NCBI GenBank assembly: GCA_963678705.1 | Contig: OY783207.1 | Span: forward strand, 21,922,001-21,986,000 | Length of the DNA: 64,000 nucleotides | Origin: Panorpa germanica | Lineage: Eukaryota > Arthropoda > Insecta > Mecoptera > Panorpidae | Direction of reading: 5' to 3' | Shown: one piece after another, positions 1 through 64,000 of the stretch | Layout of the letters: each line of letters starts with the position of its first letter | Position numbering within the stretch: position 1 is the first letter of the stretch | Program-made: the position numbers and the translations under genes | Notes under the pieces: generated by a model | Database searches by the model: none | What the model saw: only the letters and a program-made list of their open reading frames with translations | Told to the model about the DNA's origin: nothing

Positions 1-1159
1 CTCATCTTTACGCTTATTTACAGTCACAGTCTCAGTAACGATTCACAAACGACTGAAGTATAAAAAGTCAAATACCATCCCTAATTATGTAAACAAAAAT
101 AATCTTACAATAACTGACGCGTCACAAGTGCGGCCAGACGGCTCATGTCATGTTATTTCAGTAAGCCCCGGTAATCTTTATTCTCGTGCAATGCACGGAT
201 CAACACCATATTCTTCATATAGTTTGCACTGAGTATCTTCTCTCTCACGAGCTATGCAATGTATTTCATATTCCATAGTAGTTATATTGAGCAGCTACGT
301 GCGTTGTGGAGAGCGCACGGGGAGTATTTCTTCGAGTGAAAATAAGTTATAATTAATTCGGCATAGAGACTAAGTTGATTCCTTGCAACTTCCTAAGTAT
401 AAAGTCAGTATGTAGTTGGGGTATTACATGATATTTTGTGATTCTTTTTTCTTTTTTAAGTTATAAATATTTGGTAGTGCAGCGCACGAGTGCACTTATG
501 GTACAGCCGCCCCTGCTCACGAGACCTAATTTAAAATCTTAAAACCCTGATCGAGGTACACGTCATTCATTGACCTCTCATTTGCATTCGATGACGTCGT
601 CGTCCGTGTTCTTTACCGTCCTGACGCACTGACGTCGTGTCACTCAGAGATACATCGACGCCGCGACGCGTCTAATGCAGGTGTCGTAAATATCGTCCGG
701 ACGCGGACGCAGAACAAAACGAAACAAAACGTGAGCTAAACTAAATGCTGTAAATCGTCAACATTTTGCGAGTGATCTATTACTCCCTCTAGCCCCACTC
801 CCCTTGCCCCTGTGCACCAGACGGCCTGAGTAACGAATTGCCACTAGAGGTATTTTATAATGATCCAAAAAATAAATTATAAACAAAATTATTGCTAAAC
901 GTGGTTGGTATTTAGACTGGTCTAGTTGCATCAGGGAGTCGAAACCTGCAGGTTGTTTAATGCAGTAACTGAAAGCGAGGTTACACTGTGCTTGTAGCTG
1001 TCGCGGCAGTGTCCACTGTCACGCTTTATTATACGAGTAGGCTAGTTGGGTAGATTACAGTTTATAACATCTATAAGGTGCCTTTGTAAAAATTCATTTA
1101 ATCAAAATAATGTTTATTTGATGTTATAGAAATGTTTTTGATAATGCAATAATAGTATG
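1..1159. other. no gene recognised; CpG-rich patch
   Basis: No coding exon or known repeat is recognised. From about 550 to 720 the sequence is rich in CG dinucleotides and GACGTC-like words (for example GATGACGTCGTCGTCCG), unlike the AT-rich surroundings. It could be part of an unrecognised promoter or repeat. Confidence 0.4.
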
Positions 1160-2929
1160 CAGTGGCGGATTAAAAGCAGACGCATAAGGCGGGGCACGGC
1201 TTATGAGAAGTGTAACCCTACCCGTTCTATCTGGTGGTAGTTTACTTATTTTAAGAGAGCGATTATACAATCCTCTTTAGCGAAGGGTTCTTTAAGTGAA
1301 CTGTATCGCCTTGAGTCGGATGACCAAGCTTATTGTGAATGTTTTATATATCTATCAGGACTTAGTACTTCATCTAATAATATTATAGAAATAATTAGGT
1401 TTACTTACTTTTTGTGCTCTGCAGGCTGCTATGCCAATTCTAAGTACTTTACAATTAAAACAATGTATTCATTAACACTTTTTTTCTTTATTGAAAATTC
1501 AATTATTTAATACATTTCTTTACTGTACCCCTCACTTAGGCGTCTAAAAACTATAAAAAATCTACGTTTTAGTTTACATATGAACCTTTACACTGGTTCC
1601 TAAATAGTTAGTAATAATATATCAATAATTAATGAATCTATGAGACTGTTAAAGAGGCAAGATGAAGAACGCAGCTAAAAAGGCAGCCGACTAAACCAAG
1701 ACAAAAATCAATATATTCTAATTCTTTTAATTTATAAAATATCATATATTCGTACTGCTTTGTTTTCTTTATTGTTATACGACGATTTCAACTGTTAGGC
1801 CTGTCACACACATTCCAGTTTATTTATGCAAATTTTGACAGGACGTATACGCGCTACTACGCTTTACCTATCTGAATTCTGTAAATGCAAGGAACTCGCA
1901 CACTGTAAGCAACAAAGCCGTCCGAATACGGGCGTTACCTACCTCTCACATTGAATCCGAATATCAGCGAATTTTAACCGAGCGTGTACATGCTAATACG
2001 TTAAACCTATCCCTACCTTGTAAATGCCATCAGCCGGCTCAGACTGGAAGAGAACAGTGATGTATCGCTAAAAATTAAAGTAAAAGTTTGCTCTCATGAT
2101 AAATTATGTTAGTGCAAAACAACTCCAATACACCCTACAGTACACAAGTTTGATTTGGCGTACTGTCGTATCGGTACGTGGTATGTATGTATTGTGACAA
2201 ACACATGCAAAGAACACAGAAATCGAATTGCTTTGAGTGTTCTAGCTGCTCAACTAGTCATATTCGCCAATCGTTATTCTTTTTTAACTTTCTTTTTTAA
2301 GGTATGTCTCTATATGAAATTCTCGTCGTGTTGAAATTTGGACTGTGTCGTCTGCCACAACATCTTGTAATTGTTTTTTGATGTTGTGCTTTTCTCGGAT
2401 GGTTTCGTATCTCGTACATCTTTGTTGTAAATTTTTTCGGAGTAAAAGTTTTAATCAGCGAGTGTATTATATATTCAAAACTATAATGCATTTTTAATAG
2501 CTATAACCATCCCTCTTTTAAAAACTGTATAAATTTTAGAACAGGATCTGAAACATTTTAGAAGTAAGTTTAAAAAAAAATTCAGCTACATTAATTTTCA
2601 TAACATATACTGTACATTTTCAAAGAATTCTGTAACAAATTCATACCAAAATGTATCTTAAAACAAATTAATAACCAGTTTTTAATTTTAATATTTGTCT
2701 ATTACATTTGTATTAAACTTAAGAACATTTGCAGGTATTGTACGATATACAATTGCAGGTGCAGTTATTTTCAATATTTCGCTGTGTATAATCTATTTAT
2801 ATGGGCAATTGTAAGGGCAAACTATGTGGACTTTGTGAATTCTATACGTTTAAACTCAAGCAACATAACATCAATTAAAACAAAAAAATCTTCTGTGTTT
2901 GGGGCATCACCGACCTAAATTCGCCTCTG
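1160..2929. mobile_element. hAT-like non-autonomous element
   Basis: The left end starts CAGTGGCGGATTAAAA and the right end, read on the minus strand, starts CAGAGGCGAATTTAGG, an imperfect terminal inverted repeat typical of hAT elements. The flanking octamers are ATAGTATG (1152-1159) and ATAGCATG (2930-2937), an 8-bp target duplication with one mismatch, as hAT transposition makes. The 1.77-kb interior is AT-rich, and I see no transposase. A short open frame at 2297-2491 (minus) has no recognisable domain. The two ends could belong to different copies, but the matching octamers argue for one insertion. Confidence 0.6.
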
Positions 2930-2937
2930 ATAGCATG

Positions 2938-5900
2938 CAGCTATGATAATTATTAATGGAAATTTATTACTTGTTGTTAAGAGTTGTTGCTTGAAGAAAA
3001 AAGTTATTGGTGACTAACTACAATTGAATTTGAAGTGAGTGGTTTGAAAAGAACGTTATTTGGAATAAGCAGTAGAGAAGTAACAAGAGCATCGCAGAAG
3101 TCACAAAGTGCAGTAATCTTACAATGCAACAATACAACCAATATAATCGAAAATAAAAAATCTATGACAACTTCTTATTTCATATTTTATAAAAAAGAAC
3201 AATATTTTTCAACACGATTGTATTTTTCCAATATTTTCTTTTACAAAATCTAAAATACGATTTTTGGGTATAGTTTAAATCTAAAATTCGAATTTCGGAG
3301 TTTGACCGGAAACCGGTGTAACCGGAAGTTAAAACGCGCAGAGCCAGCAAAAGGGGCTACAAATAGGAATACGACGGCGACGGCAACGGCAACGGCGAGT
3401 ATTAGAACTACAGCGAATGGTATGGAACGGTTTGGTTTAGCAGCAGGGCTTTCGATTGGTGCGGAAAGTGGGGAAAATGAGTAAAGTCGCAGAGGAAAAC
3501 GAAACGGCTGGAGGAGCAGGGGGAACTGGACACAATTTCCGTTCTCAAAACAGAAACGAATAGATGGCGCTACGGTTAGTACGAGTACAATCGAATGGGA
3601 AAGTATAAGCAGCAGGCGAGGAAGGCACAGATAAAGAAATTAATGTCTTAGTTTTAGAGTTTTTTTTTATAAAGAATTGTTAAATTATATGTGATAATTG
3701 TATTTAGACTTTGACTTTCTGCATCTTCTTGCGAAGAATGATAGGTTTGTGTTTTAGAGGTACATTGTCATAACTAATATTTTGAAAATTATGTGGAAAA
3801 GCCTAAATCCTCTGGAATCAACATTCCATGTTCTTTATTTATTGTTCTTAAAGTTTATTTAAAAGATATGTTAAATTTCTTAACAATAGAGTCGGAGAGA
3901 CTTGAAAAGAACATATTGTAAATGAAATTAATGGATTTGGGATAAAGCACGAAAATAGAATGATGAAAGATCGCAGTTAATGGAATAGAAAGTCTTAATC
4001 TAACTTGGTTCAAATAGTATAGAGTGCAGTGCAATTATGTTGGAAAAATAGAGGTTATGGGATCCAAGATTTAGACAGAAACTGTTCTTCGGTGCTGTAG
4101 TGTCTTTTTTATTCAAAAATCGATCAAACGATCAACAAGGTGCCTATACATCCACTAAGACAGGGGCCTCTTAGTAACAACTTAATTGTTGCTGAATTTG
4201 ACGTAACATCCAAAAAGAAAAACGTCATTTATTTCTTAAAAAGAATATTGTGATATGAACAAGTCAACGCTCCATACAAAGCGGAAAATATCGGAAACGA
4301 TAACAAATTTATGAGAATTCACTTGCTACCAGTTTGCTGAAATTCAAAAAATGTACCAGAATAAAGAGATGAGTGCTCACAGACTTATTCCCAATACAAA
4401 TATCGACCAATTAATATATAAAACAAGTACATACAATTTTAATTTAAAGTAGGAGGAAGTGGATCACTTGATCCTCTACTCACAAGCCAGTAGCTCAGTG
4501 TCACAAAATTTACTTAATATCATTACGTTGATAGTGCGTAAATTCTAATAGTTAAATAAAAAAAAATCTTTTATTAATAATAGTCATTGCGAAAATGTGT
4601 TTATTAATCCAAATCATTCCATTTAATTTTTCCCTTTTAATTTTTTTTAACATTCCCAAATTAATCCAATCATATTCGATTACAATTTCTGTCGCGCAAT
4701 TGAGATTTTGAAAGTTCAGTATCTTAACTTTAGCCCAAGTTTCTCTAAAGAGCACAATACACATTTGAATATATTGGGCGTGCTCGACTCGAAGTTCGGC
4801 TTGACGAACCGCCATTAAGAGCCGACTTCATGATAAATCAGTAAGTCTTTATATGAAACAGAGGTCACTTTGCGAAGCAGAAGTATTTGCTACTACCACC
4901 AACGCGTTTACCTTCATTTTGGAATGAACTGAACATAGCTTAATCTGGACAAGCATGCAAGGAGAGAGGAGTTATGATGTTAATAAAAATACACTAAAGC
5001 TGAAAGAGAATTCTTATTTTCTTTAATTTATTAATAACAATTAGGTTTACATTAAAACAAAATATTATTATATTATTTGTTTACCCAAATATGAAAATTA
5101 CTTTTATTATTCAGATGTGAACTTCGCGGCATTTGCTTGTTAACTGAAGTTGGCCGCATGTGGTTCTGTTGCGTATTGGTAATCCCGAGCATGTTCGTTT
5201 TGGTTATTGTATGGCAAATTAATGCCTACATCATTTGTGGTATTTGAAATATTAATTGGGCGACCGTCTTTGAGAAAATTGGTTGGTACTTATGATACAG
5301 ATGTAAAATTAAAATATTTAAATAAAAGAACTAAAATCCGTTATTTGTACTTCAACTTTCATCCATAAATCTTGTCATTTTTGTAAACGAGATTGTTGTG
5401 TACTCGTAATGTGAAAACCATTTTCCATTTTCCATTTTCAGTCTCTGGGCTACGAGAACGTTCTGACTTCCCGCGTTCTCAGTGCTGCCAACCGAACCGA
5501 ACGACACCGAACCGAACATACTCCTACTGATGTTCCGTATATGATAATACTTTTACAATTATTTCATTTGGCAATGAAGGGATGTAGAACCAGGTATATA
5601 TATCACTCATTCCATTACATTTGAGGGAAGTAGAAGAGGAAAGGAAGGGGGTGGTGTGGGTGTGGGTGTGGTGGGGTTGTATATCTCCCCATGACGTTCT
5701 AACACTACCACCCCTTGTTCCCCTCTCCGTCCTCTTCACGTGGAACATTTTCATCCCTTCAGAACGAGCTTTTGTATTTTATTCCAGAAAATGAGAGTGT
5801 CAGTTTCTGTGAGCGATGGTCCTTGCACGCTACCTTTATCCAGGGGTGTGAAACAGTTCCGTATAACCAAGGTAGTGTGAATATAATTTTTGAATTTTTA

Positions 5901-6487
5901 TTTTTTTAACCAGTCAAAATATGGAAAATAATTTGAAATTAGAAATTAATTTAAAATAATTCTTTTTCCTTACTTAAAAAAATTAGAAATCAGTATTAAC
6001 GCTATTAATCTAAGACAATTTGACATTTAGAATCCATTTTACAGTGTTTTATTAAATTATTTTAACTGTTTGACAACTTTTCACAGTAATACATAGAAAT
6101 ACCGAGAGAGGGTCAAGAGAAGAAGAAGCAGAAAATACTTTTGAAAGAGAAAGGTCTAGAATTTAAACTTAATTTTAAGTTGTAATTCTAGGAAATGTTT
6201 TAAGTAATAATTAATGTAGATTGTAAAGCCGAAAGGCAAACAATTAATAATATAATATTTAATTTAAACATAGAAATAACGAAAATTTGAAAATTTAGTG
6301 AAATATAATCGTTTATAAAAGTTTATCTGTTACATAACATTTTTAGGTTAATATAATATCAATTTGTCAGTGTCATTTAAACATAACTAGGAATATATTA
6401 ATACAGGCTTATTGGTGATTTATAAAAACACAAATGAAGAGCCTTATTTTTCTAGATAGTATCCTTCAATAGAAGAATTAGTTGTTA
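2938..6487. other. no gene recognised
   Basis: No exon, RNA gene or complete transposon is recognised. A short open frame at 3302-3484 comes from GGCGACGGCAACGGC-type simple sequence and is not convincing. A G-rich/GT-rich stretch lies at 5640-5680. A member of repeat family K is at 4454-4527. Confidence 0.4.
4454..4527. repeat. interspersed repeat K, copy 1
   Basis: The segment shares the words CTCA...AA.CCA.TA.CTCA.T.TCACAAAATTTACTTA.TATCAT with 33093-33166 in the same orientation. No family name is recognised. Confidence 0.45.
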
Positions 6488-6727
6488 TTAATAGTTGTCT
6501 TGAAGTCTTTCCACTCCTAACGCCTTCTTCAGTGGATCAGACATATGGGGATAAGTCTGAACTGTAAGGTGGCTGTTCAAGAGGTTGCTAGTGTAATTTA
6601 GTGAGTTAGTATGCGGCTGCGCGCTGTCATGCAGAAGGAAAACATCCCGAATCGGTGGCTGGCGTCGTCTGTTCCAATAAACAGTCTTGGCCTCATTCAA
6701 CAGCCTCTGATAAAGATTTGGGTGCAA
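6488..6727 (-). pseudogene. mariner transposase relic, C-terminal part
   Basis: The minus-strand frame contains LLHDSAQPHTN, a decayed form of the mariner catalytic motif HDNARPHT with the second acidic residue. It is preceded by LYQRLLNEAKTVYWNRRRQP, which matches the segment ahead of that motif. After it come TYPHMSDP and LKKALGVERLQDNY, the remains of the HPPYSPDLAPSD and LKR..L blocks. The third catalytic Asp and much of the N-terminal half are missing. Mariner is a cut-and-paste DNA transposon; this copy cannot encode an active enzyme. No inverted repeats were found around it. Confidence 0.75.
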
Positions 6728-8390
6728 TGCAAAACTATTTTATTAGTTTTTATTAAATTATTAAATACTCGAAAATAGCAATATATTAAGTACACGTTAC
6801 GCGATAGCTACGTTTGCAATCTCTGCCGTGATATCTCCATTTCCGTGTTCTACGTGCATGTTGCCTTATAGTTTGAATTTCGAATGTTTTATTCCATTTT
6901 TTAAATAAATTATAACCAAAATGTAGAATGTTATATTTCCAAAAATAGAAAGAAAAATAAAAACTCGAAATATATTTCAATATCTTTCAAAATAACAAAA
7001 ACAAAAACATACTCCTACTCCCACTAACACAGAACAGAGGAGGGGAGGGATATGAAAAAATAAATAAATGTGAAAATAAATAATGTTCGTTTTGCTTAGA
7101 GCAGAAATCTGCTCCGGTTCCAGTTAAGGGCGTCACTTACCTGTCATTTCAATTTACTGACCAACTGGTTATGAAATGATTCCCCAAATATTTATTTCAG
7201 ATTCTTGACAATAGAAAACGAAATCAGTTTACTATATACGAGCAACGTTGAATAAGTTTCCAATAGTGACTAAATTATTGTGAATACGAAAAATGCACAA
7301 ATTGTATAATATTTGATCTACTTTCCATATCATAATAATAATAATACGTCATAATATTTGAATCATTAAATAATAGCAAAAACAGTTGGTCGAAAAAATA
7401 ATTTAGACGCCTTTTTCTTAGGCTAAGGTCATTCTGAGAAACAAAAGCTCAAATAAATCCGCAATTCTGCAATACAACATCATGGACTCTCATGCACTCT
7501 GCTGATTTCAAATTTGCACGAAAAAATCTGTGTGAAAAAAATAAAATAAAATTTCCACGTTTTCTTTTCGCCGAGGAGTATTAGACTATAGTATTAGAGT
7601 ATAGTTACAGTTTATTAATTATTACAGTTTAACTTTTAGTTTGGAAAGCACTGCATCGTCAGGTTCGGGTTCGTTTAACACCACCTCAATCTTGCATCTC
7701 CATAACGACGCCTATAATTGTTAGCTTTGAAATAACGCAGCTATGAAAACTCAGTACAAATTATATCAAGTTTGTTCTCAAGAGATGCTATCCTTTGTCC
7801 AAGTGCTACTATTCAATATTTTGAAAAAAACTCCGTTTCAGCTGAACCATTTTTTTCATCTTTACGTCTTTTATTATTCAATGTTTAGTCTCAGTAAATA
7901 TTCCGGCTAAATACAAATATGAAGCTTCTTAAGACGACCTTGTTTAGTAACGGATATACGATTTTTTCAAACCGGGGCAAGAACTTGGCATTGGCGCCCG
8001 CCTTCTCCCTACATACTGCGAATTTGTTTTTTATTTTTCTCTTTCATTGGCGAAAAAAAATTAAAGTAAAAAAAGTAGCAGAACAGGTTAGGCGTCTCTG
8101 GACAATCTACGTTTGGAGTAAAAAAATAGATAATATTTTCAAAACGAATTTTATTTAACAAACTAAATACATATATTTTTTAACAAACTAAAAGAGTACG
8201 CAGTGCCTTTTGGAATTCTGCCTGGAGGAAATACCCCAATTTGCACCCTTCTACTTAGATTCAGGCCTGTCTTTATAACAGTGTTGTTATTTTAATTTAG
8301 ACACTTTTAGATTAAATATTGTTAGGTTTAGCTTAAGTAAAATATTACACGAATGTAAGGTTGTAATGTACGAATGTAATTGTCTGTATA
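6728..8390. other. no gene recognised
   Basis: AT-rich sequence with (ATA)n-like runs near 7332. Open frames here (for example 7919-8158) have no domain or family resemblance I can see. Confidence 0.4.
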
Positions 8391-8454
8391 CAAAGTGTCC
8401 CAATATTCAACGATAAGCGGGCACCAAAGGGTGGTCCTGCTCATGATTACACGA
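8391..8454. mobile_element. solo terminal arm of a foldback MITE
   Basis: The stretch from CAAAGTGTCCCAATATTC through ACGATAAGCGGGCACCA and GGTGGTCCTGCTCATGA matches the left arm of the MITE at 16151-16524. It is preceded by TA. The second arm is not present nearby, so this is a truncated copy. Confidence 0.75.
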
Positions 8455-10244
8455 GAATTTAATAATTCTTGTAATATTTAATTTCTTGTTAATATTTCTC
8501 GTATATATATATATATATATACTTATATTATATATAACCTGCAGACAGACAAAAACAATTAATATTTGACCTCAGTGATTTATTTTTCTAACAACATCAA
8601 AGAATCATGAAGCTGTCAGAGAAGAAATAGGGTTGCTGAGGAAGCAACAAAAATAAATGGCAGAGTGAGAGAAGGGTGTAAGAGGGGCAGTTATGATCAA
8701 GGTAATCAAATAATTGTCAAAACTTCTGTAATTAGCAGGAAAATGAAGTTAGAACGGTTGGAGAAAATAGCGGCAAAGAAATAAAAAAAGGAGGCGCAAA
8801 ATACGCACAACAGAACGAGAATGAACACGATTGGAAGATGTGAATTATTGACGACACGTTTACGATTAATTGGGATATGTGCTTAGTTCTAAAACCTATA
8901 AAAACGTACTTTGAATTGACAAACCATGAGTTTGAATCATGGACTGTATGGACCTCACTGTACCGACTGTGAACCTCACTGTATAACTAATAAACAAAAC
9001 ATTTTTCATTTGTTATCAGCATTTTAATCGCTTGCAATTTAAATAAAAAAAAGGGGAAAAAATTAAATGGAAATGAGAAAAAAAACTAATCATTTTATTT
9101 CTGCAAGACAAAAATGATTGTAGATAAAAATATGCGCGTTGTTCTTTTAAATTAAACTAAGTACACCCCGGTGAGGAAGTTGGTGGAAGTGTGAGGGGTG
9201 GGTGCTAATGGGGTGGGGTGAGGCGCCGGTAAAGGCGGAAACTTAAATGGGATACAGATGTGAATGTAATACAGAAAATGCAGAATTAAATGTTTTTACT
9301 AGGTGTAGAAAATAGAAATTCTTTAAGACAATTGTTTTAAATATATAGAAGCAAAAGAGAGTCTGCCTCAAGAACAATTTTTGGCTCATTAAAATGTGCA
9401 AGAAGTAACAAGCCGAGGGTTTGCTTTTATTTTGAATCATACATTCATTTTGTTGAATATAATTTTCGGAAGTGTTGTGCTCAGTGGCTGTATATTAACT
9501 GCACAAATAGATGCAACTGAAGTTTCTGAATGCTTTGGGACTGGTGTGATTTCATCACGGATGATACGGCACTGGTTCTGTATCATAAGGTACATATACG
9601 CACATAAGATTTGTCACTTTTAATGGTAAATGACTTTAGTTATGAAAAGCAAGCTGCTACAGTGTGCATCTACAAGTCATTTTCTTTTCATAAATTAATT
9701 TGTTGATATAATTTAAATTTTTAGTTATAGTTTATAACATCATTGCTTTTATATTTTCTTCATAAAATCACGACTCGGTATATCTAAAGGGTAGTCTACA
9801 ATTTTTTGTTTGTAACTCCGCGTTATACCAACGTCACAGTTTAATTTAGAAAATATTAAATATACTTATTAAAAATACAATAATATTAAGTAGAATCTTT
9901 CAAGAAGAATAGTCATTTCAATTGTTGCACCATTTTTGAACTGTCAATATAAAACCGTCATTGCAGTGACATTTGACAACTTAAAACTAGAAGGTTTTCA
10001 GATATGAATTGATACACATTCGCATAATGCATTGAAATGATGAAAAATCACTACAAAAATGAAAAAAATACTATGGAGACGATTGGAAAGTTCTACTTTT
10101 GGTCATCATCAAGCACTTTCAAGTTCACAGCTATAGTGAATTTAATAGTAAATTCGAGCACCTAGGATAAGTTAGTTATGTGAAGACTCCAACTCGTGAC
10201 CATCCGACCAGTCAACTAAAAATATTGCCGTTATAGCTGAGATT
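8455..10244. other. no gene recognised
   Basis: A short (AT)n run is at 8504-8521 and a G-rich patch at 9160-9230. The open frame at 9396-9623 lacks recognisable features. Confidence 0.4.
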
Positions 10245-11030
10245 GTGGCGGAAAATCAAGGTTTGTCCACTTCGAGACGATCCCAGAAATTGGAAATACC
10301 ACAATACCACCAGCTTGCATCGCATAAAGATCTTGGCCTACATAGAATTGAAGCCAGTAGATCATGCACAAAGACGTACATTTGGGTACTGAAAATGATT
10401 GAACAAGGTCATGATTTTTTAAACAAATTTCTTTTATTTTTTTTATTATGATTTCTCGAGCTTCCTAGCCTTTTATCGCTCCCAATAATGTTCTCTTTTC
10501 TTACAAAATTATTCTGGGAGATGAGGCTCAATTTCATCTGTCTGGGTGCGTAAATAAGTAAAACTGTTGCATCTGGGCTTCGAAAACCCGAAGGATGTAG
10601 TCCAACCACAACGAGGGCCAATCTTTTTCGAAAATGCTGCTGGTTTGACTGAACTGGTTGACAATGACTGAATTGCGAATGGATACCGAATGAAGTTGCC
10701 AGACTTTTTTTTAACTGAAATTGATGCTGAATGTGGACAACGTCAATTTTCAGAAGGACAGCTTTATTGCATAGAAAAGTTCCAAGACGTGTGTTTTTAC
10801 GAAATGCAGACTTCAATTGGACGCCGAAATCGTACAATATAACACATTTAGACTTTTTTCTAAGTGGCTACGTTAAAGAGGAAGTCTACGTTAATGCTCC
10901 AGCAATGATTCAAGCGCTCAAAGACAATATTGGAGCTGCTTTTGGCAAAATACTATTATGAGAAGATGAAATGAAAAATTTCACAAAAAAATTACCCCAT
11001 GTAAGAAGAGCCAAGGCGAACATTTGATAT
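10245..11030 (+). pseudogene. Tc1/mariner-superfamily transposase relic
   Basis: Fragments in shifting frames follow the order of an insect DDE transposase. An N-terminal block reads VAENQGLSTSRRSQKL and HKDLGL. Next comes ILGDEAQFHLSGCVNK near 10515-10560, containing the catalytic Asp in DEA (usually SDEAHF). Then GPIFFENAAG lies near 10615, and finally DFNWTPKSYNITHLDFFLSG continuing YVKEEVYVNAPAMIQALKDN (10810-10945), the WPPRSCDLTPLDYFLWGYVK block. Internal stops (for example after VNK) and frame changes inactivate it. This family is common in insect genomes. The plus-strand order is complete enough to call one decayed copy of about 0.8 kb. Confidence 0.8.
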
Positions 11031-12459
11031 ATATTATGTTCCATTACTAACCTTGGACATTGTACTTTGGAAATATGAAAATATTACCACTCTTCACGAA
11101 AATATTGTTTTGAATATAAGTTTTTCTGTTGATTTGAAATGACACTCTGGTTGAAAGACTCTTTATAATATAAATTAAACAAACAATTTAAAATATAGAG
11201 AAAATGGTATACTTGTTCACGTACTTACATGGCTAGCATTTCTTTACCAAGTACTGTTCTACAATTAAATGATTGGACTATTTTCTGAGCAAGTTATAAC
11301 TTGGAAGCTAAAAAAAGAAATGTGAAGTAAGATAGCAAATGTAATCAAGTGAGCCGAGCTGCATCATTTTATTATTCAGCACATAACTAGACCAGCCCCG
11401 ATAAAAATTTAAATTCAAATAAGTAAACTAGTCGCAGTCACGTGTTGGTACGTTTACAGGCGTAGCGTTACGCTGCTACGATGTGACGGTGCTACGGGCT
11501 ACGAGATCTACGTTGCGCTACAGCGTTACGCATTGGTTCTGCATCACTACGTTTAAATGTTACGTTTTTCTGAGGTTCTGTTGACACAGACCGTAGCGTT
11601 GGATTCACCCCTTCCATCCTACACTTTTCATCCCTTTCCCCGCTTCACTGCATTCGCAGTCCCTTTAGGGTTTTGCGTTGCTGATAACAGTTACGTTGAA
11701 CAAAGGGGTGGCAAGGGCTGATGCGGGGTCGAGGGTGGAGGCTGTGGAAGGTTGACAACAGACAAATGGGACTCCCTTACCGATCCAAGTGAACACAGGG
11801 GCCAACGTACAAGTCATTAATCAAATGACAACACACAGTGAGAGTGTGTGTGTGTGTGTCGCGTTGTTAGAGCTAACGCACAGAAGCTGTTATCTTCAAA
11901 ACTGCCATCGTACTCGTACTCCTATCAGAAGGTTCCCATTATGTGTTTTGTTAATATGTATTCGGTTCTGGTAACTAATAGATAATACCGACTATCCCTA
12001 CGTCCTGTGCCAACGCTGCCTGTGCCTACGCTTCGTCGAGATGTTCTTTTGCAGATTTAATTAAAATAAACATTAAATTATTACACATGTGGGAGCTCAC
12101 TACCTGAAGATGCGGTTACCGATACTTCCCGTTTCATCTTATGGCGTACTGATGTGAAAAAACTTGAATACATGTGAATAGTAGAACAACACTTTTATTT
12201 ATTATTTAGCACTCAAAGATATATCTTTATCGAAATCTAAATACCAAGTGAAGTGAAATATTATAAATACCAGCAAATACAACACTATCTATCTCTATCT
12301 AACTCATTATTGCATCTATCTATCTCTCTCTAACTCATTATTACATATTCATCACTTAACAATAAAATCCATGTCATACAGGTATATTTTTCATAACATT
12401 CCTGTTGACCATCTCAGGTCCAAATCAGGTTTACACAGTATTGACTTAAAATAAGACGA
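11031..12459. other. no gene recognised; CTACG-rich patch
   Basis: No exon is seen. At 11455-11535 the words CGTAG, CTACG and TTACG recur many times in both orientations. A (GT)n run is at 11844-11860 and CTAT/TCTC simple repeats lie at 12280-12335. Confidence 0.4.
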
Positions 12460-12760
12460 GCATCATGGTTATATTTAGGATCAGGCGAGGGTCATATAAT
12501 AATGTTTAGGATGAGATGAGATTCACTTTTCTGTTTTCAGAGTGGAAACGAGATTCATTGTTTTATTTAGGATTAGGCGAGGGTCAAATAATAACGTTTA
12601 GGATGAGACGAAGTTAACTTTACTGTTTTCAGAATGAAAACAAGAATCATGTGTTATTTAGGATCAGGCGAGGGTCAAATAATAAAGTTTACTTGTTAGG
12701 TTTACTTATTACTGATAAGGTTCACTTTACTGTTTTCAGAATGAAAAAAGGAGAAAGATC
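12460..12760. repeat. three-unit minisatellite of about 92 bp
   Basis: Three direct units share TTTAGGAT(C/T)AGGCGAGGGTC, then CAAATAATAA.GTTTA, and end CTTTACTGTTTTCAGAATG. The CTGTTTTCAG word falls at 12531, 12623 and 12730, giving spacings of 92 and 107 bp. The third unit carries a 15-bp insertion. Each unit ends in a splice-acceptor-like polypyrimidine-CAG, probably by chance. Confidence 0.8.
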
Positions 12761-15700
12761 CATTTTAGGATTAGGATAGGTCTAAAATTTCTCCTCGGGC
12801 ACTCTACTAGCCTGCAATGTGAATTAAACCGTTCACAACCTGGTAAATTAAAAAAGAAATACAAAGTACTCTTATTGATACTAACTACTGCGCCACGGAA
12901 GACGTTGTTATGAAACACACTAAATTTTACAAATGAATAATTCCAATGGTTTGTTGCATTCCAGCAAAACCGTCTTCTCTAGAACCTTAAACCGAGAACC
13001 GAGAACCGTCACCAACTAACCGGCCGACTGACGGACATAACTAACGGCATCTTACTCTAAATATAACGATTTTGTATTTTGTGTAATTACCGCTGGTTAA
13101 ATCGGGGCGAAGTCCCTTGATGGCCCTATTGAGACACTACAACGGAGCTAGGGGCTAAGGAGAACAGGGGGAGTGACTGCGTTATTGTTTTAAAGTTGCT
13201 TTAAACTTTAAAACACGCACAATTACGCATTAAAAATGTCATTAAATTATAATAACAACAAAATTATTTAACTGTTATTGCGGACTGGGTCGGGGCGGTT
13301 TTGTTTTGTTTTGTTAGAATGTGGACTTCTATTTCGCAGACAATCATTGCTCGGTTAATGTTTGTAAAGTGTATTGCGTATTAATTATGTAAAACGTATC
13401 AGTTACTTCATATGTAATAAACACGTTAAATAAATAAATATGTCGACAATTTCTAAAACTTAATTTTGTATATTTTTTAAAATTTTTAATTGGGTTATCA
13501 TGTCCCCTACAAGTTAAATTGACCAACTGTTTTCAATTTAAATTGAAATATATGTGCTATCTTTGATGTAAATAATAATAAAGTCACAATACTGACTTTA
13601 AACGTTGATTATTCGAAAACTGTAATAGATAATTAAAAATGGTTTCCAATTTTGAAATCAGCATAAAAAGCTGTATTAGAAATTACATAAAATTTTCTTT
13701 GATTAATATAGTAAGAAGAAAATTAGCAATTAATTTTTAGATAAGTGTTTTGGTTTACGAGATAGATATTTAAATTTTCCATATCATTTTTATTGTTAGT
13801 TAAATGGAAGTGTTTTAGTAGTTGCATACGCGCAGGCGCTTAAGTTCCCACTTGCCAACTGTATTTGTAATAAGAAACTCGCTTTAAATCAAATTAGGAA
13901 ATACAGAATATTACAATATGTAGGAATATGTGGTACGTCATAGTAATTATTAATTAAAGCATCTAAAAGTAGAATCATTGCAGGCAAATTGATTTGATTG
14001 TAATTTCTTTTAAAAGGGAAATAACAATAATGACAAATTGTCTAATGATTCCACATATTTTGTAAGTTTATTCAATTTCATTTTAATCATTGTAGGTAAG
14101 GCGTGTTATAGTTGTGTTGTATTAGCACATCCTGAGAGCTTCTCTCGTTGAAGAGATTATCTCTTCCATATACTCGTATAACCTCTACTGTTTATAATAC
14201 TCCAGGTTCGGTAATGAATTTTGTATGGTGGCTCGAAAACGACTACAGACAAGTTTTTGAAAATATCCTGCTTCGTAGAGGAAACTATTGCAAGACATTT
14301 GGCATCCTAGAAATTAGCTGGAAACCCGTAACTTTATAAAATCTGTAAAGAAATATTGGCACTTTTTGCTGTTAATCAATAAATGATAGAAAGTTGACAT
14401 TTTCCTTATGAATTGCGTTACTGAATAGAAATTAAAAAAAGAGGAGTTGGTAAAATTAGGAGGCCAGGTAGTGAACTTTGGAAAAGTTAAAATTTTGAAT
14501 TGTGTATCTAATTTACAAAAGAAACTGTTATTTAAAACAAATTATGTGGTAGCACGGAGGTGGCTTTTGCCAAAGGTAAAAATTGATTTAGAAAGTTCAA
14601 ATTTTATATTTAGGCTAGCTATGGTACCTAATTTATAAAACGAATTAAAAATTTCAAAAATTTTAAAACAAAGTAACAAAGTGATAAACTTTAAAACTAA
14701 TAAAATAAAAAATAAAAATTCATTAAAAAAACAATTATTTTACAAGTTTTTTTATTGCTATATCTTTTATGGTATTTTTAAAATTATAAACGTAAATTTT
14801 TTACATAAAATAATATATTTCCTTATAGAACACAAATTTGATTTTTAGGATTCTATAATTTTCGATTTAACATTTACATTTTTTTAACTTATGATTACAT
14901 TTTAAATATTTTATTTAATTTTGTTTATTGTAAAAAATTGTAATATTAGTATTTTTACAATTCTTAAGTACAGTAGTTTTGTATGAGTTTTTAGATTTAC
15001 TTTTTAAAATCGAAAGTTACAGAATCTCAGTTTGTTGTATTCGTTTTCCATATCTTTTTCTTATTTTACATAAGTAAACAGATTTTTTTTATATTATATA
15101 CTCACAATTTTTTATTTTTTAAATAGTTTAAAAAGATCGCATTTTAGTTTTATTTCGTATACTTGGATAAGGCGATTTTAGGAGTTACTTTTTTTGGGTT
15201 AAATTTGGTAAATTATTTATTTCTTATACAAAAGAAATGAATACTTTACTAAATTATATGCAAAATTATGAACTCCATAATTTTTAAAATATGTTTGGGT
15301 ATTTTTAATTATTTTTTAAAAATATTCAAAAAACAGCCAAAATGTTTTTACATGAAACGTCATTTTTATAGAAATTTTCTAAATTTTGAAATTTAATATA
15401 ATAATAATAGGTAATACAATACAAACAGATTTTATATTTATGGAAGAAAGCACATTTCTGCATCTACATTATGGTATAGTATACATCAAGAAGGCAAGTT
15501 GAGTTTTATTTAGTTTTTATAAATCGTATAACATTTCGAGGTTAGGTTAATTGTGTTTTGAAAAATGTGCTTGTTTCCACAAATATTTACATCGAATTTT
15601 ATAAACAATTTTAATATTTAAAACCATATACAATTGTCTCTGGTTGCTTTTTGTCGATTGGTTTTTTAAAATACTACAATATTTTTGAAATACATGACAA

Positions 15701-15982
15701 CACATAGTTTAATAAAATCAAAATCCAAGAAATAACAAAGATACAACGATTCACAATGTCGGTGAATCTACGTCAGGCTGCTGCATGCGTTGGAAACTGC
15801 ACCATGTAAATTTAGTGTTGCTCAAAGCTACCGCTACTACTGTAATGTCGCTGATTGTCTGGATGTTTAAATCTACGCCATCTTTGTTCATTTAATTTAA
15901 CCTATATCATTTGCACAAATATTCTTCAATAATGTAACCTTTTTAAAAAACTTTGTACATGAAATATCCTAATATAATTAAG
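12761..15982. other. no gene recognised; very AT-rich
   Basis: No exon or repeat with clear ends is recognised. From 14640 to 15400 the sequence is almost only A and T with long T and A runs. Confidence 0.4.
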
Positions 15983-16030
15983 GTAAACACAGTAACGTAT
16001 ATGTAAGGATTATTTAACATAAAGAGTTTA
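15983..16030 (+). repeat. interspersed repeat G, copy 1
   Basis: This roughly 48-bp block contains CACAGTAACGTATATGTAAG and TTATTTAACATAAAGAGTTTA. It recurs at 40066-40119 (same strand) and 24060-24110 (inverted). It could be a terminal repeat of an unnamed element. Confidence 0.55.
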
Positions 16031-16150
16031 TCATTTACATTTCTTTTTAAAGTTAATTATTAATATAAGATAACAAAACAAAAGTTTTCATTTTGACATA
16101 AATTTATAATTCCTGAGCTTTTTATGCAAAATTAAATAATGTTACAAATA

Positions 16151-16524
16151 CAGGGTGTCCCAATATTCAGCGATAAGCGGGCACCAGAGGATGGTCCTGC
16201 TCATGACTACACAAGAAAAAAAGAAAAAAAAAATTATCTCATTTTGTTTAGAAATTAGAATAAAAATAATTTTTTTTTCGAAAATTTAATCACCATAAGA
16301 TCTTTTTAACTACCATGACCACAATTTTTCAAAATTTTCCAAAAAAAATTCAAATTGTGGTCTTGGTAGTTAAAAACATCTTAAGGTGTTTCAATTTTCG
16401 AAAAAAAATTATTTTCTTTTGTAATTTCTAAAAAAAAATGAGATAATTTTTTTTTTCTTTTTTTCTCGTGTAGTCATGAGCCACCCTCTGGTGCCCGCTT
16501 ATCGTTGAATTTTGGGACACCCTG
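16151..16524. mobile_element. 374-bp foldback MITE with TA target duplication
   Basis: Both ends carry the inverted repeat CAGGGTGTCCCAA, and the inverted similarity continues through the whole element: the first half up to about 16330 pairs with the second half. TA lies on both sides (16149-16150 and 16525-16526), the target site used by Tc1/mariner-type elements. The outer arms contain CGATAAGCGGGCACCA and CATGACTACACAAGA and their reverse complements. There is no coding capacity. If transcribed, it would fold into a long hairpin. Confidence 0.9.
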
Positions 16525-16620
16525 TATATTACTCCACGCAGTTCTAATTTCATCTAAGTTCATTTTATACCAGAACCGGTTTTGCTAACCTACTATTAAT
16601 AAATCAGTAAAAGATTTTTA

Positions 16621-16742
16621 ATGTCTTTTGCATTCATTTAATGAAAATGTAACAGAAATATGTTAAACTTCGGTAATTAATAATATGTAATGTTGGGTAA
16701 AAGATGTTACGTTCAATAACACATGTTTACGTTTAGTGTATA
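16621..16742 (+). repeat. interspersed repeat F, copy 1
   Basis: Shares GCATTCATTTAATG..AATGTAACAGAA.TATGTTAA, AAAAGAT and GTTTACGTTT.GTGT words with 53590-53698 in the same orientation. Confidence 0.5.
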
Positions 16743-16877
16743 ACGAGTTTTTATGTATAAAATAATTAACGACATATATGTAACTGATATCGATAAAAGT
16801 TATTTATAGGGATAGTATACGTCTAATTAGCAAATATAATTATCATAAATTAAATAGTCAAACATGACGTAGATTTT

Positions 16878-17139
16878 TTTTTAACTTTATTTATTTGACA
16901 TCGGCCTATTTTCGATGCTGACATCGACGACCTTCTACTTTTGTTAGTAGTTTTTGTGGTGTCGTGACCTTGCATATGTGTGCTATACTACTGCCTAATA
17001 AGTTTTTAATATTTGTGAGCTCTGACATCATGAATAAAAATTTGACAACAACCAAGCCCAGAAAATATAGCAATGCTCCGGGAATCGAACCCGAAGGCTC
17101 TGATATCAAGCATCAAACATCTCGGCTACTGTGCTGCCA
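16878..17139 (-). mobile_element. tRNA-derived SINE (family S1) with 12-bp target duplication
   Basis: Read on the minus strand, the element starts with a tRNA-like head. It has an A-box-like TAGCCGAGATG (17118-17128) and a perfect B box GGTTCGATTCC (17081-17091), the internal RNA polymerase III promoter. An unrelated body follows, ending TAAATAAAGTTAAAAA. The insertion is flanked by GACGTAGATTTT at 16866-16877 and 17140-17151, the target duplication made by LINE-mediated retroposition. The intact duplication suggests a fairly recent insertion. Two short open frames on opposite strands over this element are incidental. Confidence 0.88.
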
Positions 17140-17237
17140 GACGTAGATTTTAAAATATCTAAGTCGCGCTGGTAGCAACATCTTTGAGCAACATTGCAAT
17201 ACAGATTTCAGTGTAGTTCCCAATATATGCAAATAGT

Positions 17238-17562
17238 CTTTTTCTTCGGTGGCTCGACAGCCCTGAGTGGGCCCTGGCCTTCTCAAGAATTTTACGAATG
17301 ATTTAATTACTTGAAATTTCGTAACAAGGTGTTTTTTTACGGGGTGAAGTTGTAAGCACCACGCCTAACCCCCAGCCTGGAGGACCAGTCCCCTGATATA
17401 ATCCCCAGGCACTGGGTACTCATTTTAGTCGCCTCTTACGACATGCATCAGCAACATTGGGACTATTCTTTCACACCCGGTCATCACTCGGGAATTATAA
17501 CCAAACCCAGATAATATCTGGCCCGGGGATTGAACCCGAGAACAAAGTAGTCAGAGTCAAGC
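17238..17562 (-). mobile_element. tRNA-derived SINE (family S2) with 13-bp target duplication
   Basis: The minus strand has a B box GGTTCAATCCC at 17526-17536, followed by a GGGTTTGGTTATAAT-type segment like that of the neighbouring S1 element. Its body is different and GC-richer, and ends with GGGCTGTCGAGCCACCGAAG. ATATGCAAATAGT flanks it at 17225-17237 and 17563-17575. The shared head and different tails suggest two SINE families built from related tRNA-like modules. Confidence 0.87.
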
Positions 17563-17637
17563 ATATGCAAATAGTAAGGGACATAATAAGAACCACATAA
17601 CATAACCTACAAATTTTGACGTTAGTTTCTTTCTTCG

Positions 17638-17788
17638 TTAGGCCTTATTCCAAATGACTGATATTTCCAGACGATAAATAATGAAACTTTTGAATTTTAT
17701 GACTGGTACATATAAGGTTCATTTTATAATAACTTTCGTTTCTTCCCATATAGTACCCTGCGGAATTTTAATTCAGAATAAGGCCCTA
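17638..17788. mobile_element. small MITE with GGCCTTATTC inverted ends
   Basis: The left end reads TTAGGCCTTATTC and the right end GAATAAGGCCCTAA, an inverted repeat of about 13 bp enclosing 125 bp of AT-rich sequence. TTA and TAA at the ends could be a PIF/Harbinger-type 3-bp target site, but this is not certain. Confidence 0.5.
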
Positions 17789-20079
17789 AAATTGTAAGCA
17801 GCTCTGAAAGTTTTTGGATTTTGAACATAAAATGCAAAGAATGTAACTTTTAATAAAATTTCGTACAATCTAACAAAGAAAATAAACACGCAATTGTGTT
17901 TAGAACCGACCCGGTTAACTGTTTCATTGACAGTGTATACACAACAAATACAATCGTAGACAACAAATTGTGGCAGTGTATTGTATTGACTACACTAAAC
18001 GGTATTACACGCCGTTAGTCAGCGTTGTAGTCATCCTTGGAAACCATTTCGACAATTATATATATTTCTAAATGGACATTTGAAAACAATCGTATAATAT
18101 TTATGAGACGTTCCTGGCAAGAAATGCAGCAATTGTTATTCCTATATAATAATCATAAATTATTATAATTCAATAGTTATTCTTCTTCTTCTTCTTTACT
18201 ATTTATGTAATATAAATGATTTTATTTTCTCTTCACCTGAGGCTGAGGCTGAGGCATCTTTCTGTATACTTATGTTTCACAATTTTAAACAAATTTTTAT
18301 TATTTTTTAAAAAATGGATGACGTTTGTAGAGTGAGAAGAAATCTTTGCATTATCCATTCTGAATGAATTACCTGTAGATAAATTTAACAATACTTAAAA
18401 AGATATAGCACAAAATGTCGCACAAAAGTACGTAGTGTTTCCTACAAATGTCATCCAATTTTCATTTTTAAAAATTTGCTAATTTACGTATATATGTGTA
18501 TCAACCCTTAAATGTGAGGTCACATTTTTTGACTTCAAAATAATCTCCAAAAGAAAAAATATATATGTATATATTGCAACGAAAAAACATCACGTTATAT
18601 AAAATTCATCAGTAGCGCCTCTAACGGTTATACAATGAACCATTAATTAAATATATACAAGGAGGCGACTGTACAGACCATAATAATATAGGTGTACCCA
18701 AGTTTCAATAATTTTCGAATTTCGGGAAAACAATTTACATTTATAATATGTTATTTTTACACACTTTCGGCACAACCTTTTTTCCTATTAAATTAAAAAA
18801 AAATGAAATAAATAAAATTAAATTGGATTTGTTCGATAATCCCTCGACGATTCCCGCAAAGCACAATAAGTGATAGTACTAATATAGCACTGTTTAAATC
18901 GAGCGCCATCGAGTAAGTTTTTACTAATAGAGATCACAGCTGCCATCTTTTGTTCAAATCCAGAGTTTAATTTTACTTACTTTTATTGGTTGTTAATTTT
19001 ACTTTACTGACTTTACTGAAGTTTACAAAATGAAAATAAATCGAATGCAGGCTGGGCTGATGTTTGTTATTTTGATTCCTTGTTATGTGAGACATTTAGG
19101 TCACATTGAGCTACTCACTATCAACAATTCTGTTTCGTGTGGTAATTTGAATTTTGAATATATTTTACAGAATTTGTATCTTACAAAGGGTCTAAACGGT
19201 AAATGGTACAGACGGTCTATTGTTAATTATGTTTCATTAGATAATTATAGTTAATTAGCAAGGTTGCTGTGTCCATAGTTCTCTTTAGTTATATTTATAC
19301 ACATTTTATTTAATCTTAATTAATTTAACTTTAAATTCTAAAATTTAATATATAACAAATATTTTAAAGCGACTTTATTTTATTTCTTCTTCTTTTTATG
19401 TTTCCAGTTTATATTCAATCACGTGATCGTCACCATTTTATCACTATTGTTCATTTTAATTAAAGATGGCGTCCTCTCGTTTATTGTAAACGATGATTTT
19501 CATTTTACCCTGTCCACATATTTATTATTTTAAATATTTAAAAATGACGACACAACACTCACAAGATTTAATTTATTTATTTCGTTAATTTATTTAAATT
19601 TGATCAAATACAAAACATTGAAGAATTGTTTGTTCCTTAGTTGACTCTGATTTGATTAAACTCCATTTTATTTTATTTACTTGATTTGATTTGATTTGAT
19701 TTGACTGATTGATAGTTATTAAACTAATATTTATATATTTAGACATTTGTACAAAAGGAAAACAAATTCGTCACCAATTTAAATTCTTTAAATAGCTAAA
19801 AGTAAAACAAACCATTTTGACAATCACCCAACACTCGTCCGCCATATTTAAATTTTTTTTTTTACATACAACATTTGTACAATAATACCACGTTAAACGC
19901 GCGCCATTTTATTTTCAATATTTTACAAAATGTCTTCAATTATTTTTATATTTTTACAATCGTTGTTTATATGAGCAGTTCTTAACGCCATTTTGAATCA
20001 GCACGGCCATCTTGTTTAGTATACACTTTTTTATTTAATAATTAGGTACACGTTTTATAATTAAATTTAATGTTTTTTT
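17789..20079. other. downstream flank of homothorax; no gene recognised
   Basis: AT-rich sequence after the probable hth poly(A) sites. GCCAT words are enriched between 18900 and 20115. A TGATT tandem run (GATTTGATTTGATTTGATTT) is at 19683-19702. The open frame at 19030-19254 has no recognised domain. Confidence 0.4.
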
Positions 20080-20176
20080 TTTATTTAATTATTAAAATTA
20101 CTGCCATTTTTACAGATATTAATCGCTGGAAGTTCTGTGCTGTTCACTGGGATGTGGTGGTAGCAGCAGGACCGCG
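20080..20176 (-). other. hth: homothorax 3' UTR, second part, with poly(A) signal
   Basis: After the acceptor the minus strand reads CGCGGTCCTGCTGCTACC and is GC-rich for about 60 bases before turning AT-rich. AATAAA hexamers on the minus strand occur at 20080-20085 and again at 20030-20035, the second followed by a GT-rich stretch, so cleavage near 20010-20060 is plausible. Longer 3' UTR forms ending further left are possible, because TTTATT is frequent on the plus strand down to about 19370. Confidence 0.45.
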
Positions 20177-20564
20177 CTGTAAAAAAAAAACATAATTAAA
20201 GTTTTCACTTGAACTAAATAAATTTAAAAGAAATAATAACAAAAAAACTAATAAATTACAAAATTATTTCAAAAGTTTCAAATACTTATTCGACTAGCAA
20301 AATTTAATAAATATTTGTAGGTTAGTTTGAAGTGTCATCTCATCCATCTAGCGTAACTACAGCAAACTAACTGATTGAAGTGAGCTATATATTCATAAAA
20401 TTAAAAACTTAAGTTCTTTTAAATATTTCCTTAAACGATTGAAACCTTTCTCACTAATGAAAGAGTTATTCGAAAATAATTTTGATACATTTTTGTTTTT
20501 TTCTTTTCTACCTAAATCTAATTTCAACAAATTCTAAATATGTATTCAAGCAAGCATAACTCAC
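20177..20564 (-). other. hth: predicted 3' UTR intron of homothorax
   Basis: The donor GTGAGT lies at 20559-20564. The acceptor at 20177-20178 is preceded by an unusually strong tract of ten or more T and then ACAG. The 388-nt interval is AT-rich and holds a copy of a small interspersed repeat (20317-20385), as an intron would. The junction would lie 130 nt downstream of the stop codon. Confidence 0.5.
20317..20385 (+). repeat. interspersed repeat H, copy 1
   Basis: Contains GGTTAGTTTGAAGTGTCATC and CCATCTAGCGTAACTAC.GC, then AAACTAACTGATTGAA. Similar blocks occur at 44058-44115 and 60694-60767. It lies inside the predicted 3' UTR intron of hth. Confidence 0.5.
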
Positions 20565-20565
20565 C

Positions 20566-20694
20566 GTTAGTTCGAAGAAGAGGAGCCGTGTCTAGTTGTT
20601 AGAGGAATCCATGAAGACGAAGTTAGATGTGTCTGGTTGTTCGTATATGGCGGTGATTATTAGCGCTGGTGTCGTGGTGTTCAATTGGCTCATA
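20566..20694 (-). other. hth: homothorax 3' UTR, first part
   Basis: The sequence after the TAA stays comparatively GC-rich for about 130 bases and ends at a good donor, CG|GTGAGT, with the exon boundary near 20565. It reads as transcribed UTR, with no long open frame on the minus strand. The link to the next UTR piece depends on the predicted intron at 20177-20564. Confidence 0.55.
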
Positions 20695-20864
20695 TTATAG
20701 ATGATGTCCGTAGTATTCTGCAGGTGGATAATGCGCGTATCCTTGATGGAACCCAGTAGGATCTCCAGGTCTATGCGCCATCATCTGTGCCTGTCCGTCC
20801 ATCATATAACCCATCCCCGCGTCAGGACTATATGCTCCACTAGGACCTGCATGTGGAGAAAAGA
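20695..20864 (-). CDS. hth: homothorax last coding exon, C-terminus
   Basis: This exon encodes the C-terminal tail of Homothorax after the homeodomain. After joining to the 59-nt exon it reads NRA-VFSPHAGPSGAYSP, continues through GMGYMMDGQAQMM, HRPGDP and GFHQGYAHYPPAEYYGHHL, and stops at TAA (20695-20697). From memory, the Drosophila tail has the same order of blocks: a PHPGPSG-like segment, MGYMMD, HRPPGDP, GFHQGY and PPAEYYG. The 170-nt form uses the acceptor AAAG at 20865-20866. A second acceptor, GCAG at 20847-20848, gives a 152-nt form starting G-PSGAY. Both keep the frame with the phase-1 donor at 32175. Sequence upstream of 20864 stays open for a further 73 bases, but the family match stops at the acceptor, so I treat that part as intron. 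The region is visibly more GC-rich than its surroundings. Confidence 0.94.
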
Positions 20865-20866
20865 CT
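20847..20866 (-). promoter_or_regulatory. hth: tandem splice acceptors 18 nt apart
   Basis: Two AG dinucleotides, 20865-20866 and 20847-20848, both give frame-preserving joins to the phase-1 donor at 32175. The upstream acceptor yields NRAVFSPHAGPSG, which matches what I recall of the fly protein. The downstream one has the better local pyrimidine run (TCTTTTCTCCACATGCAG) and removes six residues. Either or both may be used. Confidence 0.6.
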
Positions 20867-22180
20867 TTGAGAGAGGTCATGCCTGTTGTTCTGGACGGTA
20901 TGAAGGTGATTGGTGGAATGATGTTGGACTTTGACATGTTTAAACATTTTTCACCAATATTTCATTTATTTAGTTGGTATTTGGTAAATTGTTGGTAAAA
21001 TCGAGGCCAAAATTAAAAATTTTGTTGCTTGTCCAACATCATTTTATTAAAGAGGTACAAGATCAAATTCGATGCAGTTATTATGTTTAAAAGAGGAGTT
21101 TCTTCTTCTAGATGTTTAAATCAACTTAAAATATGCAATGTGCTTCAAATACTTGTAGCTACCTGTTCGTATTAGACAGTATTAGTTCAAACCGCTACAT
21201 CTGTCAGTTGCATAAATTTGTTGTGATTTTGTTAGGTTATGTTTGATTTCGTTAATTTTTAAGCGATACGTCATATTAACGTCGTTAATCATTTACAAAC
21301 AACAAAATAAAGCTTTGACAGTTACGACTACACGTAACTACACTACGCAGTAGTAAATAGTTACGTAAATATACAAACCAAACGCGGTTTAATTTTGAAA
21401 CAAAACTCAGATATTATAAAAGGTAATAAATAACCAGAAATTAAATTTGATCTTATACCACGCTAATACAAATACAAGAAACTTGGTGAAAAAGTAAGAC
21501 AAAGCTATAAAAATAAAAGTAATTTATTTTTCTCAATTTATTTGGAATTGGTAGCCCATCAGAGTTGGTAGCAATGTAGTTGGTAACATTTGGTAGCTGG
21601 TAACTTTAGTTATACAGTTAACCGTTAGATGGTGATTGTAATAGCCATGCGAAGGAGGTAAAGGGGAACCCCATTTATTGTTGAACCTGCTAATGTCTTT
21701 TATGGACGATTTCACTAACATCTAATGTGAAAAACTGTAATTAAAAACATTAAGGGAAAAAACCTTCAACCCCTTGTGAGGAAAAACTAACTGTGAAAAA
21801 CGACTGTAGGGTCGTTTGATTGGAAACGTTAGGGAAAATCAAATCTATTGAAACAAACGTCTATATCAACGGGAAGCACGGAGCAAGGAGCAAGGAGAAG
21901 GAGCTGAGCGAAGGTGCGTCCTCGCTTCATTGGCGTAGAGGCAATAAATAAACGTCTGGACCTCATATTAGTTGCGAGGTCTTATTTTATACAGCGGCTG
22001 TTTAGATTAGATTTGTTCGGGCATTACTACAGATAGTCTACAGTAATACGTAAACCAGTATTAAGAACTATTAACACAATCAGATGCGTTTCAGATTCGA
22101 TTTTATTTTAATTTAATTACTGTTCAGATTTCCGGATATTGACTATTTATGCGATCAGGGCTCGTATTCTTGAGTCTTGC

Positions 22181-22375
22181 GAGCAATGATCGTAATCGAA
22201 CAGATCTGATTTATATTAGTGAAACATTTTACGAATCACTTTTAAAAGAGTATTCCAGTACAATTCCTGAATTTATTTATTAATTATTATTACAGTTTAG
22301 AAATACATTTTTAAAAGTGATTCGTAAAATGTTTCACTCATATAAATCACATCTGTTCGATTAAGATCATTGCTC
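22181..22375. mobile_element. foldback element with 67-bp arms
   Basis: The arm at 22181-22248 (GAGCAATGATCGTAATCGAA ... CATTTTACGAATCACTTTTA) is repeated in inverted orientation at 22309-22375 with few mismatches, separated by a loop of about 60 bp. There is no coding capacity. It looks like a MITE or the remains of one; target duplications are not clear. Confidence 0.75.
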
Positions 22376-24059
22376 GGAATTCGATTGATTCGATTTCAAA
22401 GTGTATAATTTCAAATTTTAAGTGTAGCTTTAGCTTGGCTTGTTGTACATGTATTCTACAGTAGACTTTTAAGAGAACTGACGGTGAGTGATCAGTCGTA
22501 TCGGCGCTTCATATATTTAATTATCTCTATGACTTGTAAGATGTAATTGGAAACAAAAATTTGACTGTATGGTCTTCCCTAATTGAAGATCAGATATGAT
22601 CGAATAAAAAGTATTGCTACACCTCCTGCATCCGCTTTTAATATCGGATTATCCAAAAGTTGCATGAAAAATGTTCGATTTAACATTTCCACTGTGTATT
22701 TATATTTTCTTTTTATATTTACAGTATATGCAATTCCATTATACATGTTTTGTTGTTGTATTCATTGGACGCAGTGTCTAATGCTACTTTGATCACAAAA
22801 GAGGCCAAGAGAAAAAAGCCAGTATTAAGCGACTATTATACGAAAGAAGTATAAAAGCAGTCTACAGTTTGACAAACTGCCGGTAGAATGTCCAGGACAT
22901 TAAATTGTGTCTAGTCACCATGTACTTTCCTCTCGGGGCTTCCACCTGGCGAGCTAGATCTAGTCCTTAACCTCAGTGCGTCACTGATTGCACACCGTAA
23001 ACTGTTTTTAATCATTACACAACAAATTTTATCAATACAAAATAAATGACATGACTGAAATCTTACATCTCGTTCTATCATACATTTTTCCTCTCACTGT
23101 AATCCATACTTTCTGATTTCTTACAGATTGCCCATAAAAATATTGAACCGAATTGTTCCCAAAAAGGTTGCAATTCATAAAATGTATGGAACGAAGCCTA
23201 CGACGTGAGGCAGGAGAGAAGAGAAAGAATTATTGGAATACCCGGGTCCGGGAGCGGGACCGGGGACTCGAGGTACTCAACAAATCTAAACTTGATTTAT
23301 ATGATCCGAGGGTCGACGGAAAGCCGTTACGCCGTTACTGTGATGCGAACCAATGATCCTTGACGTTAAAACAGATATTAAGGATATACGCTACGTCGCT
23401 ACGTTGCTGAAAAAAATGACTCGGTGGGTCATATCCTGGAAAACTAATCTGAAAAACTAGTTTCTTAGAAACCAGAAAAAATATCTTTGCCGAGTTGATC
23501 TTGAAATGAAGTCATCATATCATTGGGACGCCATTACCTAAGCAATAATCTTACGAGTGTAATTGGGAAATTTCTTATTCTACAGTTGAAATCTTTTTAT
23601 ATTTAATATCTAGCTATTATAGTTATTCTTTTTATGTAATTAAACTTAATTCAAAATAGCCGCTAAAGACAAAACAAAAACTAATTCATAATTTAATGAA
23701 AACGACACCGAAATTTATGAATAGATCATTCTTGTTTCAGAATTAAAAAAAAAAGAAAGCAGATCATTATTGGGAGCGACAAAAGGCTACAAGCATAGGA
23801 AGCCCGAGAAATTATAACAAAAAAAAAATTTAATAAAATATTTTTTATTTTTTACTTAACGTAATATCTTACCGAAATGTTACAATCATTTTGTTACATT
23901 GTCATCAATAAATAAATGTAAAAGACATAACATATCTTTTGGTAATATGCAAAATTATATAATCTTGCATAAAAAATGTTAGAAAACATAAATTTGTGTC
24001 GAAAGATAATTTTTATTATGTAATCTAACATTATATTAACCTAAATATATTTATGGTAA

Positions 24060-24110
24060 ACTTTTTTAAGTTAAATAAACCTTACTTATAGGTAACTGTG
24101 TTTAGCGGGT
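24060..24110 (-). repeat. interspersed repeat G, copy 2 (inverted)
   Basis: The reverse complement of this segment reads CCCGCTAAACACAGTTACC, then TATAAGTAAGGTTTATTTAA, matching the blocks at 15983 and 40066. Confidence 0.55.
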
Positions 24111-25439
24111 AATGGCCCTTATTATTACACAACTTGTACTTAGAGAAACTAGTGATACTGAATAAGATTAACTTTATCGAATTTTGAATATGTTTAGATT
24201 CAAAAATAGGTTTCAAAAGATAAAAATATTTATTAATATGTTATGTGTAAAAATATAAGTAAGAAATAAATATCCATATGGCTGCAAGAAAATCATAAAA
24301 ATTGATCTTATATGTTGTTATATATTGGACAGAGTATCACAGATGGTCGCACACCGGGTGCTCATCTATGTTGAGATAATTTCGTCTTTGTCTTGTCCTA
24401 GAAACCTCGTGACAGCAATGTACGGTATATTGAACTAACACATACAACGCTACCAATTTTGAAATAAGACAAACCTTCTCGCAATTGTGCGCAGTTCTAT
24501 ATATTTCCAATGCCCGTAATGGTCAGTCAAGACTGTCTTAAGACATTCATGTCTACAGTGTGCGATAGCATTTAGACTAAGTCAATTATGCCATAAAATA
24601 AATTTTGTGAAAATGTACCATCTCAGAATGGCAATTTGTAATAAGTATGTATTCAAAATTTAGTATAATTCAACCGTTAACAAATTTCCCTCGTCCCTTA
24701 ATTCGACAATGAGTCCCGTACTCCTGTACTCCCGTCCCATATTCCCTATTCTATCCCGTTAAATTTTCACTGTTCCATAACGATTCACCAACAAACAATT
24801 GAAGTATAGTTGAGGGATTCCGAAACACATTTCCGTATCCGGGTTATCCGAATCCCTTTTCTATCTCCTCTCCATCAACCTCTTAAAGCCCTTTAACTTC
24901 CTGTATTGCGAGAAGCCAAAAATCATCGACATCGACATCGAGTCATAGACAGACATAGACACAGAGTCCTATAAAACCAGGGTTACCAACAAAACGGCTA
25001 CTTTAGAAAACCAAAATGGACACTGTGCAATGAAATGATAAGTCGTAAATCACTTGAAGATGGTTTTTGTGTTTGATTAGTGTAGTGGCAACACTGGGGC
25101 AATGCTAACGTCTACTGGGGACGCCCTCGAATATAGGGCACAGCGAAATCCCATTAAAACGGAAAACATTCCTGGGAGGAACTCATTTCTATTAAAGACT
25201 ACTTATTGCAATTACATGCGTCATAAGAAATTTATTTTTACGCTAATATTATCGGTTTTCACGTTCCAGCCCTGATGAAATGTTATTTCAATGTATATCC
25301 CACCTAATCACTACTCTAGGAGCTTACAAAGAATCTGGATGAGTGCAAATATGTTAACCATTGTAACATTTTGTCCAATGATTTACTATTTTCCCATTAT
25401 ACTATGCTAATTAATCACTAGGACAAATAATATCCAATG

Positions 25440-25720
25440 GGAAGAGAAGCACCGGGTATCGACACACTGCAGTTCCTTGCTTGCAGTGAACCAGCATTGC
25501 ACACCCCCGTCCCCGTTCCAGTAGTTACCATCACCAGAGTGCAGTTTATTAATGTCCTATTTACATTTGACTCACTCTAAAATCACTTTGTAATGTGCTG
25601 TTCACACTGTTTTTGCTGTTTGCTCATCACCGCGGTATGTTCTGGTAATGCATAGGACGGACACGACGGTCGGTGATAGGATTCGGGGGTGCAGTGCATC
25701 AGCACCTCATTCAACATTCG
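25440..25720. other. higher-GC non-repetitive island in hth intron
   Basis: This stretch has markedly higher GC than its flanks, no long open frame and no resemblance to the repeats in this window. It contains CACCGCGGTATG and several TAATG words. It may be a cis-regulatory element; nothing in the sequence proves it. Confidence 0.25.
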
Positions 25721-26729
25721 GAGGATATTTAAAAATCATAAGGGAAATGGAAATATTAAAAAGCTTCAATTCTGCATAGAAAACTATTTTATAAATTTAT
25801 ATTTAAGCCAATTACTAGTAGAGGCACAGGTATAAAATTGTCTTAAAAATTATTACAAGATTGCCACAAGCTAGTTCCCAGATTCACTTACAACTTCTTA
25901 TATTGAAATTGTCTTGCAGTGCAATATTGCACTTACAAACATTCTATTGGGAGTAGTCAAATTTTCTTGAAATGCCAGATATTACAATATTTGTCTCATC
26001 GGGTCTGATAGTAAATTTCAAAATATTTTTTCATGGACAATTCTACTCATATAGCAATAAGATAAAATAGGTTCAACATTTTTTAAAGTAGTACTTATAA
26101 TTTTATTTTGTGAAGCAAAAGTGTAAAACTGTCAACACTTTTTCCAGCAGATAAAGAAATTCAAATATGCGGTGCAAGTAGCGCCATCTGTAGTCAGTAT
26201 TCTTAACTCGATTATCAGCCGTAAATAATTTCCAAAAAACCCAGAGACGTTTATCCCACATAACATTAGATATTGCCTGTATATTCATAATGCTCCATAA
26301 TGTGAAAATAATATTTCTGTACATATATTGCATATACATGGAATAAATAAGCATGACAGTACATACTATGTACATCCTGCAATGTTTAATATTGCATTTG
26401 CACATTATGACATACAGTGAAACTTTTGCATCACAATAGTACATACATAGGATATGCAATATATATGAATTTATATACTTTCAATATAGTATGTATATCA
26501 AAATGTATTCTGGGATGTATGAGTGTTTTTTTGGAAGTGGTACATTCATAATAAAGTAACAAATTAGTCTTATAATACCCTTTAATGTAAAAACTTCAAC
26601 TATCAGGTTGAACATCAAGTTTAAGATTATTATTGGAAGGAAAAGTGTAAAAAACCTTCATTGCCAGAAAGCTGTATCTCTGAGAAGATTATGTCACCAT
26701 ACAGGTAAAGATACCTTAGTGATCGATCC

Positions 26730-26990
26730 TACTGTTTCCATCCAAACCCTTCAAATCCCGATCTGTAGCTAACGCTCTGCATAATGGGTTTCATTCCAGA
26801 ATAAAACAGGACTTTTAATGCAGAAATGTCAAACGTCAATACACCCACCCTGTGCGACAAGCAGTGGGGGGATGGTGAAGGCACCTCCTTCTCCCTCTGT
26901 GCTAAGGACATGGGAGAGGGGGAGAGGTCGCTAATGGACCAGGATGCGATGTACGGAATGAAAGTCATTAAATTATGAAATATATTGCAT
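26730..26990. other. higher-GC non-repetitive island in hth intron
   Basis: The segment holds a G-rich run (GGGAGAGGGGGAGAGG near 26910), CAGTGGGGGGATGG and homeodomain-type cores, and the sequence beyond it returns abruptly to AT-rich. The 96-codon minus-strand open frame across it has no recognisable domain. Confidence 0.25.
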
Positions 26991-27254
26991 ATTATTATAT
27001 TTATATATTTTACTGGCATTATAATATTAGAATATTATTTATTACTTGTGTGTTATGTTTTTTGATAAATATTTGTTTAATTACGAGCTGTAATATATAT
27101 TCATTAATACAGAAATCTAAACGCAAACACATTAATACATGTTATGTGAACTAAATACTCCAATACTGATTTCATGCTCAACTAAAAAGTTGCCCTTTTT
27201 TTGACAAATTGATTTTCTATTTTTTTAATATTGGGAATTGTTTTTTTGAGATTT

Positions 27255-27319
27255 AGGATTTGGCTACTACACTGCTGTCTAATAAGTGTATGATTATGTA
27301 AGTATCTAATCAATTTTAT
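27255..27319 (-). mobile_element. SINE S1 copy, 3' part, split by LTR insertion
   Basis: GGCTACTACACTGCTGTCTA and ATAAGTGTATGATTATGT resemble the body of SINE S1 (CTATACTACTGCCTAATAAG at 16981-17000). The head of the same SINE resumes at 27817, on the other side of the LTR element, so the SINE was the insertion target. Confidence 0.55.
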
Positions 27320-27523
27320 TGATGTATTAGCAAATATATAATTTAGAATCAATAATCGGAAAGAAATATGACCGGAATAATATTGTATAAAGAACTTGTT
27401 TATTCAGAGGAAATATTAGGAGCAAGTAATTGTTTTTACATTCTAGATAATTACTATAAGTATATGCTAACTAGATAAAACTATTTCAATATACTTCAAC
27501 ACTTCTTCTTATTGAAAAAGTTT

Positions 27524-27679
27524 CTAAAGATATATTCCTTGCACCTTAAGCAGCTTTTCATCTGTTGGCCTACTCAAGGGATTTGTTAAAATATCTGACA
27601 ATTGACACTCTGAAACCACTCTCACTATTTCTTCCTCTGTCACTTTTTCACGTATGCAGTGGAAGCGTAATGGGCCCAT
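27524..27679 (-). pseudogene. copia pol C-terminal fragment, intact 51-codon frame
   Basis: The frame starts at an ATG that lies in the primer-binding site (MGPLRFHCIREKV) and runs through SDILTNPLSRPTDEKL to a TAG. It matches the end of copia Pol, beyond RNase H, where the family reads H.IRE.V..GEI and then a DI.TK.L motif. The usual Lys of TKPL is Asn here. The protease, integrase, reverse transcriptase and most of RNase H are absent. The frame has no stop despite the LTR divergence, probably because of its small size. Confidence 0.75.
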
Positions 27680-27683
27680 AACC
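27671..27683 (-). other. primer-binding site, initiator tRNA-Met
   Basis: GGTTATGGGCCCA on the minus strand, three bases inside the 5' LTR. Copia elements prime reverse transcription from an internal fragment of initiator tRNA-Met, whose anticodon arm is complementary to this sequence. Confidence 0.7.
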
Positions 27684-27816
27684 TATTGATGCATAAGCAA
27701 ATATATAATTAGAATAAATAATCGGAGAAGAAAAAGATTAAGTAATTGTTTCTACATTATAGATAAAACTATCAATATAAGGTATCTAGATATAATTCTT
27801 TCAATATCCTTCAATA

Positions 27817-27895
27817 AATTTAACTTAATCACAACCAAACCCAGAAAATATAATTCTGGTCCGTGGATCGAACTCGAATATACACTGAAAACTGG
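27817..27895 (-). mobile_element. SINE S1 copy, tRNA-like head, split by LTR insertion
   Basis: AACCAAACCCAGAAAATATA followed by TCTGGTCCGTGGATCGAACTC matches the head of SINE S1, including a mutated B box (GAGTTCGATCC on the minus strand). It pairs with the SINE 3' fragment at 27255-27319. Confidence 0.6.
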
Positions 27896-28019
27896 TCAAA
27901 ACAATAAAAAAAACTGTCATAACTTTCCCAAATTATTCCAGTTAAAGAAAAAGAAAATCTTTAGAAGCGTTAAATCTTAAAAAACAAAAAAAAATATTTT
28001 ATATTAATCTACAATTGAC

Positions 28020-28340
28020 TTAACATTGTTTCAAGCATAGAGGAGAATTTGTTTCCAAATAAAATAAATTCTCAGTGACATGGAAGTTTACGTTTCCTAC
28101 GTGCTCGATCCGTGAATCACATGCAGTATTTAACATTATGCTTTCTAATTTACAAAATGATTGACATCTGTGATGACTCTGTGAGATTTCATTTCGGTTG
28201 TTACACCAACCAATCTGTGAAGCTCGTCCGTTATTTCGTAGTTCCGTTAACCGATGCCAGCAGCCATTTTGTGCTGCATTGCATTCTAGTGTGTGCATTT
28301 GACATGGCGGCTAAATTCCAAATTATGATTTACACGACAT
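28020..28340. other. higher-GC block with open frames on both strands
   Basis: A minus-strand frame (28020-28298) and a plus-strand frame (28112-28444) overlap over a stretch with more GC than its flanks. Neither product resembles a family I know. The block includes TGATTGACAT, close to an Exd/Hth composite site. Non-coding conservation is as likely as coding. Confidence 0.25.
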
Positions 28341-29209
28341 GCACCTCGGTGTTCATTAATGTGTATTTATACGAAAAATATAATGATACATACGAGTACC
28401 AGTCTGTACGAATGTATATCGTAATTACACTGAATTATAAATGATTTGAATATCGGGAATGGGGCAGAACTGAACTGGGGATCATTAACTAATAGCGGAC
28501 GGAAGCAAAACATTCAATATTACATTTATACAGCAAGTAAATATGTATGGCAAAAGATGAGAATCAAATAAAAAGGTCACAAAATTAAGAGTCAACACAA
28601 AACTAGTCTACTAGAAACATGGAACACCCTGTTATTTAAATTTGTTGCAATAGATTTGAGATTTTTGTTCATTAAACTTAAAACAGATGATCGCCCAGTT
28701 CTTCACTGTTTGTTCAACTATTATTTATTTTATTTGCATTTCAAAAAATAAACCTCATAAATTGATTCCATACAATATTTATACAAGTGATGTAAAATGA
28801 ATTTAAAGCAACCCCCCTTCCCCCTACAGTCGTACTGGTAAAATCACTCCCCTTTATTTATTTAGCGCATTCAACAAATGCAGTTTAAATCAAAAATGAG
28901 GCGCATTATTCATTGCTTTGTTTAGCAGGTTTAATGGAAATCGTGTGGAATTAAAATCATATGGTAATCACTACTATCGCACTGTTGTCCTAGTGTTGCT
29001 ATTTATTTAATACTAATCGGGATCTATTATATAGCGTTTAACTAGTGTGCATTGATAAACAAGGACCTCAAGTCTTTACAGAGGACATTACAGGAATAGA
29101 GGGTCCTTCTTTACCTAGCTGTGCAACGGATCGCAGCGCTATTCACTGTGACCATTCCGAGAAAATACATGTTAGAGTTATTGTTATTAAAAAATTATAT
29201 ATGTTAAAA

Positions 29210-29555
29210 AATTATATTTCTTTAGTTGGTAACACTAACCAGAGATATTCAACTGAATTCTGGTCAGATAAGCTAACGGTATATATCAGTTATAGCTACT
29301 TTAATTGTTGATATTTGGAATTGACAGAACTCATTGTGCACAATGTTAAGTTATTACAAAATTAGATAAAAATGAATTGGAAATTTAAATAATAAACTTG
29401 AAATGTCGTTTCTTTGATTTCAGGTAAGATAGTATGATTTAAATTAAACAATGTAATTATTATATAATGTGTATGTAAATTACTAAAATAAAAGACTTTG
29501 ATTTCAGAAGCAACACGTAAGTTTGATTAAAAATTTACAATTCCTAAAAAGTCAA
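29210..29555 (+). repeat. interspersed repeat B, copy 1
   Basis: The segment starts ATTATATTTCTTTAGTTGGT, contains CTGGTCAGATAAGCTAACGG, AGAACTCATTGTGCA, ATGTGTATGTAAATTACTAA and ACAATTCCTAAAA, and recurs at 37077, 53128 and 63867 on the same strand. This copy lacks about 150 bp of the middle that the 37-kb copy has. No coding capacity is seen and the family is not recognised. Confidence 0.8.
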
Positions 29556-31406
29556 TTCCTAAAATGACTAAACATAATATATATATATATGCGAACATAA
29601 AATCATATTAATAATTTTCACTGTTATGTTGGCAGTCGTGCAACCTAAACGATTGCACAGTAGTGTGACTCCAGTAAACATTCGGTAGTTTAGCTTCATC
29701 TAGGCGTTAGCTGGTGCTCTGTGGAGATATCTCCAATACATAAAATACACTTCCAGTCCGAGACCCAGACAAGACTTAAAAGTAGCATAAAACTTAACGG
29801 TAGTTAACGACTGTTAACTTTTAAAAACAATAAAATATTAAAACTGCATTAATGGCGTACTTAACCGCAGATCGTAGAAGCTTGGACGAACAATGCTACG
29901 CCGTAGCATAACGTAGCACGCCGTAGTCTTAACGTAAACTAGGAGTCACTCGTTTTACTATAAAAATCTTTTAAAACTTAAAATAATACATTTTTAATAT
30001 CATCATAAACAAAATAACAGTAAAAACAATATGGCCGCCATTAAATGTGTTTTATTTCGAAACGGAAGTGCACTAAAGTTTGTGTACTTGCTTTATGGTA
30101 GAGAGTGAAGAGGAAGGGAAAGAGAAGGGATAATTTAGATGTACTTTTAGTAGGTTAATTACTTTATAATTGTTGCATTAAAATTTAAGAATCGAAGCAT
30201 TTCGATTTAAGTTGACAAACTTAAGTAATGTTTATTTTATACTTATTATAGTTCATTCACAGATGATGCCGTATTTATAGTTTTGTAGCCTCATATATGT
30301 GGACTTTGCGACTGTCAAGTAAGTTTTATGATTATGTGAGCAGATTAATCAATTTATAAGCGCCATTGTTATTCAATTTGTTTAATACGATGTGTGCAAT
30401 GAGTTCCATGCTGATCTGTGGACGTGTATCTTTATGCAACAACTTGATTTGCAGTGTTTTAAAGAAATAACAGCTATTGGTTCTCTTCTGCTTGTAACTA
30501 ACAATTCTTGGTCAGGGCATTTAGTGAGTATTTGCAGTATCTGTATGAGCCATGCAGATTTATGATATAGGGGTAAAGATTTTACATTTATATTAATTGT
30601 AATTTTTCAGAACGCAACTGAACTCTAAATCATGGTTTAATAACAATAAATAATTATTAGCAGCAGCCATCTGTTGTCCGTTGATGGCGTTAACGAATGA
30701 ATGTGTTTGATAGCGTTGCACGAGTATATCTAGCATCGTACGATATCTGATAGACGAGCCGAGGAACGTGAAACGTTGAATTACCCATAATTCCTAACAA
30801 ATGTTCAAATCCATTGCTTTTCATTTTAGACACGATATATTTCAGTCTACAATTTGACCTGGACTGACATCTATGGACAATTTAAGGGAAACATGGTTTT
30901 CCACTTGCAATTTGAACGTACTCGTATATCATTTAATATGTTTGAAATGCAATATGTGCAGAGTTCCTAAAATGAATGCAAGATTAATGTGACGTCACCG
31001 TCACGTTACACAGCCGTCACGTTACAGTTGTAAAGCAATAACCACGGAATTATAAAGTGATTGGAAATGAGAGGAGATCTGCAGAAGTAGGAGTGCAAGA
31101 TCTTTGAGGTTATCCGGCTATGGTGATTGCTATGGTAATCACTGTAAATTCTAATTACTCGCCACTCGTCATTTTTTTGCAAAATCAAATTTACATAAAT
31201 CAGTAATGGATAAATTGGACATTTAATATCCATTACTCATTATTGAAGACATCATCAGGCCGACTTATAGTTGACATGGTCATAAATCGGTCTTCTTTAG
31301 TTTTGTTTCATTAGTGTTTCTTAGCATTATTAAAAATGTAAAATAAACGGAAATTTTACATATATTTTTTTATGAAAAATATTCATAAATCACTAATTAT
31401 AAATAG
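29556..31406. other. intronic sequence; no exon recognised
   Basis: A CTACG/CGTAG-rich patch is at 29880-29940. GTGACGTCAC (a CRE-type palindrome) is at 30989-30998, within CGTCACGTTACA repeats. TATGGCCGCCATTAAA is at 30031-30046. Nothing coding is recognised. Confidence 0.4.
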
Positions 31407-31454
31407 TTTTTTTTATTTATTTAACGTCAGCGTATTTCCGATGCTGAGTCCTAC
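31407..31454 (-). mobile_element. SINE S1 3'-end fragment
   Basis: TTTATTTATTTAACGTCAGC followed by CGATGCTGAGTCCTA matches the 3' end of the SINE S1 copies at 52688 and 57363. It breaks off at CCTACC, where a GGGCCC-rich segment starts, perhaps another insertion. Confidence 0.6.
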
Positions 31455-32047
31455 CCAGTAAAGTAACGTGCCTTAGACGGGCCCCGTATCAAAATTTGTT
31501 GGGGGGCCCAAATGATGGGTAAATATTTTTCACAAAATGAACAAAGACTCGCATTGCAATAAAATAATTATATATTGAATATACGTTATTACTTACAATT
31601 AATACTCCTAAGAACTAAGCTAAGTACGGCCTAAGAGTTTAAGTGAGATTGTGGATAACATTTTTCGAATTTTTGTTTACACAAGTTTGGGGCCCTTGCA
31701 AATTCCACTAACACTAACTAACTAAAGCTATCCTAGTGAATACAAAAGTGTAAAAGCTATAATATTTTTAACATTAATAAGTTTATTTAGAACATTAATT
31801 TTAGAATACAATGGTAAGTACTTAAAACTAGAATCAATTCAACTTTTTGAAACATCGTTACAATTTCTCCAAAAAAATTGATTTACAAAATTTATTTATG
31901 ACGAAATACAAAGTTATTTGTTAACTGTTACCAAATTTAGAGCTAGAAATTACCAACGTTTAATAATAACATTAGTTACCAATTATTTTAATCTAATACC
32001 TGTAAGTATTTGAAAGAATATGTTAAACAACATAATGAATTGATGGG

Positions 32048-32175
32048 CTACCAATATCTAGGCGTTGCAGGGTAAAAGCCATTGGCATTTTCATGGTAAC
32101 CATTCGGGCTACCATAGGAATAATTAGCGGTGGTGCTAACAAAAGGAGGGAGGTATTCTGGGTGGTCAGACTTAC
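32048..32175 (-). CDS. hth: candidate alternative C-terminal extension of homothorax
   Basis: If the GTAAGT donor after NRAG is not used, the 59-nt exon stays open for 42 more codons. These begin GKSDHPEYLPPF, pass through TTANYSYGSPNGYHEN and end ATPRYW followed by TAG. The extension is rich in Tyr, Gly, Asn and Pro, like the transactivating tails of Meis-type proteins. Counted by hand it holds 59 G or C in 128 bases (46%), while the sequence just beyond the stop is much more AT-rich. A poly(A) hexamer (AATAAA on the minus strand) lies at 31891-31896, about 150 bases past the stop, so a short transcript ending here is possible. The function is not known to me; it would replace the usual AEYYGHHL tail and leave the recognition helix intact. 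It could also be intron that is open by chance, which is why confidence is moderate. Confidence 0.5.
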
Positions 32176-32234
32176 CCGCTCGATTTGATTGGTCGATCAT
32201 TGGTTGTACAATCCTACGCCTTGCATTAATAAAC
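32176..32234 (-). CDS. hth: homothorax exon, homeodomain helix 3
   Basis: This is the penultimate coding exon of homothorax, a Meis-family TALE homeodomain transcription factor that binds DNA with Extradenticle and Hox proteins in the nucleus and promotes Exd nuclear localisation. Read on the minus strand, a polypyrimidine tract and CAG at 32235-32237 precede the exon. The first base completes the Trp codon of the conserved NNW, and 19 codons follow: FINARRRIVQPMIDQSNRA. The INARRR recognition-helix core is intact, with no stop or frameshift. The exon ends with one base of the next codon before GTAAGT at 32170-32175, giving a phase-1 donor that matches the acceptor of the last exon. The preceding exon, with the rest of the homeodomain, must lie beyond the window or in sequence I failed to recognise. 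The assignment to Meis/Hth is secure, because PBX, PREP and TGIF differ in this segment. Confidence 0.95.
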
Positions 32235-32596
32235 CTGGAAAAGAAGAAGAAACATTGATTAGCTTTGAAAATCAAATAGGATAACATATGTTTGAAGAAA
32301 AATCATTTTTTTACGCATAATTTTGTATAAATCGATTATTTTTATTAAAACTATAACGTTGTAAGTATAATATTTAATAGCAGTCTTGGGAACTATACAT
32401 AATGCAAAAACATGTAGAAAAAAAAACCCTTAAAAATATAGTTTTTACCCCAAAAAATATATATAAAAACAACCCCTTGCAAATGTATTTCTGTATAAAA
32501 AATGATTTTGATGTCTTTATTATAAAAAAAATATATACAGAACAAAAAATGTAAAAAAAACATACATTTGGGATCTGAGACAGTTGCGTACACGCA

Positions 32597-32621
32597 CATA
32601 CACACACACACACACACACAA
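32597..32621. repeat. (AC)n microsatellite
   Basis: CATACACACACACACACACA and on, about 22 bp of pure AC. The overlapping minus-strand frames of about 100 codons are low-complexity and not genes. Confidence 0.9.
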
Positions 32622-33092
32622 AATATAGCACAAAGGACACATTTATATATATTTTTCCTATGAATAAATTTAAAACACAAAAAAAATAAAAACATTGTTT
32701 GTATTCAAAGCTATATATCTCGGAAATTACAAAACATACGTGAAAGTGTCTCGTGAACAATTTGTAGAGAATATTATTACGTACAAATCATGTATGGAAA
32801 GTTATGCTCCAGGAGTCGCAGTTTGTGAGATATATGATCTAGAATGTGAGGCATGCGTCAGAGCTAATTAATAAGTAATGCAATTCGTTCACCTTGGAAT
32901 TAATTACTAAATATATTAGCGATGTAAAGTAAATGAAAGTAAAACTAATTAAGATTATGAAAAAGAAAAGAAGGAACATTAAGGTTGACTTTAAAAATAT
33001 GCAAATAGATTAGAAAGACATCTGTCCACTATTTAACCCATCTAATCATTTACTCGCTCAATAATTTCAATGTTTTAACAATTAGTTAATTA

Positions 33093-33166
33093 GGAAGTAA
33101 TGAATTACTAGATTCATTACGCTCAAACCAATAACTCAATATCACAAAATTTACTTAGTATCATAT
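33093..33166. repeat. interspersed repeat K, copy 2
   Basis: Second copy of the segment at 4454-4527, with the core TCACAAAATTTACTTAGTAT. Confidence 0.45.
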
Positions 33167-34780
33167 ATTATGATAGACAGCAAACGGCCCCAGTTAAAAA
33201 CATGCTAAACCGTCCACAATTATTTATTATCATTCAACTGGTCGTATTTCAACAAATGTCAGTAACTTGGTGTTTAGTGCTTAGAAATGTAACTCGCTAC
33301 ACTACTTTATCTAACCAATAACGAAGGTGATATTTACTATTAATACAAATATATATTTCGAATGACGATTAGTAATTAATATTACTTAATAACATTATAA
33401 TTATTATTTAGTTTAGTAAACTTTGTTCTTTTATAATTTGTGTTGTGTAGCTTAAGGATTTATTATTTAGTAGGTAATATTTCCAGGTAGTATTAAAAGG
33501 ATTTAAATAAATATCAAACCGTAGATAGAAATGCCAAGGTTTAATGTGGATCAGACTAATGTCTATACATAATTATTGGATATATTTGGGTAATTATATT
33601 TTTTTAGGAAACCACTTATGTTTAATCCGGATTAGTGTTTAATTTCATGTGGAAAGAGTTTCTAATAGGGTATAACTTAAACATAATGATCCTTGAACCG
33701 CTCTTTGTGTTGTAAGTTTGTCTGTTTTAGAGTAAAGACGTGTCATTAAATAAACATTCAATTGGTAAAATATAGTTTTGTATTCTATATATATATTGGA
33801 CGAAAACCAACATCCATGATCCAAAAGCATCTGCGCAATTGTCTTTGTCAAAGTTATCCCAACAAACAAACAACACTGTATTAGAAATACCAATTAAAAC
33901 AAAATATTAAATTAAACAAAGTGTTTCGTTTCCTGATCCAAACTGATTTACAACTGGTTAATAAAACATTAGTGCAAGATCACTTGACTCCGTTTCACAT
34001 GCTTAATAATATGTATTACTTGCATATTTGATATTCTTACTAGTTAGGACCTCCTTTATTTCTGCTGTCAATTTATATTCCAAAACAATTCATAACATAT
34101 TCATCAGATAATTTTCAAATGTGCATTATAATTTTTCACTGCATCTTTTTAAATTCATTGTCAAATGGGGTTCAATATTGTAATACAGTTACAAGTATTA
34201 TGGTATTACGAGAAGGGGTTGCCGTTCAACTCACCCACTTCCCTATGAGATGTTGAGTAGTGTGGGTGGTATCAACCCTTGGTATAGGGTTCATATTATA
34301 TTGGGGACAATGTTTTTCTAGACAATTTGTTCGCCAAAACATTAATCACAAACATACATAGCTGACAACTTATGCATGACTGACTCGTGTGCGCCCTTGC
34401 CTCTTCTTCTCCCTCCTACCTCAACCAACGAAGCTACTACCCGAATTGTGATCTGTTCACCCTGCGTGTTGTGTTGTGTAGTGTAGTGTTGCATCCCTTT
34501 AAATTTTGAAGGGTTGTATGAATATTTAGTGCGAAAATAGCGAGATTTTTTATCTTTATATTTGCAAGAAAAATTTCAAATACGAGGATTTTATAATGAC
34601 TTTTTAATAAGACTCACAAAAAAAATCGTAAATTGAACTGAGTCTAAAGACTTGGGCTGTTAGGACAGTAGGGTATAAATGTTTAGCGAAAAATGATATT
34701 CAATCTTTGGTGTAGATGATTCAAAAGATGCTTAATACCAGGCTTCTTGTGAAAAATGTCTTCTTGTCAAATAACAATAC

Positions 34781-34840
34781 AACATATACTGAAAACTTGT
34801 AAAATTATTGAAATCATCCGAGAAAAAACAACATATCAAA
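34781..34840 (+). repeat. interspersed repeat J, copy 1
   Basis: AACTTGTAAAATTATTGAAA followed by TCATCCGAGAAAAAACAACAT matches 54460-54525 (CCTTGCAAAATTATTAAAGC, CATCCGAAAAAATACAACAT). Confidence 0.5.
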
Positions 34841-36053
34841 TGACAATTACAGGATGACATGACATATGATTCGATTTAAGATTTAAAAACTGCGTGAGTT
34901 TTTCTTTGAGACAAACATAAATAAAAAGGCAAGATGTTAAAATCAGCGCAAAACTAGAGAAAATAAATAAAGATAGAAATGGTAGTATCTGCGAGAAATT
35001 AAAATTTAATTACTGACAGCTTTACTAAAAAAAATTCTATCCTTATTTGGTAATAGTCCTGTTAATAAAAGAAACTAAGAAGGTAGCACCTCTTCTATAG
35101 TGAATAATTTAATGAAGCATTCCATGAAATATCTGCTAATAAGTCCAAGCAGGAAAATGCAGTTAAGTAACGGAAATTTGGAAACATGGTAAAGTAATAA
35201 TCCTTTAGTAAAATGCTATCAAAATGGAAAATATAGCTTTGTATCTGACTAAGTTACTTTTCCGAAGTAAATTACACAAATTAAAGTACATGTTACACAT
35301 CTGCTTAACAAGAAAATTTGAAGAGAAACAATCAAAGAAGTAGCCACGTACCTTGGAATTAGAAAAATGCTTCAAACATGCTAGCTTACTACAAGGTAAA
35401 CTCCCTACTTACTACTTCTACCTCCCAGATAGAAAATGTCTGAACAGTAACTTAATAACAAGTTAATTCCAAAGTCCTATGATGAGAAAAGGGAATAATA
35501 AAAACTACAAAGGTCAAACTACAACGAGTTATAAGTATTGCACCATATTTAAATCCCAATAGAAGATTTATCCTTTTTAAAAAAAAGTTTGCTAAACCTG
35601 TCATTAGTTATTCGATCAACTACATCAATTCATCCTTCCGAATCATTTCCCTGTCACTCACCACATTATCGGATCTCCTGTGGGCATGAGATTATGTCAC
35701 AATTAATACATAATCACAATTCACAGCGCAGAGTGCAGACTGCAGACTGATTTGGCTGTCTCATTCTTATTCGGATAAAAATAACTACTAAATCTTTTTA
35801 TTTTCTCATTTATATTTCATCTTATATTATTTGTATATATAAAATGAAAGCTAAATCCAAGTAACCCAGTGTTCTGCGCGTCCGTCATCTGTTTGTGACA
35901 GTACCCCCGGGGCGCTTAGCCCCCTCTTTCTCTGTCTACACTACAGGGGGTATCCGTCAGGCCTATGACCTCCTGCTACGCGTATTAAATTCTTACTGTT
36001 GTAACACAAACCAAAAGAAATCTATACAAACAAAGTTATTTCAAAATCTAAAA

Positions 36054-36187
<134 letters not shown>

Positions 36188-37076
36188 GTGGAGAATATTT
36201 CACACTTGTCCTTTCTAATAACAAATTTCAGAACATACATGCATATTACGTATACATATATATAAATTTGGAATCGTAAAAAGGGTACGGTTAGAATCAT
36301 TCTCTATGAGCGATGCAAGCTGACGCTCAGCTTCTCCCCTCTCCTATCGCTATTTTAGTTTGCCTGCCTGCACAAATGATTGTGATAATAGCAGTGACCT
36401 GTTCGACCTCTGACCCCACCAAAAGTCTTTGATGAAGTCACAAAATAACAAAAATATAACACCCTTTGTATGTAACACCAGGAATATTTCCCATGTCTAG
36501 AAAACTAAGGGTTTATATTTTCCACCCTGTATTTTTCTCTGTGTATATATGAGTATATGACATTGCCATATTGTACCCATACTGTATACTTGAAATAAAT
36601 GTCTGGCAACAGCTGGGCACTTTTCGCGCGACACAGAACTTAATACAGTCCAAGAATGGAGAAGGGGCAACAAACAGAGAGGGGGTAAGGAGATACCCCT
36701 TTATCAACCACCCACCAACAATATGTTGATGATAGTTCAATGTGGCGTTCTGATTAAATGTTTCGGTGGGTGAGAAGTGGGCGAGAGGTGGGTGTAGGTC
36801 ATCATCCTCCGTTCATCATAAGGTCAACACATCAACTGAATTAACAGTTCTTCAATTATTTCAATAGAATTGATGTAACGATATTCGTTTCATGAAGCAT
36901 TCATTTATTTATAATTTTTCCAACTAAAAACTGTTCTTGTGGAGGAGATAGTACTACGTATTAAATACCGTATTAAATTAAAAACGGTTTGAAAAACAGT
37001 AACAAACATTAATTACATACTCAAGTATATTCCGCTCAGCTCCGAACCGGGAAAACTCAAATAATATGTAAAGAAA
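36188..37076. other. intronic sequence; no exon recognised
   Basis: A GGTGGG-rich stretch at 36760-36800 (GTGGGTGAGAAGTGGGCGAG) is followed by GGTCATCATCC. No coding signal is recognised. Confidence 0.35.
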
Positions 37077-37550
37077 GTATATTTCTTCAGTTGGTAACAC
37101 TGACCAGAGATATTACAATTGCATTCTGGTCAGATGAGCTAACGGTATACATTAGTTATAGCTACTTTAATTGTAGTGTGTGTAGTGCAACGATTAACTA
37201 CATAGTCTGACTCCAACAAAGTAAGTTGGTACAAAGCTCGTCTGTCAGTGGGACAGTAACAATATACTCATGGACTCCATAGACACGTTATAAGGAAAAA
37301 CGGCCAACACAGTTGATATTTGGAGCTGACAGAACTCACTGTGCATAATGTTAAGTTAATATAAAATTACATAAAAAGGAATTAAAAATTTAAATAATAA
37401 ACTTCAAACTTTGATAGTATGATTTAAGTTAAACAGTGTAATTATTATAATGTGTATGTAAATTACTAAAATAAAAAACTTTGATTTTACAAGCAGCACA
37501 TAAATTTGATTAAGAATTTACAATTCCTAAAATGTCTTATAAATATAATA
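37077..37550 (+). repeat. interspersed repeat B, copy 2 (longest)
   Basis: The most complete copy, about 470 bp. Between GCTACTTTAATTGTAGTGTG and GTTGATATTTGGAGCTGACA it holds an extra segment (GTTGGTACAAAGCTCGTCTG ...) that also appears in the 63.9-kb copy. This shows that the other copies are internally deleted, not that this one has an insertion. Confidence 0.8.
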
Positions 37551-40065
37551 ATATTTTGTTAATGTAATAAAGTAAAATTAATTGTTATTATTAAATTAAT
37601 AAAATAAGGGATCCGATATTTAATTTAACGTATTTTTCAATTCTCTGTAACTCTCTGTTTTTATATGCTTGTTGCTGTACTCTTTGCTTCTTACATCCCA
37701 TAGTCGCTCCAAAACTTCTTACCATGGTAACATCAAATGTTATTGTTATAAAATTCAAAGTCAAATACTACAAAATAATAAAAACTCGAGATACGTTTCA
37801 CACCGCGTCAATCGTTGAACTAACTGCTATGTTGTAATATATGTAGTTGTGTGTTGGCGCTCGGCTCGTGTTGGCAGTCATCATCAACCCCAATTAGGAC
37901 CCGAGTACGCCAGCCACCAAGTATGTTCATCGCACTCATACGCGATCAAGCATGTTGGCCGAGCCATTTACCAACCCAATATATTCTAGAGTGAACATTT
38001 GTAAGAAAAATTAAATTAGAATAACCTAGCAATTTTGAGTGCGATGTTGCACATGGGAAAACAAAATTCAAAGAAAATAGTAGTAAATGACGTCACAATG
38101 CGATGATGAAGATAGGATTGCAGAGAGGGGTAGAGTGGTTGTCTGGGGGCAGGAAACTAGATACCACGTGGTTTTATATATAAAAAGTAATAATAAAAAA
38201 TATGCACATAAAAATATGAAATCATAAATCATAATAATGATGTGTTATTTTTGAATATTAAATTTTGCAAGTATTTCATTTTAAATGTAAAAGTTTTTTT
38301 TATATATAGATATATATGTATTATATCATGAGGGTAGGGTGCTGATTTTGTTAGGGGTTAAAAAAACATTAAAATTGTAGATTAAATAAGTTTTGAACTA
38401 TTCATATGTTTCAAAGTGGAAATGCATGACTTCACTGTATTGCATTGTTGAAAGTTATATTTACGAAACTTTTACTGAAATTTGAAACCGATTTTTGATC
38501 AATTTTAAGGAAACTATAGTTATTATAGCTTTTTAAATTAATGAGTAATGCAGAATTAAATAAGTATCAACAATTTTACTATATTCTACCAGAGTCGTTT
38601 GGAAAAATGTTGTTAATGGGGCTCCAATAAGCCTAAATTTTAGTTCCGTATGTGTAATATTACCGAAATTTCGTTCTAAATATATGTGCCAACTTTAAAT
38701 TGAAATATGTTGTAGTAATTATATTAGTAGTACGTTCAACATATACTAGAGCCATCTATATTTGGCAAAACATACTGGAACCTATCAGTTAGGTTAGCTA
38801 CGACATGGATCGCTTCTACTACTTAAAGATTCCATACGGATAAGACGTAGTTTTATATTTCAACATTAAAATACGTCTTCTTAATCAGAAGACAACAATT
38901 TTTGCAAATCGAATATCAATGCCAAAAGCAAAATTGTGCTGGGGCACATTGCACACCACAGAATCTCAGTAGAAGCTAATTCTTGCGAGGTCAATGAAGT
39001 TTCACCCTTGACTTGCATAATAACAGCCATATGTTTTTCGTAACAACCCCTACACAAATTAGTACAATATAATTTGAACTCTAATTGCAACTATTATTTA
39101 TCAGTCATTACGACACCCTTATTGACACTTTAGGGATGATATTAATAACAAAAAAAATATACCCTTGTTGTCAACCTAATAAAAAATAATTTTTAATATT
39201 TATTATATTTATAACGACGAAATAAAAAAAACAGAAACTTTAATATCAAAACGAATAAAATAATAACTCACGTAAAGTAAGGTTAGGTTGGCATTGTACG
39301 ATTTTCGTTTGCGGGAGCTAAACCAACCAATTTCTGTACACTCCAATCATACTTTCTCATTGTTTTTCATTTCTGATTTGCTGGAAAACGACGGGTCAGA
39401 AAAAAAAGTAAAAACAAGGACTTATGTTCCCTGCGGATGCTTATTTGTATCCTGGATAGTGTTGTCGCGAATAGAAATGTCCCTTAAACAGTTCTGGAGC
39501 TTTACTAAAGCTTGTAGATCCTGTTAGACCTTTGAGGGTCGAGAGAAAATGACGGCCAAACAATAACAAATAATATTTATTACAATACAATAAAAGACCT
39601 TTTGAGAATTAAGGATCGTATATATGTAGGTAGCGTACAGGGCTCGAGAAACACCCATCCCTCCCCTCCCCCTCACTCCTGACTCCTACACTAACCCCTC
39701 CAGGATGTATATACATTCCAAATATATATTACACATTATTATTAACTTTTTGGGGTTCTGAATTTCATTTCATTAAAGGTAAGTATGAGCATGGCAGTTC
39801 AGGAACATGACGCATAAGCTCGTGCGTATAAATTAAAATGGATTAAATTATTAATCTTGCGAAGTTAGAGATTTTACGCGGTACTAACATTAATTAACTA
39901 TTTTAATTAACAATGGGATTAGAATAACAAGATGATAACTGCCCTGTGGAATTCTTTACCTCAACAAAACAATGATTATTCAAAACTTTAGACAAATTTT
40001 AATAATGAATGAGTTATCTATTATTGTTTAATTTACTTTACTGGACATAGGTTTTCGTATGCCAT

Positions 40066-40119
40066 ACCCGCTAAACCCAATTACGTATATGTAAGGTTTA
40101 TTTACCATAAAAAAGTTTA
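40066..40119 (+). repeat. interspersed repeat G, copy 3
   Basis: Contains CCCGCTAAACCCAATTACG and TATGTAAGGTTTATTTACC, the best-preserved copy of the family. Confidence 0.55.
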
Positions 40120-42149
40120 ACGTTTTTTACATATTTTTTTTAGATTCGTATTACTTAACATATAATCGCCAACGTACATATAATGCTTCTACGTTTAACC
40201 TGTCATACTAAATTTTAAACAAGGCGTGTATTGGTCTAGTTGTCGATACATATAACACAAATTAAAATCGCATCCCTGTCTCTCACGCACTTCTTACAAT
40301 GAATCTAGTAAGAGAAGGTACATGCTGCTTGACTAATAATTTTTTCTTACCAGTAGTGATAGATTGACATAGCTGCAGATGCGTCCTCAAGGTATATAAT
40401 AGTAAGATAGCGCTAGCAAGATCAGTAAATATATTTAAATAAACAAGGTTTGATACTTATTTTAAATATCAGTTTATATTCAGTGTTTTTAGGCAAGCAC
40501 TGCTTTCAAAGCTTCTATGGGTCGACCGCATCCGCTAGAAATATTTCTTCTAGTTTCTTAATTCTACCTTTAAACGTAATGACCATCCTGCATGTTCTTG
40601 GTAATTAACATTTGTAATGTAACAATGTTGCAGGACATAAACAATAACTGCTGTGTTTTATGTCGTGCTTTATTAGATGGACTACAGGCTACAGGCGATT
40701 AGGTCAAGGAATTTAATAAATATTAAATATGAAGCCACAAATCAGTCATCCAACTTCATCAGAAGTAAATGTCTTTGTACAAACCGAACAGAAAAAGCAA
40801 TGAAATAGAGAGCCGTAAAATGAAATATGTTAACAATTCAGCCATTTAGCATTTAGCATTTAACATTTCGTCAAAAGCAAAACTATGATATACGAGGGTA
40901 GTACCTGAACACACAATGTTCATATTTCCTGTAAAATGTAACAGGAAGTGCTACCAACATAAACACAACACAACACACCAACAACAACAAACGTTACTTT
41001 AAGCTTTCAGTTACCATTTATGAGTTACCAAATGAATTGGTAGCAAGCAATACTCGTACTCGTATACTCGTGCACGCTAAGCAGTCTCAAATAGATCTAG
41101 AACGCTACCATTCATTTTGTATTACTCCTATTGAGTGTACAATGGGTTAGATTCCGCCATTTTCCTTTTTACTCATAGAACAGTATATATAGAACGCTAG
41201 GTTATACTTCCAACGAGCTATTATTCATTCTGGGGGGTAAATGGGTGGTTTATGAGAGGTGGAGTGAACTACCCTAGAGAGGAGGTGAACTGGATTTTCG
41301 AAACGAGCATTCCAAAACATTCAGGAATGTTATAGATGAATTGTTTGAATTTTTATTTTTGTTAGAATAATATTTTGTTTAATATTGGTTTGTTATTGTT
41401 AGAGACATGCATTTTATATTTTTGAGAGAATAAATTTATAGTTGTCTTTTAAGTTAATCTAATGTTATAATCAGTTCAGTGAAGTTAGTGCCATCTACCT
41501 GATTAGACAGGTCCTGGCTGGGCAATTATAATTGCAATGCTAATGTATAATAAGACAGGAAGCATCGGTATTTGAAATTCTAAATTTGCCAATCCTCGAG
41601 AAAGAAGGATGGCTAAATATTGTGACTAAAATGTTGATCTAATCGAAAGAATTTGAAAATATTTCTTTGACATTGCTGAATGAATTGAAGCTGGTAAATT
41701 TATTTAGTAATATTTTAAAGACTCATTAAAAGAAAAAAGTTCCTAAGTTTTAAAATAAGTTTTTGTATAGCCAGTGATTCTTCTTCTGGGAGCTGGCGCA
41801 ATTATACAGAGAACTCTCATATTACATTTTCCTTTCTACAGTGTTATTTGCACATGTGCTGATAATATTATCATTTGCGTATCTTAAGAAAAGAATTAAA
41901 AGAACGACTAAGAAACTTCTGGAAGGAAGACATAACAAAAATGGATATGGTAATTTGGAAGAAAAAGGCGAAAAGTAGGAAGGAAATGTGAAAACTCTTA
42001 AAAGAGATGAAGAAGAAAAGTATTTGTCAATTTTTCTTTTCACTTTCTTTCTTAATAAATACAATAGTTCTCTAAATAAACAATGGAATTCGTTAAATAT
42101 GGAATTGTAATAAATACGTATTGCTGCAAAAGCATTATAGATGGCTCTC

Positions 42150-42960
42150 AACAATAATCAATCGCCAACAACCACAGCATCCCCGCCAACCCCTCTGCGA
42201 CTCTGTCCGTCTGGCACCTTGATAATTTTACATTACCCTAATGACATAGAATAACATAAAGACAATGTTTTAAGGAAATCCGGGATGTTGTCACCCCGTT
42301 TTGATTTTTATGTACAAGATCATCCCGGAGCTGTCCCTGAATAATCACCCCTCCTCCTCAAAGCATCGGGTCCCAAGTGTTGTCATCAAAGTCTAGTCCA
42401 AACAACAACAAACTCGCTTCAAATAAACACACACACACACAACAAACGTACATACATACTCACACGTTCAAACAAAAATCCTTTTGACTTCCATTACGAA
42501 TTAAAACATCCCTTTTCGTAACTCCTTTATGCGGTAGGAATGGGAGGGGGAGGTTGTAGTTCCGTCAGCCCGATTACACACAAATGAGAATTATTCTCTA
42601 ACTAATAAGAGTGAAATAGATATAATATAAATATATATTTGTGTAAAAGAGATAGATATATTTAATAATACCCCTCTCCACCCACTTCATCAACCCACAC
42701 GCGCTTTACTTATTCGTAAACGTACAAAATGTGAAATGTGCGCGATGAGAAAACATTGGTCATGAATACGCAAAGGGGTTTTGATAAATGAACAATTATC
42801 TTCGTGTTATTTGCAACGTTCATCCCTTTAATATAAAGAGAGGGTGCATTTTAGGTGACTATAACCTTCTTCATACCCAAAAACCATCTCCACCCTCACC
42901 CTCTTACTCTGTACACAAAACAACTCCTCTTTATTTTAACCCCTTTTATTAGATTTGACA
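42150..42960. other. higher-GC non-repetitive island in hth intron
   Basis: About 800 bp with long runs of non-repetitive sequence: CTCTGTCCGTCTGGCACC, then TTACATTACCCTAATGACAT, TCCCGGAGCTGTCCCTGA, a short (CA)n at 42427-42440 and pyrimidine-rich stretches. There is no matching repeat copy in the window and no plausible open frame. It is a candidate enhancer cluster, by inference only. Confidence 0.25.
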
Positions 42961-43369
42961 CCTGAGTTGAATATTATTTAAACGTTAATTTTTCAATTAA
43001 ATTTACATTTATAAATATTATATATGTATATTATTTCAGATTATACCGCATCGGGGTGACATCTGTGAATGAAATCTGTAATTATTATTACTAAAGTAAA
43101 TTATGCAATGTATGTCATTTATTCTAATCATTGAGTAAACGTATATATTACATTAATTAAATTTGAAAAGGTGCGACTGCGTCAACGGTCACAGTATCTT
43201 CGTTTTAAAATTAACGAAACGAAAAGTTAACGTTAAACGAAAACGTTAAGGTTATAGAAACATTGAGGTTAAGTATCTAGTAGTCAGGTAACGTTTGTGC
43301 ACGTAATAATTGTAAACATTTATCAGTATTTAGATGTTTTATCTCTTTTACTAAATATACTTTTACAAT

Positions 43370-44050
43370 GGGCTTGTGTCCTCATTTTTTAGGGGTCGAT
43401 TTTTCAATTGTTGATTGAAATTGATGTTAATAAATGTGTATTGGCGAATCTTTTTTATTAAATATCTAATTGACGGTGATATAGCAATTAAGTTGTAGTT
43501 TTAGTGCTAGAAATGGTCGGCCATATTTGTATGATGTGAAATGCATTTTAATGTCAGTTATTTGTTGAGTAGGTCAATGCTGTGGTAATGTTTTGTAGCT
43601 GTTGGCAGTCAAATAATCAAGTCAAATCAAAGAATAATAAGTTTTTATTTTATTTAACCCTGTTACGACAGACATACTATTGAAATTTTATTGTTCCTTG
43701 AAATAGCTGATATATAAATACATACAGCAGAGATTTATGAGCTGTAAGGTTGGTAATCAGTAAACTTGTCAGAGTTCTGTCAAGAATACATCTCTTTAAC
43801 GCTCTGTTGTATAAAAGAGATAGCAACTTGCGGTTGTGATGTCACATGCACTTGGAATGTTTACAACGTTGAATCCCTTTAATAATTAAAGAGACAAAAT
43901 GAATTTTTAGTTTGTTAATATCTCCTAACATATAAAGAGTTATTAAAAATAATTGGACATTTAAGTACACTTATACAATACACTATATAGTACACTTATA
44001 TACAATATACAGTACACTTTCATAGAAATTAAGACATAGGACACAAGCCC
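43370..44050. mobile_element. inverted-repeat element R, copy 1 (complete)
   Basis: The element begins GGGCTTGTGTCCT (43370-43382) and ends AGGACACAAGCCC (44038-44050), a perfect 13-bp inverted repeat. AAT on both outer sides could be a 3-bp target duplication. The 681-bp interior has no long open frame. A second copy in the opposite orientation lies at 44977-45470 and a third, interrupted, at 52936-53556. The superfamily is not recognised. Confidence 0.78.
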
Positions 44051-44057
44051 AATAGAT

Positions 44058-44115
44058 TTAGGTTAGTTTTAACTGTCAGTCATCCCTCTAGCGAGTATAC
44101 CGCAAACTAAATATA
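44058..44115 (+). repeat. interspersed repeat H, copy 2
   Basis: Contains GGTTAGTTTTAACTGTCAGT, CATCCCTCTAGCG and CGCAAACTAAAT. It begins only a few bases from the end of the inverted-repeat element at 43370-44050. Confidence 0.5.
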
Positions 44116-44976
44116 AATAGTTCACGTAGGTTGTGGTTCTCTATTGAAATCATTAAGAACTTCTATAATGTTGCGAATAGAAAAAACTAATAGGATATTT
44201 GAGTTTCATGATAAAGGCAGTGTTATATAAATTCTGTTATGGTTCACAACCTAATTGAACTTGTTATCGGTTTCCAAATCGACTCGAAACTAGTGTACAC
44301 TATAAAATACAGTGTTAGGTTTAATTAAATCATGATAGAACGATGTAATAATGATTACCTAAGTGAACACTAAATGTAAACGTTCCTGTAATTAACAAAG
44401 TATTTCAAAATGCATTAAAATACACTAAATTAATTTAATCTTAGGAATATATTAAGTATACTTACAATACGAGTACGAGGTTCGAGTACATGTATTATAC
44501 AATAATTATATTAAATGTATTTAGTTATGGTATTAAGTCACGTGGACTGTCATGGCGGACGTGTGTATAGGGAAGTGTAGATGTGAGTGGGAGAGGGCAG
44601 GGGCGGGGGTGTAGTTGAATGTGATAGGTCGGCCATTAGTGCAGTACGTGCAAAACAGACAAACTACTACTTTAACTCAACCAAGAATTATCGAATTACT
44701 CCGCTAAAGTTATCATCTGGTTAATACAAACACAGACTGGTTGTACATTGCAGCAAGTAAACTAAAGTAAATGTATGGACGAACGAAACTACTCAGATGT
44801 ATTAATATCTAACTGAAATCACTAGTGGGTGGCGGTGGCGCTAGTGATGACGTTGGTATGGTTGAAGAGTTGAGAGCTTTCATGAAACTATAGACAATAC
44901 TATTGAAATGGTTACTAATTTGTAATGTTAAAATAAACTACTTAAAGATGTTCCAAAGAAAATTACTTTTAGGATG

Positions 44977-45470
44977 CCTATGTCTTAATTTCTATAAAAC
45001 TGTCCTATATATTGATAGAGTTGGATACTAGAACCTCAAATATCTAAACTCCTTATATGTTAGGAGATATTAACAATTAAAAAAGTTATTTTGTTTTGTT
45101 TAATTTTTAAAGGGATTCAACGTTGTAGAACATTCCAAGATATGTGACATCATGTTCGCTAAGTTGTTATCTCTTTTAGACAACAGAGCGCAAAAGAGAT
45201 GACATATTTAACACAGAACTCTTAACCATAGAAAAAATAACTGACCTACCCTCAATAGTACTAGTAATATAGTAATAGTAATAGTAGTAATGTTGTCATA
45301 AATATAGCCGACCATTTCTAGCGCTAAAACTACAATTCGAATTTTTAATTGCTATATCTTCGTCAATATTTAGATATTTAATAAAATAAAAACGTCAATG
45401 TACATTTATTAACATCGATTTCAATCAACAATTGAAAAATCGACCCCTAAAAAATGAGGACACAAGCCAT
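44977..45470. mobile_element. inverted-repeat element R, copy 2 (reverse orientation)
   Basis: This is the reverse complement of copy 1 over most of its length. Shared blocks include CCTATGTCTTAATTTCTATA, AAAGGGATTCAACGTTGTA, GCCGACCATTTCTAGCGCTA, TTGAAAAATCGACCCCTAAA and AATGAGGACACAAGCC. It is shorter (about 494 bp), with its inner terminal repeat degraded. With copy 1 it forms a 2.1-kb inverted duplication. Confidence 0.78.
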
Positions 45471-46379
45471 TGATAATTAAATTTATTAGTGTCCTTTATA
45501 CGTAGAAAAAATATCAATATCCTTAAAAATATATAAATTATCTTTGAATGTTAAACACTTTTGAAACATGGTGAACTGAATTTTCTTTCCCGTTTATACC
45601 TAGTGGGTCTAACAGCACCGAAGTACCGCCATTTTGCTTTATTATAAAAGCCCAATTAAGAAAGGAGGAACAACAGCTGTGGAAATTAATGTAGCTAGCA
45701 CTCGTGGGCACATTTGGTAATTGTAACATTTGTAATTTTGAAATTTATACACATAATAGTACTGGCAGAGTGTTATAATGCCAGACGACGTCGGGGAATG
45801 TCGTATAAATTCGTATGGAGTCGGGGAAAAGAGGATTTGTTGTGTGTGGAACAAGTGTTTAGTACAACTTGGTTATGATGTATTGTTTTAAGGAAATAGT
45901 TATACAGTCTGTGAAATTGCAAATTGTATGCGAGGACGTACTTAGATATAAAGTGCAGATCTTGAACACGTCTGCTAGGGAATAAAATGAAGAATAAAGT
46001 GCATTTGAGTCGTTGCTAAGTTGAACATACATTCCTTATTGTGTAGTGTTCTAAAACACATTCAAAGTAATTGACTTTAAGACTAGTATGGACGGAATAA
46101 TGAATATATTTTATTCTAAAAAAATGTATTTAATTAACTTAACTTAAAGATTAACTTATCCAGGTAGAAAATTGTCCTGCAGTTACTAGCAAGCTCGCCA
46201 CAACGAAATTCAAAGGTTCTTTATCTACTTCTCATATAGAAAATTGTCTTTTAGACCAGTTTTACACTTGCTAACTTACTACAGGCTTACATCGCGTTAC
46301 ATTTTGTACCTAGGTAGTTGTTTGAGAATGATTTCATTTTAAAATTTAGAAAATGAATTAAATTTAAAGAATGAGCAGA
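45471..46379. other. intronic sequence; no exon recognised
   Basis: Two overlapping minus-strand frames (45538-45854) have no recognised domain. TACCGCCATTTTGC is at 45627-45640. Confidence 0.35.
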
Positions 46380-46760
46380 TTATTTTACAGGCACCCAGGA
46401 ATCGGTGGAATGGATAGAAAAGAGCCCTTGCACTCACATCCTCTTATTCAGAATCGCTATTACTGGACAGAAAGTGCCAGCGTTTGCCGCACAAGGCGTT
46501 ATTATTCATTTCTCGCAAACGAAGGTATAAAATCGATTAAAATTTTGAAGAGACTCCAAGAGCAGTTTGGTTATGCTATTCTGAGTAAAACCCAAGTGTG
46601 AGATTGGGCTGAGAAGTTTCAAAATGGTCGCCAAAGTGGAAAATTAGGGTCAAAGGAAAATCAAGCTGATTAACTTACTGCATGATCTGCGGCCGATCAT
46701 TACAACCTACTACTGCCAGCTTTGGATGAGGTCAAGATTGCTTATCAGTTTCTTTTGATT
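46380..46760 (+). pseudogene. internally deleted mariner transposase relic
   Basis: The plus-strand frame carries a mariner helix-turn-helix segment, SFLANEGIKSIKILKRL, then QEQFGYAILSKTQV, an in-frame TGA where the family has Tyr, and DWAEKFQNGRQSGK. At about 46680, after a stop, CATGATCTGCGGCCGATCAT looks like a damaged codon run for HDNARPHT, the second catalytic motif, followed by a frame similar to the next block (TTTASFG). The N-terminal domain thus joins directly to the C-terminal catalytic part; the first Asp region is missing. It differs from the relic at 6488-6727. Confidence 0.65.
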
Positions 46761-47157
46761 ATCTTGAAAACCATAGCTCCCACAATTATTTTTTAGAAAC
46801 CATGTTTGTAGATAATGGTGCCATCTATAATTTTTGTTAATAACTTTTTGTTGTAAGTTTTATAATAAAAAGGTTATAAGCAAAAATAAATCAATAAGTA
46901 AGATATACGTTTTCGGTTTACTTATTAGTTGATGTCTATTTTTTAGATAGGCGACATAAGTTGTTCATAACCACTTTGTATGGTTTTTAAAGTCTTCTCA
47001 GCTTGTTCTCGTATTTATCCAATCAGCCTGTTCATTTATCCAGATTTAAAATGACTTATACATTAAGAATGATAGCACGAGCTACAGGATCTGGACAGAT
47101 TATTAGATTTATTAGTAATTCGAATGTTGTACCGGACACACGCATTCGTTAGCTGTG

Positions 47158-47180
47158 TATGTGTGTGTGTGTGTGTGTGA
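47158..47180. repeat. (TG)n microsatellite
   Basis: About 22 bp of TG repeats beginning at GTATGTGTGTG. Confidence 0.9.
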
Positions 47181-47400
47181 TTAGCACACGTCTAGCAGCG
47201 GTCATGTTGCACAGCGCTAATGCGATTGTTAAATCCAACCCTTTCCTGGACGATATCCTCCATTTTCCCCTAATTTAAACCCTATACCTCTAGTATCCCT
47301 TAAAATCCCGCTGGACAGTCCAAGCTGACACTACTCCCTACCCCTTTACGTACCAACCCTTGTTACTGCTCGGCACCTTCTACACCCTCATTATCATATA
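47181..47400. other. higher-GC non-repetitive island in hth intron
   Basis: The sequence from GATTAGCACACGTCTAGCAG to CACCTTCTACACCCTCATT is pyrimidine-rich and non-repetitive, with no open frame of note. It may be regulatory; nothing proves this. Confidence 0.2.
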
Positions 47401-47801
47401 TAATATTACATGTACAATTTGAGATTTAAAGTTTTCATTTATTTTGTAAAATATGAGTCATGTACACACAGACATACACGCGTTTGTAAAGCGAACGTTT
47501 CACGGGTAATTATGTCATTAACTATTTATTTATTGATGTTAATTATGTTTTATTAGTTATTTTATATGCATATATAAAAAGCAGCAGTGTTTGGTTCGCT
47601 TAAACCAACAAGGACATGATTTCTTTTACGTTTAAAACAAAAATTTAAACTTTATTTATTATAAAGTGATATTTAATATTTATATTGTGTATCAAATCTT
47701 GTTTGCTAAACTATCTTTTGCGATTTTGTTCTACGTTACTAATATAAAAGCGAAATTTGTCAATCTACCACTAACATGTAGGAAAAGTTACAGATATAAT
47801 C

Positions 47802-47975
47802 GAAATTGCGAGAGTTCGGCGGTGACTTATGCTTGAAAGAGGTTATAAGAGCCGCATAAATGATGATACGATGGTGAATTTTATCTTATTACTTACAATA
47901 TGCATTATAAAAAATGTGAAAGAAAGTGCTTTTTCATTGTATCGCAGATGTATATGGCACAACCTACTTTTAATC
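47802..47975 (+). repeat. interspersed repeat E, copy 1
   Basis: GAAATTGCGAGAGTTCGGCG, GTGACTTATGCTTGAAAGAG, GTTATAAGAGCCGCATAAAT, TGCTTTTTCATTGTATCGCA and GGCACAAC recur in the same order at 57592-57753. Similarity is about 90% by eye, with a 10-bp insertion here. The family is unrecognised. Confidence 0.8.
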
Positions 47976-48502
47976 GTGAGTCGCCAGCGAACTCTCGTAA
48001 TTTAAACTATACAAAGTATGTCCTACAGTCTTAGTAATGAATCCCGCCTACTAAGTTTTAAGTGTAAGTTTTACCGTTGTGAAATTATGTGACAATCGTC
48101 AGTAATATACTTTATTTATTAATAATTATTATTTTAATTTAATATAAATAATTTACATAAGTATTTCTATTTCCATACATTTAAAAGCTAAAACTTAAAT
48201 TTAAGGTATATAAAATTAAAACTAAAATTCAAAATTTAATACAAAATTAATAATTTCACTTGTGTTATACACACCGACAATAAGACCGAGGCCAGTTAAA
48301 TAAAATTTAACAGTTTATTACAGCTTAAACAGAGAAGCGATATGTAAGCCGATATGTAATACCCTGTTCATATGACCGAATTTCGCGCGTTTGAGAAGGA
48401 CACCAGAAGATGACAACGCAACGTATCTAACTAAGCGTTCGTTGTGAGCAAGTTGTAAAAGGCCTAACACGCGAGGCAACGTGTTGAAACTAATTACACT
48501 TT

Positions 48503-48598
48503 GTTCAAGAAAAGTTGAAGATTACTTGAATTTGCTTTTATACACTTGCAATACTGGACAGTAAAACTGATTCAAGTAATATTCAACTTTTGTTGAAC
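48503..48598. repeat. hairpin-forming inverted repeat
   Basis: GTTCAAGAAAAGTTGAAGAT plus TACTTGAAT (48503-48531) is inverted at 48570-48598 (ATTCAAGTAATATTCAACTT plus TTGTTGAAC), with two mismatches and a 38-base loop. Its size and arm match suit a small MITE or a foldback transcript such as a pre-miRNA; the loop and arms give no further hint. Confidence 0.6.
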
Positions 48599-48918
48599 AT
48601 ACTACAACTGGTCACAACATGATATATCGAGTATTGGGTATTTAAGATTGCTTGACTTGCACTCAGTTATTAAAACCGATGTTAATATTGTTAATAATTA
48701 TTTATACATTACATTAATTAGTTTCAATCTACAAACGCGGATAGTCGTTACCGTTATGCAAAACCTATACTTTCTAATTAATACTTTACAAAACAGAAAC
48801 TTTTTATACCCTCTTACAGAGAAATCATTTAAGTTAATTCAAGTAGAACTGAAATAATTCAATCTATAGAATATGAATTAATTTGCCAACATTTTCCACT
48901 AATTTTTTTTAAGTATAA

Positions 48919-48943
48919 TATAGTAGTAGTAGTAGTAGTAGTA
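48919..48943. repeat. (TAG)n microsatellite
   Basis: Eight TAG or AGT units in a row. Confidence 0.9.
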
Positions 48944-50132
48944 TCTTTGTTGTTTGGTTCTGAACTTGGATGTCTTCGGTGTTGTTTTGTCCCGAGGTAT
49001 CGATTTCCTGTTATCAGTATCATTTTATAAACATAAAGCGATCCGTTAACGCTAAAGGCATTTCATTGACGAGGAGCATTAGACCCAGTAGCATCTAGCA
49101 TCCCGAGCACAAGCACCAGTAGCTACTCCACTACAAACAGTTGTAGGACCCTGTGCTAGTGATTAATGACAAAAACTTAATCTCTGCGATCTATCTCCAA
49201 GCAAATACAGAACGAGCACAACACCAGGATACCGAGGCTATGACTAAACTCAATGCTCAATGCTCAATGCAGAACCATTCAACAAACCCGAAAGCGAAAG
49301 CGAAGAGGGTCCTATCTCGGAATCCATTTAAATTGGGATTTTTTTTTTTTGGTGATGGTGGTGGTGGGTTCCATTAATGTGCAACTTTGAATACGGCTTG
49401 AAATATTGAGAAAAGAATTCTAAAGAATCTGAATCCATATAAACATTAACTGAGAGTTATATTAAAAAAATAAGAAGAAAAAACATTCAGGAATGTTCTG
49501 GGAGATTGTAAGAGGGTAATTGATGGATACAAGATGGCGAAATGGCGAACTGGCGAAGAATGAAGGAGCCTTGTCTTGCCTTGTCGAGATACTAATTAAA
49601 AAATAAATAAGTCGCTAATATGTTCGTATCCATGTAGATAAAATATGTTCGGATATAAAACGAGACTAAATAGCGATTCGAAAAAAACTCCATGAGAAAA
49701 ATAAATCACAACAAACGTGAACTTGAAAACTATGCTGTTCCTCCAGTATATGAATGCCTTGCCTTGAAAATATAGGTATTTAAAGATTTTCCGTAGTAGA
49801 ATGTATTAGTAATAGAAATGGACTCTAAGTGCTAAAGATTTTTAAATTTTGACTTTTATAATTTGAAATTTTTAATTGGAATAAATGTTTTGTAATATAA
49901 TAATGCTAACTTTCTTAAGATTGTTTTGAAAACTTAGAAAAACACTGATAATTTGAACAAATTATCTCTCCTTATTCTCTTAAAGTTTCATGTATTATAT
50001 CCAATAATTCACTGCTAGATAATTTAGGCGATTGTTAGCTTACTCAAGTTGTCTCTTGTTGAATTTGTTAACTTGTTCTTTAACAGTTTTAATACAGAAG
50101 TTGTTGTTTATGTTTTTCCTGTTGATATACCA
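48944..50132. other. intronic sequence; no exon recognised
   Basis: The open frame at 49153-49377 has no domain. GATGGCGAAATGGCGAACTG, a short tandem of GGCGAA words, is at 49533-49552. Confidence 0.35.
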
Positions 50133-50345
50133 ATCAATGATGTATATCAACGATGTTCCATACTGTCTTAAACTGTGATCTTTCCAGTATTTCTATGCTT
50201 GAGACACCAGTTGTTCCTCAAAGTTCTATATCCCAAGTCCTCACTGATTGACAGGAAAACTGGGATTTGCGCAATATATAAATAATGAATTAGCCATTAT
50301 GAAAATGAATTGTGTAATTTTTTGGTGCATCACTGGCTTATGTCG
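50133..50345 (+). pseudogene. LINE reverse transcriptase fragment
   Basis: One plus-strand frame reads MYINDVPYCLKL, a stop, then SFQYFYA, a stop and DT. It fits the non-LTR retrotransposon motif YINDLP...C.FQ(L)YADDTQ with the catalytic Asp lost. After two more stops, YINNELAIMKMN resembles the INxxL..I..W segment that follows YADD. The fragment is too decayed to assign to a clade. Confidence 0.55.
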
Positions 50346-52687
50346 CATACAATTGTGAGGTTACATCCCTATGCCAACCTCGTAAATCACTGTGTTTATA
50401 TAGCCACACAACCACCTTCCCTTATAATCATAACATCAAGTCATAATAACATTTGGGGGTTTGTGTTTTTAAAATTACCAAATATATTTGAAATGAATTT
50501 CATTTTTTATAATTGACTACACAATTCTAATATTTATATCTCTTAAAAATTTAAATAAAAAAATTTCTTAAAGTAATTTTTAGGGATGAGATATCTATGG
50601 GAAGGAGACAATCCTCCAACCTCCCCCTAAATCATTCCTTAGTTATAGGGGGTGGAATTCAACAAAACTCATTATTTGAGTATTAAATGTTTTTATCTTT
50701 AGTTATTCTTTTCTTTCGTTTTTTATATATATTCAAACAAGGGTTAGTACACTAGAAGGTGGAATTTGGTTTGGGTACTGAGTAGAAGGAAGAGTGGGGG
50801 AGGAGAAGGTAGTTTTTTTTCCTTCTTAGATATTTCTTTAATTTTATACCATTTTAAAACTTTGACAAAACTTTTTACTTTCTATATATTCTTTTGTGGA
50901 TAACGAAGCTTTATTCCTGATATTTTATTTTTCTTTCCTTTCCTGTTTTCCCACCGAGTTTTTCTTTTATCATGATAAAAACTATTTAATGTATTTTAAA
51001 TGACATTAAATTAATCTGAGTTCTATATAGGTGTGCAATGTTGCGCCGAAGGAAAACGCGCGAATCTCCTGTGCAGGAACCTGTTCAATTTCAATTGTCG
51101 AGAACGAGACAGACAATAAAGAAAAAGATGGCCCATTTTGTAAATTTAAAAAAAATGTGTGCGATTGCGTCTTGTACCTTCTCATAAATGGTAACATAGG
51201 TAAAAGTCATATAATGTAGATTTGAATAATTTTTTAGTAATTAACTTCTTGATTTGTAATTTCGCTCAATATTTGCTTAGCTGTTTCATTGCCAGGTATG
51301 GAATAAATTTATTCAATTTACCGGTATCCAACCCGAACCTAAGAATAGAGCCTACGAACTAACTACCCCACCATCTGGAGGATTATGTTAGCAACTTTTC
51401 AAAAGTATGCCAGTATAATGTGACAATTTTTACTATGTGAGAACGACTTGCACTTACTGCTGACTAGACCGTAGACAGTTGCCTCTGTATACTCGCCTGT
51501 TAGTAGCTCGACTCGACTCGACTGGTTGCACAGTGATGAGTAACTGCCAGGCAACAACTGTCGTAAATGTGGACTAACACTCGGAATAAATATAAAAAAC
51601 GAATAATGATATAGAGAGACAGTAACTCGCATAATACGGAAGCGGGCAGCTGTAGTACAGTAACTGACTAGACCAACTCGCATGCTAAGCTAACCTATAC
51701 CGTGTTTACTAGTATAGGGCTTACGAACAAACAAAGCACAGTGGACCAACCAAGCCAGTAATCTACTTATTACGACATTATGACAGTCAGACTTTCAGAG
51801 GACAACGGGTAGCGTACAACGGATTTGAACGTAATGTCATATTTCAATATATCTTATTTTTGACACGTCCACAGAATGTTGATTAAGTTATAAAAATAAA
51901 TTATTATGAAATAACAATAAAGCCTCAGAGTTGGACAGACTGTCGTCGAAGGGTGGGCACTGGGTGGAGGTGGGCAGATGGTTATAAGATGAAGACCAAG
52001 ACGACATGTTAGTATCGTTCATATCTCATAAAGGCGTCATTTATTACGAAATAAGACGCTACAACTACATCCATAGCTACAGCATGCGTCGCTTGTGTTA
52101 TAATAATCCAATACTGATCCTCAACTAAGGACATCTAGCGACTAAGTCCAGAACTAAAGCCACTTAATTGAATTACGTGAAAATGTTTCTTTATATACAC
52201 TGTATAGGGGTTGGAAAAATATATTTGATAAATAAGGGTGTATATGTATGTCTGTAAGTGCTATAAATCATATAATTAAGGGGATTCAAACGTAATACGA
52301 CACAAATATTGAATTACGAAAATCGGATTTATATACATACAGACGGGGGCCATTAAGCGAAGTGATACCAATTAAAAAGGCTGTATGCATAACAAATCGT
52401 CAATTATGAATCGCTTATTAAATATTTTAAGACAATGTTGAAAATTCTTTTAATTTCGTGATAAACATGGCATAGTATCTATGTGATAAACATATAGGTA
52501 CCACTGGCGCGAACAAACTTCAATCGGAATATTTTTTATGTTTCTGGTAGTTGTAAACTAGGAGCACATAGTCTACAACTGTCATCATCTGTTCCACAAG
52601 TTCATTGCTTCGCAACAAGTTTTCCACATAGTTCACCGTGTATACAAAAAAAATTGTCCATCAAAGCATTGTTTTAAAATATTTTCA
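50346..52687. other. intronic sequence; no exon recognised
   Basis: Two overlapping opposite frames at 51006-51219 lie in a slightly GC-richer patch (GTTGCGCCGAAGGAAAACGC) and have no recognised family. No complete repeat is recognised. Confidence 0.35.
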
Positions 52688-52910
52688 TTTTATTTAATTT
52701 ATTTAACGTCGGCCTATTGCCAATGCTGAGTCCTATCACCGACGACCTTCGATTAGCTTGACAATTTTTGTAGTGTTGTGGCCTCATATACTGCATAATA
52801 AGTTTATTTATGTATGTACTGTAATGAATTTACCTTAGTAAGAACCAAACCCAGAAAATATAACTCTGGTCTGAAGATCGATCCCAAAGACACAGTAGTC
52901 AGTGTAAAGC
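52688..52910 (-). mobile_element. SINE S1 copy
   Basis: From TTTATTTAATTTATTTAACG and CGGCCTATTGCCAATGCTGA on the plus strand through CACCGACGACCTTCGA, TACTGCATAATAAGT and AACCAAACCCAGAAAATATA, the order matches the S1 SINE at 16878-17139. Its B box is damaged (GGGATCGATC on the minus strand). No clear target duplication. Confidence 0.75.
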
Positions 52911-52935
52911 TTTAATGCTCTCATTCACTGTTAAT

Positions 52936-53556
52936 AGACTTGTGAACCATGACCTAATTTCTATAAGCTGTACTATATATTGATAAAGTTGACTACCAGA
53001 ACCTCAAATGTTCAATTATTTTTTAATAACTCCTTATAATTTAGAAGATATTAATAATTTAAAAAAGGTGTTTTGTTTTCTTGTTTGTTTTTGCGGCAAA
53101 AAAAAAACGCCAATATATATGTGAAGAAATTATATTTCTTTAGTTGATAACACTGACCAGAGATAATACAACTGCATTCTGGTCAGATGAGCTAACGGTA
53201 TATATTAGTTACAGCCATTTTCATTGTAGTGTGTACTAACACCAACAAAGTTGATATTTGGAGTCGAGAGACTCACTGTGCATAATATTAAGTTATTATA
53301 AAATTAGATTGACAATTTAAATAATAAACTCTAAATGTCGTTTCTTTGATCAGGTAAGAAGGTATGATTTAAGTTAAACAGTGTAGTTATAATAATTTGT
53401 ATGTAAATTACTAAAATAAACTTTGATTTCTGAAGCAACACATGAGTTTGTTTAAAAATGTACAATTCCTAAAATGTCTTATACATATAATAAAATTTAT
53501 ATTAATCTAAAATTAAAAAAAAAAACGACACCTAAAAAAGGAGTTCACAAACTTAT
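52936..53556. mobile_element. inverted-repeat element R, copy 3, interrupted by repeat B
   Basis: GACTTGTGAACCATGACCTA, ATTTCTATAAGCTGTACTAT and ATTGATAAAGTTGACTACCA match the inner part of copy 2 (44977 on). The far end CACCTAAAAAAGGAGTTCAC AAACTTATTG (53526-53556) matches its other terminus. The middle is replaced by a copy of repeat B (53128-53495). Confidence 0.68.
53128..53495 (+). repeat. interspersed repeat B, copy 3, nested
   Basis: Contains CTGACCAGAGATAATACAAC, GATGAGCTAACGGTATATAT, GACTCACTGTGCATAAT and CAATTCCTAAAATGTCTTAT. It lies within a copy of the inverted-repeat element R (52936-53556), whose two parts flank it, so B inserted after R. Confidence 0.78.
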
Positions 53557-53589
53557 TGTTCTCTTACAAACTATTGTTTTCTCTTAGAC

Positions 53590-53698
53590 TGTCTATTGCA
53601 TTTATTTAATGGCAATGTAACAGAATTATGTTAAGCTTAATTAATAAATAATGGTAAAAGATACTATGTTAAAGAAAACAAGAGTTTACGTTTTGTGT
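53590..53698 (+). repeat. interspersed repeat F, copy 2
   Basis: Second copy of the block at 16621-16742, including AATGTAACAGAATTATGTTA and GAGTTTACGTTTTGTGT. Confidence 0.5.
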
Positions 53699-55399
53699 TG
53701 TACGTACATTGTTTAACAGCTAGATTAGTTCTGCTACAATTGACTGTATCTCCAATATTTACATTTAAAAATAAATAAGGTTCTTTTCTTTGTTGACTTG
53801 TTAAAATCTCTTGAAAAATAAATGAGAAGTTTCCTAAATCTTAAGTCTCCACACAAAGGGATTCATCGAGTGAGTGGCCTGGGAGGATTGTGCTGCAGTA
53901 CCATACGATGCGATGCATTCCCAAGCGTTCCGATAGATGTGCATCGCCGCGCTACGCCGTGCTACGATGGTGTGTTTCGCGGATATGAATGTCGTATCTC
54001 AATGCTCCTTGCTACGTGTGTCTACGGTCTTGAGTTACATTATTAGAATTGTGCAACGGTTGCAGCATTAGTTGTAAGGATTTAAATCCTTGAGGATTAG
54101 AAGGCAAGGATTTAAAGCTATGTGGGTGACTTGGAATGGAGTTGTGAGGAGAATGGGTGGCAACGATGTGACGTCATTAAAAGGGGATTGAACTCGCCAC
54201 AACGGGTAGGATTGCTGGAAAGGTTTAACGGCAAATGATCCGGAATTGCTAAGGAATGGTATTACGCAATAAAAAAGGAGGATGCGTAAAGAACGTCTGA
54301 TGAGTTTCAATCTTGAAACTACCATATGCTGTGATGTTTTAAGATATTATTTCAACTGGTTTTTTTTGTAGCAGCTAGTTGAATTAATAAATAAGTTTAC
54401 ATAATATTATGTTTATTATTGTACACTAAAATGCAAAACGTGTTACTATCAAATTATTAGTACAACATTTACTGATACCTTGCAAAATTATTAAAGCCAT
54501 CCGAAAAAATACAACATCTAAGGGTAACAAGTACTTTTACAATAAACCAAAATATTTTTATATTATTTTTTCACACATATAAAAATTGCTTTTACTATTT
54601 CTCTTTCCAAATTATTTTAACTAAAATGTGAAGCTCGTGATATTTGATTAATAACTGATGTTGACCGCGAGCATGCTCGGTTCCCAGCCAAACCCAACAC
54701 ATTCAAGTGCGTAAGGGGCCTTTAACATTTCCTCGCAAAACTATTTGTAAACCACATTTGTTTAATTTCAATTAATTTCAATCATAATGAACAAGACTAT
54801 TTAAATATTGGTTACGTATACAAACTGTTTATAAACCCTGTGTTCATTCATAGTCACGTGTCTTTTGATAACAGCGTAAAGATAATATGTTAAATTTGTA
54901 ATTACATTTGTGTGATATGACTACAGCATCAGTAGTCCCCTTCTTTTCTCTACCCAGTAACACCACCCCCTCTAACTCCGACCAGTGCCAGTCCCACTAC
55001 CACCTCGCGGACTAACGCGGAATTAATGTTATTTGGAATTTATATTATTCAAATATGTAATTATAAAGAAATGGTTCGTGAATTGTTTAATTAAATGTAA
55101 TGATTTTAATTAATTTTATGAAAAATTTGTTCGGTTGCTTGTTGTAAAGCAGAGCGCGTTTAATGAATTATCTAAATATATCAAAAGAATTAACTGAAAT
55201 CATTAAACAAAACGGATAATATTATGTCCTTTCGTATACATACACCTATGTCACAAAAAGTGAATAACGTAGCACAGTATTACAGTCAAATTAGCAACCT
55301 GGCAAGCCACAGAATGAAATAGATCTAAAAGTCTTGAAATAATAATAGAAAAGATCGTCAAAAATCACAATCAAAAGTAATCATTGTAAAACCCCAGTT
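53699..55399. other. intronic sequence; no exon recognised
   Basis: A CTACG-rich patch is at 53945-54025 (CGCGCTACGCCGTGCTACGA) and a palindromic TGACGTCA at 54169-54176. Repeat J is at 54460-54525. Open frames at 53822 and 54068 are not convincing. Confidence 0.35.
54460..54525 (+). repeat. interspersed repeat J, copy 2
   Basis: Second copy of the block at 34781-34840, with the same order of words and about 80-85% similarity by eye. Confidence 0.5.
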
Positions 55400-55648
55400 C
55401 ACCTGTACAAAAATTATATTAGGTTTGTCGATAGATGCCAATATAGCGAAATAGGGACTTTTGATCATATTACATTTGAATGCATAAATTATAGTTTACA
55501 AAGATCAAAATTCAATAGTGAAATATTAGATGTGATTAAAACATTTCCTGTTAATACTAAAGTTTTGTTAAATGATTCAAAATTAATTAGTGAATTATTT
55601 AAATATTTAGACAATTGTAAAATAGAATGTTATATTAAATATATATAA
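55400..55648 (+). pseudogene. LINE ORF2 C-terminal fragment
   Basis: The uninterrupted 83-codon frame ends at TAA (55646-55648). It contains IRFVDRCQYSEIGTFDHITF followed by ECINYSLQRSKF. This matches the cysteine-rich C-terminal region of arthropod non-LTR retrotransposons (C.....E...H..FEC..Y...R), where a zinc-knuckle-like motif follows the reverse transcriptase. Part of the usual Cys pair (CxxC) is missing. A short 3' tail follows, ending AAATAAATAAATAAC near 55694-55709. The upstream reverse transcriptase is not adjacent, so this is a 5'-truncated insertion, the usual fate of LINE copies. Confidence 0.72.
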
Positions 55649-55709
55649 AAAATGTTTGATGGTGGCTATGCGTCTAACAAAAGTCAAGGCAAATAAATAA
55701 ATAACAATA

Positions 55710-57362
55710 CCCAAGTAGAAACAGTAACATTTATATTTGTTTGTAGAAAGTTAGCAAGTGTAAACCTTGTATTGCAAGACAATATCTATATAAGAAATAG
55801 AAAATGAAGCTTGAAATCACCTTGTAGCAAGCTAGTGAATCTTACACTGCAAGAAATATTCTACCTAGAAATTAACTGAAGATCAATCTATGAATTCATA
55901 ACGAACTTAACACTACTCTAATTCTTCACTATTTGATGTAATCTAATTTACTAGATCTTAGCATCATTAGAATTGAATTTGGGTTTTTAACTGGGCATAC
56001 TTGTTTCTTAATAAGTTAGAGTATAAGGAGTATTGGAAATCTTCAAATATTTAAACCAACAACACCTTTCTTTGTGAAATGTTGTAATACTATGAATAAT
56101 TAAATAATTATTTAATATCTAAAGTGAGTTGAGAAGAGATAGATGAGTTAACCAATATATTAAATAATACAGAATTTAAGATCTCGAAGATAACGAAGAT
56201 CCAATTATCAAAGCACCAAACCGCTGTGGCACAAACGACTCGGTTTAGTTTATTGTAAATTGATTTGGCTAGGATTTTGATTCATTTTTAATGCCTTATT
56301 TCCAAAAACTAAGATAAGACTTTTAGATATCAAAATGATCTTTATATTACCATAAAACTAAGAACCTTAGAAAAAACACAAATTTGGATGTGGGATGGAT
56401 ATCACGATTGGTTTTCCAGATTCATGATCCGTTCCCCCCCTTCTCTTCTCTTCCGCTACTTCCTCCTGCTCAATTCCCTGTCCTTGCAACTCGTATATTC
56501 GGGTACTGTCCCAATAAACATTTTCCAGTGTGCTTAGCAACCCCGGTATCCTCTACGGCTTCCTCCAGCTCTAGTTCCAACTCCAGAACGAACGAGCTGC
56601 GGCGATAAGAGAATTGGGCTGTCAGACGAGCCCGTGATAAATGCGACCCAAAGCATTAACATAGAGCGGACTAGCGAAGAAAATAAAAGCTTCACGAAAT
56701 GGAAAACCTTGGAAATAACTCGAAAAGTGTTCGATAGTATAGAAAATACTGTACACACCAGACGCCACCGTCTGCCCGCCGCCTCCGCCCATACACCGCT
56801 GTGAAGGAAAAGTTTTATGGGGTTTTTTAATACTTAAAAGTTCTTTACGGATTTGTGGAGACGATTTTAATTTTTTAATAATTTAAAACTTATAAGTGCT
56901 CAAGGAAGCGGAAATCAAGCGAAAACGAGGTCAAACTGAAATATGATTTGAAAATGTTGAAAACTTGCACAGTTATCCTACTGTTTTGTTGTAGCTTATT
57001 GTAATAAAGTGAGCGATTTAGATATTAAACATGTCGCATGTTGATGTTGCAATAATCTGGACGTACCATTATATGTAAAGGTTTGTCCAAACTCTAATAT
57101 GCGACATAAGACATTCATATATTTTGATTCATAAGTTCACCTTATTTAAAATGAGCGTAGTAAATTTGTTGAACTGTTACCATTCAAACCAATGCGACAT
57201 TCATATAAACTCTACTAAACTCATCAAACTTTACGAGGCGTCAGAGTATTTTTATTATATTCCTATTATATTTATTATGTTAAAAAAGGTGGTTCTTTAT
57301 ATTTGTAATCTAGTATTCTGTAATGTATATTGTGTTCTTTGGTAATGTTTAATTTTTTCTTT
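55710..57362. other. intronic sequence; GC-richer stretch at 56380-56810
   Basis: From about 56400 to 56810 the sequence is GC-richer (TCTGCCCGCCGCCTCCGCCC at 56770) with open frames on both strands (56384-56608 plus, 56534-56758 minus). Neither product resembles a known family, and the plus one has a Ser run. It may be an unrecognised exon, an alternative promoter or a regulatory island. Confidence 0.3.
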
Positions 57363-57417
57363 GTTTAATTTATTTAATGTCGGCTATATCCGATGCTGAG
57401 TCCTATCACCGACGACA
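57363..57417 (-). mobile_element. SINE S1 3'-end fragment
   Basis: GTTTAATTTATTTAATGTCG followed by GATGCTGAGTCCTATCACCG and ACGACAG matches the S1 3' end, in the same orientation as all other S1 copies here. Confidence 0.65.
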
Positions 57418-57591
57418 GAAACGTTTCAATAAAATGCTTAACTCATAAAAGATGCTTTTATAAATACGGCCCCAAATTAACTCATAATACGATCCTTTTA
57501 CCGACTGCGGGCATTAAATTGCACAACTCTTTACAGAGTAGAACGAAAACATTATTTGCGAAGGTGAGGCTTAGAAAAATTAAATGTAGTT

Positions 57592-57753
57592 GAAATTGCG
57601 AGAGTTCGGCGGTGACTTATGCCTGAAAGAGGTTATAAGAGCCGCATAAATGGTGAATTTTATCTTATAAGTTACAATATGCATTATAAAAAAATGTGTA
57701 AGATGTGCTTTTTCATTGTATCGCAGATTTATACGGCACAACATGCTTTAACC
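57592..57753 (+). repeat. interspersed repeat E, copy 2
   Basis: Second copy of the block at 47802-47975, same strand. An open frame (57393-57593) runs into its start, but I see no family match in it. Confidence 0.8.
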
Positions 57754-57794
57754 ATGTTAAATGTTTTGTTTGACTCAATGTGTAAAGAATTTAT

Positions 57795-57905
57795 ATGACT
57801 TTTATTACTTTTTCTTGGAAACATATAAAACTGCGTCAGTGAATATGTACTACCGGTAAACGATGCCGATGTTTAAGTTACATGTTACTTCGGTTTGGAC
57901 GTGTT
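57795..57905 (+). repeat. interspersed repeat I, copy 1
   Basis: TTATTACTTTTTCTTGGAAA, CATATAAAACTGCGTCAGTG and AATATGTACTACCGGTAAA resemble 60862-60960 in order. Confidence 0.5.
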
Positions 57906-59980
57906 TTACTACTAAAGATGACGCATAAGACTCTTACAAAGAAGACGATCCATCAAAGAGAGCCCGCCATGCATATAAAGCGTCTTTATTTATATTCAAA
58001 TATTTATTTTAATGATTACAAAAATGATTTCAATTGATTTAAAGTAAATAAATAATAAAATAAGAATCTCCTTAAGTTCTTCTTCTTCTTTGAACTTAAA
58101 CTTAAGTGAAGTGAACTGAAGTGAGCGGCTCGGCTCGTAGCGGCACGGTATTGTCTGTGTGTGTGTGTAGAATTTTGTTTTTGAAATTAAAAAAGCGCGT
58201 CGTCATTCTCCTTGTATTGTTATATGTAATTCTATAGAAATGGCGGTTTTGTGTTCTTTTTTTAGACGTACCTCTATTTTAAGATTATTTACTTTATATC
58301 AAAATATGTAAAATCATTTTGAATTTTATTATTTTATAAGATACACTTCAGAATTATTATAATTATACCTTTTAAAAACGGTGAGACCTAATGAAAGAGC
58401 CGCTCTATCTTTGCAGAGTTATTGATTGAAGACGATCCGATGCGATCTGTAGATCGCTCAGAATATTTTCTCATAGAACAGCTTCATAATTCTACTAACA
58501 TTTTTATTTAACAAGGGAGGATGTTTAAATCTTGTACGTTATACCATACTGGTCCATTATCAATAAACAAACAGCATTGCTAGCCTAATCTCACCTGAAC
58601 CCGAGACACGAGACACGGAGAAAACCAACGAGGAACGCTGCGACGTTGGATGCAGATTATCTCTTAAAGTATAAAAGTTGACACTTACCTGAAAAAGAAA
58701 CAAAATATATAGTTAATAATTTAGTCGTATGTTATACATAATATGTGGCGCTGTCGTAGCGTTACCTTCAGATTGCTAGTAACTTGTAATAAACGTCAGA
58801 TTGCAAATAATACGCCATTACAATTTATACATAATGTGAAGTGTAAGCAGGCGACCGCGATGCATTGCGATGCGATGTGATGCGATACAGTGTAGCCAAC
58901 GTAAGATCTTACAATTATAATAATGTTATTTATTTAAAGAATACTTAAAGTTCGAGTATGTGTGTCAATAAATTAATAACAATTAACCTTAAGGTTTAAG
59001 CCGTATGCATTACAAACAGGGTGGAACTAGGCACCAACAAAATATGCATAGTTGAACCAAAGCTGTTTTATGTTCAGCTCGAAATCCCTTTATCAAAAAA
59101 TATGTACTATATCTTATAGAAAAATCTTGGAAATTCACCCTTTATATTGAAACTGTATCACATCCATACTTTATTGTTATAATCTATGACTAATATTTAG
59201 AACAGATTACATGCGACCGCATGCGACTATTGTTTACAAATGATTGTTGTTTTCCAACTTCAAACATCTGGGATTTTATGTTCAGTAGGGTGTGTTGCAG
59301 TTAATTTGCATTAGCAAACCTTATCATGAAAGAAAGCTACTAAAATGCTCATAAATACATCACTTTCGACGATGTATGATGAAGTCGCGAAGTCGCATGT
59401 GCGAAATAAACGAACGTTCAGCACAATCGAAACGTACAATCAAAACGAGCTCGTAGACTATGCACAAATCTGCGGTCCTTTTTGGTTTCAGAACCTAGTA
59501 AACATTTTTAGTCACTTTGACATCATATTGAGGATGCGTATGATTTCTTTGTCATGAAAGAGTCCATTTACAGTTCAGTTTCTAACAGTAGGTTATATGA
59601 AATGTCTATTTTATCGACTACAAATGGCTAAACCATTCCACCTATCGAAATACAAATGAAGATAAAGTTGATGAGAACTAAAATTCAAGTGGAATAGTGA
59701 TACAAACGTCAAAAAGGGACACTTCACCAATTTGTTAACTGGGAAGGTCAAAAAAGGGATCTGACAGTCATGCGACTGAATTCAAGTGTAGTCTTTTCCA
59801 GTGTAAGAGCAGCCTGACATACAACACAGAATGAAACTGGTGTGGCTAATGTATATGTAGTTTTTAATAGTCTAGTGATGCCTTTATAGAAAATATATGT
59901 TTTTGCCGCCCATTCACAAATTTACCTATTTCTAATGGTTAACTATCAAAAGAATTGTGTCCTTATCAACTTAAACAAAA

Positions 59981-59990
59981 CTGTCAATCA
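59981..59990 (-). promoter_or_regulatory. Exd/Hth (PBX-MEIS) composite site
   Basis: TGATTGACAG on the minus strand is the consensus composite site for a PBX/Exd and MEIS/PREP/Hth heterodimer. It lies in an intron of hth itself. A single decamer match proves nothing about occupancy. Confidence 0.3.
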
Positions 59991-60693
59991 AAAAATGTTT
60001 GTTTTGTTGAAATTTAGGGTAAAATCTTAAAGTAATTTTCTACAATGGAAAGTATATTATTGTAAAATAATTTATTGTTAATTTAGTTTATGTTATAATT
60101 ATTCTTTACTTAATTGATGGTTAAGTTACCTCTCCAATCAAGCAGTTTTTCTAAAAACACAAAAAGTTTATTGCTAAGGAGAATCGAATTGGGCCCAATA
60201 CATTTGTGAGTTCCACCCTGATTTACCCGCAGCTTAACTAACAAATGTTAAAGTAATTTATAAAAATACGTTTGTAACATTTTCATAATATATTCGTATT
60301 TTATTTTTTATAAAATTTTAATTCACAATTCTCACAAATGGAACCTGTTTAAGATTTACCTTGATGCCATTTAGCAAATTTTATTTACAAATCCATTTGC
60401 GCAATATTGCCAGAAACTGGGACGTTATAAAAACACTCTAAGCAAATAGAAATACTTCTAAACCAATTAAGCAAAGTGTAATTCTATGGGTAAATGGTAA
60501 ATTTATTGTAAATGGCAAGAAACATGGCTCCGTTAAATGGGTGAATAGAAAGGTGAGGCGAACACGGCAATCACGTGGGTTTTGTAATGCTCTATTATTT
60601 ATTGCTAAGATAGCAACAATGTTATAAAATTGTTTCGTTTGCAAATATTTTTAACAATTAAAAGTTGTATATAAAATCTTGTCAAATATGTTT

Positions 60694-60767
60694 TGTAGGT
60701 TATGTTGAATTTTAGTTAATCTCTTAGCCATCTAGCGTTAAAACTACAAACTAACTAATCGAATAAG
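60694..60767 (+). repeat. interspersed repeat H, copy 3
   Basis: Contains GTAGGTTATGTTGAATTTTA, CCATCTAGCGTTAAAACTAC and AAACTAACTAATCGAA. Confidence 0.5.
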
Positions 60768-60861
60768 TGCCCCTTTTAACATAACAAAAGTTTACACTGA
60801 CAGTCGTTAAGCAAAACATCCAAATGTTAAAGAATTGATCTGCCTGTTATTAGTTCACTTA

Positions 60862-60960
60862 TTACTTTCTTCTATAAACATATAAAACTGTCTGAGTGAA
60901 TACGTAATACCGACAAAGTTCGTTATTCGATTTGGAAGTGTTGTACAACTTCGCACTGAT
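60862..60960 (+). repeat. interspersed repeat I, copy 2
   Basis: TTATTACTTTCTTCTATAAA, CATATAAAACTGTCTGAGTG and AATACGTAATACCGACAAAG match the 57.8-kb block. Confidence 0.5.
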
Positions 60961-63866
60961 GTGACCGACGCACAACATTTTGTATTATGGTTTACAATTT
61001 GACATCAACTTGTGGTGTTTATTAATTACTCTTTACTAATACTAAATCCACAAGTGTCAAACTTTTAAAAATAAATCTATAATAACAAGTGGTACCAACA
61101 TAGAAAGTTCTCAGCAACAGGTTGACCAACATTACTCATTCGAAATATTATTTTGATTGATACAAAGTAAAATTTATCGTAAAAAATGACGTAAAATGTA
61201 AACAAATGACAAAGTGTTAAAAATATAGTGTAAAACAAGTAAAGCAAATAAAAAGACTTTAATAGCGCGTATCCCCATCCGACATAATAAAATAAATCAA
61301 ATAGCACGCCGTGATGCGACGTACGGCGAGGACACTGACACTGTGCAATGTCGTCGGATCCGTTCGGGTGGGGTATTCATAACACTGCTCTGTTATGCGT
61401 TATGTTGGATGTAGTAAAAATATATAAATAGTCGATTAAAATTATATTAACTGTCAGAAAGTGATAAAAAAAAGTGCAAATAAAAAATGTCACTCGTAAA
61501 AGTACAGGTTTATCTTAATGGCGATGTAAAAAGTAAGTTAATGTCCCGTGTTGAATAGAAACAATGGCGATCGTAAATGGACTGCATTTTATGCCGAATC
61601 TTGACTTTTTTAAATATTTAAATAAACTGTTGCATATATATACGTATTACATATTAAGCTCCTCATATTACTGTATTAGAAATCCATTGGCAAAAACGGG
61701 ATAGATAGATATTTCGCATACAACATATTTTGAGTTAACTAATCCTAGCTAAACAATAGTTATTACGACTTTGTCTAAAAAGCTTTCAATCTTGAATAAT
61801 ATCGTTTCTCTGTTATGACTCTAGACACAAAAAAATTAATTTAAAATTATCTAACAAGGTAGTTTTATCAGAAACCTATTTCAGTCTCTTAATTGTAGTT
61901 ACGGAAAAGAAGGAACCGTCGATCACGTGATGCTAGGTTGTAAAAATAGGAAAACAGAAATATTTTGACGATCAGATACAGATTAAACCCATATGTCCGT
62001 TTATCGTAAACCAGTGCCCTGATGCACTAATTTTAAATAAACCCAGATTGCACCTAGCATGTTTTAGACAAAATTCGGTATGGCTATGATTTCCCTTTTT
62101 TCCAACGTGAATCCCATTTGTAGATAGTCACAAATGACTTCTAGCCTATCCGAAATTAACTTTTCCTTTCGATAAATTATAAAAAAAAAACACGAAAAAC
62201 ATGAAATATTTTCATGAAAAAACCTATCGACCCAGATGACAATTACAATCATCACTCCTGGGTGAAAAAATCTAGAAGTGGGAGCAATGGAGTAAACACT
62301 AAAATCTAGACGGCGGATTAGAACTATTGTGTCAGATTTTAGAAACTGCATAGATAATAAAATATCTAATATGTGAACGAACGCATCGATACCACCGATT
62401 GCTCACTATCAGTTTTCTTTAAAGTTTGCTTCAGTGTACATGTCCAGGTGTCAAGTTAAGGCTACTGCAATGCACTTTAAAATCGTATACTTAAAAATAG
62501 AATATTAAGACTCAATCTGATTGGAGGACGATCTGATCGTCTAAAAAGACGATAACAAAAGACCTTAACAGTGATGTAGCATGAACTGTGGTTAAATTTA
62601 TTACGAACAATAACTTTGATACATAGTATAAATTGTTGTACTTTTAAACTTTCTTTTTAATTAGTAAACTTATACAATAATATTTTAATGAAATAACTTG
62701 TAAAAATATGTCATACACCTATATGGATTTTACGAAATATTTACGTTTAAATGACACGACAATGGCAACTTAAATCAAGTTGATTTTAAAATATGTCAAT
62801 CGCAGAATTCTTATTCAGTTAATAGAATATTTAAAAGCAAGAAACTGTGTTTAATTAATACAAAAATAATGTTATTTAAAAAGAATTTTAATTATCAAAC
62901 GATTAAATGAATTCATTAAAAAAATATTTATTATTCATCAGAAATCTCAACACTCTTGAAGTTATTTTTAAAATCAGTGCAAAAATCCGGTGTGAGAAGG
63001 ACCACAAATGAATTTCAATTAATTAAATTATAGCTATCTCTTTCTAACCCCGTCTAATTTTAATGGAGTTAAAATCGGATTAGCAATTGAAATCTAAACA
63101 GTAGTTTGACACAAAAATACACCGATATTAGTCCATGCCCGGGGCCTGGGTCCGTGTCGTTCGTTTTTGTGAGGCTGTAATTAGATTCTTTTAACGTAAT
63201 TGATACAGCGAATTGGAATTGCTAATTTACAAAGAGTGTTGAATCCAGCACAAGGGGATATAGAAGGGGAGGGATACAGGGTGGTGTTTCCTACTTGGAA
63301 ATTTGTACATTTGCATTACATTTTTACTTTTAAATTGATTTTAAAATACTTATTGAAAGTGTCACTTTTCATTTAAATGTTTTACGCGACAGTGCTGCCA
63401 TCTAGTCAAGTGACTGCTATTAAAATCATTTCCAATCTGTCACTTTGTAGAGGAGAACTGTCATTTCTGTTTAGCTTTTGATATATAGACGTACACTTTC
63501 TAACTGACATTTTATATAATATTTTAGACAAAATATACCTTAAATCATTCGTAATTAAAGGTTATAATTGATTAACATCTTTTCTTTATATTTACACCTG
63601 CTTATTTATTAACATTTTTATCAAATGATTTAACTTTGTTCGTTGTTCGACAATATGCAAAAGACTTTAATGAACCTGTAATTTGAATCGCTTTGTCATC
63701 AAAATGTGGTTTATCGTCAGCTGCTTGCGGTTATAAATTAATAGGGATATTGACACGCTCCATGTATACCTACGATATACGGTTTAAGATATATATACAT
63801 ATATCTGCGTATACATGTATAGAATATACTCTGCACAACATTGCAGTTTTGTATTGATGTAAAATA

Positions 63867-64000
63867 ATTATATTTCTTTAGTTGGTACAAAGTTCGTCTC
63901 TAGGTAAAACAGTGTCGACGTCAGAAATAATGACCAAGATGATATTTGGAGTTTGGAGTGGACAGAACTCACTGTGCATATTGTTAAGTTATTATAAAAT
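63867..64000 (+). repeat. interspersed repeat B, copy 4, cut by window edge
   Basis: TATATTTCTTTAGTTGGTAC joins directly to the internal segment CAAAGTTCGTCTC, then AGAACTCACTGTGCATA and GTTAAGTTATTATAAAA. The copy continues past the right edge. Confidence 0.75.

Follow-up and report, generated by a model that had tools for sequence, protein, structure and literature searches.

In Panorpa germanica (Mecoptera), the recognition-helix exon of homothorax (hth), exon 13, is followed without interruption by a 42-codon open frame which, judging from the DNA, is somewhat more probably than otherwise a genuine alternative C-terminus of the Homothorax (Hth) protein, with exon 13 then acting as a composite terminal exon. 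The window analysed here is a stretch of 64,000 nucleotides (contig OY783207.1 of assembly GCA_963678705.1, positions 21,922,001 to 21,986,000), to which all coordinates refer, and in which the open frame, its coding-like signature, and the rival exon 14 can be read directly. This explanation is favoured by the open frame, the three-base periodicity, a frame-aware score, the limits of a GC-rich segment, the amino-acid make-up, the 3' context, and the position of exon 14. It is weakened by the blindness of the periodicity measure to frame, the lower value of exon 14, a fly isoform list without such a form, a donor that differs in four insects, and tails that do not align significantly with each other.

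Table 1. Features of the 3' part of hth in the window (positions in the 64,000-nucleotide stretch)
Feature	Position	Strand	Details
homothorax exon 13, recognition-helix exon	32234-32176	minus	59 nt; encodes (W)FINARRRIVQPMIDQSNRA; CAG before, GTAAGT after
5' splice site GTAAGT, bypassed in the putative read-through form	32175-32170	minus	
Extension, candidate alternative C-terminal tail GKSDHPEYLPPFVSTTANYSYGSPNGYHENANGFYPATPRYW	32176-32051	minus	42 codons; first codon starts with the final exon 13 base
Stop codon TAG of the extension	32050-32048	minus	
Candidate poly(A) signal AATAAA	31896-31891	minus	TGTA at 31910-31907 before, TTTTTTTGG at 31877-31869 after
Intron 13, containing the extension	32175-20865	minus	11,311 bases, interval from exon 13 to exon 14
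Canonical terminal coding exon 14, (A)VFSPHAGPSGAYSPDAGMGYMMDGQAQMMAHRPGDPTGFHQGYAHYPPAEYYGHHL plus stop TAA	~20865-20695	minus	tblastn

By its sequence, the exon at 32234-32176 is the MEIS-type TALE recognition-helix exon of a homothorax/MEIS gene. Its peptide FINARRRIVQPMIDQSNRA exactly matches residues 49-67 of 3k2a_A (PDB), a MEIS homeodomain chain, and hth exon 13 likewise measures 59 bp in Drosophila, Aedes, Anopheles, Bombyx, Tribolium, Apis, and Acyrthosiphon (PMC7392893, Table 1), so that both the gene and the 59-nt recognition-helix exon had been named correctly in the initial annotation. Immediately 5' of the exon stands TTTCTTCTTCTTTTCCAG, and the exon borders agree with the CAG-exon-GTGAGT/GTAAGT rule reported for hth in PMC7392893. 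The donor GTAAGT is shared with Tribolium and Acyrthosiphon, whereas the same Table 1 gives gtaact, gtaata, gttagt, and gtgtgt in Drosophila, Aedes, Anopheles, and Bombyx. The first part of the homeodomain has no match within the 64-kb window and should lie more than 31 kb upstream of exon 13.

The reading frame of exon 13 stays open across GTAAGT up to the TAG without a frameshift, and the coordinates bear out the earlier claim of a 42-codon open frame past the donor that then stops. The G+C content, initially counted as 46% against lower flanks, is indeed 0.457 in 32175-32049 (0.468 in the 126 coding bases) vs. 0.24 in the 200 bases after the extension and 0.235 in the 200 bases before it. 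The maximal GC-rich segment in 31000-33400 spans 32224-32045, with limits at most 10 nt from the exon start at 32234 and 3 nt from the stop at 32048; because such segments are common in the window (30 score at least 80% of the tail's segment, which is itself counted), the agreement of the limits is what counts. The tail is rich in Tyr, Asn, Gly, and Pro and is probably disordered. The stretch is also open in another forward frame (50 codons), which makes two of the three forward frames. At the RNA level, a long-range stem can form between the beginning of exon 13 and the final part of the tail (32040-32240, minus strand).

Openness alone is weak evidence of coding: the frame was kept in 7.96% of 20,000 dinucleotide-shuffled tails and in 3.2% of 5,000 shuffled intron pieces. 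When every GTRAGT in the window was read in each frame (171 cases), six remained open over 42 codons, and two of the six are the exon 13 donor in two frames. The phase-by-base G statistic, which measures three-base periodicity, is 22.4 for the tail, a value reached by 8 of the 20,000 shuffles (0.04%), while 0.015% were both open and as periodic (~3 of 1,590 open shuffles). Scanning the 64 kb on both strands, 65 of 7,684 open 126-base windows were as periodic as the tail, and 63 of these were also as GC-rich. They sit at four places, namely the tail with its antisense, ~20777-20643, 3292-3501, and a single window at 5213, the second group spanning the end of exon 14 out of the exon 14 frame and past its stop, and the third being a pyrimidine-rich stretch. 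The statistic does not distinguish between frames. Seven sense windows at the tail reach the threshold, four of them in the claimed frame and the remaining three in the alternative open one. Read in its own frame, exon 14 attains G = 16.6 in its best 126-base window (rank 192 of 7,684) and 20.1 over its whole 168 bases; the tail is more periodic than this exon, the only undoubted long coding exon in the window. Owing to the frame-blindness and the lower value of exon 14, the periodicity is a good sign of something unusual rather than a calibrated coding test.

A frame-aware measure, the purine-any-pyrimidine score, is 1.31 in the claimed frame vs. 1.05 and 0.63 in the others. This value was reached by 58 of 20,000 shuffles and by 41 of the 7,684 open windows, 13 of them at the tail (nine sense, four antisense) and the others scattered. 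The scores by frame are 1.05, 1.04, and 0.91 for exon 14 and 1.05, 0.83, and 1.06 for exon 13; as neither is frame-specific, the score is a poor guide in this gene. When open windows were ranked by the similarity of their amino-acid make-up to the canonical tail, the exact extension came 15th of 7,637, and the 14 windows above it comprise eight overlapping exon 14, five overlapping the tail itself, and one unrelated window (61373, minus strand). The coding-like composition ascribed to the extension in the initial annotation therefore stands in part: the periodicity relative to shuffles, the frame-aware score, and the GC limits speak for it, whereas the frame-blind statistic and the lower value of exon 14 leave it short of proof. 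That the extension is coding sequence is thus supported, not proven.

The ordinary end of the protein lies elsewhere. A tblastn search with the fly Hth tail matched 20865-20698 on the same strand with 73% identity (E 3.9e-18), and by this match the insect Hth C-terminal exon lies 11.3 kb downstream of exon 13; the extension would consequently be a second, alternative end and not the sole one. Two acceptors of exon 14 (CAAAG and ATGCAG, 20865-20846, minus strand) are separated by 18 nt and share the frame, and the choice between them would keep or drop VFSPHA. Past its stop we found a good donor, CG/GTGAGT (intron from 20564), and a strong acceptor of poly-T plus ACAG (exon from 20176), both on the minus strand, and 20565-20176 is likely an intron in the hth 3'UTR, 130 nt past the stop.

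For the alternative end, an AATAAA placed initially about 150 bases beyond the stop is present, 152 nt past it. The hexamer occurs 156 times on the minus strand of the window, giving a ~31% chance of one within 150 nt. Nine of the 156 have a comparable TGTA and U/GU-rich context (~3% by chance in 200 nt), under criteria set post hoc, after the site was seen. The same criteria recover no site in 20700-17000, where the normal 3' end may lie, and hence have low sensitivity. In flies, the hth 3'UTR has miR-iab-4/8 sites used in the nervous system, and the choice of 3'UTR affects whether these microRNAs repress hth (PMC8904962 and PMC10551640). In the 6 kb past the exon 14 stop, which may differ in length from the normal 3'UTR, we counted six TATACG words (20647, 18492, 18096, 16001, 15530, and 15161), where the 24 in the 64 kb would predict ~2.3, and two TACGTA words (18490 and 18434; ~1.4 expected). 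The counts are too small for proof, and the short alternative 3'UTR has neither word. The evidence for miR-iab-4/8 sites in the window is thus thin. A TATACGA stands at 20647, 48 nt past the exon 14 stop, and the ATACGTAA word at 18492-18484 (minus strand), which overlaps an iab-4-type 6-mer in the putative hth 3'UTR, is presumably an 8-mer site for miR-iab-8-5p.

Explanations other than a real protein end have to be weighed against these observations. A GC-rich intron patch could carry an open frame by chance, as expected from the ~8% of shuffles that stay open, the two open forward frames out of three, the 30 GC-rich segments at 80% or more of the score, and the commonness of AATAAA; nevertheless, openness, periodicity, and segment limits coincide here, and with ~3 of 1,590 open shuffles as periodic as the tail we consider chance unlikely. 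To the same degree we doubt that a non-coding element at the donor, such as a splicing enhancer, an RNA structure regulating exon 13, or a conserved block, lifts the G+C and leaves the frame open by accident. Such an element would fit the frame-blindness of the periodicity measure and the predicted folding of exon 13 plus tail RNA (-54.2 kcal/mol, z -2.76, 1 of 200 shuffles as good), the latter being a lead only, from one test of one region with no alignment. It would also fit work by Glazov, who in 2005 reportedly described an intronic ultraconserved element of insect hth, tied to splicing and located at an exon-intron junction that flies and Anopheles share without a difference, and in 2006 is said to have described RNA secondary structures in dipteran hth pre-mRNA. 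However, such an identical fly-mosquito element should not lie at the exon 13 donor, since this reads gtaact in Drosophila and gttagt in Anopheles (PMC7392893, Table 1), and a non-coding element would not be expected to show the periodicity, the frame-aware score, or a GC edge that coincides with the stop.

The stretch may also be coding by descent only, i.e. the remnant of a composite terminal exon that has fallen out of use and is still open because its loss was recent. The GTAAGT donor, which favours splicing, and a Drosophila isoform list without such a form would suit a relic, but all 42 codons are stop-free, the signature stays sharp right to the end of the frame, and decay would be expected in a sequence so AT-rich, making this slightly less credible than either chance or a non-coding element. 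Finally, read-through might occur but amount to no more than noise from intronic polyadenylation, its RNA or protein being degraded, given that cryptic poly(A) signals are common in long introns and normally suppressed by U1 (PMC10551640); this would leave the coding-like signature of the extension unexplained, and we regard it as highly improbable.

A real alternative end, the reading we prefer, can be compared with described isoforms. According to PMC7392893, D. melanogaster has seven hth isoforms (A, C, and H long; E, F, and I without the homeodomain; G without the MH domain). They vary at the N-terminus or in the linker that joins the MH domain to the homeodomain, or are missing one of the two domains, and a homeodomain with a new tail is absent among these seven. 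Isoforms E, F, and I resemble the proposed form in that the same gene yields an early protein end, by an extended exon 6 in F and I, which follow the same read-through logic, or by an alternative exon 7 in E (PMC7392893). They end before the homeodomain, however, whereas here the homeodomain is complete and the tail alone changes. Diaphorina citri has two hth forms, one of them without the homeodomain (PMC9933525). Among the matches listed in open-licence full text, as far as the excerpts extend, no insect hth with an intact homeodomain and a swapped tail is described.

In vertebrates, several MEIS C-terminal variants retain the homeodomain and have swapped tails behind it. These variants arise by splicing of other exons and not, as proposed here, by read-through of the recognition-helix exon. 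MEIS2 (and MEIS1) C-terminal splice variants share with the proposed form a difference in the C-terminal transactivation region, and some MEIS2 forms without this region can act as repressors (PMC5953537, citing other work). MEIS1D/MEIS1-HdL is likewise a MEIS isoform with a new short C-terminus, but results from a frameshift and lacks the homeodomain (PMC13379096). Alternative last exons formed by intronic polyadenylation also place a stop and a poly(A) site inside an intron of the longer gene model and thereby give another C-terminus (PMC10551640), whereas cleavage in the present case is predicted only.

We also considered where the tail might come from. A descent from a duplicated exon 14 is unproven, as 10.9% of 5,000 shuffles align as well and BLASTP gives E 0.025 over nine residues. 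An origin as part of a transposon or repeat was rejected: a search of the window for further copies of the tail returned the self match alone below E 1, there is no tandem repeat in 30.0-34.5 kb, and no Rfam family reaches its gathering score in the window. Pfam gave no match for exon 13 plus tail and missed the homeodomain part too, so the scan is insensitive on so short a piece. Patterns of the exon and tail matched 70 times in genome_contigs and 16 times in viral_contigs, none confirmed by tblastn; as these collections are bacterial, archaeal, and viral, the absence of relatives there says little. Six peptide strings had no occurrence in open-licence full text. Elsewhere in the window, a 99-codon open frame at 55349-55648 (plus strand) ends in FDHITFECINYSLQR, which we take to recall the tail region of non-LTR retrotransposon proteins, and has no Pfam match above the cut-off. 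At 3250-3639 (minus strand), a long, pyrimidine-rich open frame with an AVAVAVAVV run is strongly periodic in three-base steps on both strands and has no Pfam match up to E 0.1.

If the extension is a real alternative end, exon 13 would have two fates, with splicing at GTAAGT competing with cleavage and polyadenylation after 31896. Use of GTAAGT by U1 and the spliceosome would join exon 13 to exon 14 and end the protein in ...YPPAEYYGHHL, whereas skipping of the donor and cutting of the RNA after the AATAAA at 31896 would turn exon 13 into a composite last exon, with a protein ending in ...NGFYPATPRYW and a 3'UTR of ~160-190 nt. Transcription and cleavage are inferred from the sequence, as are the protein and everything said of its function. 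The read-through product would retain the MEIS/HTH domain and the full homeodomain and have its tail swapped; it should therefore still bind Exd, Hox, and DNA, and would differ in the tail, the region that holds the transactivation domain in MEIS2. Its short private 3'UTR may escape control through the normal hth 3'UTR, including that by miR-iab-4/8. A wider version, in which an ancient, regulated second Hth C-terminus exists outside flies, with a switch between donor and poly(A) site, a Tyr/Asn/Gly/Pro-rich tail, and a private 3'UTR that together would keep Hox-cofactor targeting, change the output, and escape the control that Hox-cluster microRNAs exert through the normal hth 3'UTR, is conceivable but doubtful. 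As a cofactor, Hth shapes the targeting of Hox proteins. A form with both domains and a swapped tail, if real, would part DNA targeting from output within one gene, and the choice of tail would be coupled to the choice of 3'UTR.
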